From an uncultured Ruminococcus sp. (lineage in GTDB: Bacteria > Bacillota > Clostridia > Oscillospirales > Acutalibacteraceae): a stretch of DNA of 64,000 nucleotides. The notes under the pieces were generated by a model, which saw only the letters and a program-made list of their open reading frames with translations, was not told the DNA's origin and searched no databases. Positions 1-64,000 of the stretch are shown here, piece after piece (position 1 is the stretch's first letter; each line of letters begins with the position of its first letter). Location of the stretch: contig CADBZY010000011.1 in assembly GCA_902799245.1 (NCBI GenBank), positions 1 to 64,000 of the forward strand, in the 5' to 3' direction. The position numbers were made by a program, and so were the translations under genes.

Positions 1-297
1 TTCCGGCGTGACTTCACCTGTGACAAAGCTCTGGTACCCGTGGTAGGCGACATTCCCGCCGAGTTTGCCGAACCGTCGCTTGGTGTCCATCATGCACTGA
101 TAGGCTCTCTGTTTCGGGCAGTTGATGGCTGAAACATACATTCGCTGGTCAGTCTTCCGGTCGTTCTCCGCATAACGAATCGCTTTCCATAAATCATCGT
201 CCAAGAATCGCTTGTCGATAGTCTTGTCGGGATTTTCAGCATAGTCAATCACGTCTTTCAATCTCGACTTGACTGGCCAAAATCCGGTACTTGCCAT
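1..297 (-). CDS. Relaxase/mobilization nuclease, N-terminal fragment
   Basis: This gene runs off the left edge, so only about 99 N-terminal residues are visible. They start MASTGFWPVKSRLKDV and carry the block AYHGYQSFVTGEVTPE, which is typical of MobA/VirD2-type relaxases of Firmicute mobilizable elements. Such enzymes nick the element's origin of transfer and pilot the strand into a recipient. The ATG at 297 lies inside the end of mobC, so the two genes overlap by about 40 nt and are probably translationally coupled. The catalytic tyrosine and the rest of the HUH core cannot be judged because most of the gene lies outside the window. Confidence 0.85.
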   Translation of the reverse strand, partial: MASTGFWPVKSRLKDVIDYAENPDKTIDKRFLDDDLWKAIRYAENDRKTDQRMYVSAINCPKQRAYQCMMDTKRRFGKLGGNVAYHGYQSFVTGEVTPE

Positions 298-614
298 GCT
301 GCCGCCTCCTTCCGTATCTGCGTTGCTGTTTGCTTTGGCGGTTCTGTAACCGCTTGGTGGATTTCGTCGAACAGTTGTAATGCTGCCGTTTCCGTTGCCG
401 GAGACAAGCTCCGGTTGAGCAACTCGCTGAGCTTTGCATTGAAGCTGTAAAAGCTATCAGGGACAGCAGCTCTCGGCACAAATCCCAATGCCCGCTTGCG
501 GATATATTCTGCGGTAGACAAACCGCAGCTTCTTGCCAAATCTTCAATCTTCTGTTTCTCCTGCGGAGACACTCGGAGGTACAAACGCTCCTGCTTTTCT
601 TTCCTCTCCTTCAC
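258..614 (-). CDS. mobC: MobC-like plasmid mobilization relaxosome protein
   Basis: This 118-residue protein has an N-terminal ribbon-helix-helix-like segment (LYLRVSPQEKQKIEDLAR, then GLSTAEYIRKRAL) followed by a helical C-terminal half, as in MobC accessory proteins that bind the transfer origin and help the relaxase open it. Translation probably starts at a GTG at 614, preceded by a purine-rich GAAGGG about 6 nt upstream. It sits directly before the relaxase gene, the standard arrangement. The non-coding GGCAC-rich region just upstream is a plausible binding target. The family call is firm; the DNA target is inferred. Confidence 0.8.
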   Translation of the reverse strand: MKERKEKQERLYLRVSPQEKQKIEDLARSCGLSTAEYIRKRALGFVPRAAVPDSFYSFNAKLSELLNRSLSPATETAALQLFDEIHQAVTEPPKQTATQIRKEAAAWQVPDFGQSSRD

Positions 615-764
615 AAAAATCCCTTCTTTCTGTCAGATGCGGGGTTAGGGGTGTCCCTTAAATCCGGAACTTGCCGTACAAGTTCCCTGCTTGCTACAGT
701 GTGAGACGCGCCCTTTCCTCGAATTTCTCTCGTTCCCCATTCCTTGACAAATCCATTCTTTCCA

Positions 765-924
765 ATGGCACGGAAAACCTGCGTTTCCGGCACGCTTTTT
801 TCAAAAGTGGCACGAAATCAGGGCAATTCCGGCACAGAACTTTTTCAAGGGAACTTTTTTCACGTGCCAGAATCAGTCTTTTTTGGCACAACTCCGTGCC
901 ATTTTCGCCCGATTTTGGCACGGA
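765..924. repeat. Cluster of eight GGCAC motifs, possible oriT or regulatory site
   Basis: Between mobC and the tnpV-like gene, GGCACG or GGCACA occurs at 767, 789, 809, 831, 885 and 917, and the reverse complement at 863 and 895. One pair (885-889 with 896-900) forms a perfect short hairpin. The position directly upstream of mobC and the relaxase is where the transfer origin of such elements usually lies. The assignment as oriT is inference; the motif count is read directly from the sequence. The last part overlaps the unusual 3' end of the tnpV-like gene. Confidence 0.5.
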
Positions 925-1334
925 AGATAAAAGGGCGCGGAAGTCGGTTGATTCGATCTCCACACCCTTGTCCGGCTACGCGAAGATGATTTCCTACTGT
1001 CAATGTTGTTCATCTTCTGTACCCATAGCATTTGGTTTTCGGCTTTGAGCTGTTCGGTGACACCTTCCTGCTCGGCAAGTGCCGTTACTGCCCGAAAATA
1101 GAAATCCGTTGCCCGTTTGTCTATATCCGCGAGATAGGAATGCAGCTTTCCGCTGGTCAACAGATTGGTGTAGTGTACCTGCTTGTGATGCCTGATATAA
1201 GCCAAATGCTGTCTACCCCAAGTGCCTATTGCTTCGGTGGATTCTTCTTCCTGCAGCAGCAACAAATTCGGGAGAAGGTAGTCTCCGTGCCGTGAATAAG
1301 TGCCGCCCATTTCTTCAAAAATTGTCTGAATCAT
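873..1334 (-). CDS. tnpV: TnpV-like transposon-encoded protein with altered C-terminus
   Basis: The first 110 or so residues match TnpV, a small protein of unknown role found on Tn4451-type and related Firmicute elements. Recognisable blocks are IFEEMGGTYSRHGDYLLPNL, YTNLLTSGKLHSYLADID and EGVTEQLKAENQMLWVQKMN. A normal TnpV ends soon after this point; here about 40 unrelated basic residues follow and run into the GGCAC repeat cluster. That suggests a frameshift or a recombination breakpoint near position 1000. An ATG at 1334 with AGGAAC upstream is the likely start. Whether the protein still works is unknown. Confidence 0.65.
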   Translation of the reverse strand: MIQTIFEEMGGTYSRHGDYLLPNLLLLQEEESTEAIGTWGRQHLAYIRHHKQVHYTNLLTSGKLHSYLADIDKRATDFYFRAVTALAEQEGVTEQLKAENQMLWVQKMNNIDSRKSSSRSRTRVWRSNQPTSAPFYLPCQNRAKMARSCAKKD

Positions 1335-1388
1335 TTTTTGTTCCTGCCTTTCTACTAAGTTTGGTTCCTTTTTGTGAATATTCCTCTC

Positions 1389-1623
1389 CGTGACGGTGCG
1401 TGTCGATGTTTTGATTTTTTACCTACTCTCTAAAACATCGTCACGACCGTCACGGATCGACACGCCTCTCGTATTTTGTCCTGTTATTATGATTATAATT
1501 CTGATTTATGCTATATATCCTCATAATTATCCATCAAAAATGTGAATATTTCTACCCGTGACGATGCGTGTCGATGGTGACGATGTTTTTGACACCCCCT
1601 CATCGACACGCATCATCGTCACG
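1389..1623. repeat. Inverted CGTGACGRTGCGTGTCGATG repeats, possible element replication origin
   Basis: A 20-nt motif, CGTGACGGTGCGTGTCGATG, occurs at 1389-1408 and, with one change, at 1557-1576. A near copy in inverted orientation lies at 1601-1623, and a looser inverted copy, split into CCGTCACG and ATCGACACG, at 1448-1464. Each direct copy can therefore pair with an inverted partner into a long hairpin. The block starts immediately downstream of the RepA-like ATPase gene and occupies the 290-nt gap before tnpV. It could be an iteron-type origin or a strong stem-loop ending the ATPase transcript; the sequence alone does not decide. Confidence 0.5.
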
Positions 1624-1624
1624 C

Positions 1625-2773
1625 TCAGGTCTGGTTTAGCGCCAATTCCACCACTCGACCGGAATGACTTCGCCTGTTCTGGTAACGAATGCCGTATTCG
1701 TTCCAAAGCCGTCCGGCATTGACATTCAGCTTCATGGTGAGTGCATTGGCTTTCAGGTTTACGCCGAGGAAATCGCACAGTTCTGTGGGGCTTCCCTGCC
1801 ATTTCGGGCAGTCTGGCGTGATGTGCTTGGCAATCTCCACAAGAAGCGGTTCGGGCGGTTCCTTCCACAGTTCCACTTCGGCTTTCACCAATTCCCATGT
1901 CAGGTTTTCCGCGTTCCGGACGAGCTCCAGTCGCTGGTCTTGCTGATCTCTGCCTGAAATATCCAGTGTCGCTTTGTTTGACGTTCGTTTCTCTTTTTGG
2001 AGAATAAAAGCTCCGTCAGCCGCGCCGAGCAATCCGTTGGTACCGGAGATCATATCGAAGGAATCATCGGATTTTTGCTTTCGCGTGTGGTGAACGAGGA
2101 TGATGCACACGCCCGTTTTCTCGGCTATTTCTTTCATCGCCGCGATGAATTCGTAATCCCTCTGGTAGCTGTAATCGGAGCCGACGTCACGAACCTTTTG
2201 CAGCGTGTCAATGATGATCAGGCGCGTGTCTCGGTGTCGGTTGATGAAGCCCTGAATCTGTTCGCACAGTCCGTCGCCCAAGTGGTGGGAGTTCACCGCG
2301 AAGTGAAGATTGTCTGTCGTTTCCGTTCCGAACATCTTGTACATTCGCCTTTGCAGTCGGCAGTAATCATCCTCCAGTGCGAAGTACAGGACGGTACTTT
2401 GTCTGACGGGGAACTGCTTCCAGAGCGGAATGCCCGTGCTGACGTGGTAGGCAAGCTGTGCCATCAGGAAGCTCTTGCCCAACTTCGGCGCTCCGACGAA
2501 AAGATACACGCCGGAATTGAGCAGGCCTTCCACAATCGGCGGTTTCAAGCCGTAAACCGAATTATATAGCTCGTTCATCGTGATTGTGTCAACATATTCC
2601 TCGTCAAAGTCCAGATTCTGATAATCAAAATCAAAATCATTTTCATAATTTGCTTCAAAACTATTGCATTTCTCGCCATAATCGGTTATACTATTACCGT
2701 GTTCGTTATTTGACTGCTCTTCATCTGCGCCAACAGATGGGTTAAGAGCGGTCATTTCTTTTTGTTCCATCAT
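1625..2773 (-). CDS. RepA-like AAA family ATPase (hexameric helicase fold)
   Basis: This 382-residue protein has an acidic low-complexity N-terminus of about 75 residues and then a RecA-like ATPase domain. The Walker A is GAPKLGKS, the Walker B region is RLIIIDTL, and a sensor-like block reads CIILVHHTRK. This matches the AAA_25/RepA group of plasmid replicative helicases encoded by many integrative elements. The C-terminal 100 residues resemble a small winged-helix region (SPTELCDFLG). The ATG at 2773 overlaps the stop of the upstream gene and is preceded by GAGAGGTGA. A role in replicating the excised element is inferred from family and context. Confidence 0.8.
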   Translation of the reverse strand: MMEQKEMTALNPSVGADEEQSNNEHGNSITDYGEKCNSFEANYENDFDFDYQNLDFDEEYVDTITMNELYNSVYGLKPPIVEGLLNSGVYLFVGAPKLGKSFLMAQLAYHVSTGIPLWKQFPVRQSTVLYFALEDDYCRLQRRMYKMFGTETTDNLHFAVNSHHLGDGLCEQIQGFINRHRDTRLIIIDTLQKVRDVGSDYSYQRDYEFIAAMKEIAEKTGVCIILVHHTRKQKSDDSFDMISGTNGLLGAADGAFILQKEKRTSNKATLDISGRDQQDQRLELVRNAENLTWELVKAEVELWKEPPEPLLVEIAKHITPDCPKWQGSPTELCDFLGVNLKANALTMKLNVNAGRLWNEYGIRYQNRRSHSGRVVELALNQT

Positions 2774-3096
2774 TCCGAGTCACCTCTCATTCCGCTCAAC
2801 GTGACGGTGAGAAGCTGAATATTATTGAGAAGTTCCTCGCTCACGTTTGTTCCGGCTTCAATGCGGTGAAGTTCATCGAGAACCTCGGCAAGCTGATGTT
2901 TCAACGCCTTGAATACTCTCGGATTTCCCTGTACCACCACTTCACGGTTGAGCAATTTGCTGATAATATAATCCTGTTTACTTAGTCCCGACAGTGCCAC
3001 CGCCGTATTGATCTGCTCGTTTTCTTCTGGTGACACTCGGAAGCTTACCATGACATTTCGCCATCGGTTCTTTGGGTCTACTCTCTTAGCTGACAT
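2770..3096 (-). CDS. Ribbon-helix-helix-type mobile element protein
   Basis: I start this 108-residue protein at the ATG at 3096, because AAAGGGG lies 8 nt upstream and the longer reading adds only residues encoded inside the integrase gene. It contains VMVSFRVSPEENEQINTAV and GLSKQDYIISKLL, the pattern of ribbon-helix-helix mobilization or copy-control proteins, followed by a helical tail. It overlaps the integrase end by 11 nt and the RepA-like ATPase start by 4 nt, so the set is translationally coupled. Its specific target is unknown; it may bind the repeat clusters nearby. Confidence 0.6.
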   Translation of the reverse strand: MSAKRVDPKNRWRNVMVSFRVSPEENEQINTAVALSGLSKQDYIISKLLNREVVVQGNPRVFKALKHQLAEVLDELHRIEAGTNVSEELLNNIQLLTVTLSGMRGDSE

Positions 3097-4171
3097 TCTG
3101 ACTACCCCTTTCGATATCCAGTTTGGTAGCCATCTCGCTCTGAGCCGTCGGGAGCATATGCGCGTATCGGTAAGTGATGTCAATGCTTTCGTGTCCCACT
3201 CGGTTGGCAATTGCTACCACGGAGAATCCCATTTCAATCAGGAGCGATACATGAGAATGCCGCAGATCGTGAATTCTGATGCGTTTTACGCCTGTCTGTG
3301 TGCAGCCTCTGTCCATTTCATGGTGCATATAGCTTTTGGTGATTTGAAAGATTCTGTCATCTCCTTCCACTCCGTACAGAGAGTTGATATATTCCTTCAT
3401 TTCTTCTGCGAGAAAATCCGGCATGGAAACAGTGCGGACGCTTTTTGGTGTTTTCGGGTCGGTGATAATATCCTTCTTCTTGATTCGCTGATAGGATTTG
3501 TTGATACGGACGGTTTTCTTTTCAAAATCGAAATCCTCCGGCGTGAGAGCCAGCATTTCGCCCAGTCGTAAACCGCACCAGTAGAGCATTTCAAAGGCGT
3601 AATAGGAAACCGGTTTATCCATCATGGCTTCCGCAAATTGCAGATATTCGGATTTCGTCCAGAATTTCATTTCCTTTGCCTGTTCTTTTCCCATGTTTCC
3701 GACTTTAGCCGCGGGATTGCTTTTGAGATCGTAATACCGCACCGCATGATTGAAAATCGCGCTGAGCTGATTGTGAATGGTTTTCAGATACGTTTTGGAG
3801 AACGCTCTGCCTTTTTCGTCGCGGAAGGAGATCATTTCGTTGTGCCATGCCAGAATATCGGCAGGTCTGATTTCGCTCATCTTCTTGTCCCGGAAATAGG
3901 GCAGAATCTTGTGCTCTACGACGGACACTTTGGTAGTCCATGTGTTTTCCCTGATTTTCTCGCGGAGATCATTCTGATACAGTTCCCAGAATGCGGAGAA
4001 CGTCATATCCAAGTCCGATGTTTTCTGTTGGAGAAATGTGCGTTCCCATTCCTGTGCTTCTCGTTTTGTCTTGAATCCTCGCTTTACTTTGCGGTCGCTT
4101 TCGCCTTTCCAGTTCTTGTAATAGACCGAGACGTACCATGTGTTATTGCTTTTGTTCTTGTAAACAGCCAT
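3086..4171 (-). CDS. int: Tyrosine recombinase/integrase of the element
   Basis: This is a 361-residue tyrosine recombinase of the Tn916/phage integrase type. An AP2-like arm-binding N-terminus (MAVYKNKSNNTWYVSVYY) and a SAM-like core-binding domain precede the catalytic domain. Catalytic residues are visible as Arg202 in CGLRLGE, Lys240 in DPKTPKS, His301 and Arg304 in IHDLRHSH, His327 in RVGHES and Tyr336 in YAHMLP. The ATG at 4171 is chosen because AAGGAGAG stands about 7 nt upstream; a longer frame extends to 4225 without a better site. It overlaps the upstream excisionase-like gene, and the adjacent guaA 3' end is its probable attachment site. Confidence 0.93.
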   Translation of the reverse strand: MAVYKNKSNNTWYVSVYYKNWKGESDRKVKRGFKTKREAQEWERTFLQQKTSDLDMTFSAFWELYQNDLREKIRENTWTTKVSVVEHKILPYFRDKKMSEIRPADILAWHNEMISFRDEKGRAFSKTYLKTIHNQLSAIFNHAVRYYDLKSNPAAKVGNMGKEQAKEMKFWTKSEYLQFAEAMMDKPVSYYAFEMLYWCGLRLGEMLALTPEDFDFEKKTVRINKSYQRIKKKDIITDPKTPKSVRTVSMPDFLAEEMKEYINSLYGVEGDDRIFQITKSYMHHEMDRGCTQTGVKRIRIHDLRHSHVSLLIEMGFSVVAIANRVGHESIDITYRYAHMLPTAQSEMATKLDIERGSQNVS

Positions 4172-4379
4172 CTGACCACTCTCCTTGCTGTGTGGCGGAC
4201 TGTGCGCCATAGAATTTTTCTTCAAAGAATCTTCGGCTGACCTTTCCTGACACAGTGTAGAAGCCTTTTGATCGGAGTTCGGCGTTCAATCGTTGTACGA
4301 TTTTGTAGGCGAACGATTTGGATACCCCGAGACTTTCAGCAATTTCACCTGCGGTCATGACAAGTTTGTTAGCGGACAT
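4143..4379 (-). CDS. Excisionase-like helix-turn-helix protein
   Basis: This 78-residue protein has an N-terminal helix-turn-helix (MTAGEIAESLGVSKSFAYKIVQRLNAEL) of the kind found in element excisionases and MerR-like DNA-binding proteins, and then a short basic tail. The start at 4379 has a strong GAGGAGG. It is the first gene of the leftward operon and overlaps the integrase start, the usual place for a directionality factor that bends DNA and favours excision. The role as Xis is inferred from size, fold and position. Confidence 0.65.
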   Translation of the reverse strand: MSANKLVMTAGEIAESLGVSKSFAYKIVQRLNAELRSKGFYTVSGKVSRRFFEEKFYGAQSATQQGEWSDGCLQEQKQ

Positions 4380-4458
4380 ACATTTACCTCCTCGATAATT
4401 GGAAATTCTGAGATACTTTTGCTTGCTTCATAATTGTATTTAATCTGAAAAACGCGCT

Positions 4459-4598
4459 GTTTAATTAATCTGCTCACGTTCATTAAACACAATTATTTAA
4501 GATACTTTTATTATAAATCATCCTCGTGAAAATGTCAAGTATTTACTGCACAAAGAACTATTATATTTTTGTGATTTTTCTGTTGACAAACATTAAAC
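4459..4598. promoter_or_regulatory. GTTTAAT/ATTAAAC repeats, candidate operators of the XRE repressor
   Basis: The 7-mer ATTAAAC occurs at 4482-4488 and 4592-4598 and in inverted form at 4459-4465. One copy sits in the spacer of the repressor's own promoter and the other two lie downstream of the divergent integrase promoter. This is what one expects for operators of a lysogeny-type switch, but no binding data support it. Confidence 0.4.
4510..4538 (-). promoter_or_regulatory. Consensus promoter for the xis-int-rep operon
   Basis: On the minus strand TTGACA (4538-4533) and TATAAT (4515-4510) are separated by exactly 17 nt, a perfect sigma-A promoter. It faces the excisionase-like gene with a leader of about 125 nt. 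Confidence 0.8.
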
Positions 4599-4612
4599 GC
4601 ACATGCTATACT
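4583..4612 (+). promoter_or_regulatory. Promoter for the XRE repressor gene
   Basis: TTGACA at 4583-4588 and TATACT at 4607-4612 are spaced by 18 nt. It lies back to back with the integrase operon promoter about 45 nt away, so a repressor bound between them could control both. Confidence 0.7.
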
Positions 4613-4638
4613 TATTATATCAAGTGGAGGTGATATCA

Positions 4639-5100
4639 ATGGCAAGCATTGCACAACGAATCAGAAAAATCCGTCTGCTGCGCAAAATGACGCAGCGAGA
4701 ATTGGGATTAGCCTTGGGCTTTACCGACAGAACCTCAGATATTCGTATCGCTCAGTATGAAAACGGTTCCCGAACTCCGAAAGAGCATTACATAGAAGGA
4801 CTGGCTTATGTACTCGGCGTGTCAACCACATCCTTAACGGCTCCTGATGTCAGAGACGACTATGATATGATGCACGTGCTGTTTGAACTGGAAGACAAGT
4901 ACGGTTTCAGAATTAACGAGATCAACGGAACGCTTTGTATCACGGTTGACCCGTTTGCTGCGCCGATCAGCTTTTCGATGCTTCATCACAGATTATCGTC
5001 ATGGAGAAGAGAGTACCTGAGATTACAAAACGGCGAAATAACCCAAGAGGAATACGACCTTTGGCGTTACGAATACCCTGACAGCGACCTCGACCAATGA
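4639..5100 (+). CDS. XRE family transcriptional regulator of the element
   Basis: I start this protein at the ATG at 4639 because GGAGGTGAT precedes it at the right distance; it is then 153 residues long. Residues 1-60 form a Cro/CI-type helix-turn-helix (IAQRIRKIRLLRKMTQREL, then DIRIAQYENGSRTPK). The C-terminal part (EITQEEYDLWRYEYPDSD) resembles the tail of XRE regulators common on Firmicute mobile elements. It is transcribed divergently from the xis-int operon, which suggests it is the immunity repressor that keeps the element integrated. Confidence 0.85.
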   Translation: MASIAQRIRKIRLLRKMTQRELGLALGFTDRTSDIRIAQYENGSRTPKEHYIEGLAYVLGVSTTSLTAPDVRDDYDMMHVLFELEDKYGFRINEINGTLCITVDPFAAPISFSMLHHRLSSWRREYLRLQNGEITQEEYDLWRYEYPDSDLDQ

Positions 5101-5118
5101 CTTTGACACAATGACAAA

Positions 5119-5168
5119 ACTCCCCTTTCGCAGAACTAAGCGTTCATACGAAAGGGGAGTCCCTTTTG
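5119..5168 (+). terminator. Strong intrinsic terminator after the XRE gene
   Basis: ACTCCCCTTTCG (5119-5130) pairs perfectly with CGAAAGGGGAGT (5149-5160) and is followed by CCCTTTT. It ends the repressor transcript and separates the element from guaA. Confidence 0.85.
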
Positions 5169-5276
5169 TATTGAATTTATCGGGAAGAATTATACAAACC
5201 GTATCAAATCAGTATCATTTACCGTTTTGATTCTTCAAAAACCGCGTATTTATGCGGCTTCCGAGGTTTGATTGTC

Positions 5277-5294
5277 TTATTCCCACTCAATCGT
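5277..5294. other. Candidate attachment site at the guaA 3' end
   Basis: The element's integrase end lies directly next to the last codons of guaA (TTATTCCCACTCAATCGT on the plus strand). The 3' end of guaA is an established insertion target of tyrosine-integrase islands. The matching repeat at the far end of the element would lie beyond position 1 and cannot be seen. The same 18 nt occur, inverted, at the end of the second guaA-like gene (15127-15144). Confidence 0.45.
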
Positions 5295-6812
5295 AGCGGG
5301 CGGCTTGCTGGTAATATCGTACACAATGCGGTTGATATGCCCGACCTCGTTGACGATCCGAACGGAAGCGGTTTCCAGAACGTCATACGGAATCCGCGCC
5401 CAGTCGGCAGTCATGAAGTCGGTAGTTCTCACGGCACGGAGGGCTACGGTGTAATCATAGGTTCTCGCGTCGCCCATCACGCCGACAGAACGCATGTCGG
5501 TCAGAACGGCGAAGTATTGATTGATATCTCTATCGAGTCCCGCCTTGGCAATTTCCTCGCGGAAGATCGCATCGGCTTCCCTCAGAATGTTCAGCTTGTA
5601 CTCGGTGATTTCCCCGAGACAGCGAACGGCAAGTCCCGGACCGGGGAAGGGCTGACGGAACACCAGATGCTCTGGAATACCGAGTTCCAGTCCTGCGCGG
5701 CGCACTTCGTCCTTAAAGAGGTAGCGAAGCGGTTCGATGATTTCTTCAAAATCCACATGTTCCGGAAGTCCACCGACATTGTGGTGGCTCTTGATGTTCG
5801 CGGCGTCGCCGGCGCCGCTTTCGATGACGTCGGGGTAAATGGTTCCCTGCACCAGATAATCCACCTTGCCCAGCTTCTTTGCCTCGGCTTCAAATACCCT
5901 GATGAATTCCTCGCCGATGATCTTTCGTTTGCTTTCCGGCTCAACGGCTCCCGCGAGTCTGCCTAAAAATCTGTCCTGCGCGTTGACACGGATCATATTG
6001 ATGTCGAACTGCTCCCTGAATACCTTCTCGACCTCGTCCCCCTCGTTCTTGCGAAGCAGTCCGTTGTCCACGAAAATGCAGGTGAGCTGCTTGCCTACCG
6101 CCTTATGTATCATGACAGCAGCTACGGAACTGTCCACGCCGCCTGAAAGGGCACAAAGCACTTTCTTCTCCCCTATTTTTGCCTTTAATGCTTTTACGGT
6201 CTCCTCAACGAACGATTCCATCGTCCAGTCGCCAGCAGCATGGCAAACGTCATAGAGGAATGCGTGAAGCATCTTGTCGCCTTCTGCGGTATGCTGGACT
6301 TCCAGATGGAACTGCACGGCATACAGTCTGCGCTGCCTGTCTTCCATTGCAGCAACGGGACAGGCGTCGCTGTGTGCCGAAGAAATAAATCCCTCCGGCA
6401 GCATTGCAATGTAATCGGTGTGGCTCATCCAGACTACTGTGTTCTCGGCAACGTCAGCGAAGATTGGCGATGTCTTGTCGGCTGCGATCTGTGTCTTGCC
6501 ATATTCCCTTACGGGAGCGGCTTTGACTTCTCCTCCCAGAAGGTGTGCCATGAGCTGTGCGCCGTAGCATATTCCCAGCACAGGAACACCAAGCTCGAAT
6601 ATTTCTGCCGAATACTTCGGGGATTTATCTTCATACACACTGTTCGGACCGCCCGTAAAGATAATGCCGATATAACCTTCCGATTTTATGGCATCAATGG
6701 AGGTAGTGTAGGGCTTCACCTCGGCATACACACCGAGATCGCGCACACGACGCGCAATCAACTGATTGTACTGCCCGCCGAAATCCAGAACAAGTATCTT
6801 CTGATGTTCCAT
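5277..6812 (-). CDS. guaA: GMP synthase (glutamine-hydrolysing), full length
   Basis: This 511-residue cytosolic enzyme converts XMP to GMP using glutamine and ATP. The class I glutaminase domain (residues 1-190) has the nucleophile Cys82 in GICYGAQ and the His-Glu pair at 169 and 171. The ATP-pyrophosphatase domain has the PP-loop SGGVDSS near 223, and the dimerization domain ends IEWE. The usual FHPEV motif reads FHLEV here. The gene seems to be alone, with a 390-nt upstream gap. An integrase element lies against its 3' end but leaves the reading frame intact. A second GMP synthase without the glutaminase domain lies at 14164-15144. Confidence 0.97.
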
Positions 6813-7199
6813 ATTTCATCACATTCCTTTGCAAATAAGTCATGCCAGATAATAAAATATATTTGTAATATTTTACATCAATTCACCCGTAAAATAAAAG
6901 ATGTATTTCAAATAAAGATTCTTCAACATTTGCCTGGAAAAACATGATATAGCAATAAAATCCGCTTCGTGTGTCCATTGAAAAAGGGCAATGTTGACGT
7001 GAATGCCAAATCTAAGGCAGGCGTGTTCCAAGTATTACTTAGCACTTGCCCTTCATACACATACAATCGGACTTTCCGCCAATTCGTTGAACATGCCAGA
7101 CGCACCCAAAAAAGCGGCTCTCGCACGCAGATCATGATGTGACCTCGTTAGCGAAAGCCGCTTACATTTATATCTTATTTTTTTTTGAGACTCATTCAG
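6813..7199. other. Intergenic region upstream of guaA
   Basis: This 387-nt gap has no gene I can support. It holds a bidirectional hairpin at 7112-7163 near its right end and AT-rich sequence next to the guaA start. I looked for a guanine or other purine riboswitch upstream of guaA and did not recognise one. Confidence 0.5.
7112..7178. terminator. Bidirectional hairpin terminator
   Basis: AAGCGGCT (7112-7119) pairs with AGCCGCTT (7156-7163). It is flanked by an A-run on the left and T-rich sequence on the right, so it could end the small anchored-protein transcript coming from the right. Confidence 0.6.
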
Positions 7200-7691
7200 T
7201 TACATTTCCACTTCTGTACCGAATCCATCAGGATTTGTGGTGGGAGTGGTTGCCTTTGTTGTAGTAGTTGTTGTTGTGGCTTTGGTTGTGGTAGTGGCCT
7301 GTGTCGTTGTACTGTTAGCAGCCTTTGAAGTCGTGTTGTTGTTTGCTTTTTTAGTTGTGGTGTTGTTATTTGCATTTTTAGTTGTGGTAGCTGACTTGTT
7401 GGAAGATGAAGTACTTAATGCGGTCGTCGACTCAGTATTGGAAGTAGTTGAATCGGTAGTTTCGTCGTCATCGCCTTCATCAAAGACAATTCCGGATTGT
7501 TCCATAATCTTCTTATGCTCCTCGGCTAATTTCTCGTTCTGCTCCTTCAGCTCGTCAATCTGTTTTTGAAGATTTGCTATTTCTTCATCATAATTCTTTG
7601 AGGAATTACAGCTGCAAAGGAATGCCAAATTTATTACCAGACTGAATGAAATGGTGCCTACAATAATTCTTTTAAATACCTTATTTTTCAT
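7200..7691 (-). CDS. Thr/Asn-rich lipoprotein with DGFGTEVEM tail
   Basis: This 163-residue exported protein begins with a basic n-region and hydrophobic stretch ending in the lipobox-like FLCSC. A predicted coiled coil follows (EEIANLQKQIDELKEQ), then an acidic patch. About 90 residues of Thr, Asn and Ser come next with runs of threonine, probably a wall-spanning linker. The last residues, NPDGFGTEVEM, nearly repeat the tail of the next gene upstream. I do not recognise a function. The conserved tail after a variable linker suggests a recognition or modification signal. The gene is 36 nt downstream of its small partner and probably in the same transcript. Confidence 0.75.
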   Translation of the reverse strand: MKNKVFKRIIVGTISFSLVINLAFLCSCNSSKNYDEEIANLQKQIDELKEQNEKLAEEHKKIMEQSGIVFDEGDDDETTDSTTSNTESTTALSTSSSNKSATTTKNANNNTTTKKANNNTTSKAANSTTTQATTTTKATTTTTTTKATTPTTNPDGFGTEVEM

Positions 7692-7727
7692 AGTGTTCTT
7701 ATCCTTTCGATTGTTAATAAATCCGTA

Positions 7728-7949
7728 CTACATTGACACTTCGGTACCGAATCCGTCATCATTTGGATTGGTCATTAAGGTACCGGATTCTTCTCCGCCG
7801 TCGTCGCTTTCACCGGTCATGGAAATCACTGCATCCGCCGACGGATCAGAACCTGACTGATTAAAAAATACGATCATTGCAGCAGCAATTAAAACAATTA
7901 TCAACGCAACCACTACAGCCGCAAATGTTGTTAAATTATCTCTTTTCAA
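7728..7949 (-). CDS. Small single-pass membrane protein with DGFGTEVSM tail
   Basis: This 73-residue protein has a short N-terminus (MKRDNLTTFAA), one strong membrane helix (about residues 9-29) and an acidic exported segment ending NPNDDGFGTEVSM. The tail matches the neighbouring lipoprotein. There is no signal peptidase site that I can see, so it probably stays anchored by its N-terminal helix. Function unknown. The same-strand position and shared tail suggest the two act together or are targets of the same unseen factor. Confidence 0.7.
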   Translation of the reverse strand: MKRDNLTTFAAVVVALIIVLIAAAMIVFFNQSGSDPSADAVISMTGESDDGGEESGTLMTNPNDDGFGTEVSM

Positions 7950-7992
7950 TTACTGCACCTGCTTAATTAAATTCTCTCAGTGATATTATCAA

Positions 7993-10407
7993 TCACTGGC
8001 CTTCATAATACGCTTTGACTGCATTGTAAAGGTCTATGATGTCCTCACTGACGGCACGTTCTGTTTCCGGCACAGACGAAGATTTCAGATTGGCTTTCAT
8101 AATCTTCATCATGGAATTCGACTTGACAGATCCATAAACGTAGCTGCCGTCATTCAGCACCACAAACGGTACCACATAATAAACATCCGCAATATCCTTT
8201 GACGAAATTCCCTCGGTCAGTGTGCCGTAGCAACGGGATGTTCCGTTTTGCGTTGTCAATGTACCGTCGCTGTCGCGGAATACATACGCATTGGCGTTAA
8301 GTCTCATCCCGTCAGGAGATGTACTGTAGGAAGCATTATAATACTTTTCGTTGAGAAGAACCATTCCTCTCTGGCTGATGCTTGTGCTGTCACCGTATTC
8401 CGCAAAATAACGCAGACCCCACGGCTCGATCAGTCTGGAAGCACCCCCAACGACATTAGGCGATACGCCGTTTCCGGCAGCAATAATGGAAGTGGCTGCA
8501 GTCTGGGAACTTCCGCGCGGAACATTCATATCCACAGAGGCTCCCGGCACTCCCGAAGCTTCATAATGCTGCGCAACACTCTTCTTGAGTTCAAGAATAC
8601 AAGTGCATATAGCCTTCTCGGCTGATGTGATTGTAGAAAGCTTCAGATTGGCATTGAGAATATTCTCCATTGAATTGCTCTTGATGGTTCCGTAAATTGT
8701 CTGACCGTCTGTCATGACTGCAAATGGAACTACATAATACTTGGAACCAATATCATAGGAATAGATTCCCTCCGTAAGCGTGGCAAAATATCTGCCGTTT
8801 GGATTGGCCGATGTCACAGTTTCAAAAGCCAGCTCGTTTCGGGATGCAAGGAATACATGCGCTTTTTCATTTGCACAGAACTCAACGGGAGTCATTCCTG
8901 TGCTGTAATATGTCTCTTTGAGAATAGCGATGCCTCTGTCGGTAATCTTGTCAATGTCATTTCCGTAATACACTGCATAATAGCGAAGTCCCCACGGCTC
9001 ATATAGCTTTGATGCACCTCCTTTGATATTCGGAGTAACATCATAAACCGCTGGTTCGTCAGATGTGACAGTAATAGAACAGGTCGCGCTCTTGCTTCCC
9101 GCCGTCGCTGTTATCGTCGCGCTGCCGGTTCCGACCGCTGTAACAACGCCGTTGGAAACCGTCGCTACGGAAGGATTGTTAGATGTCCACACGACGCTGT
9201 CGGTGGAATTACTCGGCGTTACCGTGGCATTGAGTGTCTCTGTATTTCCCTTCGTCAGACTGAGCGACGTTTTGGAAAGGGTAATTCCCGTCGCGGGAAC
9301 AGACACAACAGGCGTATACTTTTCAGCAGCAAGGTTGGGATAGACCAGAGGATAAACCGTATTATTTGACATAACCTGATTAGCCGGGATATGATCCTCT
9401 CCAAACGTCTTACCATCGAATACAAGACTGTTGCTTCCAATCAAAAAATATGTGTAAAGCAATGAGGTGTTATCGTCCCACGTGGAGTCAACACCATACC
9501 ACCTGCCGTCTTCCATCTGCACATAATTCCAGCTGTGCGGACCGCCAGCAGTACCCTTGATATGGACAGCAGGAATGCTGAATTTGTCACACAGCAGCTT
9601 AAAGGAATTGGCATAGCCTTCGCATACGAACTTATGCCCCCTGGAGCCTCCGCCGAAAAGTGGTGCGATACAGTGCGCCTCACCGTATATGCCTTGTTTT
9701 GCGGCATCGTAGTCATACTCCATGGTGTTGCAGATATAGTCGTGAATAGCCTTAACAGTGTCATAGCGAGAAGTCGAAGCTCTCGACAGACTGATAGCGT
9801 CTACCGCAGAGTCAATCCCGCTGAGCACCGTGTTCAATTCACTGTAAGCACCAGAATAACGCTCTTCGATAGTAATTTCAACCTTTGTCAGTGTTCCATC
9901 TTTTGTACCGTATAAGATGGTACTGTAACCGCTGATCCAATACACCTCAGGGTGATCCATAGAAAAGGCTGCATACGCCGAAATCACCAGGTCTGATACT
10001 TCATCGCTCTGATTTGAGGAGTACCCCATCGATTTGATATCAACCGTAACCATTTCATTGCTACGGTTTGTCACCATCGACGAATAAAGAGCATCGTAGA
10101 TAGGCACCTCATTTTCAATAAGCTCACTCTTAAAGCTCCCATTATAGGTTGCATTTGGCTTAAAGTTGAATTTCTTGGTATCAACTTTCTGAGTGATGGT
10201 ATAATTGCTTTTTTTGATTTCTACTATTTCCTCACATACAGTCACTTCTTCGTCATTGGCAGCGTCAGATACAGAGACATTTTCAATCGACTCCGTTTCT
10301 TCAGCCGCGTTAACGGCTAATAAAGCAGACATACAGGAAATGACAGCTATCAGTAATGCTGACAGCAAAACAGTACGAAGTGTCCTTTGTCGTGGATTCT
10401 TTTTCAT
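7993..10407 (-). CDS. Secreted transglutaminase-like protein with Big2 domain and duplicated C-terminal module
   Basis: The start at 10407 (MKKNPRQR) is chosen because GAAAGG lies about 9 nt upstream; the protein is 804 residues. A signal peptide ends near AVNAAEE. A transglutaminase/protease-like domain (about residues 215-325) shows the triad: Cys in KFVCEGYANSF, His in GGPHSWNYV and Asp in YGVDSTWDD. A bacterial Ig-like Big2 domain follows (ITLSKTSLSLTKG to about 450). Two copies of a module of about 150 residues come next, each opening GGAS(K/R)L.EPWGLRY and ending with a helical segment. The protein is probably cell-surface or secreted; its substrate is unknown. It has its own promoter and an upstream gap. 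Confidence 0.85.
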   Translation of the reverse strand: MKKNPRQRTLRTVLLSALLIAVISCMSALLAVNAAEETESIENVSVSDAANDEEVTVCEEIVEIKKSNYTITQKVDTKKFNFKPNATYNGSFKSELIENEVPIYDALYSSMVTNRSNEMVTVDIKSMGYSSNQSDEVSDLVISAYAAFSMDHPEVYWISGYSTILYGTKDGTLTKVEITIEERYSGAYSELNTVLSGIDSAVDAISLSRASTSRYDTVKAIHDYICNTMEYDYDAAKQGIYGEAHCIAPLFGGGSRGHKFVCEGYANSFKLLCDKFSIPAVHIKGTAGGPHSWNYVQMEDGRWYGVDSTWDDNTSLLYTYFLIGSNSLVFDGKTFGEDHIPANQVMSNNTVYPLVYPNLAAEKYTPVVSVPATGITLSKTSLSLTKGNTETLNATVTPSNSTDSVVWTSNNPSVATVSNGVVTAVGTGSATITATAGSKSATCSITVTSDEPAVYDVTPNIKGGASKLYEPWGLRYYAVYYGNDIDKITDRGIAILKETYYSTGMTPVEFCANEKAHVFLASRNELAFETVTSANPNGRYFATLTEGIYSYDIGSKYYVVPFAVMTDGQTIYGTIKSNSMENILNANLKLSTITSAEKAICTCILELKKSVAQHYEASGVPGASVDMNVPRGSSQTAATSIIAAGNGVSPNVVGGASRLIEPWGLRYFAEYGDSTSISQRGMVLLNEKYYNASYSTSPDGMRLNANAYVFRDSDGTLTTQNGTSRCYGTLTEGISSKDIADVYYVVPFVVLNDGSYVYGSVKSNSMMKIMKANLKSSSVPETERAVSEDIIDLYNAVKAYYEGQ

Positions 10408-10481
10408 AGAGGTCATCCTTTCGAGAAAAATGGAATTGAAGATAAGACATAACCAATAGAAAGCAACTGATATATGTTACT

Positions 10482-10510
10482 ATTTTATCATATATTCCAA
10501 TTAAAGTCAA
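10482..10510 (-). promoter_or_regulatory. Promoter for the transglutaminase-like gene
   Basis: On the minus strand TTGACT (10510-10505) and TAAAAT (10487-10482) are 17 nt apart. The leader to the start at 10407 is about 70 nt. Confidence 0.6.
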
Positions 10511-10665
10511 TACAATACGCAATGATTAGGAAGAAGAAGCATTTTAACTAAACATCAAGTCATCGTACTTTTATCGCAGTTGCCGAAGATATTGGATAAA
10601 AAATTTTGACAAAACACAAGGGAGATTGTTAAAAAAATAACTTGTTGTTTTTCAATAAATTTTAC

Positions 10666-10694
10666 TTGACAAACACACAAGAGCGTGTTATCAT
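10666..10694 (+). promoter_or_regulatory. Promoter for the 113-residue orphan gene
   Basis: TTGACA (10666-10671) and TATCAT (10689-10694) have a 17-nt spacer. The only gene downstream is the small ORF at 10784. Confidence 0.65.
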
Positions 10695-10783
10695 ATGTTT
10701 ATCGAAACGAAACTTGGATTTAATCATGAATTTATGTACTTACTGAGGAATAAAAAAACAGGTGAAAATCGGAGGTAATATAC

Positions 10784-11125
10784 ATGTCAGTAATATTTTC
10801 AGCTGCCATCACGGGTCTGGGACATCTGGCACATGCAGTGGCAACAGCAAAAGAGTATCTGCCGCTTGCGCACTCTGAATTTGAACTGAGCCAGGACGGC
10901 GAAACCGTATGGGAATGCGGTGCAGAGTACACATTTGTCGGTTTCAGTGAGAACGGCGACTTCTCCCTCTCGGTCGGCAAAAGTGGCGCTTCCGTCGGAA
11001 GACGTCTCGGCAAACTCAGAAATGAGCCTGATTATCGTGTATGGCAGCTTCATACAGACGGCGGAGAATATATCATGCTAAAAGGCAGCGCAGATACTGC
11101 CGAAGTGTTTAAACGAGTAAGCTGA
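10784..11125 (+). CDS. Small hypothetical protein
   Basis: This 113-residue protein has a good ribosome-binding site (CGGAGGT), its own promoter and its own terminator, so it is very likely expressed as a single gene. It opens with a short hydrophobic, glycine/histidine-rich stretch (AAITGLGHLAHAVATA). A beta-rich region follows (WECGAEYTFVGFSENGDFSL) and then a basic stretch (GRRLGKLRNEPDYRVW). I recognise no family. The first 22 residues could be a weak membrane or amphipathic segment. It lies divergent from the transglutaminase-like gene. Confidence 0.7.
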   Translation: MSVIFSAAITGLGHLAHAVATAKEYLPLAHSEFELSQDGETVWECGAEYTFVGFSENGDFSLSVGKSGASVGRRLGKLRNEPDYRVWQLHTDGGEYIMLKGSADTAEVFKRVS

Positions 11126-11211
11126 AAAATATCACCGTCATGATACAATAATAGCGAATTCATTGAATCAGATCATTATCAAAACGTTCCAACATCATAA
11201 TTTACAGACTG

Positions 11212-11250
11212 TTCCACCGAAAAACTCTTTTTTCGGTGGAATTTCTGTTT
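11212..11250 (+). terminator. Terminator after the small orphan gene
   Basis: TTCCACCGAAAAA at 11212 pairs with TTTTTCGGTGGAA (11229-11241), followed by TTTCTGTTTTTC. Confidence 0.8.
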
Positions 11251-11292
11251 TTCTCCTAATCTGTTTAGAAATATAGCTCATCTGCCTGATCC

Positions 11293-11334
11293 AACCAATC
11301 AACGACGGACAATAATGTCAGTCGTTGATTGGTT
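11293..11334. repeat. Perfect 14-nt inverted repeat
   Basis: AACCAATCAACGAC (11293-11306) and GTCGTTGATTGGTT (11321-11334) form a perfect stem with a 14-nt loop. There is no U-run on either side. It lies about 65 nt beyond the stop of the SanA/YdcF-like gene. Confidence 0.5.
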
Positions 11335-11400
11335 CTGCTGCTTGATTGATGGCAGCTTGGGAATATCGTATTATTCAGAGTTTATTCTCAATGCAGTTCT

Positions 11401-12225
11401 CTATGTCCGTAAAAGCTCGGAAAGCGATCCTGCCTGAAACATAGTGGACAGCGATCCTGTCGAAACTTTATAAGCAGCGTTGGAGATAACCTCATATTTC
11501 TCCTCTCCTGCCTTTTCCGCCAGTAGAATAGACCGCGCACCAAACAGAAGGTTTCCCGTGGCAATGTGATAATCGCTGGAAACAATAGCAAGCTTGGTAA
11601 CCTGTGGATATTTCTCGCTAAGAATATCGATGGAAAACATGGCGTTCTGAGCGGTGGTGAGAGAATTGTCCTCCACTATGATACGATCCTCAGATATACC
11701 GTTTTGGATCAGCCATTCAGCCATTCTTCCCGCCTCACTCGCATTTGAATCCTGATATGCGGTGTGCCCACCAGTGCAGACAATCAGTGCATTCGGATAT
11801 TTTTCAGCACTGGCTTTTGCGACCTCCAGTCTTCCGATCAGTTCTTCCCTCATTGTCCCGTCAACATTCAATTGGTATCCCAGCACAACAATGCAAAGCT
11901 CGTCAGTTGCGGGAAGTCCGTCAGGGAGAACGTCATAATGAAGTACAAGACCGTTGTTGGAATACTTCCAAAGCGAAATAATGCTTCTCCATTTATCGCC
12001 TGCAACATGATCCTGTTTTTCCAGTTCTTTCAAACATTCGTCGATTGTCTTCTGATCATTCTCTCCGTATGTGCCGTAACAAGTTGTCAACTCTTTGATA
12101 ATTTCTTGCGTTTCGCGCGGCTCTTTGTGTTTATCCTCCAGACCGCATTTGCAGCAGAATAAAGCGATGCATAGCGCAAGAACGGCAAATAAAATGAAAA
12201 CAACTGTTTTTTTAATCTGCGTCAC
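11401..12225 (-). CDS. SanA/YdcF/ElyC family (DUF218) membrane-anchored protein
   Basis: I place the start at a GTG at 12225: GGAGGTA lies 5 nt upstream, and the promoter's start point near 12247 makes the longer frames untranslatable. The resulting 274-residue protein has an N-terminal membrane helix (VVFILFAVLALCIALFCC), a spacer, and then a DUF218 domain. The conserved blocks are IVVLGYQLNVDGT, ALIVCTGGHT, EAGRMAEWLIQNGI and EDNSLTTAQNAMFS. Members of this family are linked to envelope integrity and vancomycin tolerance in Enterobacteria. The biochemical activity is not settled, so I give only the family. Confidence 0.8.
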   Translation of the reverse strand: MTQIKKTVVFILFAVLALCIALFCCKCGLEDKHKEPRETQEIIKELTTCYGTYGENDQKTIDECLKELEKQDHVAGDKWRSIISLWKYSNNGLVLHYDVLPDGLPATDELCIVVLGYQLNVDGTMREELIGRLEVAKASAEKYPNALIVCTGGHTAYQDSNASEAGRMAEWLIQNGISEDRIIVEDNSLTTAQNAMFSIDILSEKYPQVTKLAIVSSDYHIATGNLLFGARSILLAEKAGEEKYEVISNAAYKVSTGSLSTMFQAGSLSELLRT

Positions 12226-12253
12226 GAGATTACCTCCAATTTTTGCTAATCTC

Positions 12254-12282
12254 ATTATATTGACTATCCCCGATATTGTCAA
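12254..12282 (-). promoter_or_regulatory. Perfect promoter for the SanA/YdcF-like gene
   Basis: On the minus strand TTGACA (12282-12277) and TATAAT (12259-12254) are exactly 17 nt apart. Its position decides the GTG start at 12225. Confidence 0.85.
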
Positions 12283-12379
12283 GAATCTATTTTTTGATTT
12301 ATCAGACATACAAGAATATGGATAATGATTTTAGTAAAATTGAAACAATATCCGCCCCGTTATTTGTCAAGAATATAAC

Positions 12380-12408
12380 TTGACATTTTTATCACATGAC
12401 TTTATAAT
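12380..12408 (+). promoter_or_regulatory. Perfect promoter for the acidic surface protein gene
   Basis: TTGACA (12380-12385) and TATAAT (12403-12408) have a 17-nt spacer. The leader to the ATG at 12561 is about 145 nt, long enough to hold control elements, though I see no known riboswitch. Confidence 0.8.
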
Positions 12409-12560
12409 ACTTAATCAGAAGTGAGGAGATTTCTGAGGTATTTTATTAAATTATTTCTTCAACTATTATTCTGGTAATTTATGGTAATTGGTATTATTAG
12501 GTGATCGTATCGATCATCAATTATCAATTATCTTTTTTTGTTTTAGGAGGATATTTTATA

Positions 12561-14090
12561 ATGAACAACCCTTCAAAAAGAATGATTCGCACAGCTGCAC
12601 TTACAATCGGAATTCTTATCCTCGCGGCAAGCGGAATTCATAGAATACATTTCATGCCGGCGTTTGCAGCCGGTGCAGCAGGCAGCAATTCGCCTTCTTA
12701 CTTTGCCGAAGAAGGCGGTCAGGATGACGTTGATCAAGGCGAAGGCGGTCAGGATGACGGCGGCGAAGGCCAAAGTGATCAAGGCGAAGATCCGGACGAC
12801 ACCTCAAGTGTCGTCTCCGATGAAGGAAATCAGCAGGATACCGCCGAACTATTACGCCAGTTTTCCGCAAGGGTCAAGGCAGCGCTCGATGAACTCGAAT
12901 CACACGCGAGAGCAATGATCGCAGCAGGAAATGTCGGTGACCGTCAAAAATACGACAGTGAACAGAAAGCATACGAAAACGCAGGAAAGCTTTTCGGAAG
13001 AGCAATAGACTCCTCGGACGGAATACCTTATGATGACGCCTCACCGATTGTGGATAAAGCATATGATCGCTTATACTCCATAGAAAAACTCCACGAACAG
13101 GCAGAAACTGCCCTCGCCAACAGTCTTGGCGGAGCAATGGACGAGGATGGAAACATATACTCCATCTCTAAGGTAAGCGTAAAAATAAGCCAGGTCGGAA
13201 AATCGGACGATATGTATGATGCGGCTCTGCAAGCGATTGGCGACCTGACCAATGAAAAAGAGAACCAACTTGTTTACAAGATCTCCCTTTTCGTAGGGAA
13301 AAAACCTGTGCGTCTCTTGGGAGGTCTGACAAAATCTGTCACGATTGGCATCCCAGGCGATAAGATCGGTAAAGCACCCGTAAACTCCTACTATCTGTCG
13401 GACGGTGACGACGGAAACCAAGGTGCGCCTGTTGCGGAAAAACGGGGATACTTTAATAAAGCAACCTGGTGTCTGACCGTTAAGGTAAGCAAATATGTTA
13501 CCTATTATGTTGTATGTGGAAAACCAGGTAAAAAAGGAAATATCGAAACCAAAGAAGATGTATACGGAGATGACGTTGTTGCTATTCAGGGGAAAAATCA
13601 GCAGGTAACACTCACCGAGCTACGTGAAATACTTTCGGCAGTTCTCCTTGAAGACGACAATGAAATCAAAGCAAGGGCCTTGGCGGCAGTCAAAGCGGAA
13701 GGTAAAGCCACCGCTGTTTATGAAATAGCTTTTCCCGAAGACATAACACTTCTTCCTGATACAGATGCTGTCGCGGATATTGTTTGTCCCGAAGCAGCTG
13801 AAAAAGCAGTTGAGATTTACAGAATATCAGACGAAAACAAAGCAGAATGGGTTGGAACGTTCATGGCAAACCGTGAAGGCAAACTCCAGCTCACGACCGA
13901 TCAATTTGGAGTATTCGTCCTCTGCTGGCAAGATGAGACTGAAATAGAAGCTCCTGCTATTATTTCTCCTACTGATAAAGAGCCGGAACAGAATTCTGTT
14001 CCTGTCTTTGTGGTAATCATCGGATTATTAGCGGCAGCCGCTGTAATAGGCGGAGGAACATTCTTAGTTGTCCGTTCCATAAAGAAATAA
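12561..14090 (+). CDS. Cell-surface protein with acidic repeats and C-terminal membrane anchor
   Basis: The start at 12561 follows AGGAGGATAT; the protein is 509 residues. A signal peptide (residues 1-37, ending FAAG) is followed by a Gly/Asp/Gln-rich acidic segment with tandem EGGQDD units. A helical region of about 100 residues follows (LLRQFSARVKAALDEL), then two beta-rich domains. At the end there is a single membrane helix (VFVVIIGLLAAAAVIGGG) and a short basic cytoplasmic tail. This is the layout of an envelope protein held by its C-terminus without a sortase motif. I do not recognise the domains. Its strong promoter suggests high expression. Confidence 0.75.
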   Translation: MNNPSKRMIRTAALTIGILILAASGIHRIHFMPAFAAGAAGSNSPSYFAEEGGQDDVDQGEGGQDDGGEGQSDQGEDPDDTSSVVSDEGNQQDTAELLRQFSARVKAALDELESHARAMIAAGNVGDRQKYDSEQKAYENAGKLFGRAIDSSDGIPYDDASPIVDKAYDRLYSIEKLHEQAETALANSLGGAMDEDGNIYSISKVSVKISQVGKSDDMYDAALQAIGDLTNEKENQLVYKISLFVGKKPVRLLGGLTKSVTIGIPGDKIGKAPVNSYYLSDGDDGNQGAPVAEKRGYFNKATWCLTVKVSKYVTYYVVCGKPGKKGNIETKEDVYGDDVVAIQGKNQQVTLTELREILSAVLLEDDNEIKARALAAVKAEGKATAVYEIAFPEDITLLPDTDAVADIVCPEAAEKAVEIYRISDENKAEWVGTFMANREGKLQLTTDQFGVFVLCWQDETEIEAPAIISPTDKEPEQNSVPVFVVIIGLLAAAAVIGGGTFLVVRSIKK

Positions 14091-14099
14091 AAAATACTC

Positions 14100-14128
14100 T
14101 TGATTTTGCTCCGCGAATACATTATAAT
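14100..14128 (+). promoter_or_regulatory. Promoter of the second GMP synthase gene
   Basis: TTGATT (14100-14105) and TATAAT (14123-14128) are 17 nt apart and begin within 10 nt of the previous stop codon, so this gene has its own promoter. Confidence 0.65.
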
Positions 14129-14163
14129 TGAAACAAATCAATTGTTATTCAAGGAGGATATTT

Positions 14164-15144
14164 ATGCAAGGAAATGTACGTCCCGAAACAATGGAAAGAA
14201 TCACTACTCCCGAGCTCGCCGATGCATTCATTGCGGAACAGGTGAAGGACCTTCGCGCTCAGATAGGTGACAAAAAAGTGCTTCTCGCTCTATCCGGCGG
14301 TGTAGACAGTTCTGTAGTCGCAGCGCTTCTCATCAAGGCTGTCGGTCAGCAGTTAGTCTGCGTTCACGTAAATCACGGTCTTCTCCGCAAAGGCGAACCC
14401 GAACAGGTGGTCGAGGTTTTCCGCAATCAGATGAACGCCAATTTAGTCTATGTTGACGCGGTAGACCGCTTTCTGGACAAGCTGGCAGGCGTTGCCGAGC
14501 CGGAGAAAAAGCGCAAGATCATCGGTGCGGAATTCATTCGCGTATTCGAGGAGGAGGCCCGCAAGCAGGACGGTATTGAGTTTCTTGCACAGGGCACCAT
14601 CTATCCCGACATTTTAGAGAGCGACGGCGTAAAGGCTCACCACAACGTTGGCGGACTGCCTGAGGATCTGAAATTCGAACTGGTAGAGCCTGTCAAGCTC
14701 CTGTTCAAAGACGAAGTTCGCGTGGTCGGCAAGGCTCTGGGACTTCCCGACAGCATGGTTTACCGCCAGCCCTTCCCGGGTCCCGGACTCGGCGTACGCT
14801 GTCTCGGCGCTATTACCCGTGACCGCCTCGAAGCCGTCAGGGAATCCGATGCGATTCTCCGCGAGGAGTTCGCCAAGAACGGTTTGGAAGGCAAGGTATG
14901 GCAGTATTTTACCGCCGTTCCGGACTTCAAATCTGTCGGCGTCAAGGAAGGCAAACGCACATTTGCCTATCCCGTCATCATCCGCGCAGTCAATACAACC
15001 GACGCTATGACAGCAACCGTTGAGGATGTTCCCTTTGAGCTGCTTCAGCATATAACCAAACGTATCACCACCGAAGTGGAAAACGTCAACCGCGTCCTCT
15101 ACGATCTCACTCCCAAGCCCTGTGCCACGATTGAGTGGGAATAA
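14164..15144 (+). CDS. GMP synthase-like ATP-pyrophosphatase without glutaminase domain
   Basis: This 326-residue protein (ATG at 14164 after AAGGAGGAT) matches only the synthetase and dimerization parts of GuaA. It has the PP-loop [40 protein letters not shown] and the C-terminus ending ATIEWE. The class I glutaminase domain is absent. Split GMP synthases with a separate glutaminase are known in archaea, but no partner glutaminase is seen here. It may use free ammonia, borrow a glutaminase, or act on a different nucleotide. It is a diverged paralog of the full-length guaA 8 kb away, not a fragment, because all active-site blocks are intact. Confidence 0.85.
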   Translation: MQGNVRPETMERITTPELADAFIAEQVKDLRAQIGDKKVLLALSGGVDSSVVAALLIKAVGQQLVCVHVNHGLLRKGEPEQVVEVFRNQMNANLVYVDAVDRFLDKLAGVAEPEKKRKIIGAEFIRVFEEEARKQDGIEFLAQGTIYPDILESDGVKAHHNVGGLPEDLKFELVEPVKLLFKDEVRVVGKALGLPDSMVYRQPFPGPGLGVRCLGAITRDRLEAVRESDAILREEFAKNGLEGKVWQYFTAVPDFKSVGVKEGKRTFAYPVIIRAVNTTDAMTATVEDVPFELLQHITKRITTEVENVNRVLYDLTPKPCATIEWE

Positions 15145-15242
15145 ATAACGCGTAGTCCATAGTATTGCTGACGCTTGAAAAACTGTTCAGAACATCAACG
15201 TGTACGGGAACAACGACAAATTAACAACAAAACATTTGAATA

Positions 15243-15310
15243 AAAAAGAGCTGGCAGTCCGCACGTGGAGAATGTTGATAAACATCTCCAATGTCTGTCA
15301 GCTCTTTTAT
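15243..15310. terminator. Bidirectional terminator between convergent genes
   Basis: AAAGAGCTGGCAG on the left pairs, with one mismatch, with CTGTCAGCTCTTT on the right. A-runs and T-runs flank it. It serves the second guaA-like gene and the convergent membrane protein gene. Confidence 0.75.
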
Positions 15311-15325
15311 CTTACTTGTTAATTT

Positions 15326-17065
15326 TCAGACTCCCGGTTGGTTTATGATCACGCTGTTTCCAGCCTGATCAGGGTAGTTGCGACTTACCCATTCCTCTAT
15401 CATCTCATTATTCTCATCATAAACCAGAATATATTGTGAACGAATCTCGTTAAGTTCTTCCGGATTATCTATAACTAATACGGTTATATTTTTTGAGAGA
15501 AAAAGATACATACACAAACAATTCGAAAAACCCCTATCGCTATGAGGGATACAGAGACAGTAGGAACCTTCATAAGGAATGCTGTACTTTTTTATCTGTT
15601 TTTCTATCCAGACTCTTTCCTTAGTCCACTCATGTTCTGAGGCTTTTGCATTGCTCCATGCTAAGTCAGCTCTTCCTGTAAATAAAAACGGAAAAGCCAA
15701 TGCAATCAGACACAACATGGCAGGCAAAAGATATGTATTCATCCACTCTGACCTTGCCCGGGACAAGAGCTTCATGCACAAGGGTAGCGAAGCGTATAGA
15801 ACAAAAATCAAAACCGTCCTTTCATATCTGAAAATTTCAGCCAGAGCTACAGCTTCTTCAATAGGCATTGAAAATAAATACATTAATGCCAAACCGATCT
15901 GATACACCACAAAAACAGCCCCGCAGAAAAAGCTCGTCCTTATCCACATAGACTTATATTCTGTGGCCAAAAGAAAAGTCACAACGCCTAATATCAGGAA
16001 GAATCCAACAGTGATCCATGTCTCTTTGAAATATACCGCAAATGCAAATACACTCTTTGGAATATTTATCAATTCCTCCGCGCTTTTCTGCAACACGGTT
16101 CTTCCGTAGTATTCTGAGCTCATAGCGTGTTTAGAATAACGCGCGTCAACAAATACATATCTGCAATGAGCGTGCCATAAGATAAACGAGATCAGAGGCA
16201 TTAACAAAAGAATGGCTCCGCGACTGTAGCTTTTTTGGCGTATAGCTCTGTAAACAAGCCATGCCGCCGCAATAAGAACAAAGAAAACCCCGGAGTTTTT
16301 TATCTGGATAATCTGGATAAGATATGCGCCGGACAAATAAAACTCGATGCATTTATCAGAATTGTAACAGTATTTATACATATACAACAGCGCACATGCC
16401 GAAACAACAGGCAGCATTGTATCCACCAGAAGACTTGACAGAGGGATATTGTAACAGAAAAAGAAATTTGTAAAGCAAAAGACAAACAGCAGGGCCGGCA
16501 GGCGGTTTGTTTTGCAGAAACTGAACAACGGTAAAAGACATGCTGTCATCACATAAGTCTGAGCAATCATCTGAATGTATTCTGATGAACCAAGCAACCT
16601 TGAAAAATAGTAAATGTAGATACCGCTGCCTATCGGGTACTCCTTATAGGAAATAACATCCATAAAATTTGGAAATCTGTCATTTAACAGCATTTGTCTG
16701 ACAACCAAGCCCCAATGAGAAAAATCGTCATATAGCCAGAAGATACTGCCATGTAGCGCTATGGCTGATATGACAGTGACCGCCACGAGGAATAAAAATC
16801 CAACAGTAACGTAATTTTTGATAAAAGGTAATTTTTTCTCCTTCCACATGCACCGGATAATATATGCCGTCCCGATACCAGTAATCAGGATAGTGGCTTC
16901 AAGCAGTAGATTCAGTAAGCCGCATAGAAACAACACACTGGTTTGAAGAGCAATTGTCAGACTTGGAATAAAATAAATATTGACCTTGGTCTTTCTTCTG
17001 AGAAGCTCCCATAAACCCAGATTCGATATTATCAGAATACACAACTTCAGAAAAAATAAAAGCAT
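15326..17065 (-). CDS. Polytopic membrane protein, GT-C glycosyltransferase-like
   Basis: This 579-residue protein has about 11-13 predicted membrane helices and a soluble C-terminal tail. After the third or fourth helix it has LYDDFSHWG with an Asp pair at 113-114, the position and type of the acidic motif in the first extracytoplasmic loop of GT-C lipid-linked glycosyltransferases. The ATG at 17065 has AAGGAGAAAGG upstream. It is a single gene between convergent and copper genes. The substrate cannot be predicted; modification of wall or surface glycans is a reasonable guess. Confidence 0.6.
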   Translation of the reverse strand: MLLFFLKLCILIISNLGLWELLRRKTKVNIYFIPSLTIALQTSVLFLCGLLNLLLEATILITGIGTAYIIRCMWKEKKLPFIKNYVTVGFLFLVAVTVISAIALHGSIFWLYDDFSHWGLVVRQMLLNDRFPNFMDVISYKEYPIGSGIYIYYFSRLLGSSEYIQMIAQTYVMTACLLPLFSFCKTNRLPALLFVFCFTNFFFCYNIPLSSLLVDTMLPVVSACALLYMYKYCYNSDKCIEFYLSGAYLIQIIQIKNSGVFFVLIAAAWLVYRAIRQKSYSRGAILLLMPLISFILWHAHCRYVFVDARYSKHAMSSEYYGRTVLQKSAEELINIPKSVFAFAVYFKETWITVGFFLILGVVTFLLATEYKSMWIRTSFFCGAVFVVYQIGLALMYLFSMPIEEAVALAEIFRYERTVLIFVLYASLPLCMKLLSRARSEWMNTYLLPAMLCLIALAFPFLFTGRADLAWSNAKASEHEWTKERVWIEKQIKKYSIPYEGSYCLCIPHSDRGFSNCLCMYLFLSKNITVLVIDNPEELNEIRSQYILVYDENNEMIEEWVSRNYPDQAGNSVIINQPGV

Positions 17066-17142
17066 TGCCTTTCTCCTTCAAGCATTATTGACCATTTGCT
17101 GATTTATTCATAACATGAATGAAAAAATTCAAAAACAGGCAC

Positions 17143-17358
17143 CTAATCTTTCACCTTATATCCCTGCGCTTCTACAGCCTGCTTAAGCGTATCGGCAGAA
17201 ACATCGCCCTTATATGTCACAATAGCTGTTCCTTTTTCGTGGCTGACATCCGCCTTTTCTACACCGTCAATAGCTTCAAGCGTTTGCTTTACTCTTGCCT
17301 CGCAGTGACCGCACATCATGCCTTCGATTTTCATTGTGATTTTGTTTTTACCAAACAT
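17143..17358 (-). CDS. copZ: Possible stand-alone CopZ copper chaperone from internal start
   Basis: Within copA, in the same frame, AAGGAG (17373-17368) lies 9 nt before an ATG at 17358. Initiation here would give a 71-residue protein, a complete ferredoxin-fold metal chaperone with GMMCGHC and the C-terminus [10 protein letters not shown]. Separate copZ genes in Firmicutes have this size and position downstream of copA. The reading could mean that a former intergenic region was fused, keeping the old start. Expression of the short form is inference. Confidence 0.45.
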
Positions 17359-19731
17359 GTCATCATTCTCCTTGTCTTGTTTTATTTCAGCGTTTTCCAC
17401 GCAATCGCTTTCGTGCCAATCACTGATGGAAAATTCGCTTGTTTGCATTATCTTCCTGTCGCGCTTTGAGGAACGGATGTTGAAAAGATTCAGCCGGAGC
17501 GCATTCGAAACGACCAAGAAACTCGACAGACTCATGGCCGCCGCTCCGAACATCGGACTTAATTTCCAGCCGAATACCGGTATCCACACACCCGCCGCAA
17601 GAGGAATTCCAATGACGTTGTAGAAGAACGCCCAGAAAAGATTCTGTTTGATATTCCGCAGCGTCGCACGGCTCAGACGTATCGCCGCAGGGACGTCGCT
17701 CAGTCTGCTCTTCATCAGGACAACCTCGGCCGCGTCAATAGCAATATCCGTTCCGGCGCCTATGGCAATTCCCACATCGGCCAACGTCAGCGCAGGTGCG
17801 TCGTTTATTCCGTCTCCCACCATTGCGACATTGCCATATTGCTTCAATCCTTCTATGACGTTCTGTTTCCCGTCAGGAAGCACGCCGGCCACTACATCGT
17901 CCACGCCTGCCTGCGCGCCGATCGCCCTTGCCGTGCGCTCGTTGTCGCCTGTCAGCATCACCACACGAATGCCCATGTTACGCAGCTCATTTATTGCCTG
18001 AGGACTGTCAGGCTTCAATGTGTCGGCAACAGCGATGACTCCCAGCGCCTTATCATTCTCGGAAAAGAAAAGCGGAGTCTTGCCTTCTGCCGATATTTTT
18101 TCGGCATTGATCACGAGAGAATCGGGAATAGCGGCAAATTCCGCGATATACTTCGCATTTCCCCCAGCAAGTGTCCTGCCATCGAGCGACGCGGTCAACC
18201 CACTGCCCGGTACGGCGCGGAAATCACTCACTTCCGCAGAGGAAATCCTCTTTTCCTTTGCGGCTTCTATAACAGCCGCCGAAAGAGGATGTTCGCTTTT
18301 GCTCTCAAGCGCAGAGGCTTTTTCAAGAAGGTATTCGGGAGAAATACCCTCCGCAGGCAGAATATCTGTCACCTTCAGATGTCCTTGCGTGATCGTTCCC
18401 GTTTTATCAAGCGCTATTATTCGCACCTCGCCCGTCCTTTCCAGTGACGCGGCGGTTTTAAAGAGAATACCGTTCTTTGCGCCCACGCCATTGCCCACCA
18501 TGATCGCGACAGGCGTGGCAAGGCCAAGCGCACAGGGGCAGCTGATCACAAGCACGGATATTCCTCTCGCCAGCGCAAAGCCAACGCTTTCACCGACGAT
18601 CAGCCACGCGGCAACCGTTACCAGAGCAATGGCAATGACGGTCGGAACAAATATCCCCGAAACGCGGTCTGCGATCTTTGCAATAGGGGCTTTGGTGGCA
18701 GCGGCCTCACTCACCATCTTGATGATGCGTGAAAGTGTGGTGTCCTCCCCTACTCCGGTCGCTTCACATCGTATATACCCGGACTGATTCACTGTTCCTG
18801 CGGAAACAGCGTCACCCGGCAGCTTGTCAACAGGAATGCTCTCGCCGGTCAGTGCCGATTCATCCACTGCACTGCCGCCTTCCAGCACTACGCCGTCCAC
18901 AGGGATGTTCTCTCCCGGTCGCACAGCAAAAATATCTCCACGGCGCACCCGAGCGATAGGAACAGTGATCTCCTCACCGTTCTTCACCAGTACGGCTGTT
19001 TTGGGAGCCAGCTTCATGAGTCCGCGCAGCGCATCCGTTGTTTTTCCCTTAGAACGGGCTTCCAGCATCTTCCCGACCGTTATCAGGGCGAGTATCATAG
19101 CCGCCGATTCAAAATAGAATTCATGCATATAGCCCGCAGCATTCTCGAAATGACCGTTTGACTGCTCGGCAGTCATGGCAAACAGGGCATACGTGCTGTA
19201 GACAAAAGACGCGCCTGATCCGAGGGCGACAAGAGTGTCCATATTCGGGGCGCGATGAATCAGTCCCTTGAATCCGCTCACAAAGAATTTCTGATTGATT
19301 ATCATGACAATGGCGGCAAGAAGCAGCTGAACCAATCCCATCGCAACGTGATTGTTTTCAAAGAAGGACGGCAGGGGAAAACCACCCATCATATGCCCCA
19401 TGGAAAAATACATCAGCACAAGCAGGAATCCCACAGAGGCAATCAGCCTGCGCCTGAGAAGCGGCGTCTCTCTGTCGGCAAGCGGCTCTTCTTCCGACAG
19501 AGCAGCCGCCTCGGAAGCGGCAGACATTTCGCTGCTTTTGACCGACGCACCGTAGCCCGCATTCCGCACGGCTTCGATGATCGCGTCATGTGATGCGCTT
19601 CCCTCCACGCCCATGGAATTGGTGAGAAGGCTCACCGAGCAGGACGTCACGCCCTCCACCTGGGACACGGCTTTTTCCACCCTTGCGCTGCACGCCGCGC
19701 AGCTCATACCGGAAACATTGTATTGTTCCAC
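17143..19731 (-). CDS. copA: Copper-exporting P1B ATPase with CopZ-like C-terminal domain
   Basis: This 862-residue membrane ATPase pumps Cu(I) out of the cytosol. An N-terminal metal-binding domain (GMSCAAC, Cys11 and Cys14) is followed by the transmembrane core with the transport motif CPC (398-400). The phosphorylation site is Asp442 in DKTGT, and the hinge blocks TGES and GDGINDAPA are present. Unusually, after the last membrane helices a linker of about 50 residues leads into a second complete heavy-metal-associated domain (Cys807 and Cys810 in GMMCGHC) of the kind normally encoded as separate CopZ. An internal ribosome-binding site and ATG could also make that domain alone. It is in an operon with csoR. 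Confidence 0.95.
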
Positions 19732-19779
19732 TTGTCATCAGCCTCCTTTCGTCGTTTATCTTCATCTGTTATCAGAAAA

Positions 19780-20124
19780 TTACTTCATCAGCTTTCTCAG
19801 CACTTCCACCAGCTCATCAATTACTTCATCCTTGCCCTCCCGTATATCATTTGCAACACACGTTCGGATATGATTGGCGAGCAATTCCTTATTGAATGCG
19901 TTCAGCGCCGCATTCACCGCGGCAACCTGCGTCAGGATGTCAGGGCAATAGGCATCTTTTTCCAGCATTCCCTTTATGCCGCGAACCTGCCCTTCTATGC
20001 GGTTGAGCCGATTGACCAGGCTTTTGTACTCCGCGTCTGAGCGCTTTTTAGTTCTGCGCTCGTGACAGCGGCAAGATGCATCGGGATTCTGATTGAGAGT
20101 ATTGTCTTTGTCCAAAACTGTCAC
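19780..20124 (-). CDS. csoR: CsoR family copper-sensing repressor
   Basis: This 114-residue all-helical regulator has the Cu(I) ligand set Cys60, His85 and Cys89 and the DNA-contact helix NRLNRIEGQVRGIKGMLE. An N-terminal extension holds extra Cys and His (CRCHE). Copper binding releases it from DNA and turns on copA 48 nt downstream. The start at 20124 is a GTG without a good ribosome-binding site; a TTG three codons later at 20115 has AGGTGA close by and may be used instead. The promoter upstream contains a palindromic site that fits CsoR. Confidence 0.9.
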   Translation of the reverse strand: MTVLDKDNTLNQNPDASCRCHERRTKKRSDAEYKSLVNRLNRIEGQVRGIKGMLEKDAYCPDILTQVAAVNAALNAFNKELLANHIRTCVANDIREGKDEVIDELVEVLRKLMK

Positions 20125-20152
20125 CTCGTAATGACTGAATGACTCTATATTG

Positions 20153-20181
20153 ATTATATACCCCTATAGGGTATTTGTCAA
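20153..20181 (-). promoter_or_regulatory. csoR-copA promoter with CsoR-type operator in the spacer
   Basis: On the minus strand TTGACA (20181-20176) and TATAAT (20158-20153) are 17 nt apart. The spacer holds the palindrome ATACCCCTATAGGGTAT (20158-20174), which fits the G/C-tract palindromes bound by CsoR repressors. Repressor bound here would block polymerase directly. Confidence 0.8.
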
Positions 20182-20201
20182 GGGTCAAGAGCAAAATCGG
20201 C

Positions 20202-20255
20202 AAAAAAAATACCCGGTCACAGACGGAAAAATGTTTTCCGTCAATGGACGGGTAT
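20202..20255 (-). terminator. Terminator of the M16-FTR-flavin operon
   Basis: A two-part hairpin: ATACCCG pairs with CGGGTAT, enclosing a second stem GACGGAAAA/TTTTCCGTC. On the minus strand it is followed by a run of eight U. It separates this operon from csoR-copA. Confidence 0.85.
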
Positions 20256-20280
20256 CCTTACTCTATCGGATTATATTCTC

Positions 20281-20676
20281 TCAGAAGGAATAATTTTCCG
20301 GCGCAGCGGTGAAGGAGCAGATGACGGCCGTCGCGTTTTGCAGATAAAATACTTCCATTTTACCGTCGTCCTCGCTGTACAGGGCGCGAAGCTCGGGATT
20401 GGCTTCCAGCATGGCGGTTTTGGCCTCGCGGTGCTCGTCAAATACCGCTTCGGCAGTCAGACGAATCCATCTGCCGTCGGGCGACATGCCGGAAATCTCT
20501 ATCTTGCTGTTCGCCTTCATCTGCGCGTAAACGGACTTCTGATTGGACGTGGTGAGATAGAGCTTTCCCTCAAATTCACATTGCGCGCCGAAGGGACGTA
20601 CTCTCGGCTGGTCGCCTTCCACTGTGGCGATGTAGTAAACCCGGCACAGCTTCAAAAACGCAAGAACTTCATTCAT
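20281..20676 (-). CDS. Pyridoxamine 5'-phosphate oxidase-like flavin-binding protein
   Basis: This 131-residue protein has the FMN-binding split-barrel fold of the PNPOx-like superfamily. Typical blocks are YYIATVEGDQPRVRPFG, LYLTTSNQKSVYAQMKANSKIEIS and WIRLTAEAVFD. Small members of this size act as flavin reductases or oxidoreductases of unknown substrate in anaerobes and are not true pyridoxine enzymes. It ends the operon with the M16C protease and the FTR-like protein. The ATG at 20676 follows GAAAGGAAG. Confidence 0.8.
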   Translation of the reverse strand: MNEVLAFLKLCRVYYIATVEGDQPRVRPFGAQCEFEGKLYLTTSNQKSVYAQMKANSKIEISGMSPDGRWIRLTAEAVFDEHREAKTAMLEANPELRALYSEDDGKMEVFYLQNATAVICSFTAAPENYSF

Positions 20677-20724
20677 GGGTAATACTTCCTTTCGTTAAGT
20701 GAGATTTTTTCCAGAATACGAAAA

Positions 20725-20940
20725 TTATTCCTTATTCTTTTCCTTCTCCTTGTAATACAGCATACAGTGGCAGTATCCCTCAAAATCCGGATCTGCTATC
20801 TGATCACGGAATTCCTTACACATGCATTTTGTGTCCTCGGTCATTTCCAGACGGCAGGGGCAGTAACCTCCCCGCGCATTCAAGCCCTTTTTGACCGTTT
20901 CCACAACGTCGGGATTCTCGTTTAATCTTATCTTTGCCAT
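20725..20940 (-). CDS. Ferredoxin-thioredoxin reductase catalytic subunit-like protein
   Basis: This 71-residue cytosolic protein carries three Cys-X-Cys pairs (27/29, 39/41 and 57/59, the last in GYCHC). They sit in the order of the ferredoxin-thioredoxin reductase beta chain, which holds a [4Fe-4S] cluster next to a redox-active disulfide. It is shorter than plant forms but typical of small FTR-like proteins in anaerobes. It lies 21 nt after the M16C protease gene. A role in reducing a thioredoxin-like partner is inferred from family. Confidence 0.8.
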   Translation of the reverse strand: MAKIRLNENPDVVETVKKGLNARGGYCPCRLEMTEDTKCMCKEFRDQIADPDFEGYCHCMLYYKEKEKNKE

Positions 20941-20961
20941 AACGAATTACTCCTTTATCAA

Positions 20962-23859
20962 TTAGATTAACGGTTTTACAATTTCAAACCGGATGGCAGA
21001 CTGCCTGATCTTCTGCTCGCCTCCGATAACGGTTTCGGTCGCACCCGCAAGCCAGCTTTCCAGATAAGGTACCAATGCCTTGATGTCGTCCAACGTGGCG
21101 GAGATAATCTGCTCTCTCACGCGCTCAGCGTCTTCGGCTGTAACGCCCGCAAGCTCTCTGCCGATCTGTGACAAGCCCTTGATATAGGCCGGACGCGGAC
21201 GCACAAGGGTATTGAGCGCGCCGATCACGAACTGTCTGAATGTGCGCTCGTCCATTTCGAGCGAATTGATATAGTCAATCACACTGCGGTAGCAATTGTA
21301 TGTCTCGTCGAGATTCGGATCACGGTAGGAAACCATCACGGCGGCGCCTGTGCGCTCAAATCTCGCCCCGACTCCGTACGCGCCGCCTAACACGCGGACA
21401 TTCTGCCACAGATAGTCGGTATTGAGCAAATGCTTAAGCACAAGCCAATGCCCGTATTTGTCGGAAGCCTCCTTGGGGAGCATTCCGCAGAGTGCGGCGT
21501 ACTGCACCTGCGAAGGAGAATACAGTCCGGCGCTCTGTTTTGGAGCAAGTTCGACGGTCGCGAATTGGGCGGGTCTACCCTCACCGAGCAGCTTGATAAA
21601 GCTCTCGGTCATGCTCTGCGCCTGCGGAAGGAAGTTCTCTTCTCCTACATAAGCGTACTGCCAACCGTCCACGTCAAAAAGACTGTTTCTGACCGCTTCG
21701 AGTGCCGCAACAAGTTCCTCCTTGCGCGAGTCAAATCCGTCCAGCAGCGAACAGAGGAACTGATAGAAGGAATAACCCTGCAATTCTTCCTTCCAGGCGT
21801 AATACTCGGAATAAGAGCTGAGACCCAAATCACTTGCAACCCCGTTGGAGGATTCCAGCAGATCGCGTTCATACCCTGTCTTTAATTGCAGCAGCATGTC
21901 ACGAATATGATCGGTATCAGAGAAATCCGTCTCTAAAAGTATCTCGCGGTTGATGGCAAAAGCCTTGTCAGCGTTGTGGTACAGGAATTTGGTGCGCCAG
22001 CTCATGGTGGGAATTACCGGATCACCCGAAACAGGGTCAATCATTCTCAATACGTGAACGGTACCGCCGGTGTAGCAGTCAATCAAGTCGGATAATTCTG
22101 CGTAACCGTGGGATTTGGTGTCCACCGCGCCAAAAAGCTCCGTGAATATTCTGTAGTAAGGCCGCAGCGATTTGTCCAGCCTGCGAAGGTCATAGCGCCA
22201 GTCGATATAAGCGATGGAGTTGGTATCTCTCTCCTGGAAAATCAGCTCGCCTCCCTCCACAGGAATTCTGCGGGAGGGCTGGTAATCCGGGTCGGAGGAA
22301 AGGTCGCTTCGCTCCAGCAGCGGGATTCTCGCCGCGTCCTCGGGGGAATCCTCAGAGCCGCGGTATTCATTGAGCAGTCGGTAATCGCTTACCAGTTCGT
22401 TGAAGTCCTCCTTGGCGGCATTCACGCGGCATTTTTCCGCAATCAGCTTATCCTCGCGAGCGGTGAATTCCGTGTCGGGATAAACGGTCACGATATTTTT
22501 ATGATGGTTGGCAACAAAATACTTTTCGATGAATCTCTCAAAATAATCCGTCGCCGCCAACTCCTTGAGCCTGTCGATTGCGTCGAAGATCTCAAGCTGT
22601 TCGAGGGGATTTTCCTCATCATAAAGCAGCTTAGGAAGCATCTGCAGCGAGTAGGTAATGCCCTTGGTTTTCCATGTGTCGGGTTCCTCTTTCTCGCTGA
22701 ATTCGAGAATATTCAGAGTCGAATTCAGTCTCGCCTTGTCAATGCCGTTTTTCACCAGATCAGCAAGCGTTTCCTCGATAATTCGGGTGAATTCCGCCCT
22801 GTCTGACTCCCTGCATCCTGCGCTGATGAAGCCGAACCACGGCACCTTCGTAATCTCGTCCACCATGGAATAGAAATCCTCACCGACGCCCGCCTTCTGC
22901 ATGGCGTTCTTGATATACGCACTCTGAGAGGTGCAGAGAATTCTGTCCAGCACACGCAGCGTCAGCAGGTTCAGCGGCGTATGCTGGATGTGCAGGGCAT
23001 AATTATAGGAGAAATAGAATCCCTTTTCCAGCTTGGATTCATCGGCTGGATACGGCGCGGAACATTCGCTTTCAAAGCATTCCGCGGGTATTTCCTTGAC
23101 GCGGTAAACCTCGGAACGATCGTATCTCTCGAGGTATTCGGACGAAATATAGTCGAGCGTTTCCTCCTCGTCGATATTTCCGTAAAGGAAGATAAAGCAG
23201 TTGGACGCGGTGTAATGTCGGTAATAGAAATCCGTAAGTTCTTCAAATGAAAGATCGCAGATCGCCAGCGGCAGACCGCCCGATTCGTAGGCGTAAGGCG
23301 TACCTTTGAAGAGCGACGCTGTCACCGCTTCTTCCAAAAGCGCGTCGGGAGAGCCTTCCACCCCCTTCATTTCATTGAACACAACGCCGTTGAATTCCTT
23401 TACGGCAGTTTCGTCTTCATTGAGGGCAAAGTGTCTGCCTTCCTGCAGAAAGACCTCCTTCTTATGCGGCAGCAGAGGATTAAACGCCGCGTCAAGATAA
23501 ACGTCGGCAAGGTTTTTGAAATCCTTGGCGTTAGTGCTCGCCACAGGATAGACGGTAAAATCACTGTATGTCATGGCGTTGAGGAAAGAATACATTGATC
23601 CCTTCATCAGCTGAACAAACGGGTCTTTGAGAGGGTATTTTTCTGAACCGCAAAGAACCGAGTGTTCGATAATGTGAGGTATTCCTTTGTCGTTCTCCGC
23701 CGGAGTGGAAAAGGCAATGCTTATCGATCTGTTGTCATCGTCGGCAGGCATGACAATTACCCGAGCACCGGTCTTGTTGTGGGTATAGATTTTCACTTCA
23801 CATTTGAGGTCACGTATAAAACGACTCTCCGAAAGGGTGTAATTGGTTGTATGACTCAT
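20962..23859 (-). CDS. M16C family metallopeptidase (presequence protease-like)
   Basis: This 965-residue enzyme has the inverted zinc motif His62-X-X-Glu65-His66 (PHIIEHSVLCGS) and the two-half clamshell layout of the PreP/Cym1/insulinase family M16C. The family degrades small unfolded peptides inside a closed chamber. No signal peptide is visible, so it acts in the cytosol. It is the first gene of a three-gene operon with FTR-like and flavin-barrel proteins. The ATG at 23859 is preceded by AAGGAGCTTTGCC. Confidence 0.92.
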   Translation of the reverse strand: MSHTTNYTLSESRFIRDLKCEVKIYTHNKTGARVIVMPADDDNRSISIAFSTPAENDKGIPHIIEHSVLCGSEKYPLKDPFVQLMKGSMYSFLNAMTYSDFTVYPVASTNAKDFKNLADVYLDAAFNPLLPHKKEVFLQEGRHFALNEDETAVKEFNGVVFNEMKGVEGSPDALLEEAVTASLFKGTPYAYESGGLPLAICDLSFEELTDFYYRHYTASNCFIFLYGNIDEEETLDYISSEYLERYDRSEVYRVKEIPAECFESECSAPYPADESKLEKGFYFSYNYALHIQHTPLNLLTLRVLDRILCTSQSAYIKNAMQKAGVGEDFYSMVDEITKVPWFGFISAGCRESDRAEFTRIIEETLADLVKNGIDKARLNSTLNILEFSEKEEPDTWKTKGITYSLQMLPKLLYDEENPLEQLEIFDAIDRLKELAATDYFERFIEKYFVANHHKNIVTVYPDTEFTAREDKLIAEKCRVNAAKEDFNELVSDYRLLNEYRGSEDSPEDAARIPLLERSDLSSDPDYQPSRRIPVEGGELIFQERDTNSIAYIDWRYDLRRLDKSLRPYYRIFTELFGAVDTKSHGYAELSDLIDCYTGGTVHVLRMIDPVSGDPVIPTMSWRTKFLYHNADKAFAINREILLETDFSDTDHIRDMLLQLKTGYERDLLESSNGVASDLGLSSYSEYYAWKEELQGYSFYQFLCSLLDGFDSRKEELVAALEAVRNSLFDVDGWQYAYVGEENFLPQAQSMTESFIKLLGEGRPAQFATVELAPKQSAGLYSPSQVQYAALCGMLPKEASDKYGHWLVLKHLLNTDYLWQNVRVLGGAYGVGARFERTGAAVMVSYRDPNLDETYNCYRSVIDYINSLEMDERTFRQFVIGALNTLVRPRPAYIKGLSQIGRELAGVTAEDAERVREQIISATLDDIKALVPYLESWLAGATETVIGGEQKIRQSAIRFEIVKPLI

Positions 23860-23893
23860 GGCAAAGCTCCTTCAATATGGTTACTTATAGTAT

Positions 23894-23922
23894 ATTATAC
23901 CAATTTATCCCCTTTAATTCAA
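23894..23922 (-). promoter_or_regulatory. Promoter of the M16C operon
   Basis: On the minus strand TTGAAT (23922-23917) and TATAAT (23899-23894) are 17 nt apart, about 35 nt before the start codon. Confidence 0.7.
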
Positions 23923-23953
23923 CAACAGTATGTTAATATTTCTGCCATTGACA

Positions 23954-23993
23954 AAAAAGCGGCTGCCCGCCAATAAACGGGAAGCCGCTTTTT
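23954..23993 (-). terminator. Terminator after leuB
   Basis: AAAAAGCGGCT (23954-23964) pairs with AGCCGCTTTTT (23983-23993), with an extra inner CCCG/CGGG pairing. Runs of A and T on both sides make it bidirectional; it ends the metA-leuB transcript. Confidence 0.85.
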
Positions 23994-24074
23994 GTGTGAT
24001 GTTCAAAGTGTGGAAACACAGCAAATAAGCTGGGGTGCAAAAATCACGAAGAATCCTTCGATTTTCACCCGGCA

Positions 24075-25154
24075 TTACATAGCCTTAATCTTAGCGCAGA
24101 CAGCGTCGCCCATCTCGGTGCAGGAGACCTTTTTGAAACCATCCACGTAAATATCAGGTGTGCGGACCTCGTTGAGCACATCTGCAACAGCCTTCTCAAT
24201 CATGTCGGAGGCTTCGGGCTGACCGAGGGAATATTTCAGCATCATAGCGACGGAAAGAATCGTCGCAAGGGGATTGGCAATATTCTGTCCCGCGATATCG
24301 GGTGCGGAACCGTGAATCGGCTCATACAGACCCGAACCGGTCGCGCCGAGAGAAGCGGATGCCAGCATTCCGATCGAGCCGGAGATCATGCTGGCCTCGT
24401 CGGAAAGAATGTCCCCGAAGATATTGGAGGTGAGCAGCACGTCAAACTGCGAGGGATTGCGGACAAGCTGCATGGCGCAGTTGTCCACATACATGTAGCT
24501 CAGTTCCACTTCCGGGTATTCCTTGGCTATTTCGGTGACAGTTTCGCGCCACAGGCGGCTGCTTTCCAGAACATTTGCCTTGTCGACAGAACAGAGCTTC
24601 TTGTTGCGCTTCATAGCGAGGTCAAAGCCAATGCGGGCAATTCTCTCAATTTCGGGTACAGAATACTTCTCGGTGTCATACGCGGCCTTCACGCCGTTTT
24701 CTTCCAGTCTGCCGCGTTCGCCGAAGTAAATGCCGCCCGTCAGTTCGCGCACCACCATGATGTCGAGCGAGCCGCCGATGATGTCGGCGCGCAGGGGTGA
24801 AGCGTCGCGCAAAGGTTCAAAAATACGCGCCGGACGGAGATTGGCAAAGAGTCCGAGCGCGGCACGGATGCCGAGCAGTCCCTTTTCGGGGCGCTGATTG
24901 CCGGGCAGGGTGTCCCACTTAGGGCCGCCCACAGCGCCCAGCAACGTGGAGTCGGCTGCCTTGCATTTTTCCACTGTTTCATCGGGCAGCGGAACGCCTG
25001 TCGCGTCGATGGCGCATCCGCCGAGAAGCGCCTCGTCGTATTCAACGGTGAAGCCGCACTTTTCGGCTGTCAGATCGAGAACCTTGATTGCCTCGTCAAC
25101 TATTTCGGGGCCGATGCCGTCGCCCTTCAGCACGGCAATCTTGTAGTTTTTCAT
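24075..25154 (-). CDS. leuB: 3-isopropylmalate dehydrogenase
   Basis: This 359-residue enzyme oxidises and decarboxylates 3-isopropylmalate with NAD in leucine synthesis. It has the N-terminal [13 protein letters not shown], the substrate-binding [13 protein letters not shown], and the metal and cofactor region [15 protein letters not shown] and [14 protein letters not shown] chose the ATG at 25154 because AAGGA stands 9 nt upstream and the family's N-terminus begins here; a longer frame reaches 25196. It follows metA by 68 nt on the same strand. Confidence 0.95.
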
Positions 25155-25222
25155 GTGAATCATTCCTTGTGTTTTGATTATTGTACTTTCGCGCATAGGC
25201 GGAAAGTCCGAATTAATATTGG

Positions 25223-26152
25223 TTACGCTTCAATCTCACTGAGATCGGCGAGGTTGTAGGGGGTCTGCTGATAGACGTAATAATTCAGCCAGTTGCCGAA
25301 AAGCAGGTTGGCGTGCGCCCTCCACGAGTGATTGGGAACGGCGCAGACGTCGTCGTTCGGGAAATAATTGCAGGGGATCTCTGGGTTCAGGCCTCGGTTG
25401 ACGTCGCGGAAATACTCGTTGGCAAGGGTCTGCCGATCGTATTCCAGATGACCGAAAGAGAAGAACTGACGCCCGTTCTTATGCCCGACGAGCGCCACGC
25501 CCGCGTCCTTGGAGGTAGTGAGAATAACCAGCTCTTCATGGCTGTCAATATCATCCCGGGATACGTCGGTGTTGCGTGAATGAGGACCCCAGTAGAAGTC
25601 GTTGAAACCGCGCACAAGCGGATGAAGCGGCGCGGTAACTCTGTGACGGTAAACGCCGGAAAGCTTCTGCGGCAGTGTGGTCTTGTCTATGCCGAAATGA
25701 TGGTACATTCCCGCCTGCGCTCCCCAGCAAATATGCATGGTGGAATAGACATTCCGCTTGCTCCAGTCCATGATCCGGCAAAGCTCCTCCCAGTAATCCA
25801 CCTCTTCAAAGGGCAGCTTTTCCACAGGTGCGCCGGTAATGATCATGCCGTCGTAGCGGTTATCGCGCACATCGTCAAAGGTCTTGTAGAAGTCGAGCAG
25901 ATGACGAGTGGAAACATTCTTTGCCTCGTGGGAAGCAGTCTGGAGAAGGTCGACCTCCACCTGAAGCGGTGAATTGCTCAGAAGCCGAAGAAACTGCGTT
26001 TCGGTCTCGATCTTGGTCGGCATGAGATTGAGCAGTATTATCTTTAACGGACGAATATCCTGCATTGTCGCCCGCTCTTCCGTCATGATAAAGACGTTTT
26101 CGTTTTCCAGAACCTTCTTGGCAGGTAGTTCATTAATAATCTTAATTGGCAT
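25223..26152 (-). CDS. metA: Homoserine O-acyltransferase MetA, predicted acetyl-CoA type
   Basis: This 309-residue enzyme activates homoserine for methionine synthesis. It has the nucleophile Cys142 in HICWGAQAG and the His-Glu pair in FSFGHLEYD. The acyl-donor pocket reads GAPVE with Glu at 111. In studied family members Glu at this site gives acetyl-CoA preference and Gly gives succinyl-CoA, so this is predicted to be a homoserine O-acetyltransferase despite the usual 'succinyltransferase' name. It is followed by leuB. No SAM riboswitch was recognised upstream. Confidence 0.93.
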
Positions 26153-26228
26153 TTGCTGACACTTCCGGATTTAGTGATGAGTGTTTTTGAATTGGGTTGA
26201 CGGTCTTTCTATGCCAACCACTGTTTTC

Positions 26229-26280
26229 AGCGCGAAGCGCTCCACCATTATTCTCTGTTCGTTATTCTCTGAACTCTATT
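26229..26280. repeat. Dispersed palindrome plus GAATA-heptad repeat, copy 1
   Basis: On the minus strand this reads AGAGAATAACGAACAGAGAA, continues TAATGGTGGAGCGC and ends in a small GCGC hairpin. It is an array of degenerate 7-nt units with a palindrome at one end. Related arrays occur at 37761, 40734 and 62968. Confidence 0.5.
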
Positions 26281-26306
26281 CTTTTTAGCAAACGAATGGG
26301 AGCGTT

Positions 26307-28355
26307 TCACCGAGTTCCTTCCGTCGAGCGTTTCAGGTACGGCAGAACGTCCTCCGTGTAGGCTCTGAGAAGCTCGCCGATGCTCCAAGCCTGTGTAAAG
26401 CAGCCGCGTGAGGTGCAGGTGAAGTCACCGTCAAATATCTCGGCAACGCCGTTGATGCAGCCGTCGTTCATGTGGTCAAGGAAACGGGAACATATCTCCT
26501 TGCATCGTCTGATGGCGTAGGGAGAATGATCGTGCACCTTGCAGAAGGCGGAGATGTAGCCGCCCATCAGGAATCCCCAGCTGGTTCCCATGTGATAGGC
26601 GCCGTCGCGGTCAATCAGTCGTCCGATGTACTGCGGTTTGTATTCGGGGTCGGTATAGGAGAGGGAACGCAAACCGTAAACCGTCAGCAGGTGACGGCTC
26701 ACACAGTCCACCACGGACAGTTCCTTATGCCTGTCGAGCATGGTATAGGGCAGCGACACGGCATAAATCTGATTGGGACGGATTCTGTCCTCGCAGGGGT
26801 CAGCAACGTCGTAAAGATACCCGCCTCGCGCATTCCAGAATTTGCGAACGAATGAGCTCTTGACCCTTTCGGCCAGCTCGGCGTAGTGGGAACCGTCGCG
26901 GTCGAATTTTTCGCAGAGCATTTCCATTACCTTCAACGCATTGTACCAGAGGGCGTTGATTTCCACCGGCTTGCCGTGACGCGGAGTCACAACCCAGTCA
27001 CCGACGCGCACATCCATCCATGTGATCTGATCTTTTTCGCTGCCACCGTAGACAAGCCCGTCGGCATCCATTCCGATGGAGTAGTCGGTGCCGTTTTCAT
27101 AGGCGTAAATGATTCTTTTGAGCACAGGGAAAATCTCGTCCCTGATGAATTCATAGTTTTCTTCCTTGCCGGTATAATACAGGTAACGTTCCACCGCGTA
27201 GACATACCAGAGCGATGCGTCCATAGTGTTGTACATCGGCTCGTCAGCCGCGGAATTCGGGAAAACATTCGGAATAAGCCCGTTTTTCTCGTACCTGGCA
27301 AATGATCTCAGAATATTCTCGCAGTCCTCAAAACGACGGGTGCAGAGTGTAAGTCCGGTCAGGGCGATCATGGTGTCCCTTCCCCAGTCGGCAAACCACG
27401 GATAACCCGCCATAATGGTCTTAAGCCCTGTGGAAGCGCGATCGACGATGAACGCGTCAGCTGCCCATGTGAAGTGCGCCGAGAAAATATCCCTTGCGGG
27501 GTTGCGGCGAATCAGGTCATACATTCTGTCGGTGTAAGCCTTGACTATATCAAAGCCGTTTTTGGCAGTGATGTCCTCGTCCTCGGTGGAGCAGATGACA
27601 AAGAACTTCCTTGTCTCGCCGGGATATACCTTGATGACCGCGTCGAAGGGAGTGTACTGCGTATCCAGTCCGCGGAATCCGGTTCTCGCGTCAATGGCAA
27701 GCCGCTGGTTTTCCTCCGCGATAAAGGTAGGCGCTGCCATGCTGGTGGGAATCTTCGAACGGTCGGAGTATTCGCCCTCGCTGATAAAGAACTTCGCATT
27801 GAAGCTGCTGTCGTCACCGCGTCCTACCAGCATGGTCTTACCGAATACCGACGAACGGAAACGGGCAATGTCGGCGGGGGAATTCACCTTGTCGAGGGGC
27901 CGCATGGCGAAGAGAGGCGTAAGCGTCACGGTAACAGGCTGTGTCGCTCCGGTTACGGTATAGCAGACCGCGACGGTATTCTTGCCGTGCTCCATGGCGA
28001 TCGTCTTTTCTATTGATATTTCGTCGGTCTGATAACAGTAAGTAGGCACAATATCCATGCGGAACTGTTCGAGGTACTTGTATCCGTCGGTGTGGTCTCC
28101 GCTGTATTCCTGACAGGAAAGGTCAAACGAACGTCTGCCGCAGGTGATTTTTTCCTGAATCTTGGAGAGAACGTTTACCCTGTCCACAGGTGGCTTAAGA
28201 GACGCCACCAGATAACCGGCGTGAATCCTCGCGGTATCGCCTGTCACGGTGGAGCATGAAAAGCCGCCCAGCCCATTGGTCAGCAGCCATTCCTTTTCGT
28301 AGCCCTGTTCAAATGTGCGCCAGTTGCTTCTGCCGAATGTGTATTTTGTATGCAT
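26307..28355 (-). CDS. Glycogen debranching enzyme / amylo-alpha-1,6-glucosidase
   Basis: This 682-residue cytosolic enzyme hydrolyses alpha-1,6 branch points of glycogen. An N-terminal bacterial GDE domain (GRSNWRTFEQGYEKEWLLTN and GLGGFSCSTVTG) of about 250 residues precedes a C-terminal (alpha/alpha)6-barrel of family GH133. That barrel has GYPWFADWGRDTMIAL, MDASLWYVYAVERY and TSWGFLMGGYISAF. No signal peptide is seen. It is a single gene with its own promoter, consistent with storage polysaccharide use. Confidence 0.92.
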   Translation of the reverse strand: MHTKYTFGRSNWRTFEQGYEKEWLLTNGLGGFSCSTVTGDTARIHAGYLVASLKPPVDRVNVLSKIQEKITCGRRSFDLSCQEYSGDHTDGYKYLEQFRMDIVPTYCYQTDEISIEKTIAMEHGKNTVAVCYTVTGATQPVTVTLTPLFAMRPLDKVNSPADIARFRSSVFGKTMLVGRGDDSSFNAKFFISEGEYSDRSKIPTSMAAPTFIAEENQRLAIDARTGFRGLDTQYTPFDAVIKVYPGETRKFFVICSTEDEDITAKNGFDIVKAYTDRMYDLIRRNPARDIFSAHFTWAADAFIVDRASTGLKTIMAGYPWFADWGRDTMIALTGLTLCTRRFEDCENILRSFARYEKNGLIPNVFPNSAADEPMYNTMDASLWYVYAVERYLYYTGKEENYEFIRDEIFPVLKRIIYAYENGTDYSIGMDADGLVYGGSEKDQITWMDVRVGDWVVTPRHGKPVEINALWYNALKVMEMLCEKFDRDGSHYAELAERVKSSFVRKFWNARGGYLYDVADPCEDRIRPNQIYAVSLPYTMLDRHKELSVVDCVSRHLLTVYGLRSLSYTDPEYKPQYIGRLIDRDGAYHMGTSWGFLMGGYISAFCKVHDHSPYAIRRCKEICSRFLDHMNDGCINGVAEIFDGDFTCTSRGCFTQAWSIGELLRAYTEDVLPYLKRSTEGTR

Positions 28356-28395
28356 GATTGGTTTACCGTCCTTGCATATTGAGAATATAGGGTTT

Positions 28396-28424
28396 ATTAT
28401 AACATATTAATCTGAATATCTCAA
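28396..28424 (-). promoter_or_regulatory. Promoter of the debranching enzyme gene
   Basis: On the minus strand TTGAGA (28424-28419) and TATAAT (28401-28396) are 17 nt apart, about 40 nt before the ATG. Confidence 0.7.
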
Positions 28425-28445
28425 CCGTAATTTGATATTTTATTA

Positions 28446-28490
28446 TAAAAAAACCACCTTTTCATCGGACTAATACCTTTGAAAAGGTGG
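28446..28490 (-). terminator. Terminator after the LtaS-like gene
   Basis: CCACCTTTTCA (28454-28464) pairs perfectly with TGAAAAGGTGG (28480-28490). On the minus strand the stem is followed by TTTTTTTATAAT. Confidence 0.85.
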
Positions 28491-28567
28491 CATTGATGAT
28501 GAACTAACCGTGAAAACCATGCTTTGCGGTAAGAAAAGCGACCTCAAACGCATCTTGCAAAGAACCG

Positions 28568-30688
28568 TTAGTTTCCGTCAGCTTCCGTCTGCTCTGTCTC
28601 TGCCGGGTTTTCCTTGCTGATGAATTTATAGATATGCTTGTAGTAATCCTTGTCAAGCAGCTGCTTGGAATAGGTCTGCTTTGCTCTCACAACCTTATTC
28701 ATAGCGCTGACATAACTGGATTTTTCCTCCTCGGAAAGCGTGCAGTTTGCGCTGGGAGTGAATTTCTTTGCGGAAGCGTTGTATTCGCCCTGTGTGCTGA
28801 TCCACGACCAGCCGTTGACCTTGATCAAAGCAAAGTGATCGCCGTCAGCCAGAATATCGCTGCCCATAAGCAGTCTCGAATCATACTCCAGTCCGAAAAG
28901 GTTGGAGAGAGTGGGGAGAATATCAATAGCGGAACAAGGCTTGTCCACAATGACCGGCTCGGTCATGGATGCGCTCCAGAGCAGGAAGCCGTTGCGGTAA
29001 AGATCAAAGTTATTGCGGATGCCGTCCTTCGGAATGTTGTAGAGAGTGGCGAGATCACCGTCGCTGAGGGCATAGGGATAATGATCCTCAGCAATAGCAA
29101 ATACGGTGTCTTCCAGTTTGCCCGCTTCTTCAAGCGCCTTAATCAAAACCTGCAGCATCAGCTCAACTTCATACTGGCAGGCGTTATAAGCCTGAATGCC
29201 CTCAGACTGACTCAGGAGTCTTTCCGGCAGATCCTTTTTGTGACGGCTTGCCATGGAGTTGCCGCTGAAGGTGTAGTTGGCGTGACCGCTGACGCTCATA
29301 TAATACGCGTGGAAAGGATGATCAAGGTTTACATAATCCTTGGAGCTGACCTCTGCCATTTCCTTGTCAGAGCGCGGCCAGCCGTTATACTGGAGGGTAA
29401 GGCCGTGATTGGTGGCTTTCCAGGTGTAACCGAAATTCGGGTGCGACTTGTCGCGTCCGTAGTATGTATAAGAATTGTTGTGATAAGCCAGCGTGGTGTA
29501 ACCGAGCTTTTTAAACTGATTGCCCAAGGCCAGAGGCTGGTATTTGGAACCGCTCAGCTTCAGGCAGTTGGCTGTGGTGTAGAAGTTGCCGGTCATACAG
29601 GAATATTCACCGGTTGCGGTACTTCCGCCCCACACGGAATTGTAGAAGTTTTTGAAAACAAAGCCCTCGGTGGACATCTTGTAAAGCGTAGGAGTAAACT
29701 CAGGATCAATGATCTTATCAGAGAAGCCTTCCAGTGTGATAAAGATAAGATTCTTTCCCTTGAACATGCCCGTGTATTTGCTCTTCTGCGTGGGCTGAAC
29801 CGTCTTGAAATACTTGTCCATATTTTTCAGCGGTGTCGAGCCGGCGTTTTTCGCAGCCTTGTCAAAGTCAATGTTCATCACATTGTAGCCGTACTCGATT
29901 TCCTGTTCACCTTCGCCTTCATCGTCTTTTTCTCCGGGAAGAACGGGTGTAGAAGGATTGTCGTTGTCAAATGTTTCCTCCGGCGCACCGAACATCAACT
30001 GCTTAATGTCAAGACGCGTGGTATTGAATATGCCGTAATACTGAAAACTGGTATCAAGGTCATTCTGAAGATATGTATAGTAATAATACGGTGAATAGTC
30101 ATTCGTCTCGTTTTTGGAGCTGTTGATTGTCACCAGCATCGGCAAATAGAAAACGAGAAATGCCACAAAAGAAATGCCCGCATAAGGGTAATTGTAATCC
30201 AGATCATCCGTGACATAGTATTTTCCTGTAAAGCACATAATGATCAAAGGAATAAACAGAGCCACAATGACATACCATACATTAAAGATAGCAACAATCG
30301 ATTCCCGCCAGAACTGCGTGACGTCCTTGGCCTGTCCGAGCGTCTGCCACGAGAAGAAGGTGTGAAAGTTGCCGTAATAGGTCACATGGAACGAAAACCA
30401 TACCGCAAGCACAGCCAGCACCGTTTTGAAAAAGATTCTGCGCGGCTTGCCGGGAATGAGCATAGCGACTGCACTCAGCAGAAAGCCCATCGCAAGCGAC
30501 AAAAACAGCATATATTTATATTTTTCGTCAAATACACCGCCGAATAAGTTTGTCTTTGCCACGGTTTCCATGTACAAAAGAGATACCGGCAAGAATAAAA
30601 TGCCGATGAGATCCCTTAAGTAGGTGGAACGGTCAACGAAATCGATCAGCTTGTCTAATCTCTCTTCCAAATCAATTGCCTCCTGCAT
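28568..30688 (-). CDS. LtaS-like membrane sulfatase (lipoteichoic acid synthase family)
   Basis: This 706-residue protein has about five N-terminal membrane helices (residues 20-190). A linker with an acidic patch (EKDDEGEGEQEIEYG) leads into an extracytoplasmic sulfatase-fold domain. Metal-site blocks are visible: NLIFITLEGFSDK, WGGSTATGEYSCMTG around the nucleophile, AYHNNSYTYYGRD and FAIAEDHYPY. Family members transfer glycerol phosphate from phosphatidylglycerol to lipoteichoic acid or other envelope polymers. The exact polymer is unknown. It has its own promoter and lies next to the radical SAM operon but is separately transcribed. Confidence 0.88.
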   Translation of the reverse strand: MQEAIDLEERLDKLIDFVDRSTYLRDLIGILFLPVSLLYMETVAKTNLFGGVFDEKYKYMLFLSLAMGFLLSAVAMLIPGKPRRIFFKTVLAVLAVWFSFHVTYYGNFHTFFSWQTLGQAKDVTQFWRESIVAIFNVWYVIVALFIPLIIMCFTGKYYVTDDLDYNYPYAGISFVAFLVFYLPMLVTINSSKNETNDYSPYYYYTYLQNDLDTSFQYYGIFNTTRLDIKQLMFGAPEETFDNDNPSTPVLPGEKDDEGEGEQEIEYGYNVMNIDFDKAAKNAGSTPLKNMDKYFKTVQPTQKSKYTGMFKGKNLIFITLEGFSDKIIDPEFTPTLYKMSTEGFVFKNFYNSVWGGSTATGEYSCMTGNFYTTANCLKLSGSKYQPLALGNQFKKLGYTTLAYHNNSYTYYGRDKSHPNFGYTWKATNHGLTLQYNGWPRSDKEMAEVSSKDYVNLDHPFHAYYMSVSGHANYTFSGNSMASRHKKDLPERLLSQSEGIQAYNACQYEVELMLQVLIKALEEAGKLEDTVFAIAEDHYPYALSDGDLATLYNIPKDGIRNNFDLYRNGFLLWSASMTEPVIVDKPCSAIDILPTLSNLFGLEYDSRLLMGSDILADGDHFALIKVNGWSWISTQGEYNASAKKFTPSANCTLSEEEKSSYVSAMNKVVRAKQTYSKQLLDKDYYKHIYKFISKENPAETEQTEADGN

Positions 30689-30718
30689 TCTGTGTGATTC
30701 AGTAAATCCATAACTGAT

Positions 30719-30747
30719 ATTTTATCATATATTCATAAAAATTGCAA
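30719..30747 (-). promoter_or_regulatory. Promoter of the LtaS-like gene
   Basis: On the minus strand TTGCAA (30747-30742) and TAAAAT (30724-30719) are 17 nt apart, about 30 nt before the ATG at 30688. Confidence 0.6.
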
Positions 30748-30824
30748 CGGAAAAATCAGGCCAACAACCGTTTTTCGCCTTTTTCGGCGTTTTAAGCGAA
30801 TTGCAGCCCGAATTGGATATTTTT

Positions 30825-31892
30825 TTATTTTGATTGCAAAATATAACGGTCGGAAAAATGCTTTTCATCCGCCGCAAGCATCTTCCTCGCCATCTCGTCG
30901 GCGCGTGTGATGAGAATTTTCTGATAGGCGCACTGTTCGCCGCTGACCTGCGACATATCGCCGCACTGCTGGTAATTCAGGCAGGCGCAGTCATTAACGC
31001 AGCGCTTCTGCATCGCGCAGCCCTCGCAGAAGGCAGGTTTTTTCAGGCTGCTCTGGTAGATGGACTCTCTCCGCGACTGATCGATTCCCTCAGAAACACT
31101 TCCCATGCGGTATTCCGACACACCGCCGAACTGAATACAGGGGTAAACATCGCCGTCCCAGTCAATATAGGGCTTGCGCTTGCCGAGTTGGCAGACATGG
31201 CACTTCCTGTCCTTGGTGATGGCAAGAATCTTCTCCTCAAACGGGTTGAAATAAATGTCTTCTCCCTTTTTGAATTTTTCCACAATCAGATTCCCGAGCA
31301 TTCCGAGCTGTTCGGAAAGAATATTCATGCTGTCCTCGTCCCAGCCGGCGCAGGGCCGGGAATCAATGGCAAGATTGAAGCGCCTGACTCCCAAGTCGAT
31401 GAGGTGCTTCATGGAATTGTACACGTTTCCCGCCGTTTCCGGCGTGGTCGTCGCCATAATGAACGCCCCGGGGCGGTATCGCAGCAGAAGCCGGAGCTTT
31501 TCATCCAGTTCGGCCAGGCAATCCTTGCCGCCCTGGTACAGACGGTTGACACGGCTCATCAGCCCGTCGTGCGACATGGCGATGTCAATTTTTTCCCGAC
31601 GCGCAAACGCCAGAAATTCCTCGTCGAGAAGAAGTCCGTTGGTCGTCATGTTCCAGTTGAATTTCACTCCGCTGAACAGCTTGGAATATTCCACACATCT
31701 GTAAATCAGCGGCTTGCAGAGCAGCGGTTCACCGCCGAAGAAGGAAACGCCGACCGACATGCCGCCGTCCTTTACAGCCATGTCGATGGCCCGCAGCGCC
31801 GTTTCTTCGGTCATGTACACATTTTCATGTGTTTCAAAGCAGTATTTGCAGCGAAGATTGCACTGCTTTGTAAGAATTAGTGAGATATTCAT
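30825..31892 (-). CDS. Radical SAM/SPASM peptide-modifying enzyme (predicted)
   Basis: This 355-residue enzyme begins with the radical SAM cluster motif CX3CX2C at Cys11, Cys15 and Cys18 (TKQCNLRCKYCFET), followed by the SAM-binding VSFFGGEPLL. The last 120 residues form a SPASM domain with many cysteines (CHVCQLGKRKPYIDWDGD, CIQF, CEGCAMQKRCVNDCACLN, then two more). Such enzymes install cross-links or epimers in ribosomal peptides, or make formylglycine in sulfatases. It is the third gene of an operon, 4 nt after the stop of a small lipobox peptide, with a second paralogous peptide upstream. This makes peptide maturation the best guess. No separate leader-binding RRE domain is visible. Confidence 0.88.
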   Translation of the reverse strand: MNISLILTKQCNLRCKYCFETHENVYMTEETALRAIDMAVKDGGMSVGVSFFGGEPLLCKPLIYRCVEYSKLFSGVKFNWNMTTNGLLLDEEFLAFARREKIDIAMSHDGLMSRVNRLYQGGKDCLAELDEKLRLLLRYRPGAFIMATTTPETAGNVYNSMKHLIDLGVRRFNLAIDSRPCAGWDEDSMNILSEQLGMLGNLIVEKFKKGEDIYFNPFEEKILAITKDRKCHVCQLGKRKPYIDWDGDVYPCIQFGGVSEYRMGSVSEGIDQSRRESIYQSSLKKPAFCEGCAMQKRCVNDCACLNYQQCGDMSQVSGEQCAYQKILITRADEMARKMLAADEKHFSDRYILQSK

Positions 31893-31896
31893 TTTT

Positions 31897-32223
31897 TTAG
31901 TCGCCTTCTGACGGCTCCACCGTCATAAATCCGTCATAATCATTGCCCGAGCTTTCATCCTCCACAGGAAAATACTGCTCCTCGCCCATGATGGAAAGAC
32001 CGTCGTCGGACGAAATATCCGACGGTGAAACGTCAGAGTCCGACACGGGCGGTTCGTACACCATATTACCCATAATTTTTTGATCCGGCTCGGGTCTGTT
32101 GCGATGACAGGCTGTCAGGCTGCCGCAAAGCAGCAGCGCCGAAGCAGCGGCGGTCATGCGCTTCACAACGTCGCTGCTGGAATAGCCGTCGTCATACGCT
32201 TCTACCTTTCTTTTTTCCATCAT
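31897..32223 (-). CDS. Lipobox-containing small protein, candidate radical SAM substrate A
   Basis: This 108-residue protein (ATG at 32223 or 32220 after GGAGG) has an unusual acidic/aromatic leader, VEAYDDGYSSSDVVKRM. A hydrophobic stretch follows that ends in the lipobox LTAC near residue 39. The exported part is acidic and Ser/Asp-rich, with SDSDVSPSDISSDDG and near its end YDGFMTVEP. Leader, lipobox and the SPSD block are all shared with the next gene upstream. It could be a lipoprotein modified by the radical SAM enzyme before or after export. Function is unknown; the substrate role rests on operon position and paralogy. Confidence 0.75.
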   Translation of the reverse strand: MMEKRKVEAYDDGYSSSDVVKRMTAAASALLLCGSLTACHRNRPEPDQKIMGNMVYEPPVSDSDVSPSDISSDDGLSIMGEEQYFPVEDESSGNDYDGFMTVEPSEGD

Positions 32224-32245
32224 TCAATCCTCCTTTGCGAATCAA

Positions 32246-32527
32246 TCAGCCGTTATCGGAGGAGACATAAGCCACATCGCCGTCGAGCGTAAACATTTCA
32301 TCCTCCGATGAGCAGGCATCCGACGGTGAAAGATCCGATTCCGAAACGCTCTCCACAGACATATAACCGCTGTACTGCGGCTCACATAAACCGGCACATC
32401 CTGTCAATCCTCCCGCCATCACAGCAGCGGCAGCAGTAACGGCAATGGCTTTCATTAATGTAACCGAATAAACCTCGTCATAGCCAGCTTCGTAACTTTC
32501 AATTTTCTGTAATTTCATTTTTTCCAT
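32246..32527 (-). CDS. Lipobox-containing small protein, candidate radical SAM substrate B
   Basis: This 93-residue paralog starts at an ATG after AAGGAG and opens the operon. Its leader IESYEAGYDEVYSVTLMKA aligns with the other peptide as E-x-Y-x-x-G-Y. A hydrophobic stretch ends in the lipobox LTGC. The exported part has a second Cys four residues on, YSGYMSVES and SESDLSPSDACSSED. The 22-nt gap to substrate A and the matching architecture show duplication within the operon. A conserved leader in front of the signal hydrophobic core is not usual for simple lipoproteins, which is why a maturation system is suspected. Confidence 0.75.
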   Translation of the reverse strand: MEKMKLQKIESYEAGYDEVYSVTLMKAIAVTAAAAVMAGGLTGCAGLCEPQYSGYMSVESVSESDLSPSDACSSEDEMFTLDGDVAYVSSDNG

Positions 32528-32710
32528 AGTGATTCTCCTTTGCTTAGTCTTTTAGTTGATTGTGAAATATGAAAAACGTAAATCGGAACCTTGACAATTG
32601 GTAAACGAAGGCTTTTTCTCAGATCTTGGCTAAGGAACACAGAATAATATGCTTTATCTGTATTCGGCCAAGTCTGTTGCGTATCCGAGTGCGTCTTGCT
32701 CGGTCGGCTG

Positions 32711-32796
32711 AAAGCCTCCCTCGTGGGGCGCTGCCCCACCGCCCCGCTGGTGGCGCTGCCCCCAGACCCCTGCCAGGAGGAACAAGTTCCCCCTGG
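32711..32796. repeat. GC-rich multi-hairpin intergenic repeat
   Basis: Within the gene-free stretch 32528-33041, three adjacent hairpins occur: GTGGGGC/GCCCCAC (32723-32739), CTGGTGGC/GCCCCCAG (32747-32765) and CCAGGAGGAAC/GTTCCCCCTGG (32773-32796). The sequence is far richer in GC than its surroundings. Similar GGGGCGCTGCCCC-type elements are scattered in many gut Firmicute genomes; their function is not known to me. The rest of the gap holds only AT-rich sequence and the terminator at its right end. Confidence 0.6.
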
Positions 32797-32996
32797 ACTC
32801 CCGCGCTCGCATTCGCTCGCTTTATCAGCGCTGTTCTATGCATTTATTCTTTTTTGTATTCCAATCGCCTGATGCGTCTTTACATATGTATAACTTCGTC
32901 ACCCGCAAAAAGGTTGGCTTTTTTTCAGCGTGCAGCGCTCATTTATTATTCATTTTTCAGTCTTAAATTTTCAGTCTTCAGTCATATACAAAAATC

Positions 32997-33029
32997 TCCC
33001 CGGCGCCTTTGACAGAAAAACGCCGGGGA
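32997..33029 (-). terminator. Terminator of the transcarboxylase-like operon
   Basis: TCCCCGGCG (32997-33005) pairs perfectly with CGCCGGGGA (33021-33029). On the minus strand GATTTTTG follows. Confidence 0.8.
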
Positions 33030-33041
33030 TAAATGGCAAAA

Positions 33042-34439
33042 TTAAACGGGATGAACCTTCTCCGCAGTGTCGAAGTGAGCACTGTCGATGCCGTATTTGG
33101 CGTCTCTGCGGTTCTGGAAGAACTTGGTAGCGACCTGTCCGAAGCAGGCATAGGACAGCACGTCCTCCTCCTGCTCGAGATATTCGGTCATTTCCTCACG
33201 CAGATCATCCAGCTCCGGCTTGATAAGGTCGGCAGGACGGCAGTCGATGGGTTCGAGATCACCGATGATCTTCTTGCGGAATTCGGTGTCGATGGGCATG
33301 GGTGTCTTGCCGTAAGTTCCCTGTACAAGGCCTTTGAATTCTTTAGTGGTCATCTTGTAGCGTTCGCCCATGATGACATTCAGCACAGCCTGTGTGCCGA
33401 CGATCTGAGAGGTAGGAGTGACAAGCGGCGGATAACCCGCGTCCTCGCGGACGCGCGGCACTTCGTTGAGCACGTCGCTGAGCTTGTCGAGCTTTCCGGC
33501 GTCCTTGAGCTGCGAAACGAGGTTGGACAGCATTCCGCCCGGCACCTGATAGAGCAGCGTCTTGGAATCGACCTCGAGCACCTTCGGATTCATCAGACCG
33601 CTGCTGAGGTACTTCTGACGAAGCGTTTCGACGTAATCCCTGATCTTGGCAAGCAGATTGAGATCAAGGCCGGTATCGTATTCCGTACCCTGCAAAGCGG
33701 CAACCATCGACTCGGTGGCCGGATGCGATGTGCCGAGAGCCATCGGAGACATAGCGGTGTCAATCACGTCAACACCGGCTTCAATTGCCTTCATCATCGA
33801 CATGGAAGCAAGACCGGAAGTGTAGTGTGTATGCAGCTGAATCGGAATCTTGACGGTTTCCTTCAACGCTTTTACAAGATCATATGTGCCGTAAGGCGTC
33901 AGCAGACCTGCCATATCCTTGATGCAGATGGAATCCGCGCCGGTGTCCTCGAGAGTCTTGGCGTATTTGGTAAAATATTCCAGTGTAAAGACAGGGCCGG
34001 TGGTGTAGGAGATACAGCCCTGCACATGTCCGCCGTACTTCTTCGCGGCGTTAATAGAGGTTTCCAGGTTTCTTATATCATTGAGCGCGTCGAATATACG
34101 CATGATGTCGATGCCGTTGTCAATGGATTTTTCGACAAAATATTCCACAACATCATCGGCGTAGTGACGGTAGCCTAACATATTCTGACCGCGGAAGAGC
34201 ATTTGCAGCTTGGTGTTCGGGCAAGCCTTGCGGATGGTTCTCAGACGCTCCCACGGGTCTTCATTGAGGAAGCGAAGGCAGGCGTCGAAGGTCGCGCCGC
34301 CCCAGCATTCGAGGGAATGGAAGCCCACCTTATCGAGATCGGAAAGCATGGGGAGCATTTCCTCTGTGGTCATTCTGGTTGCAATAAGAGACTGGTGCGC
34401 GTCGCGCAGAACCGTCTCGGTAACTTTGATCTGTGCCAT
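33042..34439 (-). CDS. Oxaloacetate decarboxylase alpha / transcarboxylase 5S-like carboxyltransferase
   Basis: This 465-residue TIM-barrel carboxyltransferase has the HMGL-like/pyruvate carboxylase C-terminal fold. Motifs are TVLRDAHQSLIATRM with the metal-binding Asp, the carbamylated-lysine region ICIKDMAGLL, and the metal-binding LHTHYTSG. It moves CO2 between biotin and pyruvate/oxaloacetate. It lacks a biotin domain, which is encoded separately just upstream. No sodium-pump beta subunit gene is nearby, so the soluble transcarboxylase (5S subunit) reading fits better than a membrane sodium pump. It is the last gene of the operon. Confidence 0.88.
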   Translation of the reverse strand: MAQIKVTETVLRDAHQSLIATRMTTEEMLPMLSDLDKVGFHSLECWGGATFDACLRFLNEDPWERLRTIRKACPNTKLQMLFRGQNMLGYRHYADDVVEYFVEKSIDNGIDIMRIFDALNDIRNLETSINAAKKYGGHVQGCISYTTGPVFTLEYFTKYAKTLEDTGADSICIKDMAGLLTPYGTYDLVKALKETVKIPIQLHTHYTSGLASMSMMKAIEAGVDVIDTAMSPMALGTSHPATESMVAALQGTEYDTGLDLNLLAKIRDYVETLRQKYLSSGLMNPKVLEVDSKTLLYQVPGGMLSNLVSQLKDAGKLDKLSDVLNEVPRVREDAGYPPLVTPTSQIVGTQAVLNVIMGERYKMTTKEFKGLVQGTYGKTPMPIDTEFRKKIIGDLEPIDCRPADLIKPELDDLREEMTEYLEQEEDVLSYACFGQVATKFFQNRRDAKYGIDSAHFDTAEKVHPV

Positions 34440-34460
34440 ATGATTGCCTCCCGTCCGCTA

Positions 34461-34826
34461 TCAGCCGATTGTGACAAGTGCGGTGCCGGATTCGACAGTC
34501 TGACCCTTGATGACGTAAACCTCGACCACCTTGCCGTCCTTGGGAGCCGCAATGGCGTTCTCCATCTTCATCGCTTCGAGAATGAGAAGCGTATCGCCGG
34601 ACTTTACATAATCGCCGGGCTTGATCTGAACATCAAGAACGGTGCCGGGCATGGGAGAATTGACGGTCTCCCCCGCGACAGGAGCCTTGGGAGCCGCCGG
34701 AGCTGCGGGAGCCTTGGGTGCAGCGGGAGCGGGAGCCGAGGAAGCGGCAGGTGCGCTGTCGGAACCGACTTCTTCCACCTGAACATCATATGCAACGCCG
34801 TTAACGGTAATCTTTAAATTTTTCAT
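34461..34826 (-). CDS. Biotin carrier subunit
   Basis: This 121-residue protein has a short N-terminal domain (MKNLKITVNGVAYDVQVEEV), an Ala/Pro-rich flexible linker (residues 24-52) and a biotinyl domain. The acceptor is Lys87 in EAMKMEN and the companion turn is SPMPG. The linker lets biotin swing between the two carboxyltransferases encoded on either side. It has the size of the 1.3S subunit of transcarboxylase and of the gamma subunits of biotin decarboxylases. Confidence 0.93.
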   Translation of the reverse strand: MKNLKITVNGVAYDVQVEEVGSDSAPAASSAPAPAAPKAPAAPAAPKAPVAGETVNSPMPGTVLDVQIKPGDYVKSGDTLLILEAMKMENAIAAPKDGKVVEVYVIKGQTVESGTALVTIG

Positions 34827-34887
34827 GAGAAATTCCTCCTGAACTATGTCAAATGTGTAGTATATACTGGGTTATTCAGCAAAATCA

Positions 34888-36282
34888 TTACAGCTGAATA
34901 TTGGAATGCTTCTTCGGCAGGCGGGAAACCTTCTTGGATGCAAGCATATCGAGAGCAGCGACCACCGCGGCGCGTGTGTCAGCGGGTGCGATAACATCGT
35001 CAATGTAGCCCTCGGAGGCTGCCGCTGCAGGAGATGCAAGAGTATTTCTGTAATCTTCCTCGATCTCGGCACGCTTGGCGATTGGATCCTCAACACCCTT
35101 CAATTCATCGTTGTACATGATGGCGGTGAAGGTCTCGGGCGCAAGGGGAGCAATGACCGCGTTCGGCCATGCAACCGTGAAATCGGCATTGGCCGCACGT
35201 CCTGCAAGAGCCACAAAAGCGGGACCGTAGGCCGCACCGATGATGATTGCCATCTTGACGGTGGTTGCCTCGGCGTAGGCGTGCATCAGCTTTGCCGCGT
35301 CGCGCACGGTTTCAAAGCCGTAGGTATCGACAAGGGTAATGACAGGAATGGAGAAAGCGTCGCAGAATCTCACGAAGCGAGCCGCCTTAGCAGCGCCGTT
35401 GGCGTCCATCTTGCCGCTGTTGTAGCGGCTTCTGGTGGACACAACGCCGACAGTCTGTCCGTTGATGGTGGCAAGACCCGTCAGAACGCTTCTGCCGTGA
35501 CCGGTCTGGAAGTCCACAAGACTTCCCTCGTCCACGATACCGGCGATAATGTAAGAAATAACGCGCGTCTCCGTGCCGACAGCGGCGGAAACAGCGTCAA
35601 GCTCTTCGCCCGAAACAGTCGGTTCGCTGAAATCAGCGCTCAGAGCGGCGCTCAGATTGTTGGAGGGGAGCATGGCAACCAGCGTGCGCGCCTTGGCAAG
35701 CGCGTCGTCTATTGTCTTGGTCAGAATATGTACGCTCTCGCCCACATCCTCGCTCTTGCGCTCGCTGCCGTTGGTTTCTATGCCGAAGTCAATATCCTTG
35801 ACCGCGATGACAATATCTGCACAGCTTGCAATGAGTGCGTTGGTGCCGACACAGGTTCCCGCGATCACCGAGATCTGCGGAACGACACCCGAAAGGCTGC
35901 TGCTCCAGAGCAGCATATCGCCGTATGCGGCAAGAATGGCACCGCCCTGCTTCAAACGTGCGCCCTGTGAATCGTAAATGCCGATAACGGGTGCGCCTGT
36001 CTTTGCGGCAAAGTCATAAACCTTCTTTATCTTGCGCGCCTGCGCCTTTGAGATAGCGCCGCCTGTCACGTCGCCGTTCTGGGCAAAGGCATAAGCCGGC
36101 AGTCCGTCAACTAAACCGTAAGCGGTGACGACCTCGGCGAGACCGCCCTCAGACTTGACCAGCGAATCGAATTCCACCATGGTGCCCTCGTCAAAGAGCT
36201 TTGCAAGGCGATCGTAAGCCACTGTTTTTTTGACGGCGGCTTTAGTGTCGTTGACCTCCTGCAATTTGCTTTCTAAACTCAT
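34888..36282 (-). CDS. Acyl-CoA carboxyltransferase (12S / MmdA / PccB-like)
   Basis: This 464-residue crotonase-fold protein has two homologous halves. Typical oxyanion-hole glycine blocks are GIYDSQGARLKQG and, in the second half, LVDTYGFETVRDA and IIIGAAYGPAFVALAGRA. It would transfer CO2 between biotin and an acyl-CoA such as (methyl)malonyl-CoA. It is shorter than typical MmdA or PccB (about 510 residues). With the biotin carrier and 5S-like genes it reproduces the 12S-1.3S-5S set of a transcarboxylase. Which acyl-CoA is used cannot be read from the sequence. Confidence 0.88.
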   Translation of the reverse strand: MSLESKLQEVNDTKAAVKKTVAYDRLAKLFDEGTMVEFDSLVKSEGGLAEVVTAYGLVDGLPAYAFAQNGDVTGGAISKAQARKIKKVYDFAAKTGAPVIGIYDSQGARLKQGGAILAAYGDMLLWSSSLSGVVPQISVIAGTCVGTNALIASCADIVIAVKDIDFGIETNGSERKSEDVGESVHILTKTIDDALAKARTLVAMLPSNNLSAALSADFSEPTVSGEELDAVSAAVGTETRVISYIIAGIVDEGSLVDFQTGHGRSVLTGLATINGQTVGVVSTRSRYNSGKMDANGAAKAARFVRFCDAFSIPVITLVDTYGFETVRDAAKLMHAYAEATTVKMAIIIGAAYGPAFVALAGRAANADFTVAWPNAVIAPLAPETFTAIMYNDELKGVEDPIAKRAEIEEDYRNTLASPAAAASEGYIDDVIAPADTRAAVVAALDMLASKKVSRLPKKHSNIQL

Positions 36283-36380
36283 TGCTGAACCTCCTACAAT
36301 TCAAAACAGCATCGGCAAGCAAAGTCTTTGTGATGGCAAAGCCCTACTTCCCCACTGTAATTAATTAATATTTTAAATTA

Positions 36381-36409
36381 ATTATATTACACATTTGCAA
36401 CATATACAA
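36381..36409 (-). promoter_or_regulatory. Promoter of the transcarboxylase-like operon
   Basis: On the minus strand TTGTAT (36409-36404) and TATAAT (36386-36381) are 17 nt apart, about 100 nt upstream of the first gene. Confidence 0.6.
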
Positions 36410-36442
36410 GGGATTATTTAACCTTCTGACGCAAATTCCCTA

Positions 36443-36823
36443 TTATTTACAGAAATGCACCACATTTTGTGTAGCAATTGTCAAATATTTTCCGTCGTCA
36501 GCAAAGCCCATTCTGTCAAAAATCGCGTTTCTCATAGCGGAATCCGCCCTCACCTCAGGGATCATCCGGTTGAAGGCAAAGGAAGCGGCGGCGCGGAGCA
36601 TCAGCTCACAGGTAAAGTCGTCGGGATAATCAAATGTATTGATCAAAAGGAACGCCCTCATGGCGCCCTGTTCGTTGGGCTGTGTCTCGAGCGTGAGCGA
36701 AATATTGCCTGTCACTTCGCCGTTTTCATACGCACGGAGAACGGCCGCGTCCTCGGCAATGTTGTTTTGCGTCAAATACTCGCTCCGTTCTTTTTCATCG
36801 GTCAAGGGGTGTATTTCCAGCAT
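36443..36823 (-). CDS. Small GNAT-like protein
   Basis: This 126-residue protein resembles a reduced GNAT acetyltransferase. It has an N-terminal beta-rich part (GEVTGNISLTLE), a helix LMLRAAASFAFNRMIPEVRA and a late MGFADDGKYLTI, like the 'GF' strand of the fold. The usual acetyl-CoA-binding Q/RxxGxG/A loop is not clear, so it may be inactive or a binding protein. It lies 8 nt after rluB on the same strand and probably shares its transcript. Confidence 0.5.
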   Translation of the reverse strand: MLEIHPLTDEKERSEYLTQNNIAEDAAVLRAYENGEVTGNISLTLETQPNEQGAMRAFLLINTFDYPDDFTCELMLRAAASFAFNRMIPEVRADSAMRNAIFDRMGFADDGKYLTIATQNVVHFCK

Positions 36824-36831
36824 TTTTGTAT

Positions 36832-37647
36832 TTACCTTCCTTTTTTTTTCGTATTTTTATTGTTTTTATGATAGGGCGCTTTTTCAGCCGCCTTTGCCGC
36901 CCGTTTCTGACGGGAAGCGGAAATCTGCGCAGAAGCCATGAGAGAACGAAGTTCGTCGTCGCTCAGGTCGCGCCAGTCACCGGGTTTCAGCATACCCAAT
37001 TTCACATTGCCGACAGCCGTGCGTTTCAAACGCATGACTTCAAGCCCCAGTTCCTCGCACATCTTGCGAATCTGCCTGTTGCGTCCCTCGTAAAGCGTGA
37101 TCTGCATGACGTTTCGGTTTTCCTCTTTCGTGATGAGATTCACATCGGCGGGAAGCGTCATCTGTCCGTCGATCATCAAGCCCTCCGAGAGCTTGGCCAG
37201 CGTGTCCTCTGTCACCTGCTGACGGACGGTGACGCGGTAGGTCTTGGAAACATGACTGCGCGGATGGGATATTCTGTTGGCAAAATCGCCGTCATTGGTC
37301 ATGAGCAGCAGTCCTTCGCTGTCGCGGTCGAGCCTGCCGACGGGAAATACTCTCTGCTCGACGTTGGAAACAAGCTCCGCAACGCACTTCCGACCTAATT
37401 CGTCGTCCATGGTGGTGACAAAGCCTCTCGGCTTGTGCAGCATTATGTAAACCTTCCGGCTGGTCTGCGGAAGCAGCTTCCGGCTGCCGACTGTAATTTT
37501 GTCGTTGACCGGGTCGACCTTATCGCCAATCTCGGCAATTCTGCCGTTGACACGAACCTTGCCCTCGGCGATCAGCTGCTCCGCCTTGCGACGGGACGCG
37601 ATGCCGCAGTCGGCGATCAGCTTCTGAAGCCTGATTTTTTCAGCCAT
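36832..37647 (-). CDS. rluB: 23S rRNA pseudouridine synthase, RluB type
   Basis: This 271-residue enzyme has an N-terminal S4 RNA-binding domain (RLQKLIADCGIASRRKAEQL) and a pseudouridine synthase domain with the catalytic Asp in GRLDRDSEGLLLMTNDG. RluB-type enzymes modify U2605 of 23S rRNA. The C-terminal tail is basic (KRAAKAAEKAPYHKNNKNTK), which is common. It ends the string of genes that begins with the M50 protease and scpAB, a conserved clostridial order. Confidence 0.93.
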   Translation of the reverse strand: MAEKIRLQKLIADCGIASRRKAEQLIAEGKVRVNGRIAEIGDKVDPVNDKITVGSRKLLPQTSRKVYIMLHKPRGFVTTMDDELGRKCVAELVSNVEQRVFPVGRLDRDSEGLLLMTNDGDFANRISHPRSHVSKTYRVTVRQQVTEDTLAKLSEGLMIDGQMTLPADVNLITKEENRNVMQITLYEGRNRQIRKMCEELGLEVMRLKRTAVGNVKLGMLKPGDWRDLSDDELRSLMASAQISASRQKRAAKAAEKAPYHKNNKNTKKKGR

Positions 37648-37760
37648 ATTATTAATTCTCCTTCTATTTTAATATATCAGTGAAGGGCAGAAGTGAAAAA
37701 CAACACCTCCGCCTTTCACTGATACTTATAGTCAAGCATTCATACAACCAACATATTCCG

Positions 37761-37799
37761 GCGCGAATGCGCTCCTTCATGATTCTCTATCCGTTATTC
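37761..37799. repeat. Dispersed palindrome plus GAATA-heptad repeat, copy 2
   Basis: On the minus strand this reads AGAATAACGGATAGAGAATC, continues ATGAAGGAGCGC and ends in the palindrome GCGCATTCGCGC. It aligns with copy 1 at 26229 and partly overlaps the 3' end of the D,D-carboxypeptidase gene. Confidence 0.5.
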
Positions 37800-39244
37800 T
37801 TTTCTTTCTCTTGTAAGCGCTCTCTTTCCTCAATCGCTCTGATATAGTCGGTAAACCAGCCGTTGGTGACAGCGCGAACGTCCTCAGTGGCGGTAATGGG
37901 ATAATCAGCTATCACAATGCCGTTGACGGAATAGCGCAAATGACCCACAACTTCACCTGTTTTGATAGGCGCATAGATAAACTGATCAAAAACCACCTCG
38001 CGCACAAGATCCTTCTTCTGCGTTTTCAGGACGTTGCAGGTCGCGCCGGGCTTGCAGTCAACATGCACTCGCTTCCTGTTGCCGCCCACTACCGTGGCGT
38101 CAAAGGAGGTAATATCCGGGTCAACCTCCACCTGTTCATAAAGACTTTTCGCGTAATTGTAGAGAGTCTTGTGGTCATTCCAGCGGTTGAGGTTATTGAG
38201 GGTGACGCAAACCAGATGAAGTCCCTCCTTGGAGGAAACATGCGACACAAGGCACTGACCCGCAAGGTTGGTGACGCCGGTTTTTATGCCGTCGCAGCCT
38301 TCATAGCCGAACCGCTGCCCCTGCAGGAGGTAATTGTGAGTGACAAGGTTTCTCCCCTTGGGGAAAGGAAACTCATCATAATAAATACTTCTCACCCTGA
38401 ATGCCACAATGGAGCGGAAGTCTTCATTCTGCATAGCGTATTTTCCCAAAAGTGCCATATCGTAAGCGGTGGAATAATGCGCGCCGTCTGAAAACTGATC
38501 GAGTCCCGACGGGGTATCAAAGTGGGTATTCAACATTCCGAGCTGTGTTGCCTTCTCATTCATCAGCGAGACAAACGCCTCGATGCTGCCGCTCACAGCG
38601 ACAGCGGCAGTATTCGCCGCGTCGTTGCCGGAATACATCATCATCGCGACGCACAGATCATGCATGGTGATTTTGTAGCCCGGTTGAAGGCCGATTTTCG
38701 TGCCGTCGAGCAGTCTCATACATTCATCGGTAACGGTGATCGTGCGACCTATATCACCGCTTTCCAGCGCCAGAATACAGGTCATGATCTTGGTGGTACT
38801 CGCCATTGGCATCTGCTGGTTTTCATTGACGCCGTAAAGCACCATACCGGTGTCGCAGTCCATCACGATGGCAGAGCCGGCATTGATCTTGGGGGTGCCG
38901 TCCTCGTTTAATTCCGTGGCGGTCTGCACCGCGTCATCCACAGCATTCTCATTCAACTCAGAACCGGTCGGCGCAGTCGTGGTAGTCGTGGTTGCCTCGG
39001 TGGTAGTCGTGGTGGTGGTTGTCGAAGTAGTCGTTGCATTGGTTGAACCCGCTGTTGTGGATGATCGCTTGGATGTACGCATATCATAAGCGGAATTGCC
39101 CGACGCCGGTGCGGTACCCTTTCCCGCGCTTACCGAAAGCGAGAAGGTCGTCATCATAACAACAGCAATAGTTAATGCGGCTGTCCTTTTTACTAGCTCG
39201 CCTTTCTTAAGTCTGTCCTTACACAATTGAAAAATACGTTTCAT
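37787..39244 (-). CDS. D-alanyl-D-alanine carboxypeptidase (DacF-like, S11)
   Basis: The ATG at 39244 (MKRIFQLCK) is chosen because AGGGGA lies just upstream and a signal peptide follows (about residues 20-40). The protein is 485 residues. A poly-threonine linker (residues 71-92) precedes the penicillin-binding domain. Active-site motifs are S149-T-T-K152, YSGNDAA and DGIKTGVT. A PBP5-type C-terminal beta domain follows (CKPGATCNVLKT). It trims the terminal D-Ala of peptidoglycan stem peptides outside the membrane. The long threonine tract is not part of Bacillus DacF and resembles linkers of ruminococcal exported proteins. Confidence 0.92.
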   Translation of the reverse strand: MKRIFQLCKDRLKKGELVKRTAALTIAVVMMTTFSLSVSAGKGTAPASGNSAYDMRTSKRSSTTAGSTNATTTSTTTTTTTTEATTTTTTAPTGSELNENAVDDAVQTATELNEDGTPKINAGSAIVMDCDTGMVLYGVNENQQMPMASTTKIMTCILALESGDIGRTITVTDECMRLLDGTKIGLQPGYKITMHDLCVAMMMYSGNDAANTAAVAVSGSIEAFVSLMNEKATQLGMLNTHFDTPSGLDQFSDGAHYSTAYDMALLGKYAMQNEDFRSIVAFRVRSIYYDEFPFPKGRNLVTHNYLLQGQRFGYEGCDGIKTGVTNLAGQCLVSHVSSKEGLHLVCVTLNNLNRWNDHKTLYNYAKSLYEQVEVDPDITSFDATVVGGNRKRVHVDCKPGATCNVLKTQKKDLVREVVFDQFIYAPIKTGEVVGHLRYSVNGIVIADYPITATEDVRAVTNGWFTDYIRAIEERERLQEKEKNNG

Positions 39245-39349
39245 TTCGTCCCCTGCCTTCATCATAGTAAAAACACAAACGGTTATGTGTAGTCTTTGCG
39301 GACACGGGTCAAATATTCTGCTGAGCAGCCGGGAAAAATAATGCAATTA

Positions 39350-39856
39350 TCACTCGGAAATCTCCTCATCAAGGGTAAGAGGCTCCGCTTTCTCCGCTAT
39401 TTCTTTAGAAAGATCCGGCTCACTGTCCTTGTTCTTATCCTTGACGCCCGCAAGGAGGCTGCTCACCTGATCGACGAGATTGGGGATCATTCCCACAGCC
39501 TTGTCGAGTGAATTCATATTGTTGTCAATCTGAAGCAGACGGACATTGGTCGGCGTAATGACAAGGAACGCCACCGGCTGCACCGTGACTCCTGCGCCGC
39601 CGCCGCCGCCGAAGCAGCGGTGTCCCGACTTGCCGTCAAAGTCCGAACCGCCGGACGCAAAGCCGTAGGACATCTTGGAAATAGGAATGATCGTGGTGTC
39701 GCCATTGACGATGGGTTCGCCGATGATGGTGGAAACGTCCACCATTTCCTTTATCTTGGAGAGAGTGGTGTCCATCATGCCCTTGATGGGATGTACGGGA
39801 GCCTTTGTCTTTTCGGTTGTTTCAATTTCGGGTGTCTTTTTCTCTTCTGCGCTCAT
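39350..39856 (-). CDS. ytfJ: GerW/YtfJ family sporulation protein
   Basis: This 168-residue protein has the YtfJ core: MMDTTLSKIKEMVDVSTIIG, TTIIPISKMSYGFASGGSDF, a glycine run (GGGGGAGVTV) and PVAFLVITPTNVRLL. In Bacillus the family is needed for normal spore germination, but it is also found in clostridia whose sporulation is uncertain. The N-terminus is hydrophilic and the C-terminal tail acidic. It is next to the YtfI-like gene, the same neighbour as in Bacillus. Confidence 0.9.
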   Translation of the reverse strand: MSAEEKKTPEIETTEKTKAPVHPIKGMMDTTLSKIKEMVDVSTIIGEPIVNGDTTIIPISKMSYGFASGGSDFDGKSGHRCFGGGGGAGVTVQPVAFLVITPTNVRLLQIDNNMNSLDKAVGMIPNLVDQVSSLLAGVKDKNKDSEPDLSKEIAEKAEPLTLDEEISE

Positions 39857-39883
39857 TATGTTCAGACCTTTCTTTATGATTCT

Positions 39884-40729
39884 TTATTCATCTTTGGACT
39901 TTTCTTTTTTCAGCTTCGATGTAAGTCTTATCTGAGATACAGCAAATTTAATCACTGCCCACAGCAGATTTCCAACCATGCGTATCGGAAAAAGGGTAAA
40001 TTCACCGATAAAATATATCTTAATTCCTTCTCCGGCATAGTCGGGAGTTATTTCTATATCCCTGGTCTTGGGGTTGGCGGGATCGTAACCTCTTGTGCTG
40101 CTCAGCAAAAAGGAGAGCGCCGGAAACGCGCCCGCGCAGATTCTGCCGTACTGGATGGCGGTGTCGGCAGCGTCATCGCCGGAAATAGCGGCGTGAAGCA
40201 CCAATCGGTCGATTCTTATTCCCCGGTATATCTTCGCTACAGCGCCACCAAGCATTTTGCCGGCGTCCGCGAAGAACTTCAGCGCACCGAAGAAGCCGCG
40301 CTGTTCCTTTAGCGCGCCGAAGAAGCTCTGTTTCTTTTCAGGCTCTTTTGGCGCAGAAGGCTTCTTTTTTTTCGGCTTGGGCTTGCGGCGGATTTTGGAT
40401 TTAATCCAGGCAAAACCCTTTTTGATGCCGCGAAGTACTGTCGAAATGGCCGCTTTGATTCCGTAAAGTACCGTCAGCAGAAACCGCCCAATGGCCGAAA
40501 GCACACGGCGGATGATTCCCGGCGGCTTCTGAGGCGGCTTTTCTCCCACAATGTAAAATTTCAAGAAAAGATAACGAATCCGAAGCGTTACATCCGGCTC
40601 ATATCTGACATGGAGATGCACCGGAATACACATTGCGACAAGCAGCAACAATAAAATGATCAGCAGGAGAAGGCCGATTATCTTTAAAAGGATTCCTAAT
40701 ATTTTTAAAACAATCAACAGCAACACCAC
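39884..40729 (-). CDS. DUF2953 (YtfI-like) membrane protein
   Basis: This 281-residue protein starts with a long hydrophobic segment of nearly pure Leu, Ile and Val (residues 2-35). A beta-rich region follows (HVRYEPDVTLRIRYLFLKFY), then a Lys/Pro-rich basic stretch (RRKPKPKKKKPSAPKEPEKK) and the DUF2953 part (GAVAKIYRGIRIDRLVLHAA). Neighbours are ytfJ and scpAB, the usual clostridial and Bacillus context. Function is unknown; a spore or envelope role is inferred from position. Confidence 0.8.
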   Translation of the reverse strand: MVLLLIVLKILGILLKIIGLLLLIILLLLLVAMCIPVHLHVRYEPDVTLRIRYLFLKFYIVGEKPPQKPPGIIRRVLSAIGRFLLTVLYGIKAAISTVLRGIKKGFAWIKSKIRRKPKPKKKKPSAPKEPEKKQSFFGALKEQRGFFGALKFFADAGKMLGGAVAKIYRGIRIDRLVLHAAISGDDAADTAIQYGRICAGAFPALSFLLSSTRGYDPANPKTRDIEITPDYAGEGIKIYFIGEFTLFPIRMVGNLLWAVIKFAVSQIRLTSKLKKEKSKDE

Positions 40730-40733
40730 CCAT

Positions 40734-40797
40734 GAGCGCTCACATGCGTTCGCTAAGAGAAGAGTGACTAGTGAATAACGAATAGATAATAATGAAA
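40734..40797. repeat. Dispersed palindrome plus GAATA-heptad repeat, copy 3
   Basis: Here the array is on the plus strand: GAGCGCTCACATGCGTTCGC as a palindromic end, then GTGAATAACGAATAGATAAT and AATGAAAG. It fills the gap between scpB and the YtfI-like gene. Confidence 0.5.
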
Positions 40798-40875
40798 GAA
40801 GCCCTGGGGCTTGGAATATATTATTGCAAGGCGAAAACTTCCGATTATAATTCTTATTACTTTATTCTGTATTCT

Positions 40876-41460
40876 TTATTCTTTTTCTTCCGCTTCTTCC
40901 TTCGCGCCCTCTATGGCTTCTTCGAGGGTCATCTGCAGGTTAGCTTCGGTTTCGTTGGGAATTTCGGGAAGTTCTCCCATGGATTCCAGACCGAAGCAGC
41001 GCATGAAATTCGGGCTGGTGGCATACTGCATAGGTCTGCCCGGAAGGTCAAGCCTGCCGCGTTCCTCAATGAGTCCTCTGGCAAGCAGGGTATTCACAAC
41101 GCCGGAACAATCCACACCGCGCACGCGTTCGATGAAGTTCTTTGTGACAGGCTCATTGTAGGCGATGACCGCCAACACTTCCATTGCCGCGCCGGACAGC
41201 GGAGCGTCCTTTTTCAGGTCAAGCAGCGTGCGGATAATCGGCGCGTATTCGTCGCGTGTGGTCATCTGGTACTGTCCGCCTAATTTCACCACTCGCAGCG
41301 CTGAGCCGTTGTTTTCATAATATTCGTTAAGCTCGGAGCAGACGCTGTCTATTGTATTCTTGTCCACACCCAGCACATCCGCCATTCTCTCACAGCTCAC
41401 AGGGTCGCCCCCGGCGAAGATCATAGCTTCTACTGTTGCTCTGAGTCCGATTGATTCCAA
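40876..41460 (-). CDS. scpB: Segregation and condensation protein B
   Basis: This 194-residue kleisin-interacting protein consists of two winged-helix domains (VEAMIFAGGDPVSCERMADV, VLAVIAYNEPVTKNFIERVR and FMRCFGLESMGELP) and an acidic tail. With ScpA it completes the SMC condensin complex that organises and separates chromosomes. Its start lies inside the scpA 3' end (31-nt overlap), so the two are translated together. Confidence 0.95.
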   Translation of the reverse strand: MESIGLRATVEAMIFAGGDPVSCERMADVLGVDKNTIDSVCSELNEYYENNGSALRVVKLGGQYQMTTRDEYAPIIRTLLDLKKDAPLSGAAMEVLAVIAYNEPVTKNFIERVRGVDCSGVVNTLLARGLIEERGRLDLPGRPMQYATSPNFMRCFGLESMGELPEIPNETEANLQMTLEEAIEGAKEEAEEKE

Positions 41461-42161
41461 TTGCGTCCACCACTCTCGTTAATCGTCATAATGTTGTTGT
41501 CGTCAATGTTAACCTTGCGGCTGCGTATCAGATCGAGCACAGCAAGGAATGTCGCTATCAGCTCGCTGCGGGAGTCGGCGCGCTCAAAGAGCGTCGAGAA
41601 CCGCAGCCGCTTGGATTTGTATATGCTCTTCAATACAAAGCCTACCCGCTCGGTAACCGACACGATCTTTTTCCCCACAATCGCCCGGAAATTCTCCTTG
41701 GACGGCGGCTTCTTGCGAAGTCCTCTGCCTATGGCGTTGACATATGCCTTCACCAGCTCCGCTGCTTCGTGCGTCCTGCTGTAGGTCAGATCGTGACTGA
41801 TCTTCATCTCCGGGCGCGTAAAACCGTCGAAGCTCACCTTCTCCGCGAGTTTGCCCGCCATCTGCTTGCAGAGCTGGTACTCTATCAGCTCGCCGCTGAG
41901 TTCCTTTTTGAGTTCCTCCGCTTCTTCCTTGCGCGGCATGAGCATGGCTGTCTTGATGTAAACCAGACGGGAAGCCATTGTCAGGAATTCGCTGGACACG
42001 TCCATATTCTCCAGCCGCATCATGTCAATGTGCGCCATGTACTGCTCCAGCAGCTCGGCCACCGGAATATCATAGATGTTGAGCTTATTCTTTGAGATGA
42101 GAAAAAGCAGAAGATCAAGCGGGCCCTCAAAAACGTCTAATTTATAGGATATTTTTTCCAT
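41430..42161 (-). CDS. scpA: Segregation and condensation protein A
   Basis: This 243-residue kleisin links the SMC heads. The N-terminal helix KLDVFEGPLDLLLFLISKNK contacts the SMC neck, and the C-terminal winged helix (FSTLFERADSRSELIATFLA) contacts the SMC cap. The residues after about 225 are an Asn/Ser-rich tail that overlaps scpB. It follows the M50 protease gene by 37 nt. Confidence 0.95.
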   Translation of the reverse strand: MEKISYKLDVFEGPLDLLLFLISKNKLNIYDIPVAELLEQYMAHIDMMRLENMDVSSEFLTMASRLVYIKTAMLMPRKEEAEELKKELSGELIEYQLCKQMAGKLAEKVSFDGFTRPEMKISHDLTYSRTHEAAELVKAYVNAIGRGLRKKPPSKENFRAIVGKKIVSVTERVGFVLKSIYKSKRLRFSTLFERADSRSELIATFLAVLDLIRSRKVNIDDNNIMTINESGGRNWNQSDSEQQ

Positions 42162-42198
42162 TTTCTTCCAAAATCGCTCTTTCGGTCAGTTTTCAGAA

Positions 42199-42936
42199 TC
42201 ACGCGTGTGCCAGCTGGAGAATATTGATGATATAAGACGGATCGACACTCAGACCGAAAAGATTGAACACCCAGTCAACGCCATTGAGAAGCCATGAGAA
42301 CACAGCGTATTCCACCGTCCACAGCGGACCGCTCAGGAAATGAATCGCCAGATAGAACACCACAATGTAGATAATGGGGTTAATCCGGCTGATGGCGTGC
42401 TCAATCTTATACATCAGTCTGTCCGGCATAATCCAGTTGAGTATGCGCGAACCGTCCAGCGGCATGATAGGCAGCATATTGAATACCGCCAGACCGACAT
42501 TGAGGATCACTACTCGTATCATCACAAAATAGAAGGCGGAGAAAAAGTCATAGCTCATCTCAAAGCAAAGACCTGCCCGGTAGATGATCGCACCCAGCAG
42601 CGCCATAATGAGATTGGAAAGCGGTCCCGCAAAGGCGACAAGCGCCATGTAACCCTGTCTGCGCTTCTGGTTGCGGAAGCGCACGGGACTGACCGGAACA
42701 GGCTCCGCCCAGCCGAAGCCGATTAAAAACATCAGCAAAGCGCCGTAAAGATTGAGATGCGCCATCGGGTTGAGGGTAAGCCTTCCCGCTCTTTCAGCAG
42801 TATCGTCTCCGAGAGCTTTTGCCATAAGTCCGTGAGCACACTCATGCACCGGCATGATGAAGCCAAGCATCAGCATCATTGTGAGAATGTAAAGCAGCAT
42901 TTCTCTTGCGTCGCCTAACGTACTGAAAAATCCCAT
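42199..42936 (-). CDS. Site-2 protease family (M50) membrane metallopeptidase
   Basis: This 245-residue intramembrane zinc protease has HECAH (residues 31-35) inside its first hydrophobic helix pair and the third ligand in NMLPIMPLDGSRIL. It has about five or six membrane helices and no PDZ domain. The ATG at 42936 is favoured over the one two codons earlier because AAGGAAGG is 7 nt upstream. Members next to scpAB are conserved in clostridia; their substrates are unknown. The best guess is cleavage of a membrane regulator. Confidence 0.9.
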   Translation of the reverse strand: MGFFSTLGDAREMLLYILTMMLMLGFIMPVHECAHGLMAKALGDDTAERAGRLTLNPMAHLNLYGALLMFLIGFGWAEPVPVSPVRFRNQKRRQGYMALVAFAGPLSNLIMALLGAIIYRAGLCFEMSYDFFSAFYFVMIRVVILNVGLAVFNMLPIMPLDGSRILNWIMPDRLMYKIEHAISRINPIIYIVVFYLAIHFLSGPLWTVEYAVFSWLLNGVDWVFNLFGLSVDPSYIINILQLAHA

Positions 42937-43000
42937 ATTCATACCTTCCTTGATGATTCAAAATCAGGGTATACTCCCCATTAAAAATATTATCCGAAAT

Positions 43001-43029
43001 ATTATATATTATGACGTGCGAAAATTCAA
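43001..43029 (-). promoter_or_regulatory. Promoter of the M50-scpA-scpB gene string
   Basis: On the minus strand TTGAAT (43029-43024) and TATAAT (43006-43001) are 17 nt apart, about 65 nt before the M50 start. Confidence 0.7.
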
Positions 43030-43070
43030 GCATTATATTGTTAAGGAAATGTTTTGTACGCAAAAAATAA

Positions 43071-43104
43071 AAAACCGAGCAAAAACAGCGTTGCTTGGTT
43101 TTTT
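43071..43104 (-). terminator. Terminator after yaaT
   Basis: AAAACCGAGCAA (43071-43082) pairs with TTGCTTGGTTTT (43091-43102) with one G-U pair. It is flanked by A- and T-rich sequence and lies before the M50 promoter. Confidence 0.7.
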
Positions 43105-43209
43105 ATCGAAACTCTGTATAAGATTATGCAAACCAAAATGTCAGATCTCCGGTAAACGATCATGCCCATTTAGGTTCTGTAGAAAATGTAACGAAATGTA
43201 CTAATCCGC

Positions 43210-44586
43210 TTACTGAGCGTCTCCGGAGCCTTTTTCGCTGCCTTTATCGCCGCTTTTGCCGCCCTTTTTGTTGTTGTAATAAGGCTTGCCTTTGCCGCGG
43301 CGAGGCCTCGGATTGCCGCCTTTGAACGGCTTATCCTCATTTTCCTGCTGCGTGTCACGCGGCTCTTCATGCGCTTCCTGCAGCCTGCCGCCCTTGTGTC
43401 CCTGACTTCTGCGGTCGGGACGTTTGCCGGGGCGACGTGAATGATTCTGTCTGCGGGAGGTACGAGTGTCCTCCTCATACTCCTCATAGGCGCTCACACT
43501 GCCGGACAGACTTTCCTCAAAATCGATACCCTCATAATTGAAAACCGGCTTCTGGGCGTTTTCATGCTTTTCGTCCTTCTTTGCCGGAGGTTCGGGTCTG
43601 CTCTCGTGCTTGGGAGCGGCATCGGACTTTTTCTCAAACTTTGCGGCATTATCGGGTTTTCGGTCATGCTTCCTGCCGTTTCCGCCCTTTGTCTCGGGCT
43701 TTTTGCCGGCATCCGGCTTTGCCTCGGATTTTTTGCCGGTGTCCGGCTTCTCCTCGGCTTTCGGCACAGGCGCGGCTTCGCCTGGTCTGTGGACGTCGGA
43801 TACACGGAAGGTCTTTGGCGGTGCTTCGTTCATGCTCTCAAGGCGAACCTTGACCTTGCCCGCTATCAGCTCCCTGTCCACAATGACGCCTGGGCCTTCG
43901 GGCGTAACAATCGCGGAACCTACCTGCGGCATGGTGCGCATGAGGTCTTCATACGCGTCCTGCTCGTGCTTCAGGCAGCACATAAGCCTTCCGCAGGTGC
44001 CGGAAATCTTGACGGGGTTGAGCGACAAGCCCTGTTCCTTTGCCATCTTGATGGACACCGACTGAAAATCGCCCATAAACTGTTTGCAGCAGAAAGGCCT
44101 GCCGCACACGCCAAGACCGCCGAGCATCTTCGCCTCGTCGCGCACGCCGATCTGCCGAAGCTCTATCCTCGCGCGGAATACGCTCGCTAAATCCTTGACC
44201 AGCTCGCGGAAGTCCACACGTCCCTCCGCCGAGAAGTTGAACACAATCTTGCTGTTGTCGAAGGTACACTCCACCTCCAGCAGATTCATCTCCAGTCCGT
44301 GCGCCTTGATCTTTTGATTGCATATGTCAAAGGCTTTTTTTGCCTTGATTTTATTCTCCTTAAGCCTCGCAAGGTCTGCGTCGGTCGCCTTGCGGATGAT
44401 GGTCTTTACCTCGCGGTTGAATTCGCTGTCGTCTATCTCGCGGCGATCCATCACCACTTCGCCGCATTCGGTGCCGCGAACCGTCTCGACAATCACGTGA
44501 CAGCCGGGTTCCAGTTCCTCGTCATTCGGGCGGAAGTAGTAAATCTTGCCGCCCTCCTTGAATCTAACTCCAATTATCTCAGACAT
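43210..44586 (-). CDS. yaaT: PSP1 domain protein (YaaT) with long charged tail
   Basis: This 458-residue protein has a PSP1/YaaT core in residues 1-270. Conserved Cys blocks include LGGLGVCGRPFCCKQFMGDF and ISGTCGRLMCCLKHEQDAYE. In Bacillus, YaaT acts with YlbF and YmcA in RNA decay and phosphorelay control. The remaining 180 or so residues are low-complexity Lys/Glu/Pro/Arg sequence ending in a Gly/Lys-rich basic tail. Such a tail is absent from Bacillus YaaT and reminiscent of RNA-binding extensions. Its start overlaps the holB stop (TAATG). Confidence 0.9.
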   Translation of the reverse strand: MSEIIGVRFKEGGKIYYFRPNDEELEPGCHVIVETVRGTECGEVVMDRREIDDSEFNREVKTIIRKATDADLARLKENKIKAKKAFDICNQKIKAHGLEMNLLEVECTFDNSKIVFNFSAEGRVDFRELVKDLASVFRARIELRQIGVRDEAKMLGGLGVCGRPFCCKQFMGDFQSVSIKMAKEQGLSLNPVKISGTCGRLMCCLKHEQDAYEDLMRTMPQVGSAIVTPEGPGVIVDRELIAGKVKVRLESMNEAPPKTFRVSDVHRPGEAAPVPKAEEKPDTGKKSEAKPDAGKKPETKGGNGRKHDRKPDNAAKFEKKSDAAPKHESRPEPPAKKDEKHENAQKPVFNYEGIDFEESLSGSVSAYEEYEEDTRTSRRQNHSRRPGKRPDRRSQGHKGGRLQEAHEEPRDTQQENEDKPFKGGNPRPRRGKGKPYYNNKKGGKSGDKGSEKGSGDAQ

Positions 44587-45614
44587 TATTTCCTCCGTTG
44601 CAGAATGATTGCCAGCCTTGTGTTGAAAAGCGGCATACTTATGTTAATTCTGAGCAACTCGCTCAGCTGGTTTATCTCATCGATCTGCTGCATGATGACC
44701 TCAGGCGAAAGCATCGCGCCCAGTCGCAGAATGTTCTGATCGGGCGATTCGAGGGTATCCTGCGCACCTACAGCCGCCATCAGCGCACAACGCAGCCGTT
44801 CGCATAGAATAGAGCACACCGCACCGCCCAGCGCCCTGTCCTTGCCAATAGCGGCACACTTCACCGCCAGATCAAGCTCGCCGTCCGAACACATCGCTTC
44901 CATAATGCCGTCCGCAGTTCCGGCTGCTTTTTCCGCTGCCTGAGAAGCGCTCTCGCTGCCAAGCAGACGCAGCGCTTCACCGATATTACCTCCGCTCGTC
45001 GTAAGCGCGACGGAAACCGACTGCATATCGCCCATGTGAAGCACATTTGCAATAAACGCAGCGCCAGCATGAACGTCCACGGGATTTAGCGTGATAATTC
45101 TTCCCCTCGAACGAATGGTAGTGAGCAGATTCATCGCCGAACGGCAGGTCATAATAAAGACAACGTGCGGCGGCGCTTCCTCGAAGATTTTCAGAAAGGC
45201 GTTTTGCGCTGCGGGAAGCATGTTGTCACAGTCCTCCAGGATGAAAACCCGCTTTTCGGCTTCATTCGGAGCGATCATGGCGTCCTTGCGCATGGCGCGT
45301 ACGGATTCTATGGAAATGGCATTGATCTTGCCGCTGCCTAAAACTACCATCAGATCGGGATGGATATTCCCGCAGTTCTTTCGGCAGTGTTCACACTCGC
45401 CCGAAAGCGGTTCACGGCAAGCGCACATTGCCCCGCGGGCGATGATCCGCGCAAAGGTGGATTTTCCCAGACCGTCCGCGCCTTCGATGATGAAGGCGTG
45501 AGGCAGCCTTTTTCCCTCTATCATGGCGCCAAGCGCGCGGACAGCCTCCTCATTACCGCAGAATTCCCGCGCGATTCTCTGTGCTGTCGGGCAAAGCTCC
45601 GCTGCGTTCAGCAT
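44586..45614 (-). CDS. holB: DNA polymerase III delta-prime subunit
   Basis: This 342-residue AAA+ protein has a P-loop-like GADGLGKSTFARI and the clamp-loader zinc module (CACREPLSGECEHCRKNCG). The Walker B-like region is VFILEDCDNMLPAAQNAFLK and the SRC-like motif is TIRSRGRII. It is part of the clamp loader that puts the beta clamp on DNA. It overlaps darA upstream and yaaT downstream, the order seen in Bacillus. Confidence 0.93.
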   Translation of the reverse strand: MLNAAELCPTAQRIAREFCGNEEAVRALGAMIEGKRLPHAFIIEGADGLGKSTFARIIARGAMCACREPLSGECEHCRKNCGNIHPDLMVVLGSGKINAISIESVRAMRKDAMIAPNEAEKRVFILEDCDNMLPAAQNAFLKIFEEAPPHVVFIMTCRSAMNLLTTIRSRGRIITLNPVDVHAGAAFIANVLHMGDMQSVSVALTTSGGNIGEALRLLGSESASQAAEKAAGTADGIMEAMCSDGELDLAVKCAAIGKDRALGGAVCSILCERLRCALMAAVGAQDTLESPDQNILRLGAMLSPEVIMQQIDEINQLSELLRINISMPLFNTRLAIILQRRK

Positions 45615-45931
45615 TTAATGAAATTCTCCACATCAAGCACAAAGATCGCGGCTCCGCCGACCGTCACCTCGACAGGCACGCTCTTGAAAAGGGTGAAGTC
45701 GAATTCGGTTTCGTCGCCCACCACCTGCTTTCTCTTATGGGAAAAGGTTTTGATGATGCCGATAACCTCATCCACCTTGCTGTCGTCGGTTCCGATGAGA
45801 AATGTGGTGTTTCCCGCCTTGAGGAAGCCGCCGGTGGTGGAGAGCTTTGTGGCAATATGTCCCTTGGCGGTCAGATTGTTGGCAACCGCCGCGCTATCGT
45901 CGTTGTTCACTATTGCAAGCAAGAGTTTCAT
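45608..45931 (-). CDS. darA: Cyclic di-AMP receptor DarA/YaaQ (PII-like)
   Basis: The ATG at 45931 is chosen because AAAGGGG precedes it and the family's N-terminus (MKLLLAIVNNDDSAAVANNL) starts there; the longer frame to 46039 is not conserved. The 107-residue protein has the PII-like fold of DarA, with KLSTTGGFLKAGNTTFLIGT and KRKQVVGDETEFDF around the cyclic di-AMP site. Its downstream effect is unknown even in Bacillus. It overlaps holB by 7 nt. Confidence 0.92.
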   Translation of the reverse strand: MKLLLAIVNNDDSAAVANNLTAKGHIATKLSTTGGFLKAGNTTFLIGTDDSKVDEVIGIIKTFSHKRKQVVGDETEFDFTLFKSVPVEVTVGGAAIFVLDVENFIKC

Positions 45932-45984
45932 ATATATAACCCCTTTATCATTCGGTTGAATATGCGATAAAACCGCATGTATGA

Positions 45985-47322
45985 TTATTCTATCACATTT
46001 ATGCGCCGAATTCCAGTCTTTAACAGAATGTTTACGCATTTTTCGTTAATTTCCTCTCCCGGCATGACAACCGGTACTCCGGGAGGACAGGGACAGGCGG
46101 CTTCGGCGGCAGTTTTTCCTGCCGCCTCTTCTACAGGGATATTGGTTTTTCGGCTCAGCAGCGCTTCCCGCGGAGTCATTTTTGCGATGGGAAGCGATTC
46201 AAATGAGATTATTTCGTCCGTAATGGGATTTGACTTTGGAAAATCCTTGATGGCACGGCGCAGAATATCAATATCTTCATCCGAATTAAAGGGGGTCAGA
46301 ATAAAAACAACCGCGCAGCCGTCGCTGTGTTCGCACTCGGCTCCGTGCTGCCTGAAATATTCCGCCGCTTCGTCGCCGCTCATTCCAAGGGGACGCGTGA
46401 GCAGCGTCAGCCGCACTGGGTCACAATCTCCCTCCGGGAGAGCAAAGCCCACAGAAACCGCAAGCATCCGCAGCTCCGCGACAGTTTTGGAAAGCACGCG
46501 AAAGGCAGCAATTCCCTCCTGCTCTATCCAAGCCCTGGCTATGTCGAGCGACGCCATTGTGAGGTAGGACGGACTGGTCGAGCCGAATAGCGCCATTGAC
46601 GGTTTGATTCTGTCAATGACGCGCCCGTCATTGACGTTCAACCATGCGCCTCCGGTCAGCACAGGAAGCGTTTTGTGCGCGGAGCACGCAGAAGCAGAGG
46701 CGCCAAGGGTAATCGGGTGCAAACCGAACGCAATCAGGTGGGTGCCGTGGGCATTGTCCACAAGAAGCGGAATGTCGTGTTTCTGACAGATGTCCGAAAT
46801 GGCTTTGATGTCTGACAGACAGCCATAGTAATCGGGCGATGTGATATACACCGCCGCCGCGTCAGGATGGCGTTCAATCGCCCTTTGCACATCCTCCGCG
46901 TGAACCCTTCCGGGCAGTCCGTCTCCACTGTCCCGCCTGTGCAAAACCCACACGGGTTGAATTCCCAGCAGCGCCGAGGCGTTCACAGCGCTGCGGTGGA
47001 TATTCCGGCAAAAGATCACCTTGCTGCCGGCTCTCGCAAACGCGGCAAGCATTCCCTGCATGGCAAGCGTACAGCCCCCCGAGGAAACAGCGGTGTACTT
47101 CGCGCCGAAAAGACGAGCTGCTCTGACTTCCGATTCACGAATGCAGCCGGTGCATTCATACAGTGAATCGGTATCGGGCAGCTCGGTGAGGTCGAGCGTC
47201 TGGTCAAGGGACAGGAAGCCGCTTCCCTTATGCCCCGGCGTATGGAATGACGCCCTTTCCAAAGCGGCATGGGTTTTCAGAGCCTCGAATAACGGCGCGT
47301 CATAATTCTTTTTGTACTTCAT
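45985..47322 (-). CDS. Orn/Lys/Arg decarboxylase family PLP enzyme (YaaO-like)
   Basis: This 445-residue fold-type I PLP enzyme has the cofactor lysine in CSAHKTLPVLTGGAWLN and the aspartate region IPLLVDNAHGTH. The C-terminal domain (CPCPPGVPVVMPGEEIN) is typical of the short Orn/Lys/Arg decarboxylases called YaaO. Substrate is likely a basic amino acid but cannot be fixed. It sits 5 nt after the Hsp70 gene and 53 nt before darA, matching the yaaO-yaaQ-holB-yaaT order, though tmk is missing here. Confidence 0.88.
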   Translation of the reverse strand: MKYKKNYDAPLFEALKTHAALERASFHTPGHKGSGFLSLDQTLDLTELPDTDSLYECTGCIRESEVRAARLFGAKYTAVSSGGCTLAMQGMLAAFARAGSKVIFCRNIHRSAVNASALLGIQPVWVLHRRDSGDGLPGRVHAEDVQRAIERHPDAAAVYITSPDYYGCLSDIKAISDICQKHDIPLLVDNAHGTHLIAFGLHPITLGASASACSAHKTLPVLTGGAWLNVNDGRVIDRIKPSMALFGSTSPSYLTMASLDIARAWIEQEGIAAFRVLSKTVAELRMLAVSVGFALPEGDCDPVRLTLLTRPLGMSGDEAAEYFRQHGAECEHSDGCAVVFILTPFNSDEDIDILRRAIKDFPKSNPITDEIISFESLPIAKMTPREALLSRKTNIPVEEAAGKTAAEAACPCPPGVPVVMPGEEINEKCVNILLKTGIRRINVIE

Positions 47323-47327
47323 GCGAT

Positions 47328-49010
47328 TTACTTTCCGAGAGAGGAAAGCAGCTCGCTTAACTCCTCTCGCCTGCGTTCAATGTCTTCCTTCTTTCCGGCG
47401 TGAAGCGCACCCTCGAAGGCGTCAATGTATCTTCCCAATATCATACGCTCGTCGCCCGTACATTCCTCATAGGCGAGATCGGCGCGGTAGAGCGTCAGCT
47501 TGTTTTCTTCCTGTTCACGAGGACTGATTTTGATATAGCTCAGTTCTTCCATGCGCTTCTGTGCCTGTTCTTCTGTGAGCGTGCTGTCCTCGCCGCGGAT
47601 GATCATCTTCTTGGTAAATCCGGTGGAATTGACCTTGACGATGATTTCGAGCAGAGAATTGACGTCGTAGGTGTACGTCACGTCGATGGATTCCTCTCCG
47701 CGAGGCTTGGGCGGCACAGGGACGCGCAATTCGCCGAGAAGAAGATTGTTCTTCGCCATGCGGCTTTCCCCCTGCAGCACTTCCACGCGAACCGCCTCCT
47801 GGTTGTCGCCCGCTGTGTAGAAGGTGTGCGTCCGGCTCACGGGAATGACTGTGTTGCGCTCTATGATGGGCATGAAATGCCCGCTTTCTTCAAAATAGCC
47901 GTTGTTGGACACGACCTCCGTTCCCAGTGTGAAGGGACAGACGTCGGTGAGAATGACCTCCTTGATGCCTGCGGCGCGCTGCTTGATGGCGGATTGCAGG
48001 GCTGCGCCGATTGCGACCACCTCGTCGGGGTTCACATCCACATTCGGCAGCCGTCCGAACATCCTCGCCGCTAATTTGCGGACAACGGGCGCCTTGGTCG
48101 CGCCGCCGACAAGCACGATTTCGCTGATGTCGGAGGTACGGATGCCCGCGTCGCGCAGACTGCGTTCAACAGGGCGCATAAGTCTTTCAAAGAGCGGTTC
48201 GCAGGCTTCCTCGTACATCTTTTCGGTAAGGCGCAGGTTTTTTATCGTTCCTCCGACCTTGCACTCCATCGTCGCGGCAGACGAATTGGAGAGCGCCTTT
48301 TTGCAGCTTTCCGCCCGTTCTCGAAGCTGGGCCCGTTCCTCGCCTGTCAGCGAAGTAATATCCACTCCGCAGCGGGTACAAAAGAGCTGTTCCACAATAT
48401 CGGTAAAATTCTCGCCGCCTAAAAAATTGTCGCCTGCCACCGAACGCACTTCTATGATCAACCCCGTGCGCTCTAAAATCGACACGTCGAAGGTGCCGCC
48501 GCCGAGATCGAAGATCAGGTAACGGGAATGCTCCTTTTTGTCGAGAAGTCCGTGAGCAACCGCCGCCGCGGTCGGCTCGTTGACAATGCGCTCCACTTTG
48601 AGTCCGGCCAACTCTCCGGCGCGCTTGGTTGCCTTGCGCTGACGGTCGTTGAAGTAGGCCGGTACGCTGATGACCGCTTCATCGACCGTGCATTTCAGAT
48701 AAGCCTCCGCGTCCTCCTTGAGAGAACGCAGCACAAAAGAGGAAAGCTCCTCGGCGCGGAATTTCTTGCTGCACAGGTTGTACTCCCTGTCGGTTCCCAT
48801 GCTGCGCTTGAATACGGCGGCAGCTGTCAGCGGATGGCGAAGTCCTCTGGCGAGGGCGGTTTTACCGACAAGTACGGTGCCGTCGTCGTCCACACTGACC
48901 ACCGAAGGCGTCAGGTGTTCGCCTAAGCGGTTGGGAATAATGCGAGCCTTTTTGCCGTCATAATAGGCGGCAAGGCTGTTGGTGGTTCCTAAATCGATTC
49001 CAATAATCAT
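47328..49010 (-). CDS. Hsp70-family chaperone (HscC-like)
   Basis: The ATG at 49010 is chosen because it forms an ATGA overlap with the preceding stop and the next residues are the family start [16 protein letters not shown]. The 560-residue protein has the complete nucleotide-binding domain ([14 protein letters not shown] and [15 protein letters not shown]) and a beta-sandwich substrate domain. The C-terminal lid is shortened, as in HscC rather than DnaK. The partner upstream is a TPR protein with a degenerate J domain, mirroring the E. coli HscC-DjlB/DjlC pairing. Confidence 0.88.
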
Positions 49011-52000
49011 TTCTGTAATTCCTTGCGTAATTCTTTTTTGTGTTCCTTGCGCAGACGGCGCAGGATCGTCCCCATATCGCAATCGAACGGCGCGATCTTC
49101 TGTCCGTCCAGACATGCCTCTGCTGCGCGGTTGTAATCGCCGATTGCTTCGTAATACAGCGCGAGAGCCATATATCCGTCAATGCAGCCGGCATGATGGC
49201 AGAAATCGCACAGCGGACGGGCAAAAGCCTCGTCAATGCAGCGCTTTGCCTCGTCAAACATCCCCATGGCAACGAGCATATACGCCTTTTTCGTGAGATA
49301 AAGCGGCAGATAGTGCGGATCGTTGTCGGATGACAGCACTTTCATTCCATCCTCAAAGGCCTTGTCCAGTCCATCGGTGATGCCCATACGCTTCCGGCAG
49401 GCCACAGGAATGAACCGGTCCATAATGCTGTCCGGCTTGGCGGCGTAAAACTGCTCAATCCAGGCAAGCGCCTTTTGGTAGTTGCCGTGCAGGTAATAAT
49501 AATTGGAAAGGTGGCGCATACGGTCGCTGTTGCCCTGGGAAATGGATTTCACAGCGGAAAGCCATTTGCGGTCGCTGCCTGTCGCCATGCAGTAATCCTT
49601 GAGCTGGGTATAGTAGCTGTCGCCCATCGTCTCTTTGTACTTTTTCAGCAGCGAGAAGAAGGAAGTGGTGTCTCCCGCGATGAGGAACATTTCCACAGCC
49701 GAAGTCAGATCATCAACCCTGTTGAATTTTTCATACAGCGTCAGCGACTCGCCCGCGGATTCGGCACATCTGCCCATACGTGCGAGTATCTGCGCGACCA
49801 GTCTGCCGGGGAAGGGTGAATTGCCGTCCGAAAGCTCCGCGTATTTCCTTGCGGCGGTCAGCGCATCCTCGTACCTGCCGCAGCGCATCAGCATCTTGGC
49901 GTAGTCGCTGTATGCCCGTTTGCTGTCAGACTCCAGCTCCAGCGCGGTTTTGAAGTGTGCTTCGGACTTATCGAACTGTTCCAACGCGCTGTAGCAGTTG
50001 CCTTGCATGATCTGACAGAAGGTGTTGTCGGAGCGTTCCTCCTGCTGCTGATAGAAGGAGAGCGCCGTCGGAATGTCGTAGAGGTCGTAATAATAAATAC
50101 TGCCCATCTTTCCGCATACCGTTGCATGACGCGGATATTTTTCATATACTGTGCGGTAACACGCAAGGCCTTCCTCGTGTTTGTCGAGCATTTCATCGAG
50201 AACATAACCCTTGTTGATGAGCAGCGGCGCGTAATCCCCGCGAGCATCCAGTCCCCTGTCGATAACGGCAAGAATCTCATTTGGGTCGGCGTCGTGGTTC
50301 AGCATCCAGACCGCCATATCGTTGCAGACCTCCCAGAGGAACGGACAGTCACATTCTCCCTTTTCGGCTGCGTCGAGGATTTCCTGCCAGATTACCTTGG
50401 CTTCATCCTCTTTTTTCTCCTTCTCCATAAGGATCAGCGAATCGCAGTACTTCATGCCCTCGGTTTCAATGTTGTTTTCTCTGAGAAGGTCTAATATTTC
50501 CTTCGCGTCGTCATATTCCCCATACATAACGAGAATGCGGGCGCGGAAAACGAAGCTGCTTGCGTCCTTGTCAAGTTCAATCGCCCGACCGAAGCTGTCA
50601 AAGGATTCCTGCATATTGCCCTTGTAATAATGCGCGATTCCGAGCAGATGATAGGCAATGGCGGCAGGCTTGATCTGCACCATTTTCTCGCAGGTTGTCA
50701 GCGCTTCATCGTAATTCTGCATCGCTAATAGAATCAGAAAACGCTCGTGATAGATGCGGTACTCCTCCGGTTCGACTGCAAGCGCTTCATCGTTCTTCTT
50801 CAACGCCTCGTCATAGCGCTTCAAATCGTACAGCGCGACACATTCCATGGTGGCAATGTCGCCGAGCTTGTTCTTACGGCGCTTTTCCTCCTTGGTTTCG
50901 CCCTCGGGCAGCTTCTCCACGAATTCGCGCCAGATGGCGGCGTGTCGTAGACAGCCCTCGTAATCGCCGGTAGACTGGCAGAGCTTGGTATGAATATTCT
51001 CATAATCGCAGCGATGCGCGATGTCCTCCGGCGCCGGAACGTCCATGACTTCCTTTGCCTTCGGTTCCTCGTCATTCTGAAAGAGACACCACGCGTATTC
51101 GTAGCGGTTGGCAAAATCGTCCGGGTTTTCTTTGAGAATGCTCTCATACTGCTCCATGACCTTTTTGTTTGCCTCATTCAAGCCGTTGCGAATCGACATA
51201 TTGAAAGGAATGGCTTCGTTCAGCTCCAAAAAAAGGTCTTTTGCCGCCTTGTAATCCCCCATTTCCATGAGCGACTGCGCTTTGTGATAGCGCATGTTAT
51301 TGTTGTTAGGCTCGGCTTCGAGAATTCTGTCGTAGATCTCAACGGCGGCGGCATTCTCACCGCGTGTGGAAAGCATATCGGCATAAAAACCCGAAATGTC
51401 AGTGCTGTCGGGATGTTTTTCATACAGTGCTTTCGCCCGTTGCACCACATCGTCCGGCGCGGCTTTTCCCTCGGCGCGCATGAAATCGTAGCGTATGTGA
51501 AGCAGTTCACCGAAGGGATGAAGAATTCCTGTTTTGTCAAGGTCGGCAAGCGTCGCCTGCGCGTTATCAAGGTCGTTGGAAAGAATCTCCTCACGCGCTT
51601 TGAAGTACAGCGGGAAGAAGGGATCAATGTCGCCGGTATTCTGCGGAAGGAACATCTCGTATGCCACATTCGGCTCTGACTCTATGCCGCCGATCACAGC
51701 GTTGTCAATAAAATCCTTGGGGAATTTTTCGATCAGCTCGTTTCTGCGCTCCTTAAGGTCAAAGGTCTTGTCAAGCAGCTGCCAGATTTCCTGCGGCATG
51801 TGCCAATGATCCATCAGGTACACGAGAAGCGCCTCCAGCGCGTCGGCACGGGAGTCCAGACTTTCAAAGATCGGATCACTGAGCAGTTCCTTCCATTTTT
51901 CCACGTCGCAGCGGTCAGCGATAGGTGTATATACCTCATTAAGCCTGCGCGTCCAGCGCTCGATGGGAGCCAGCTCGCCTTCTTCCTTGTCCGCCTGTTC

Positions 52001-52165
52001 TTCCTGTCTTGCAAAGCGAAGAGCATCCTCATATTCGGCACGCAGCGCCTTGAATTCCTCCGGCTTGTCCTCGGGATTGACCAGCGGCAGCTTCTTGTGA
52101 TAGGCTTCGTTAATCGCGTCAATATCCTTTGTCTTTTCAATTCCCAGATATGTCCATAACTCCAT
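49007..52165 (-). CDS. Giant TPR protein with degenerate J domain
   Basis: This 1052-residue cytosolic protein starts at 52165, where GGAGG lies about 11 nt upstream. The first 60 residues read as a J domain ([20 protein letters not shown], then [20 protein letters not shown]). The catalytic HPD tripeptide is replaced by NPED, as in the divergent J-like proteins that work with HscC. The remainder is a string of tetratricopeptide repeats, for example [20 protein letters not shown] and [20 protein letters not shown]. No membrane segment is visible. It overlaps the Hsp70 gene by 4 nt, so the two are probably made in fixed ratio as a chaperone pair. Confidence 0.82.
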
Positions 52166-52210
52166 TATTATTCCATCCTCCATGACTTTACAATTTATTG
52201 CATTAAATAA

Positions 52211-52239
52211 ATTGTATCATAAAAAATTCCGTTTGTAAA
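52211..52239 (-). promoter_or_regulatory. Promoter of the J/TPR-Hsp70-yaaO-holB operon
   Basis: On the minus strand TTTACA (52239-52234) and TACAAT (52216-52211) are 17 nt apart, about 45 nt before the start at 52165. Confidence 0.65.
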
Positions 52240-52275
52240 GAGATTTGTTGCAGTGTGCCTATGTCAGCGTACATA

Positions 52276-52318
52276 AAAAAACCGGACAGCCTTGCAGACA
52301 CAGGGCTGTCCGGAAAAA
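52276..52318. terminator. Terminator after the LRR/Ig protein gene
   Basis: CCGGACAGCC (52282-52291) pairs perfectly with GGCTGTCCGG (52304-52313), with A-runs on both sides, so on the minus strand it ends in a U-run. Confidence 0.85.
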
Positions 52319-52361
52319 ACTATCCTATTTCATATTGAATACACTGCCAAGCAGCCGAACG

Positions 52362-53978
52362 CTACCTGACAGTGACGGTAATGGTGTTCGACTGGACGGA
52401 ATGGCCGGCGCTGTCCTTAACAACACAGTAGAGTTTGATGCCGTTCCATGTGGCATTGGGCAAAACGGCTTCACTGGCGTGGGTTCTGCCCTTCCAGAGT
52501 GAGAATTCGCTCTGACCGGATTTTTTGTAATACCACTGGTACGTCAGACCGCTTCCCGTCGCTTTGAGGAAAAGAGTAACGGAATTGCCGGCCGTCACGG
52601 TCTTGTTGGCGGGCTGCGTCGCTATAGAAAGCACGCTGACGCTCATCGCGGAGGAATTCACCGATTTTCCGCCGCCATCCGTCACCTTACAATAGAGCTG
52701 AATGCCGTCCCACGAGACGTTGGGTGTGACTGTTTCGCTTGCGTGAGTGCGTCCGTCCCAGACGCTCCAAGAGGACTGTCCCTTTTTCTTGAAATACCAC
52801 TGGTATTTGAGTCCGCTGCCGATCGCCTTGACGGACAGCGTGAGCGATTTGCCGATGGCAATGCTCCGGCTCTTTGGCTGAGCGGTAATAGCGAAATCCG
52901 CGCAGTTGTAATGTATTCTGACCGGGTAATCAAATTCCTTGTCGAATCCCGAAGCCAGCCACTCGCTCTGACTTCCGGCGTAATAGACGTCGGTGACGGC
53001 AGTGCAGCCTTCAAATACATATTCCTCCGCGACGGACGCCCTTTTGGTCAGGATGGTGACGGTTTTCAGTCCGCTGCAATACAAAAAGGCTTGGCTTTCC
53101 ACAACCGTGACGGAAGAAGGAATTGTCACGCTTGTCAGACCCTTGCAGTTGATAAACGCGTTCCCGCTGATTTTGGTCACGGAATTCGGAATGGAAACAC
53201 TGGTAAGCCCCGTGCAGTCTTCCAACAGGTATCTGTCGATCACCGTGACGGAATTCGGAATCGCAAGGCTTTTCAGTCCGACGCATCCCGAAAAAGCACA
53301 CATATCCATATTTGTGACAGAATTGGGAAGCGATACGGTCTGCAATCCCGCACAGCCTTCAAACGCGTATTCCCCTATGCCTGTCACCGACTTGGGAAGA
53401 GAAAGGCTCTTTAAGCCCGTGCAATTCTGAAAGGCGTATCTGCCTATCCCCGTGACAGAATTGGGTATGGTAACGCTTGTCAGTCCGGTGCATCCGCCAA
53501 ACAGATAGTCTGCTATATTCGTGACGGAATTAGGCAGGGTGATACTCTTCAAGGCCGAACACTCGAAGAACGCGCCTTCATCTATAAATGTCACAGAACC
53601 GGGAATTGTGACGCCGGTGAGCGATGTGCAGGAGAAAAAGGCGTATTGTCCTATGCTTGTGACGGAATCAGGGATCGCTACACTTTTGAGCGCGCTGCAC
53701 CCTTCAAACGCGTAATTGCCTATCCTCGTGACACTGGAGGGAATAATAACGCTCGTCACACCGCTGCGTCCCTCAAATGCGTAATTGCCTATGACTTTGA
53801 CATAACCGGGAACTGCTACGGCTCCGTCAGGTCCGGAATATTCCGTGAGCACGCCGTCTTCGACAAAGAATCCGTCGGCGGCATACGCCGTAAATGCATT
53901 TTCTCCCGCAAGCGGCAGAAACATCCCCAGCATGGCAAAAACCAGCGTCAGCGAAAGGCTTGCTGCTGTTTTTTTCAT
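52362..53978 (-). CDS. Secreted leucine-rich repeat (BspA-like LRR_5) protein with two Ig-like domains
   Basis: This 538-residue exported protein has a signal peptide (residues 1-34, ending AYAADG). About eleven 23-residue LRR_5 repeats follow, of the form SVTxIGxYAFxGCxGLxSVxIP (residues 55-330). Two Ig-like domains then nearly repeat each other (QWYFKKKGQSSWSVWDGRTH and QWYYKKSGQSEFSLWKGRTH). BspA-type LRR proteins bind host or microbial surfaces. There is no obvious cell-wall anchor, so it may be released or held by partners. The repeats make the gene prone to copy-number change. Confidence 0.9.
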   Translation of the reverse strand: MKKTAASLSLTLVFAMLGMFLPLAGENAFTAYAADGFFVEDGVLTEYSGPDGAVAVPGYVKVIGNYAFEGRSGVTSVIIPSSVTRIGNYAFEGCSALKSVAIPDSVTSIGQYAFFSCTSLTGVTIPGSVTFIDEGAFFECSALKSITLPNSVTNIADYLFGGCTGLTSVTIPNSVTGIGRYAFQNCTGLKSLSLPKSVTGIGEYAFEGCAGLQTVSLPNSVTNMDMCAFSGCVGLKSLAIPNSVTVIDRYLLEDCTGLTSVSIPNSVTKISGNAFINCKGLTSVTIPSSVTVVESQAFLYCSGLKTVTILTKRASVAEEYVFEGCTAVTDVYYAGSQSEWLASGFDKEFDYPVRIHYNCADFAITAQPKSRSIAIGKSLTLSVKAIGSGLKYQWYFKKKGQSSWSVWDGRTHASETVTPNVSWDGIQLYCKVTDGGGKSVNSSAMSVSVLSIATQPANKTVTAGNSVTLFLKATGSGLTYQWYYKKSGQSEFSLWKGRTHASEAVLPNATWNGIKLYCVVKDSAGHSVQSNTITVTVR

Positions 53979-54098
53979 TCTGAAAAGACCTCGCTTTCTT
54001 CGTGGAGATTTAAGAAAAAGCTCCGCCTCAGAAGAATCAAAACACTTCCAACGGCAAAGCTTTTTCCAATTAACATTTTTTCTAAAAAACTCAGAATC

Positions 54099-54506
54099 TT
54101 ATTCTTCTTCTTTTTCTTCTTCCGCTGTTTCGGCAGCTTCCTCGGGTGCTGCTTCGGTTTCCGGAGCGGGTGCTTCTTCCGGCTTTTCTTCCTCGTCAGC
54201 GCTGAATTCCAGAATGTAGCCGTCATCAGTCAGCTTGTCGCTTTCCATGTCGTCGCCGTCAAACTCAAAGGTGTCTTCGTCATCCAGCTCGAAGTCCTCA
54301 AAATCGTCGAAATCGTCAAAATCATCCTCGTAGTAGCAACCGCACTTCTCCTCAAAGAACTTGCCGATCTTCTTGCCTATTCCCATAAAAACAGCCTTGG
54401 GAGAGCAGTCCTCGCCCTTCTCGTGTCTATCGACAACTTCCTTAGCGATTACATATGCGGCGGCGGCTGTTGCGCCCATTGCAACTAATTTCCAAAAATT
54501 GCTCAT
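54099..54506 (-). CDS. Small acidic membrane-associated hypothetical protein
   Basis: This 135-residue protein has an N-terminal hydrophobic helix (FWKLVAMGATAAAAYVIAKE), a Cys pair (EEKCGCYYED), an Asp/Phe-rich stretch (DDFDDFDDFEDFELDDED) and a long Glu/Ala/Pro tail. I recognise no family. The Asp/Phe pattern could bind a partner or metal. It has a good ribosome-binding site upstream (GAAGGGAAA). It stands between the LRR gene and rsmI, with gaps of over 100 nt on either side. Confidence 0.65.
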   Translation of the reverse strand: MSNFWKLVAMGATAAAAYVIAKEVVDRHEKGEDCSPKAVFMGIGKKIGKFFEEKCGCYYEDDFDDFDDFEDFELDDEDTFEFDGDDMESDKLTDDGYILEFSADEEEKPEEAPAPETEAAPEEAAETAEEEKEEE

Positions 54507-54648
54507 AATATCATTTCCCTTCAGGATTATTTAATTAACAGAACTCACTCGTTCTGATTATCATTAATTATAACACATAAAAACGAACAAATAGTGAACA
54601 AATCAAAATAATTTTCTATAAATTTTATATATTTTTTCTATTTTTGGC

Positions 54649-55497
54649 TTACTCGCTGTCGCCGCTTACCAGTAGCTTGTAAATATCGCCCTTTTTATGC
54701 CCAGTGGCCTTCGCCGCCTGCTTGGCCGCCTCACTGAGCGACATTCCTCCCGAAATAAGCGAACGCGCCATGTCCGCGGCCTGTTCGGGAGTGTAGTGCT
54801 CTTCGGAAGCGGACTGCGCCGCACCTTCGATAATGATCACGAATTCGCCCCTGGGGATCTCGCCGCCATCCGCCGCATACTTCTCCGCCGCCTGTGAAAG
54901 AGTAGTGCGGATCACTTCCTCGTGCACCTTCGTCAGTTCCCGCACAATGGCAATTCTTCTCTCCCCCAGTGCTTCATACATATCCGCAAGCATCGCGGGC
55001 AGCTTGTGGGGCGCTTCGTAGAAGATCATCGTACGCTTTTCATCCCTTATCTCCAGAAGATGCTCCCGTCGGCTCTTTTTGTTGACGCTGAGAAAACCCT
55101 CGAAGGCAAATCGCCCGGACGGCATTCCCGACACGGCAAGTGCCGTCACAACGGCGCTGGGGCCGGGTGCACAGGTAACGGTGATGCCTAAATCATGGCA
55201 TTTGTCCACAATATTCTCGCCCGGGTCACTGATCGCCGGCATTCCGGCATCGGTGACGAGTACACAGTTTTCGCCCGCAAGCAGTCTCGCCGTTATCACC
55301 TCGCCGCTGGAACGCTTGTTGTGTTCGTAATAGCTGATCAAAGGCTTCTTGATGCCAAAGTGATTGAGAAGCTTCATGGTGACACGGGTATCCTCGGCGG
55401 CGATGAAGTCGCAGTCTTCCATCGCCTGAAGAGCGCGTGGACTGATGTCACCTAAATTGCCGATCGGTGTCCCCACTAAAATCAGTTGTCCTGCCAT
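54649..55497 (-). CDS. rsmI: 16S rRNA 2'-O-ribose C1402 methyltransferase
   Basis: This 282-residue SAM-dependent methyltransferase has the tetrapyrrole-methylase fold. The N-terminal motif is LILVGTPIGNLGDISPRA, followed by VLVTDAGMPAISDPGENIV and GPSAVVTALAVSGMPSGRFA. RsmI modifies C1402 in the ribosomal decoding site. Its start overlaps the yabB-like stop by 16 nt; the yabB-rsmI pairing is conserved in Firmicutes. Confidence 0.95.
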   Translation of the reverse strand: MAGQLILVGTPIGNLGDISPRALQAMEDCDFIAAEDTRVTMKLLNHFGIKKPLISYYEHNKRSSGEVITARLLAGENCVLVTDAGMPAISDPGENIVDKCHDLGITVTCAPGPSAVVTALAVSGMPSGRFAFEGFLSVNKKSRREHLLEIRDEKRTMIFYEAPHKLPAMLADMYEALGERRIAIVRELTKVHEEVIRTTLSQAAEKYAADGGEIPRGEFVIIIEGAAQSASEEHYTPEQAADMARSLISGGMSLSEAAKQAAKATGHKKGDIYKLLVSGDSE

Positions 55498-56261
55498 TTT
55501 GCCTTATCACCGTACCTTCCGTATATTTCGCGCATTTCGTCGGAATAGCTTCCGCCGGAATCCTCCACTGTCAGGACAGGGAGAAATTTTAATCCCGGTT
55601 TTCCTCCCCTGCGTCCCTCGACAAGCACCAGCCACGGCTCGGAACCTGCTCTTTGCTGCACGAGGCGAATGCGCTTCGGCTCTATCCCCTGCTCCCGCAT
55701 GGCACAGATGACGTCCGTCAGCCGTTCGGGGCGCTGACAAAGGCAGAGCCTTCCACCGTATTTCAGCAGGTATCTCGCCGCACGGCATACGTCATATGAA
55801 TCGCACATCACTTCGCTGCGGGCAATGGTGCGTTCTTCTGTCTTGTTCTCAAAACCGGAACCGGCTGCGAAGTAAGGCGGATTACAGGTCACAAGGCTGA
55901 ATTTTTCCCTCGGAAGATGCTTTTCAATCTCCCTGAGGTCACATTCAAGCACCTCAAATCGCTCACTGCCACGGTTTTCCTCAATGCTCCTGCGGGCTAA
56001 GGCGCAGCATTCGGGCTGTATCTCCACACCTGTCACCTTTTCCCGAGGGGAATCGCCGCAGAGCCACAGCAGGGGAATAATGCCTCCGCCGGTACACAGA
56101 TCCACGGCCGTGTCAATCCTTTTTGGTGAAGCGAAGTCGGCAAGCAGCACCGCGTCGGTACCGAACCGTGAATTGCGGCTGACATAAATCACTCTGCCGT
56201 CCGCAAGCGGCTCCTTGGAATACTCCGTTGTTTTATCGTTTGGTGTATTAATAACAATCAA
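55482..56261 (-). CDS. yabB: tRNA1(Val) (adenine37-N6)-methyltransferase-like protein (YabB)
   Basis: This 259-residue Rossmann-fold methyltransferase has VDLCTGGGIIPLLWL as the SAM-binding loop and the adenine-N6 signature TCNPPYFAAG. Family members TrmN6/YfiC methylate A37 of a valine tRNA, and YabB is the Firmicute relative next to rsmI. The RNA target is inferred from family. It is the first gene of the pair. Confidence 0.88.
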   Translation of the reverse strand: MIVINTPNDKTTEYSKEPLADGRVIYVSRNSRFGTDAVLLADFASPKRIDTAVDLCTGGGIIPLLWLCGDSPREKVTGVEIQPECCALARRSIEENRGSERFEVLECDLREIEKHLPREKFSLVTCNPPYFAAGSGFENKTEERTIARSEVMCDSYDVCRAARYLLKYGGRLCLCQRPERLTDVICAMREQGIEPKRIRLVQQRAGSEPWLVLVEGRRGGKPGLKFLPVLTVEDSGGSYSDEMREIYGRYGDKAKWQDN

Positions 56262-56284
56262 CTCGTGTGTAAAAATAAATCAAA

Positions 56285-56319
56285 CGGCGGAACGCCTCCG
56301 AAGCGGGAGCGTTCCGCCG
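56285..56319 (-). terminator. Terminator after the ferredoxin gene
   Basis: CGGCGGAACGC (56285-56295) pairs perfectly with GCGTTCCGCCG (56309-56319). On the minus strand it is followed by TTTGATTTATTTTT. Confidence 0.85.
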
Positions 56320-56372
56320 AATGTTCTTCAATGGATTCCTAACTTGCTCTATGCTTAAGTAAATGGAAAAAA

Positions 56373-56540
56373 TTACTCAGCAGAGGGAGCTCCGACAGGG
56401 CATGTGTCAGCGCAAGCGCCGCAGTCGATGCAAACATCGGGGTTGATAACGTAAGGTGTGCCCTCGGAAATAGCCTCTACGGGGCAGCCTGCTGCGCAAG
56501 CGCCGCAGCCGATGCAATCTTCACTGATTTTGTATGCCAT
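56373..56540 (-). CDS. 2[4Fe-4S] ferredoxin
   Basis: The start at 56540 follows GGAGGTG; the protein is 55 residues. Eight cysteines in two CX2CX2CX3C sets (9, 12, 15, 19 and 37, 40, 43, 47) bind two [4Fe-4S] clusters in the clostridial pattern. It carries low-potential electrons between fermentation enzymes, for example pyruvate:ferredoxin oxidoreductase and hydrogenase. It is a single gene with its own promoter and terminator. Confidence 0.97.
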   Translation of the reverse strand: MAYKISEDCIGCGACAAGCPVEAISEGTPYVINPDVCIDCGACADTCPVGAPSAE

Positions 56541-56571
56541 AACAGCACCTCCATAAAAAATTTGTAGCCTC

Positions 56572-56600
56572 ATTATAACACACTGACGGAAAAAAAGCAA
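56572..56600 (-). promoter_or_regulatory. Ferredoxin promoter
   Basis: On the minus strand TTGCTT (56600-56595) and TATAAT (56577-56572) are 17 nt apart, about 30 nt before the start. Confidence 0.7.
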
Positions 56601-56700
56601 GTATTTTGTCTTGTTTTTTTATAGAAATTATATTCAAATACACTACTTTTTTGCTTATCAGTATATTATTATGATGTTTTTTAAACAAACAATTGAAAAA

Positions 56701-57978
56701 TCAGTCCTCATAGACATTCATGACAAGACCTGTAGTTGGCTTGGGATAGAAGTATGTGGATTTTTGCGGCATCTTCTCGTCTGCGTCCACAATATCCTTG
56801 ATGTCCTGAATTCTGGTGGGATTGAGAATAAAGCAGCACTGGTATCTTCCCTCGTTGACCACGGAAATGGCTTCATCGAAGATGCGGGTGTAGTTCACGC
56901 AATCCTCATTGTTGCAATGCATAACACGGTCGATGACAAGACGGTGAAGAATGCTGATGTCAAGGTTCTTAAGTGCCTTGCTGCTGTCTGGCATGATCTG
57001 CTCCATGGCATTGCTCTCGCTTCTGAGTCTGAGCAGGTACCATGTATCGTTGCCGACATACCACGCTGTTACCTTGCTTTCTGTTCCATAATATTCGGCA
57101 AGAGCGGGTTTGATTCCGTCTGCGCCCTGATGCTTTTCGATATGGAAATTTTCCTCTATACCCTTGAGGAATGACTCAACGTCAAAATTCTCCGCGTTCT
57201 TTATCAGTCTGTGCGTCGGAAACAGCGTAAACTGATCCTCGTCCATGCTGACCAGCATCATCATGACATAATCGGAGGGCGAACCCTCGGGTGCACCTGC
57301 TTCACGGCACATATTGCGGTATTTGAGTGAGGTTTCATATCTGTGATGACCGTCGGCGATATAGAGATTTCTCTTGCCAAAATCACTGCAAAGCGCGGCT
57401 ACTTCCGCTTCATCGTCCACAACCCAAAGTCTGTGGGTGCAGTCGCCTTCCACAGCCTGCATGTCAGGCTGGCGCTCTGTCAGCTTCTGAAGCCTTGTCT
57501 GGGTGCTTTTTCCCTCGTCCGTGTAAAGTGAATAAATGGTGCTGATATTGGCGTGTGTTGCCTGAATCAGGTTGAGTCTGTCCGCCTTGGGCTTAGAAAG
57601 AGTGAATTCATGCGGCATGATGACGCCCTTTTCAAATTCCTCAATCTTGACTAAGCTGATTATGCCCCTGACGCTCTTGACAGCGCCGTCAGGCGTCGTG
57701 TATTCCTCATCGTAGATATAGAGCGCAGGCTTGGGATCGCGCTTTAATATTCCGTCATTCATCCAGCCGTCGAGAGTCTTTGCGGCGACGGCGTAGCGAT
57801 CGGACACACCTTCCTCTTCAACGGGAAGCTCTATCTTGACGATATTGTTCGGGTTCTTGCTGAGATACCCGCGTCTCTGCTGCTCGTTGATAATGTCATA
57901 GGGAGGGCAGAGCAGATCGTCCATTTCTCCCGCTTTCTGTGTGAAGCGAACGCCTCTGAACGGCTTGATTTCAGCCAT
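56701..57978 (-). CDS. DUF1015 family protein
   Basis: The ATG at 57978 (MAEIKPFRGVRF) is the family's usual N-terminus and follows AAAGGATG. The protein is 425 residues, without a signal peptide. It has DUF1015 blocks such as LCPPYDIINEQQ, FTLSKPKADRLNLIQATHAN, LYIADGHHRYETSLKYRNMC and MMMLVSMDEDQFTLFPTHRL. The family is widespread in anaerobes and archaea and often sits near serine-synthesis genes; its reaction is not established to my knowledge. No such neighbours are visible here. Confidence 0.85.
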   Translation of the reverse strand: MAEIKPFRGVRFTQKAGEMDDLLCPPYDIINEQQRRGYLSKNPNNIVKIELPVEEEGVSDRYAVAAKTLDGWMNDGILKRDPKPALYIYDEEYTTPDGAVKSVRGIISLVKIEEFEKGVIMPHEFTLSKPKADRLNLIQATHANISTIYSLYTDEGKSTQTRLQKLTERQPDMQAVEGDCTHRLWVVDDEAEVAALCSDFGKRNLYIADGHHRYETSLKYRNMCREAGAPEGSPSDYVMMMLVSMDEDQFTLFPTHRLIKNAENFDVESFLKGIEENFHIEKHQGADGIKPALAEYYGTESKVTAWYVGNDTWYLLRLRSESNAMEQIMPDSSKALKNLDISILHRLVIDRVMHCNNEDCVNYTRIFDEAISVVNEGRYQCCFILNPTRIQDIKDIVDADEKMPQKSTYFYPKPTTGLVMNVYED

Positions 57979-58062
57979 GTAATTACATCCTTTCAATGCT
58001 GGTTTTCATATATGTATTAAATGTAAGAAAATATATGTAAACAAAGATCAGTGATCCTGCGC

Positions 58063-58728
58063 TCAACCGGCAGACGTTTTGGCGACAGAGGCTTTTCGTG
58101 AATCGTATTCCTTAAAGAAACTGTCAACGCTTTCGGAAGCATCAGCCGCATTGCCTGTGATCGCGCTGTATAGTGCATTGGTCATGACAGGTCTCCACTT
58201 GCCGTCCTTATATCGGAACTCCACCTTGATCACATCTGTCACCAGACAGTCGGAAAGGTCGCCGCTCAGCTGATTACTGAGCGAAGCCTTGACTGCTTCC
58301 GATATTTTCTTATCATTCTTGTAGGAACCGTGGTTCCATTCATAGTCCGTTGTTTCCTTCATCACGCCGGAAAGCACCTTATTCATAAGCAGACTCATTT
58401 CAAGATGCGTAATCTTGACCGACTGCCATGCGCCTGTGCCGTTGATTTTGGGCTCCGTAATCACACGCATATCGATGTTCTCGGCAAGCTTTGTAAGCAC
58501 AATGCCTTCTACGCTGTCATCTAAATTGCTGGAGCTTACTTCTATGTAATTGCCGGTCAGTTCAATAGCGGATCTGTAATCGCCGTCAGAAAGATAATCG
58601 CAAAATTCAGCCCAAGCCACCGTCGGATTGTTATCCTCATGAACAAACATCTTGGAGCAGGCAGTAATCAGTAAGAAAATGCAAATGGTAGATAAGATAA
58701 GTAATGTTATCTTAAATCTTGTTATCAT
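58063..58728 (-). CDS. Putative lipoprotein, function unknown
   Basis: This 221-residue protein has a lipoprotein signal peptide ending LLITACSK, with the acylated Cys at about 24. The exported domain is mixed alpha/beta with NNPTVAWAEFCDYLSDGDYR near its start and a C-terminal region (VEFRYKDGKWRPVMTNALYS) that looks like an NTF2/DUF4878-type fold. No family is certain. It is the first of three same-strand envelope proteins; gaps of about 60 and 220 nt separate them. Confidence 0.7.
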   Translation of the reverse strand: MITRFKITLLILSTICIFLLITACSKMFVHEDNNPTVAWAEFCDYLSDGDYRSAIELTGNYIEVSSSNLDDSVEGIVLTKLAENIDMRVITEPKINGTGAWQSVKITHLEMSLLMNKVLSGVMKETTDYEWNHGSYKNDKKISEAVKASLSNQLSGDLSDCLVTDVIKVEFRYKDGKWRPVMTNALYSAITGNAADASESVDSFFKEYDSRKASVAKTSAG

Positions 58729-58792
58729 GCAATATCACACTCCTATCTGCACGAATCGGTTTTGATCTTGCGTAATGGTTATGAATAAGACC

Positions 58793-59461
58793 TTACAGTA
58801 CTTCTTTCACAGAATCAGCGTCCGTTGATTCATCATCCGCTTTGTCAAACTCTTCTTTTTCGTCGGACTCTTCTGCTTTGTCAAACTCTTCTTTTTCGTC
58901 GGACTCTTCTGCTTCGTCGGACTCTTCTGCTTCGGCAAGCTCCTCGGCTTCGTCAGACTCTTCCGTCTCATCAAGCTCATCGTCCTCAGACTCTTCCTCT
59001 TCACCATTATCCTCTTCCACACTGTCAACGTCGCCGACAGAGCCGTCCGAGAAGTAGCTGATGCTGACGACATATCCTATAAGCACAATGGCAACCGAAA
59101 TGACATATGTTAAGCGTGCAAACAGATCGTCAACGCTGAACAACTTGATGAGTATACTGCACAGAAGAGCAAGATTCACAATAAGAGCAACAAGCTGAAC
59201 CGCCGAAAAAACAAGAAATCCGGGAGTCAGTGTTTTATTTTTTGACTTGGATGACAGGCATGAGACAGCGCCGATAAAGAAAAGCAGGAGCAATCCCACC
59301 GCGGTTATGGCGCACAGCGCGACAAGCGGAAATGTTTCAGTCTTAAGGATAAAGCCCGAATAAAACAGTGCTGCAAAAGAGGCGAAAAGCATTGCAATGG
59401 TAAAAATGTCAAGCAGAATTCCGCCGATGTTTTTCTTTGATAATACTTTTTTGTTTTCCAT
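58793..59461 (-). CDS. Four-helix membrane protein with acidic tandem-repeat tail
   Basis: This 222-residue protein has four predicted membrane helices (residues 14-35, 47-70, 83-105 and 115-136). The C-terminus is acidic with tandem EESDEKEEFDKA units encoded by perfect 36-nt direct repeats. With an even helix count and a hydrophilic N-terminus (MENKKVLSKK), the tail is predicted to be cytoplasmic. No function is recognised. The start has GAGGAG upstream. Confidence 0.7.
   Translation of the reverse strand: MENKKVLSKKNIGGILLDIFTIAMLFASFAALFYSGFILKTETFPLVALCAITAVGLLLLFFIGAVSCLSSKSKNKTLTPGFLVFSAVQLVALIVNLALLCSILIKLFSVDDLFARLTYVISVAIVLIGYVVSISYFSDGSVGDVDSVEEDNGEEEESEDDELDETEESDEAEELAEAEESDEAEESDEKEEFDKAEESDEKEEFDKADDESTDADSVKEVL
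58839..58910. repeat. Two perfect 36-nt direct repeats in a coding region
   Basis: The 36-nt unit beginning GCTTTGTCAAACTCTTC is repeated exactly at 58839-58874 and 58875-58910, with degenerate copies following. Being a multiple of three, gain or loss of units changes tail length in 12-residue steps without a frameshift. Confidence 0.9.
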
Positions 59462-59680
59462 AATTTTTGCTCCTCTTACTAATTAAATGCAGCCCAAAAC
59501 AGGCTATACAGTGAATAATACCTGGTTCCGTCCGCGAAAGCTTAACATATAAATGTTACCATTTTATAACGATACAGTCAAGTGATTTTTTATTAAAATA
59601 ATTCCTGTACAGAGAGATGATATTTGTTTATTATTCTTTTATTCATTAACAATCATTCTAATGTTCCAACGTACACAGGC

Positions 59681-60271
59681 TTACTGGTTTTTTGTCTTTT
59701 CAACCGCAAAGGCGTATTTCGCACTGTTTCCGTTTTCCCACTCACATTCCAGAAGATAGTAGTACATTCTGAATCTTCTGTAGTCGAGAGTAAAGCTGAA
59801 TGTGCCGTCCTCGTTGCTGATCAGCTCTACTTCAACGGTGTCAAAAGGAATGCCTGAGTTTGCCCTGACGGTATTGGCATACTGCGTCACTTTTATGACA
59901 GAGGGAATGCCTTCCGATGACGCAAAAGCAAATGCTAATTCGGATTCGTTTTTCGCATAGGGAGCTCTTTTTCCCGCAGGCGCATAGTTGTCCATCATTA
60001 TTTTGTTAAAGCTGTCTTCCGCGACAAATTCGTTGTCATACCAATTATATTGCAGCATAAACACCTCGTCAACCTTTTCCCCGTTTATCAGGACGCTGAC
60101 CGCTTGAGAAGCCTCGACATGCGTGATCTTCTCCTCGACTTCCGAAGATACGGCGTCAGACGGAGATGCAACGGGCGGCTTTTGTGATGAGCAACCAAAA
60201 AAAAGCATTGTTATGATTCCGAATGACAAGAGATACGCCGCAAATCTGGTTGTAAATGTGATTATTTTCAT
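59681..60271 (-). CDS. Putative lipoprotein with ASPSDAVSSE linker
   Basis: This 196-residue lipoprotein has a signal peptide ending LFFGCSS, a linker with PPVASPSDAVSSEVEE, and a beta-rich domain of about 140 residues (VEVELISNEDGTFSFTLDYR). The SPSD linker resembles the one in the two lipobox peptides of the radical SAM operon at 31897-32527. Function unknown. The start is at 60271 after GAGGT. Confidence 0.7.
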   Translation of the reverse strand: MKIITFTTRFAAYLLSFGIITMLFFGCSSQKPPVASPSDAVSSEVEEKITHVEASQAVSVLINGEKVDEVFMLQYNWYDNEFVAEDSFNKIMMDNYAPAGKRAPYAKNESELAFAFASSEGIPSVIKVTQYANTVRANSGIPFDTVEVELISNEDGTFSFTLDYRRFRMYYYLLECEWENGNSAKYAFAVEKTKNQ

Positions 60272-60416
60272 ATATATTACCTCTTTATATTTGATAATAA
60301 TATAATAAGTCTATCGCCATGCGTTGTCAATATTGACTCACAAAAAAATTCAGCCGCATTTTATCCTAAAAAATTTATCATTTTTTAAATTTTTTTGCAA
60401 AAAAATTAAAAACGGG

Positions 60417-60444
60417 TTGCAATTTAATGAAGATATGATATAAT
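60417..60444 (+). promoter_or_regulatory. Promoter of the HD-GYP-like gene
   Basis: TTGCAA (60417-60422) and TATAAT (60439-60444) have a 16-nt spacer, about 60 nt before the ATG. Confidence 0.55.
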
Positions 60445-60508
60445 TTACTTAAATGGTAAATTCAAATCCGATTGTTCACGAATTTTTAACAGGAGGCTTT
60501 ATCTGGCA

Positions 60509-62386
60509 ATGAATAAAGAAAACACAGATACCCTGAAAAAGAAAAAAAAGAAGAAAAAGGTTCATGGACGGCTTAACATCAATCTCTCAAAGTCTGAATT
60601 CATGAGCGACAATGAGTCAAGATCCAATAAACTATTTGGAAAGATTTGTCTTTTTGCCGGATTCTTGGTGCTGTTTTGTCTTGTGCTGAATGAAATAGGC
60701 ATTTTCAGAATAGCACCGGTAATCATGCGGATCACATGTATAGCATCGGCCATTCTTTTTTTCATTCCTTTCGTTATTTCCTACGTACTCAAACGCACCG
60801 GCGAATGGGTCAAGTATTTTATGATCACGGATATTCTCATTGTCGTGATCATGCTCTATTCGGTTTTGTCTTACCATGTTATGATAATGTGGCTCTTCCC
60901 GATTGTTTCCAGCATTATCTATTTTGATAAAAAGCTGGTACATTTCGCTATTTTCACAACTATTCCTGCCATCGTACTGGGACATTACCTTGCCAGCACC
61001 TTCCTGCTGCTGGGCGATGACCCTCTCCGCACAGTGCAGGCGGCAATGCTCTACGGTGCCCTGCCGAGAATTATTCTTTTCCTGTCAATCGCGTTTGTAG
61101 CGCGTCAGGTAACACGCAAGGCATCCAAAATGCTCTCCAATGCCATTGAGAATTCCAATGAAATCGGCAGAATGACCAACGGCATCCAGTTGGTTATGAG
61201 CCAGACACAGGGGCTTATGGGTACGCGCGATATGGATGTTCTTGCCAAACGTATGGTTAAGAATCTATCCGAACTGCTCGTCCTCATGCTTAAACCCGAA
61301 ACACCTCCTCACGGCACGGTTGGTGTTCTGGATGGAGATCATTTCTACACGGTCGACAGCGATGGCAATCCCAACAATATCTGCCGTGACCTTGGCGATG
61401 ACATCGGCTTTGAATTTCAAAATGCAAGATTTAAACTCAGCAAACACATTGAGGGAGCTACCAGCTATGCCGAGGAAAGAGAAGGCTTTGTCAACATCCG
61501 TTTTTATGATCACGGTAAGCTGACCGGATTTGCCGTATTCCGACAGGATGTCGAATCCGACGACTACAGCATGAAGGAAGTTCTCAATATATACACTTAC
61601 AGCACAACTTCTATCATCAATAACACCATGCTCACCTTCGACATGTTCCGCACGCAGGAACAGCTTGCCTATTCTCTCGCCGTCGTTTCGGAAAACTCCT
61701 CTCAGGAAACAGGTCAGCATATCCGCCGTGTTTCAGAGTACGCGAGAGTCATGGGAAAATTCATCTGCGAAAACGAGGAGCAGCTTGAAACCTTCCGCAT
61801 AGCAGCTATGCTTCACGACATCGGCAAGCTGATGATTCCCAAAGAGATCATCGAAAAACCGGGCAGACTCACCGCTGAGGAATTCGGCGTGATGAAAAAG
61901 CACGTTATCTACGGAAGAGACATCATCGGCAACGCGCCCGGCGAGGTCATGGAAATGGCACGTCACATCATTCTGCACCACCATGAACGCTGGGACGGCA
62001 CCGGTTATCTCGGTGTTTCCGGCGAAGATATTGATCAGTTTGCAAGGTACGTTTCGGTTTGCGACGTTTTCGACGCACTGCTCAGCCGAAGAAGCTACAA
62101 GGCTGCGTGGCCTGCTCAGAAGGTCTATGAGGAAATCACCTCTCAGAGCGGCAGACAGTTTGATCCATCTGCGGTTGAAGCATTCAAGAAATGCTACGTT
62201 GAAATGCTGAAGATCAGAGACCAGTTCCCCGATGATGAGAACGACGAAGAAAACCTCGTTTCCACCAACTCGCAGGTTGTCACTGCTGAAACCGACAAGC
62301 TCAATGAGCATGAAGAAGAGAAAAAGCGCAAGGCTCTTCCCAAAATCAACGTTGATCCTGCGCTTGTCACACCAATATCCATTTAG
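60509..62386 (+). CDS. Membrane-bound HD-GYP-like phosphohydrolase
   Basis: This 625-residue protein starts with a run of eight lysines (residues 10-17). Five or six membrane helices follow (about residues 42-200), then a GAF-like sensory region (230-380) and an HD-GYP domain. The HD motif is His436-Asp437 (LHDIGKLMIP) and the second metal site is ILHHHERWDGTGY (487-500). The canonical GYP is GYL here (Leu501). The family hydrolyses cyclic di-GMP; some variants lack that activity. It would sense a signal at or in the membrane and act in the cytosol. It is a single gene on the plus strand, with AGGAGG 12 nt before its ATG. Confidence 0.87.
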   Translation: MNKENTDTLKKKKKKKKVHGRLNINLSKSEFMSDNESRSNKLFGKICLFAGFLVLFCLVLNEIGIFRIAPVIMRITCIASAILFFIPFVISYVLKRTGEWVKYFMITDILIVVIMLYSVLSYHVMIMWLFPIVSSIIYFDKKLVHFAIFTTIPAIVLGHYLASTFLLLGDDPLRTVQAAMLYGALPRIILFLSIAFVARQVTRKASKMLSNAIENSNEIGRMTNGIQLVMSQTQGLMGTRDMDVLAKRMVKNLSELLVLMLKPETPPHGTVGVLDGDHFYTVDSDGNPNNICRDLGDDIGFEFQNARFKLSKHIEGATSYAEEREGFVNIRFYDHGKLTGFAVFRQDVESDDYSMKEVLNIYTYSTTSIINNTMLTFDMFRTQEQLAYSLAVVSENSSQETGQHIRRVSEYARVMGKFICENEEQLETFRIAAMLHDIGKLMIPKEIIEKPGRLTAEEFGVMKKHVIYGRDIIGNAPGEVMEMARHIILHHHERWDGTGYLGVSGEDIDQFARYVSVCDVFDALLSRRSYKAAWPAQKVYEEITSQSGRQFDPSAVEAFKKCYVEMLKIRDQFPDDENDEENLVSTNSQVVTAETDKLNEHEEEKKRKALPKINVDPALVTPISI

Positions 62387-62409
62387 ACTTCCATCAATTC
62401 CTTTCTTTT

Positions 62410-62451
62410 CTCCCCCGACAGGCAGCAAATGCCTGTCGGGGGAGTTTTTTT
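62410..62451 (+). terminator. Strong terminator after the HD-GYP-like gene
   Basis: CTCCCCCGACAGGC pairs perfectly with GCCTGTCGGGGGAG (62431-62444) and is followed by TTTTTTT. Confidence 0.92.
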
Positions 62452-62578
62452 GACAACGCTATTTTTGACAACGCTATATAAAAAAGAAACAAAATCGACC
62501 CACTCACATGTGTGGAATCCGCATTGTGAGTGAGTCGAAAAAAGAATAAACTCCGACTTGTATCCCAATCGGAGTCTC
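62449..62578 (+). ncRNA. Possible small RNA: tandem TTGACAACGCTA plus two hairpins
   Basis: Directly after the terminator, TTTTTGACAACGCTA is present twice in tandem, giving a TTGACA (62449) and TATATA box pair with a 19-nt spacer. Two stems follow without an ORF: TCGACCCACTCACA with TGTGAGTGAGTCGA (one mismatch), and ACTCCGA with TCGGAGT. The arrangement could be a short structured RNA or a decayed mobile repeat. I recognise no known RNA family. Confidence 0.3.
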
Positions 62579-62702
62579 TAAATGAAAGGGTTGAACAAAA
62601 ATATGCAAATATATTCTTGGCGTGTATGTCCCATTGTAATTGTTCTTGGGGCAGATGACTTTTTTGATGTCGATAAAAATCTATGCTTTCAGCCTTCTGC
62701 AT

Positions 62703-62876
62703 TCATTTTTCAGTCAGCGAACGCTCTCTTACTACGATTCCCGGACTTTCCTTATCCTGCTCATAATCCAGCGCATCCTGAAGTGCCGCAATGATGTGTT
62801 CGCCAACATCATAATCCTCAAAGTCCCTTTCCATTTCTTCAATTGTCCGATTTGTTTTAAATATCAATTTTTCCAT
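62703..62876 (-). CDS. Small hypothetical acidic protein
   Basis: The ATG at 62876 has AAAGGAG 9 nt upstream and gives a 57-residue protein (MEKLIFKTNRTIEEMERDFE and then VGEHIIAALQDALDYEQD). It is acidic and mostly helical, the size of an antitoxin or small regulator, but no toxin gene is recognisable next to it. No family is assigned. Confidence 0.5.
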   Translation of the reverse strand: MEKLIFKTNRTIEEMERDFEDYDVGEHIIAALQDALDYEQDKESPGIVVRERSLTEK

Positions 62877-62967
62877 TTGGCATCGCTCCTTTCGGACTAC
62901 AATATAGCGCAATGAACCCCTGTATGTCAACTGAGATTGTAATTCTTAATCATTTCTTAAGTTCTGA

Positions 62968-63033
62968 CATCATCAGCAATTCACTATTCACCATTCTCTA
63001 TTTCTCTATTCACTTAGCGGCTTTAGCCGCGCT
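62968..63033. repeat. Dispersed palindrome plus GAATA-heptad repeat, copy 4
   Basis: On the minus strand a GCGGCTAAAGCCGC palindrome is followed by AAGTGAATAGAGAAATAGAG and AATGGTGAATAGTGAATTG. The organisation matches copies 1-3. It fills much of the gap between the small ORF and the recombinase remnant. Confidence 0.45.
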
Positions 63034-63088
63034 GTTGGAAGGGTTGAACAAAAAAGATGCACTTGGTTCTATGACTCCGAGGCATCCT

Positions 63089-63148
63089 AAAACCGTAAAA
63101 TGCAGCTCTCAATTCTGAATGTGATTGAAAGTTGCATTTTGCGGTTTT
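63089..63148. repeat. 16-nt inverted repeat downstream of the recombinase remnant
   Basis: AAAACCGTAAAATGCA (63089-63104) and TGCATTTTGCGGTTTT (63133-63148) pair with a single mismatch. It may terminate the recombinase transcript or be an end of the lost element. Confidence 0.5.
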
Positions 63149-63165
63149 GATTTGGTCGGCGGAGA

Positions 63166-63755
63166 TTATCCTAAAGTAACGGTTCTCTCAATGCCGCCCT
63201 TGAAAATAATCACTATCTCATCCTTCGACATTACCTTGATGCATTCAACGATCTGACGCATTGCCTGATTGTCAAATGCAATTGGCGTTTCCTTCAGTTT
63301 ATCTATCGCCGCCAGAATGTCCTCGATTCGCTGCGATGACTTTTCGGCTTCGGTCTGTCTGCTTTTCTTCTCCGCAATCTTCGCCTTGATACGATTGAGT
63401 TCCTCTACCATACTTTGCATTTCTGGTGTGTACTGACCTGAGCTTGCCGCTTCGGTAATCATTGGTCTTTTTGATTTGTGCGTGATGCAATCCACCACAT
63501 ACGTTTTTTGCAAGAGTGCATCGCCCTTGTACTTTTCATTTGTCAATATCGAACGAAGCGTTGCTACCGACCATACCGGTTTTCCTGCCGGACTTAGAAT
63601 CCCTTTTTCTTCCAGTGACTGTTTGATGATTTTCAGACTGTCTATCGGTAGAAGATGAACCGCACCACCTCTGCCTGATCGGGATCGATCTCCGGCTGAT
63701 TGTCTGCCCCTCTGCGATAGCCGAGGAAAGTTTTGTAGCTGAAGGATCTGACCGG
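63166..63755 (-). pseudogene. Large serine recombinase remnant, frameshifted
   Basis: Two pieces of a large serine recombinase lie in different frames. The upstream piece reads SYKTFLGYRRGADNQPEIDP and then AEVVRFIFYR. After a frame change near 63650 it continues SLKIIKQSLEEKGILSPAGK, then VATLRSILTNEKYKGDALLQ and KTYVVDCITHK. The zinc-ribbon region that should follow is deleted, and the sequence jumps to the C-terminal coiled coil and IVIIFKGGIERTVTLG. The catalytic N-terminal domain is absent. It is a dead relic of a Tn5397-like or related element. Confidence 0.8.
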
Positions 63756-64000
63756 CGGAGAAATATCGGTGGATGCGGGACAGGCGCTCAATTCCTTTTA
63801 CTATCCCGGCGGAGAATATGAGGGCTTTGAGGTCGTGGTGTTCATGGACGGAAACTGCGGAGAGGTTCTTTCGCTCCTGCGTCAGCCTTTCGATTCGCCG
63901 CAAAAACTGTTTGATTCCTGTTCCCGATATCAGCGTCCGTGGATCAGGAATGCCGATTTGTTTTTACAGAGGATTTATGAGGATTTTCTTCTCTTCATGA
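63739..64000 (+). CDS. AraC-like regulator, fragment running off the right edge
   Basis: From 63739, after an in-frame stop, an open frame reads to the end of the window (GQALNSFYYPGGEYEGFEVV, then FMDGNCGEVLSLLRQPFDSP, then LQRIYEDFLLFM). It resembles the ligand-binding N-terminal region of AraC-family regulators common in gut Firmicutes. No ribosome-binding site or good start is visible, and the 5' end abuts the recombinase remnant, so the gene is probably truncated at its 5' side. The DNA-binding domain would lie outside the window. Confidence 0.45.
   Translation, partial: MKDLTGGEISVDAGQALNSFYYPGGEYEGFEVVVFMDGNCGEVLSLLRQPFDSPQKLFDSCSRYQRPWIRNADLFLQRIYEDFLLFM

Follow-up and report, generated by a model that had tools for sequence, protein, structure and literature searches.

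We describe here a radical SAM/SPASM enzyme and the small lipobox proteins encoded beside it, which, as far as sequence comparison can tell, apparently constitute a real, conserved and uncatalogued radical-SAM/lipoprotein modification system. They were found in a window of 64,000 nucleotides, the whole stretch of DNA analysed, from an uncultured Ruminococcus sp. (contig CADBZY010000011.1). In our opinion, it is likely that the enzyme is a peptide- or protein-modifying maturase and that the lipobox proteins are its substrates. More tentatively, and with confidence that stops a little short of even, we suggest that modified lipopeptides and lipoproteins anchored to the cell surface would form a class that is undescribed and widespread in gut Clostridia; in it, a radical SAM enzyme would carry out a new, Cys-independent chemistry at a Gly-centred motif and the lipoprotein signal peptidase would double as leader peptidase, a dedicated protease and transporter being unneeded.

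The genes, which we call pepA, pepB and rSAM, form one minus-strand operon with intergenic gaps of 22 nt and then 4 nt (Table 1), exactly the tight arrangement of two small paralogs and a 355-residue enzyme that the first-pass annotation had reported. Ribosome-binding sites (AAAGGAG) are clear for pepA and pepB, and a terminator-like hairpin lies at 32997-33029, directly past the end of the upstream gene; no Rfam model matched within the window. Compared with the locus L014, whose enzyme is 90% identical, dN/dS is 0.29 for pepA, 0.11 for pepB and 0.09 for rSAM. These values indicate purifying selection, hence all three behave as real genes.

Table 1. Features of the pepA-pepB-rSAM locus, in coordinates of the window
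Feature	Position	Strand	Basis or remark
pepA, 93-aa lipobox precursor (leader, lipoprotein signal peptide, acidic core)	32246..32527	-	sequence, homologue alignment, dN/dS
pepA leader E-S-Y-E-A-G-Y, residues 10-16	32480..32500	-	Y12, G15 and Y16 invariant in 19 homologues
pepA lipobox L-T-G-C (Cys44), after hydrophobic stretch	32396..32407	-	Cys44 invariant in 19 homologues
pepA degenerate core copy Y-S-G-Y-M-S-V	32354..32374	-	homologues have YDGYM/YDGNM there
pepA core motif L-D-G-D-V-A-Y	32267..32287	-	motif scan; Gly83 nearly invariant
pepB, 108-aa lipobox precursor, pepA paralogue	31897..32223	-	sequence, homologue alignment, dN/dS
pepB leader E-A-Y-D-D-G-Y, residues 8-14	32182..32202	-	homologue alignment
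pepB lipobox L-T-A-C (Cys39)	32107..32118	-	homologue alignment
pepB core motif I-M-G-N-M-V-Y	32056..32076	-	motif scan
pepB variant core I-M-G-E-E-Q-Y	31972..31992	-	sequence, homologue alignment
pepB variant core Y-D-G-F-M-T-V	31918..31938	-	sequence, homologue alignment
rSAM, 355-aa radical SAM/SPASM enzyme, proposed maturase	30825..31892	-	Pfam, NCBIfam, alignment, tree
Radical SAM cluster motif C11-x3-C15-x2-C18	31839..31862	-	invariant in 14 aligned family members
SPASM auxiliary-cluster region, Cys231/234 to Cys321	30930..31202	-	Pfam, family alignment
LtaS-like extracellular sulfatase-fold protein, 137 nt downstream of rSAM	28568..30688	-	neighbour in one genus subclade only; membership uncertain

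Both small proteins indeed contain everything that had been ascribed to them: the leader E-x-Y-x-x-G-Y (within IESYEAGY in pepA and VEAYDDGY in pepB), the lipobox (LTGC and LTAC, respectively), a common SPSD, and the YxGxMxVE block (YSGYMSVE and YDGFMTVE). The 19 homologues aligned, short peptides of the genus, all retain the leader's Y, G and Y as well as the lipobox Cys. A hydrophobic stretch followed by L-[TSA]-[GAS]-C with an invariant Cys is what one expects of a bacterial lipoprotein, and lipidation is predicted on this basis. Two other lipobox proteins of the window, at 58063-58728 and 7200-7691, have short plain n-regions. No NCBIfam model matched pepB, the one match to pepA is unrelated and at chance level, and none of the partner proteins tested rose above the cut-off of any Pfam or NCBIfam model. 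With a modifying enzyme encoded next to small precursors whose leader and core are conserved, the operon answers, at the level of sequence, to the general description of a RiPP locus.

The enzyme belongs to the radical SAM/SPASM superfamily, both Radical_SAM (PF04055, 1e-14) and SPASM (PF13186, 1e-4) being above the Pfam cut-off. The CX3CX2C motif at residue 11 and the Cys-rich C-terminus seen earlier resolve into C11-x3-C15-x2-C18 and a complete SPASM cysteine set (C234, G247-x4-C252, C289-x2-C292-x5-C298-x3-C302, C321), mostly invariant or nearly so among relatives 32-84% identical to the enzyme. Its best NCBIfam matches are peptide maturases, PapB first, followed by nif11, SCIFF and QhpD-type models, none near its cut-off. 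The family was bounded by a similarity cut-off; in a quick maximum-likelihood search its 38 rows form a single clade (SH-aLRT 98), separate from SCIFF-type and distant enzymes. Matches from Selenomonadaceae at 23-31% identity (L020-L033), considered as possible members, fell outside this clade. A search of the phylum with the PapB model (NF047865) returned mostly SCIFF-type maturases, which are longer (~460 aa) and served as controls and outgroup, and nothing above the PapB cut-off. An AlphaFold2 model of the enzyme built from 7 close homologues was poor (pLDDT 60) and was kept out of fold searches. Since the radical SAM domain begins at residue 6, the enzyme has no space for an N-terminal RRE; no RRE domain was found in it, and the operon has no gene for an RRE, a protease or a dedicated transporter. 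This speaks against a maturase.

In the host genus the enzyme is a stable trait, being present in all 18 genomes (rumen Ruminococcus-like MAGs), and elsewhere it is scattered: 10 of 300 genomes of the family, 7 of 394 of the order and 16 of 391 of the class carry it, in about 15 genera of Clostridia besides the host's. Strong lipopeptide matches occur in the same 18 genus genomes, and 17 of these have them no more than a few hundred nt from the enzyme. The operon is split in G1034 (L060, L077), which keeps both enzyme and lipopeptide: the enzyme and its LtaS-like neighbour adjoin argJ, and the lipopeptide gene, with one in-frame TGA in the aligned stretch, has kept its place next to the decarboxylase-subunit gene, its neighbour in the window too.

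Homologues consistently lacking the peptides were named at the outset as a finding that would speak against the proposal, and this is not what we see. In nearly all of the 46 family loci, one to three genes adjoining the enzyme encode lipobox partners. A mechanical partner scan was positive at 39 of these 46 loci versus 3 of 30 SCIFF-type control loci; when the three positive controls were inspected, none resembled a lipoprotein. The description as two paralogous peptides holds for the window, but the system is wider, its partners extending from 66-aa peptides up to 320-aa lipoproteins; beyond the genus they are quite unlike in sequence and of the same build. Short partners (66-130 aa) are found in genus g333 (L048-L052) and at L013 and L035, and long ones, lipoproteins of roughly 200-320 aa with a conserved C-terminal domain, at L009-L011, L034, L036, L037, L042 and L044-L046. 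The lipoprotein gene comes after the enzyme at L008, lies ~700 nt upstream at L041 (a profile match), and has just its C-terminal part on the contig at L012 and L043. L053 has no clear partner at the locus, which counts against a maturase. The enzyme there (genome G719) is divergent and N-terminally broken, and a downstream ORF ~1 kb from the enzyme start encodes a membrane segment followed by GGEVMLSGAVEVVS, which is core-motif-like, with no lipobox.

Peptides occurring without the enzyme would likewise have spoken against the proposal. A profile of the long lipoproteins matched 8 of the 391 class genomes, all of them among the 16 enzyme-positive ones and 5 of them contributors of sequences to the profile; the weight of the test thus rests on the 375 enzyme-negative genomes, where long-type lipoproteins gave 0 matches. 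Additional unlinked copies are present in two genomes that also carry the enzyme, G825 and G750.

The leader is kept while the remainder of the protein varies from short repeats to 200-320-aa lipoproteins and the hybrid at L036. The long lipoproteins have V-K-x-Y-x-x-P-x-Y-P and then L-L-K-x-L-P-x-R-W ahead of the hydrophobic stretch, and the g333 peptides have N-Y-K-K-P-L-Y-A. Beyond the lipobox, the sequence of the short proteins is acidic and of low complexity and contains a Gly-centred motif [LIY]-x-G-[DNE]-[VM]-x-[YVI], repeated and conserved, which the first-pass annotation missed. Scanning with the pattern [LIVMYF].G[DENG][VMAIL].[VYILC] gave 23 copies in 12 proteins of the genus versus 0.3 expected from shuffling, and 19 copies in 13 proteins of other lineages versus 0.5 expected (maximum 4 in 2000 shuffles); the motif was chosen by inspection of both sets ahead of this test, hence shuffling shows a non-compositional motif, not a blind prediction. 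A single 117-aa protein (L049) contains LAGDVRL, LEGEATV, LDGDVIV and LDGGVSI. Among the looser copies are the GAVPYSQPD-type repeats at L013, and at L036 the Gly-centred repeats YLDGDVIM, MLEGEPAL and PLAGAPPI are fused to the long lipoprotein domain. Two facts weigh against a maturase here: the strict motif is unmatched in L015B, L052 and L036, where it is degenerate, and the long lipoproteins have, if anything, only a loose G-x-[VMI]-x-[VI]. The operons at L014 and L015 contain a third gene (82 aa, at -245 from the enzyme, and 66 aa, at -220, respectively) with a YxxGY leader, one motif (FYGDIIY and ICGNMSC) and no signal peptide, so that leader and motif can pair without export. Beyond leader and motif, these two proteins have no obvious likeness to each other.

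The original suggestion that the enzyme acts on would-be lipoproteins with a RiPP-type leader thus has strong support, from the joint presence of enzyme and lipoproteins across many genera and from a leader and core conserved amid divergence. We infer the following order of events. The enzyme would recognise the pre-signal leader (E-x-Y-x-x-G-Y or its counterparts) on the nascent cytoplasmic precursor and modify one or more of the Gly-centred core motifs downstream of the signal peptide. Sec would then export the precursor and Lgt would lipidate the lipobox Cys. Because the precursors would be exported as lipoproteins, the cut by LspA would take off the leader along with the signal peptide, and the end product would be a modified, membrane-anchored surface lipopeptide. 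Export might outrun modification, and the sequence of the core motif could reflect a folding or binding role instead.

As to the chemistry, the core has neither a constant Cys nor a constant aromatic residue, hence the reaction shared by the family is unlikely to form a thioether or a cyclophane, and the modification is probably not a thioether. This bears directly on the reading that the enzyme is a PapB-, SCIFF- or QhpD-like thioether-forming (ranthipeptide) maturase with the lipopeptides as ordinary Cys-thioether substrates. The ranking of NCBIfam models would fit it, as would the best solved relative, 5wgg (2e-28), presumably the SCIFF maturase CteB, and there are cysteines near some cores (DACSSED; FGCMSV in long forms). 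Nevertheless, the enzyme scores 178.4 bits on the PapB model versus a cut-off of 340, and the other family members 190-222. Other Bacillota SCIFF-type maturases outscore it there at ~290 bits, so its similarity to PapB appears generic; it is also below the cut-off for a SCIFF maturase. A non-lipobox Cys lies within 10 residues of only 17 of 37 motifs in the genus and 6 of 19 in other lineages, and in several precursors the lipobox Cys is the sole one, which is not the pairing of core Cys donors with acceptors that defines a ranthipeptide. We consider this reading improbable. For the chemistry of the proposed maturase, our guess, by analogy with TvgB acting on Val, would be C-alpha epimerisation or a change to an aliphatic side chain.

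Slightly less probable still, in our judgement, is that a metabolic radical SAM enzyme has the lipoproteins as its partners, sensors or regulators rather than its substrates, with leader and core serving as binding or topology signals. Modification of the lipoproteins has been proposed from sequence alone, the long members have a conserved C-terminal domain, and at one locus (L008, genome G112, 225-1495) genes for a BlaI-like repressor and a BlaR1/M56-like peptidase, named by eye, lie directly upstream of the enzyme; all this would suit such a role. On the contrary, the enzyme is expected in the cytosol and the lipoproteins outside the cell, which would leave only the time before export for contact; the number of partners changes from 1 to 3 with leader and core constant, and the third genes of L014 and L015 have leader and core with no signal peptide.

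That the enzyme serves the downstream LtaS-like protein as its anaerobic sulfatase maturase, the lipoproteins being incidental, is very improbable, even though anSME belongs to the SPASM enzymes and a sulfatase-fold gene follows the enzyme in the window, in about half of the genus and in G1034, where the lipopeptide gene is elsewhere: the anSME models reach 52-76 bits against cut-offs of 349-441 (TIGR03942: 75.9 vs 349), a score that excludes the enzyme from the clade whose involvement had been raised as a possible refutation, the gene does not adjoin the enzyme in other genus members or the other genera examined, and the protein has no C/S-x-P-x-R site, the only near-match, SMASR, lying at residue 478, a long way from the GGSTATGE segment, which we take to be the place of the Thr nucleophile in LtaS-type enzymes. 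Within the genus, one subclade has LtaS-like proteins, often as 2-3 tandem paralogues, directly behind the enzyme; in other members they are encoded elsewhere.

If the maturase reading is true, radical SAM chemistry would tailor resident surface lipoproteins, beyond secreted natural products, across many families of gut and rumen Clostridia, and a RiPP-type leader would be linked to the pathway that serves lipoproteins in general, a combination described as rare in bacterial RiPPs (PMC12452194). The system would also be compact to test, with one enzyme and one peptide, and its repeated Cys-poor motif is at odds with the thioether chemistry of the nearest catalogued maturases.

The pairing of a radical SAM enzyme with a lipoprotein has a precedent in TIGR04133 (rSAM_w_lipo), where the enzyme is likewise encoded alongside a putative lipoprotein; we take TIGR04134 to be the lipoprotein partner family and the system to come from Bacteroidetes. 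The enzyme scores 34.5 bits on TIGR04133 versus a cut-off of 425, pepA and pepB did not emerge as its partner lipoprotein in the NCBIfam search, and the leader and Gly-centred repeats are, as far as tested, specific to the present set, whose peptides match no NCBIfam model. Two further radical SAM genes of the host genome (G000:C23:3448-4464 and G000:C7:104995-106017) are much nearer to TIGR04133, at 281 and 272 bits (same cut-off). The comparison with FibroRumin (TIGR04136) made in the first-pass annotation, a radical SAM maturase name tied to Ruminococcus, turned out to be inapplicable, the partial match giving 36.2 bits versus 400. PapB, the closest NCBIfam model by score, is similar in length and SPASM layout; it links Cys to Asp/Glu (PMC9413430), whereas Cys is not constant in the present core. 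TvgB converts Val to cyclopropylglycine in the TVGG repeats of TvgA (PMC9062424), and so offers a radical SAM enzyme working on a repeated Cys-free Gly/Val motif; that system differs in having its own peptidase/transporter and oxidase genes, with a lipobox not described.

In the open-access literature, with most subscription journals lying outside this scope, we found no description of the enzyme/lipopeptide family, and the pairing of lipoproteins with the present radical SAM clade, a pre-signal leader and a Gly-centred core is unmatched in what was searched. A lipoprotein-type RiPP precursor is not a wholly new idea. Sec signal peptides are described as rare in bacterial RiPP precursors, bufferins being the main exception; a lipoprotein signal peptide is present in ~16% of Buf2 bufferins, and some bufferin precursors are very long (PMC12452194). 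Bufferins are thus a precedent for RiPP precursors exported by Sec, in part as lipoproteins. They are, however, modified by an MNIO enzyme with a partner protein and have Cys-based cores, whereas the present system relies on a radical SAM enzyme, its leader is a separate element ahead of the signal peptide, and it lacks a partner protein.
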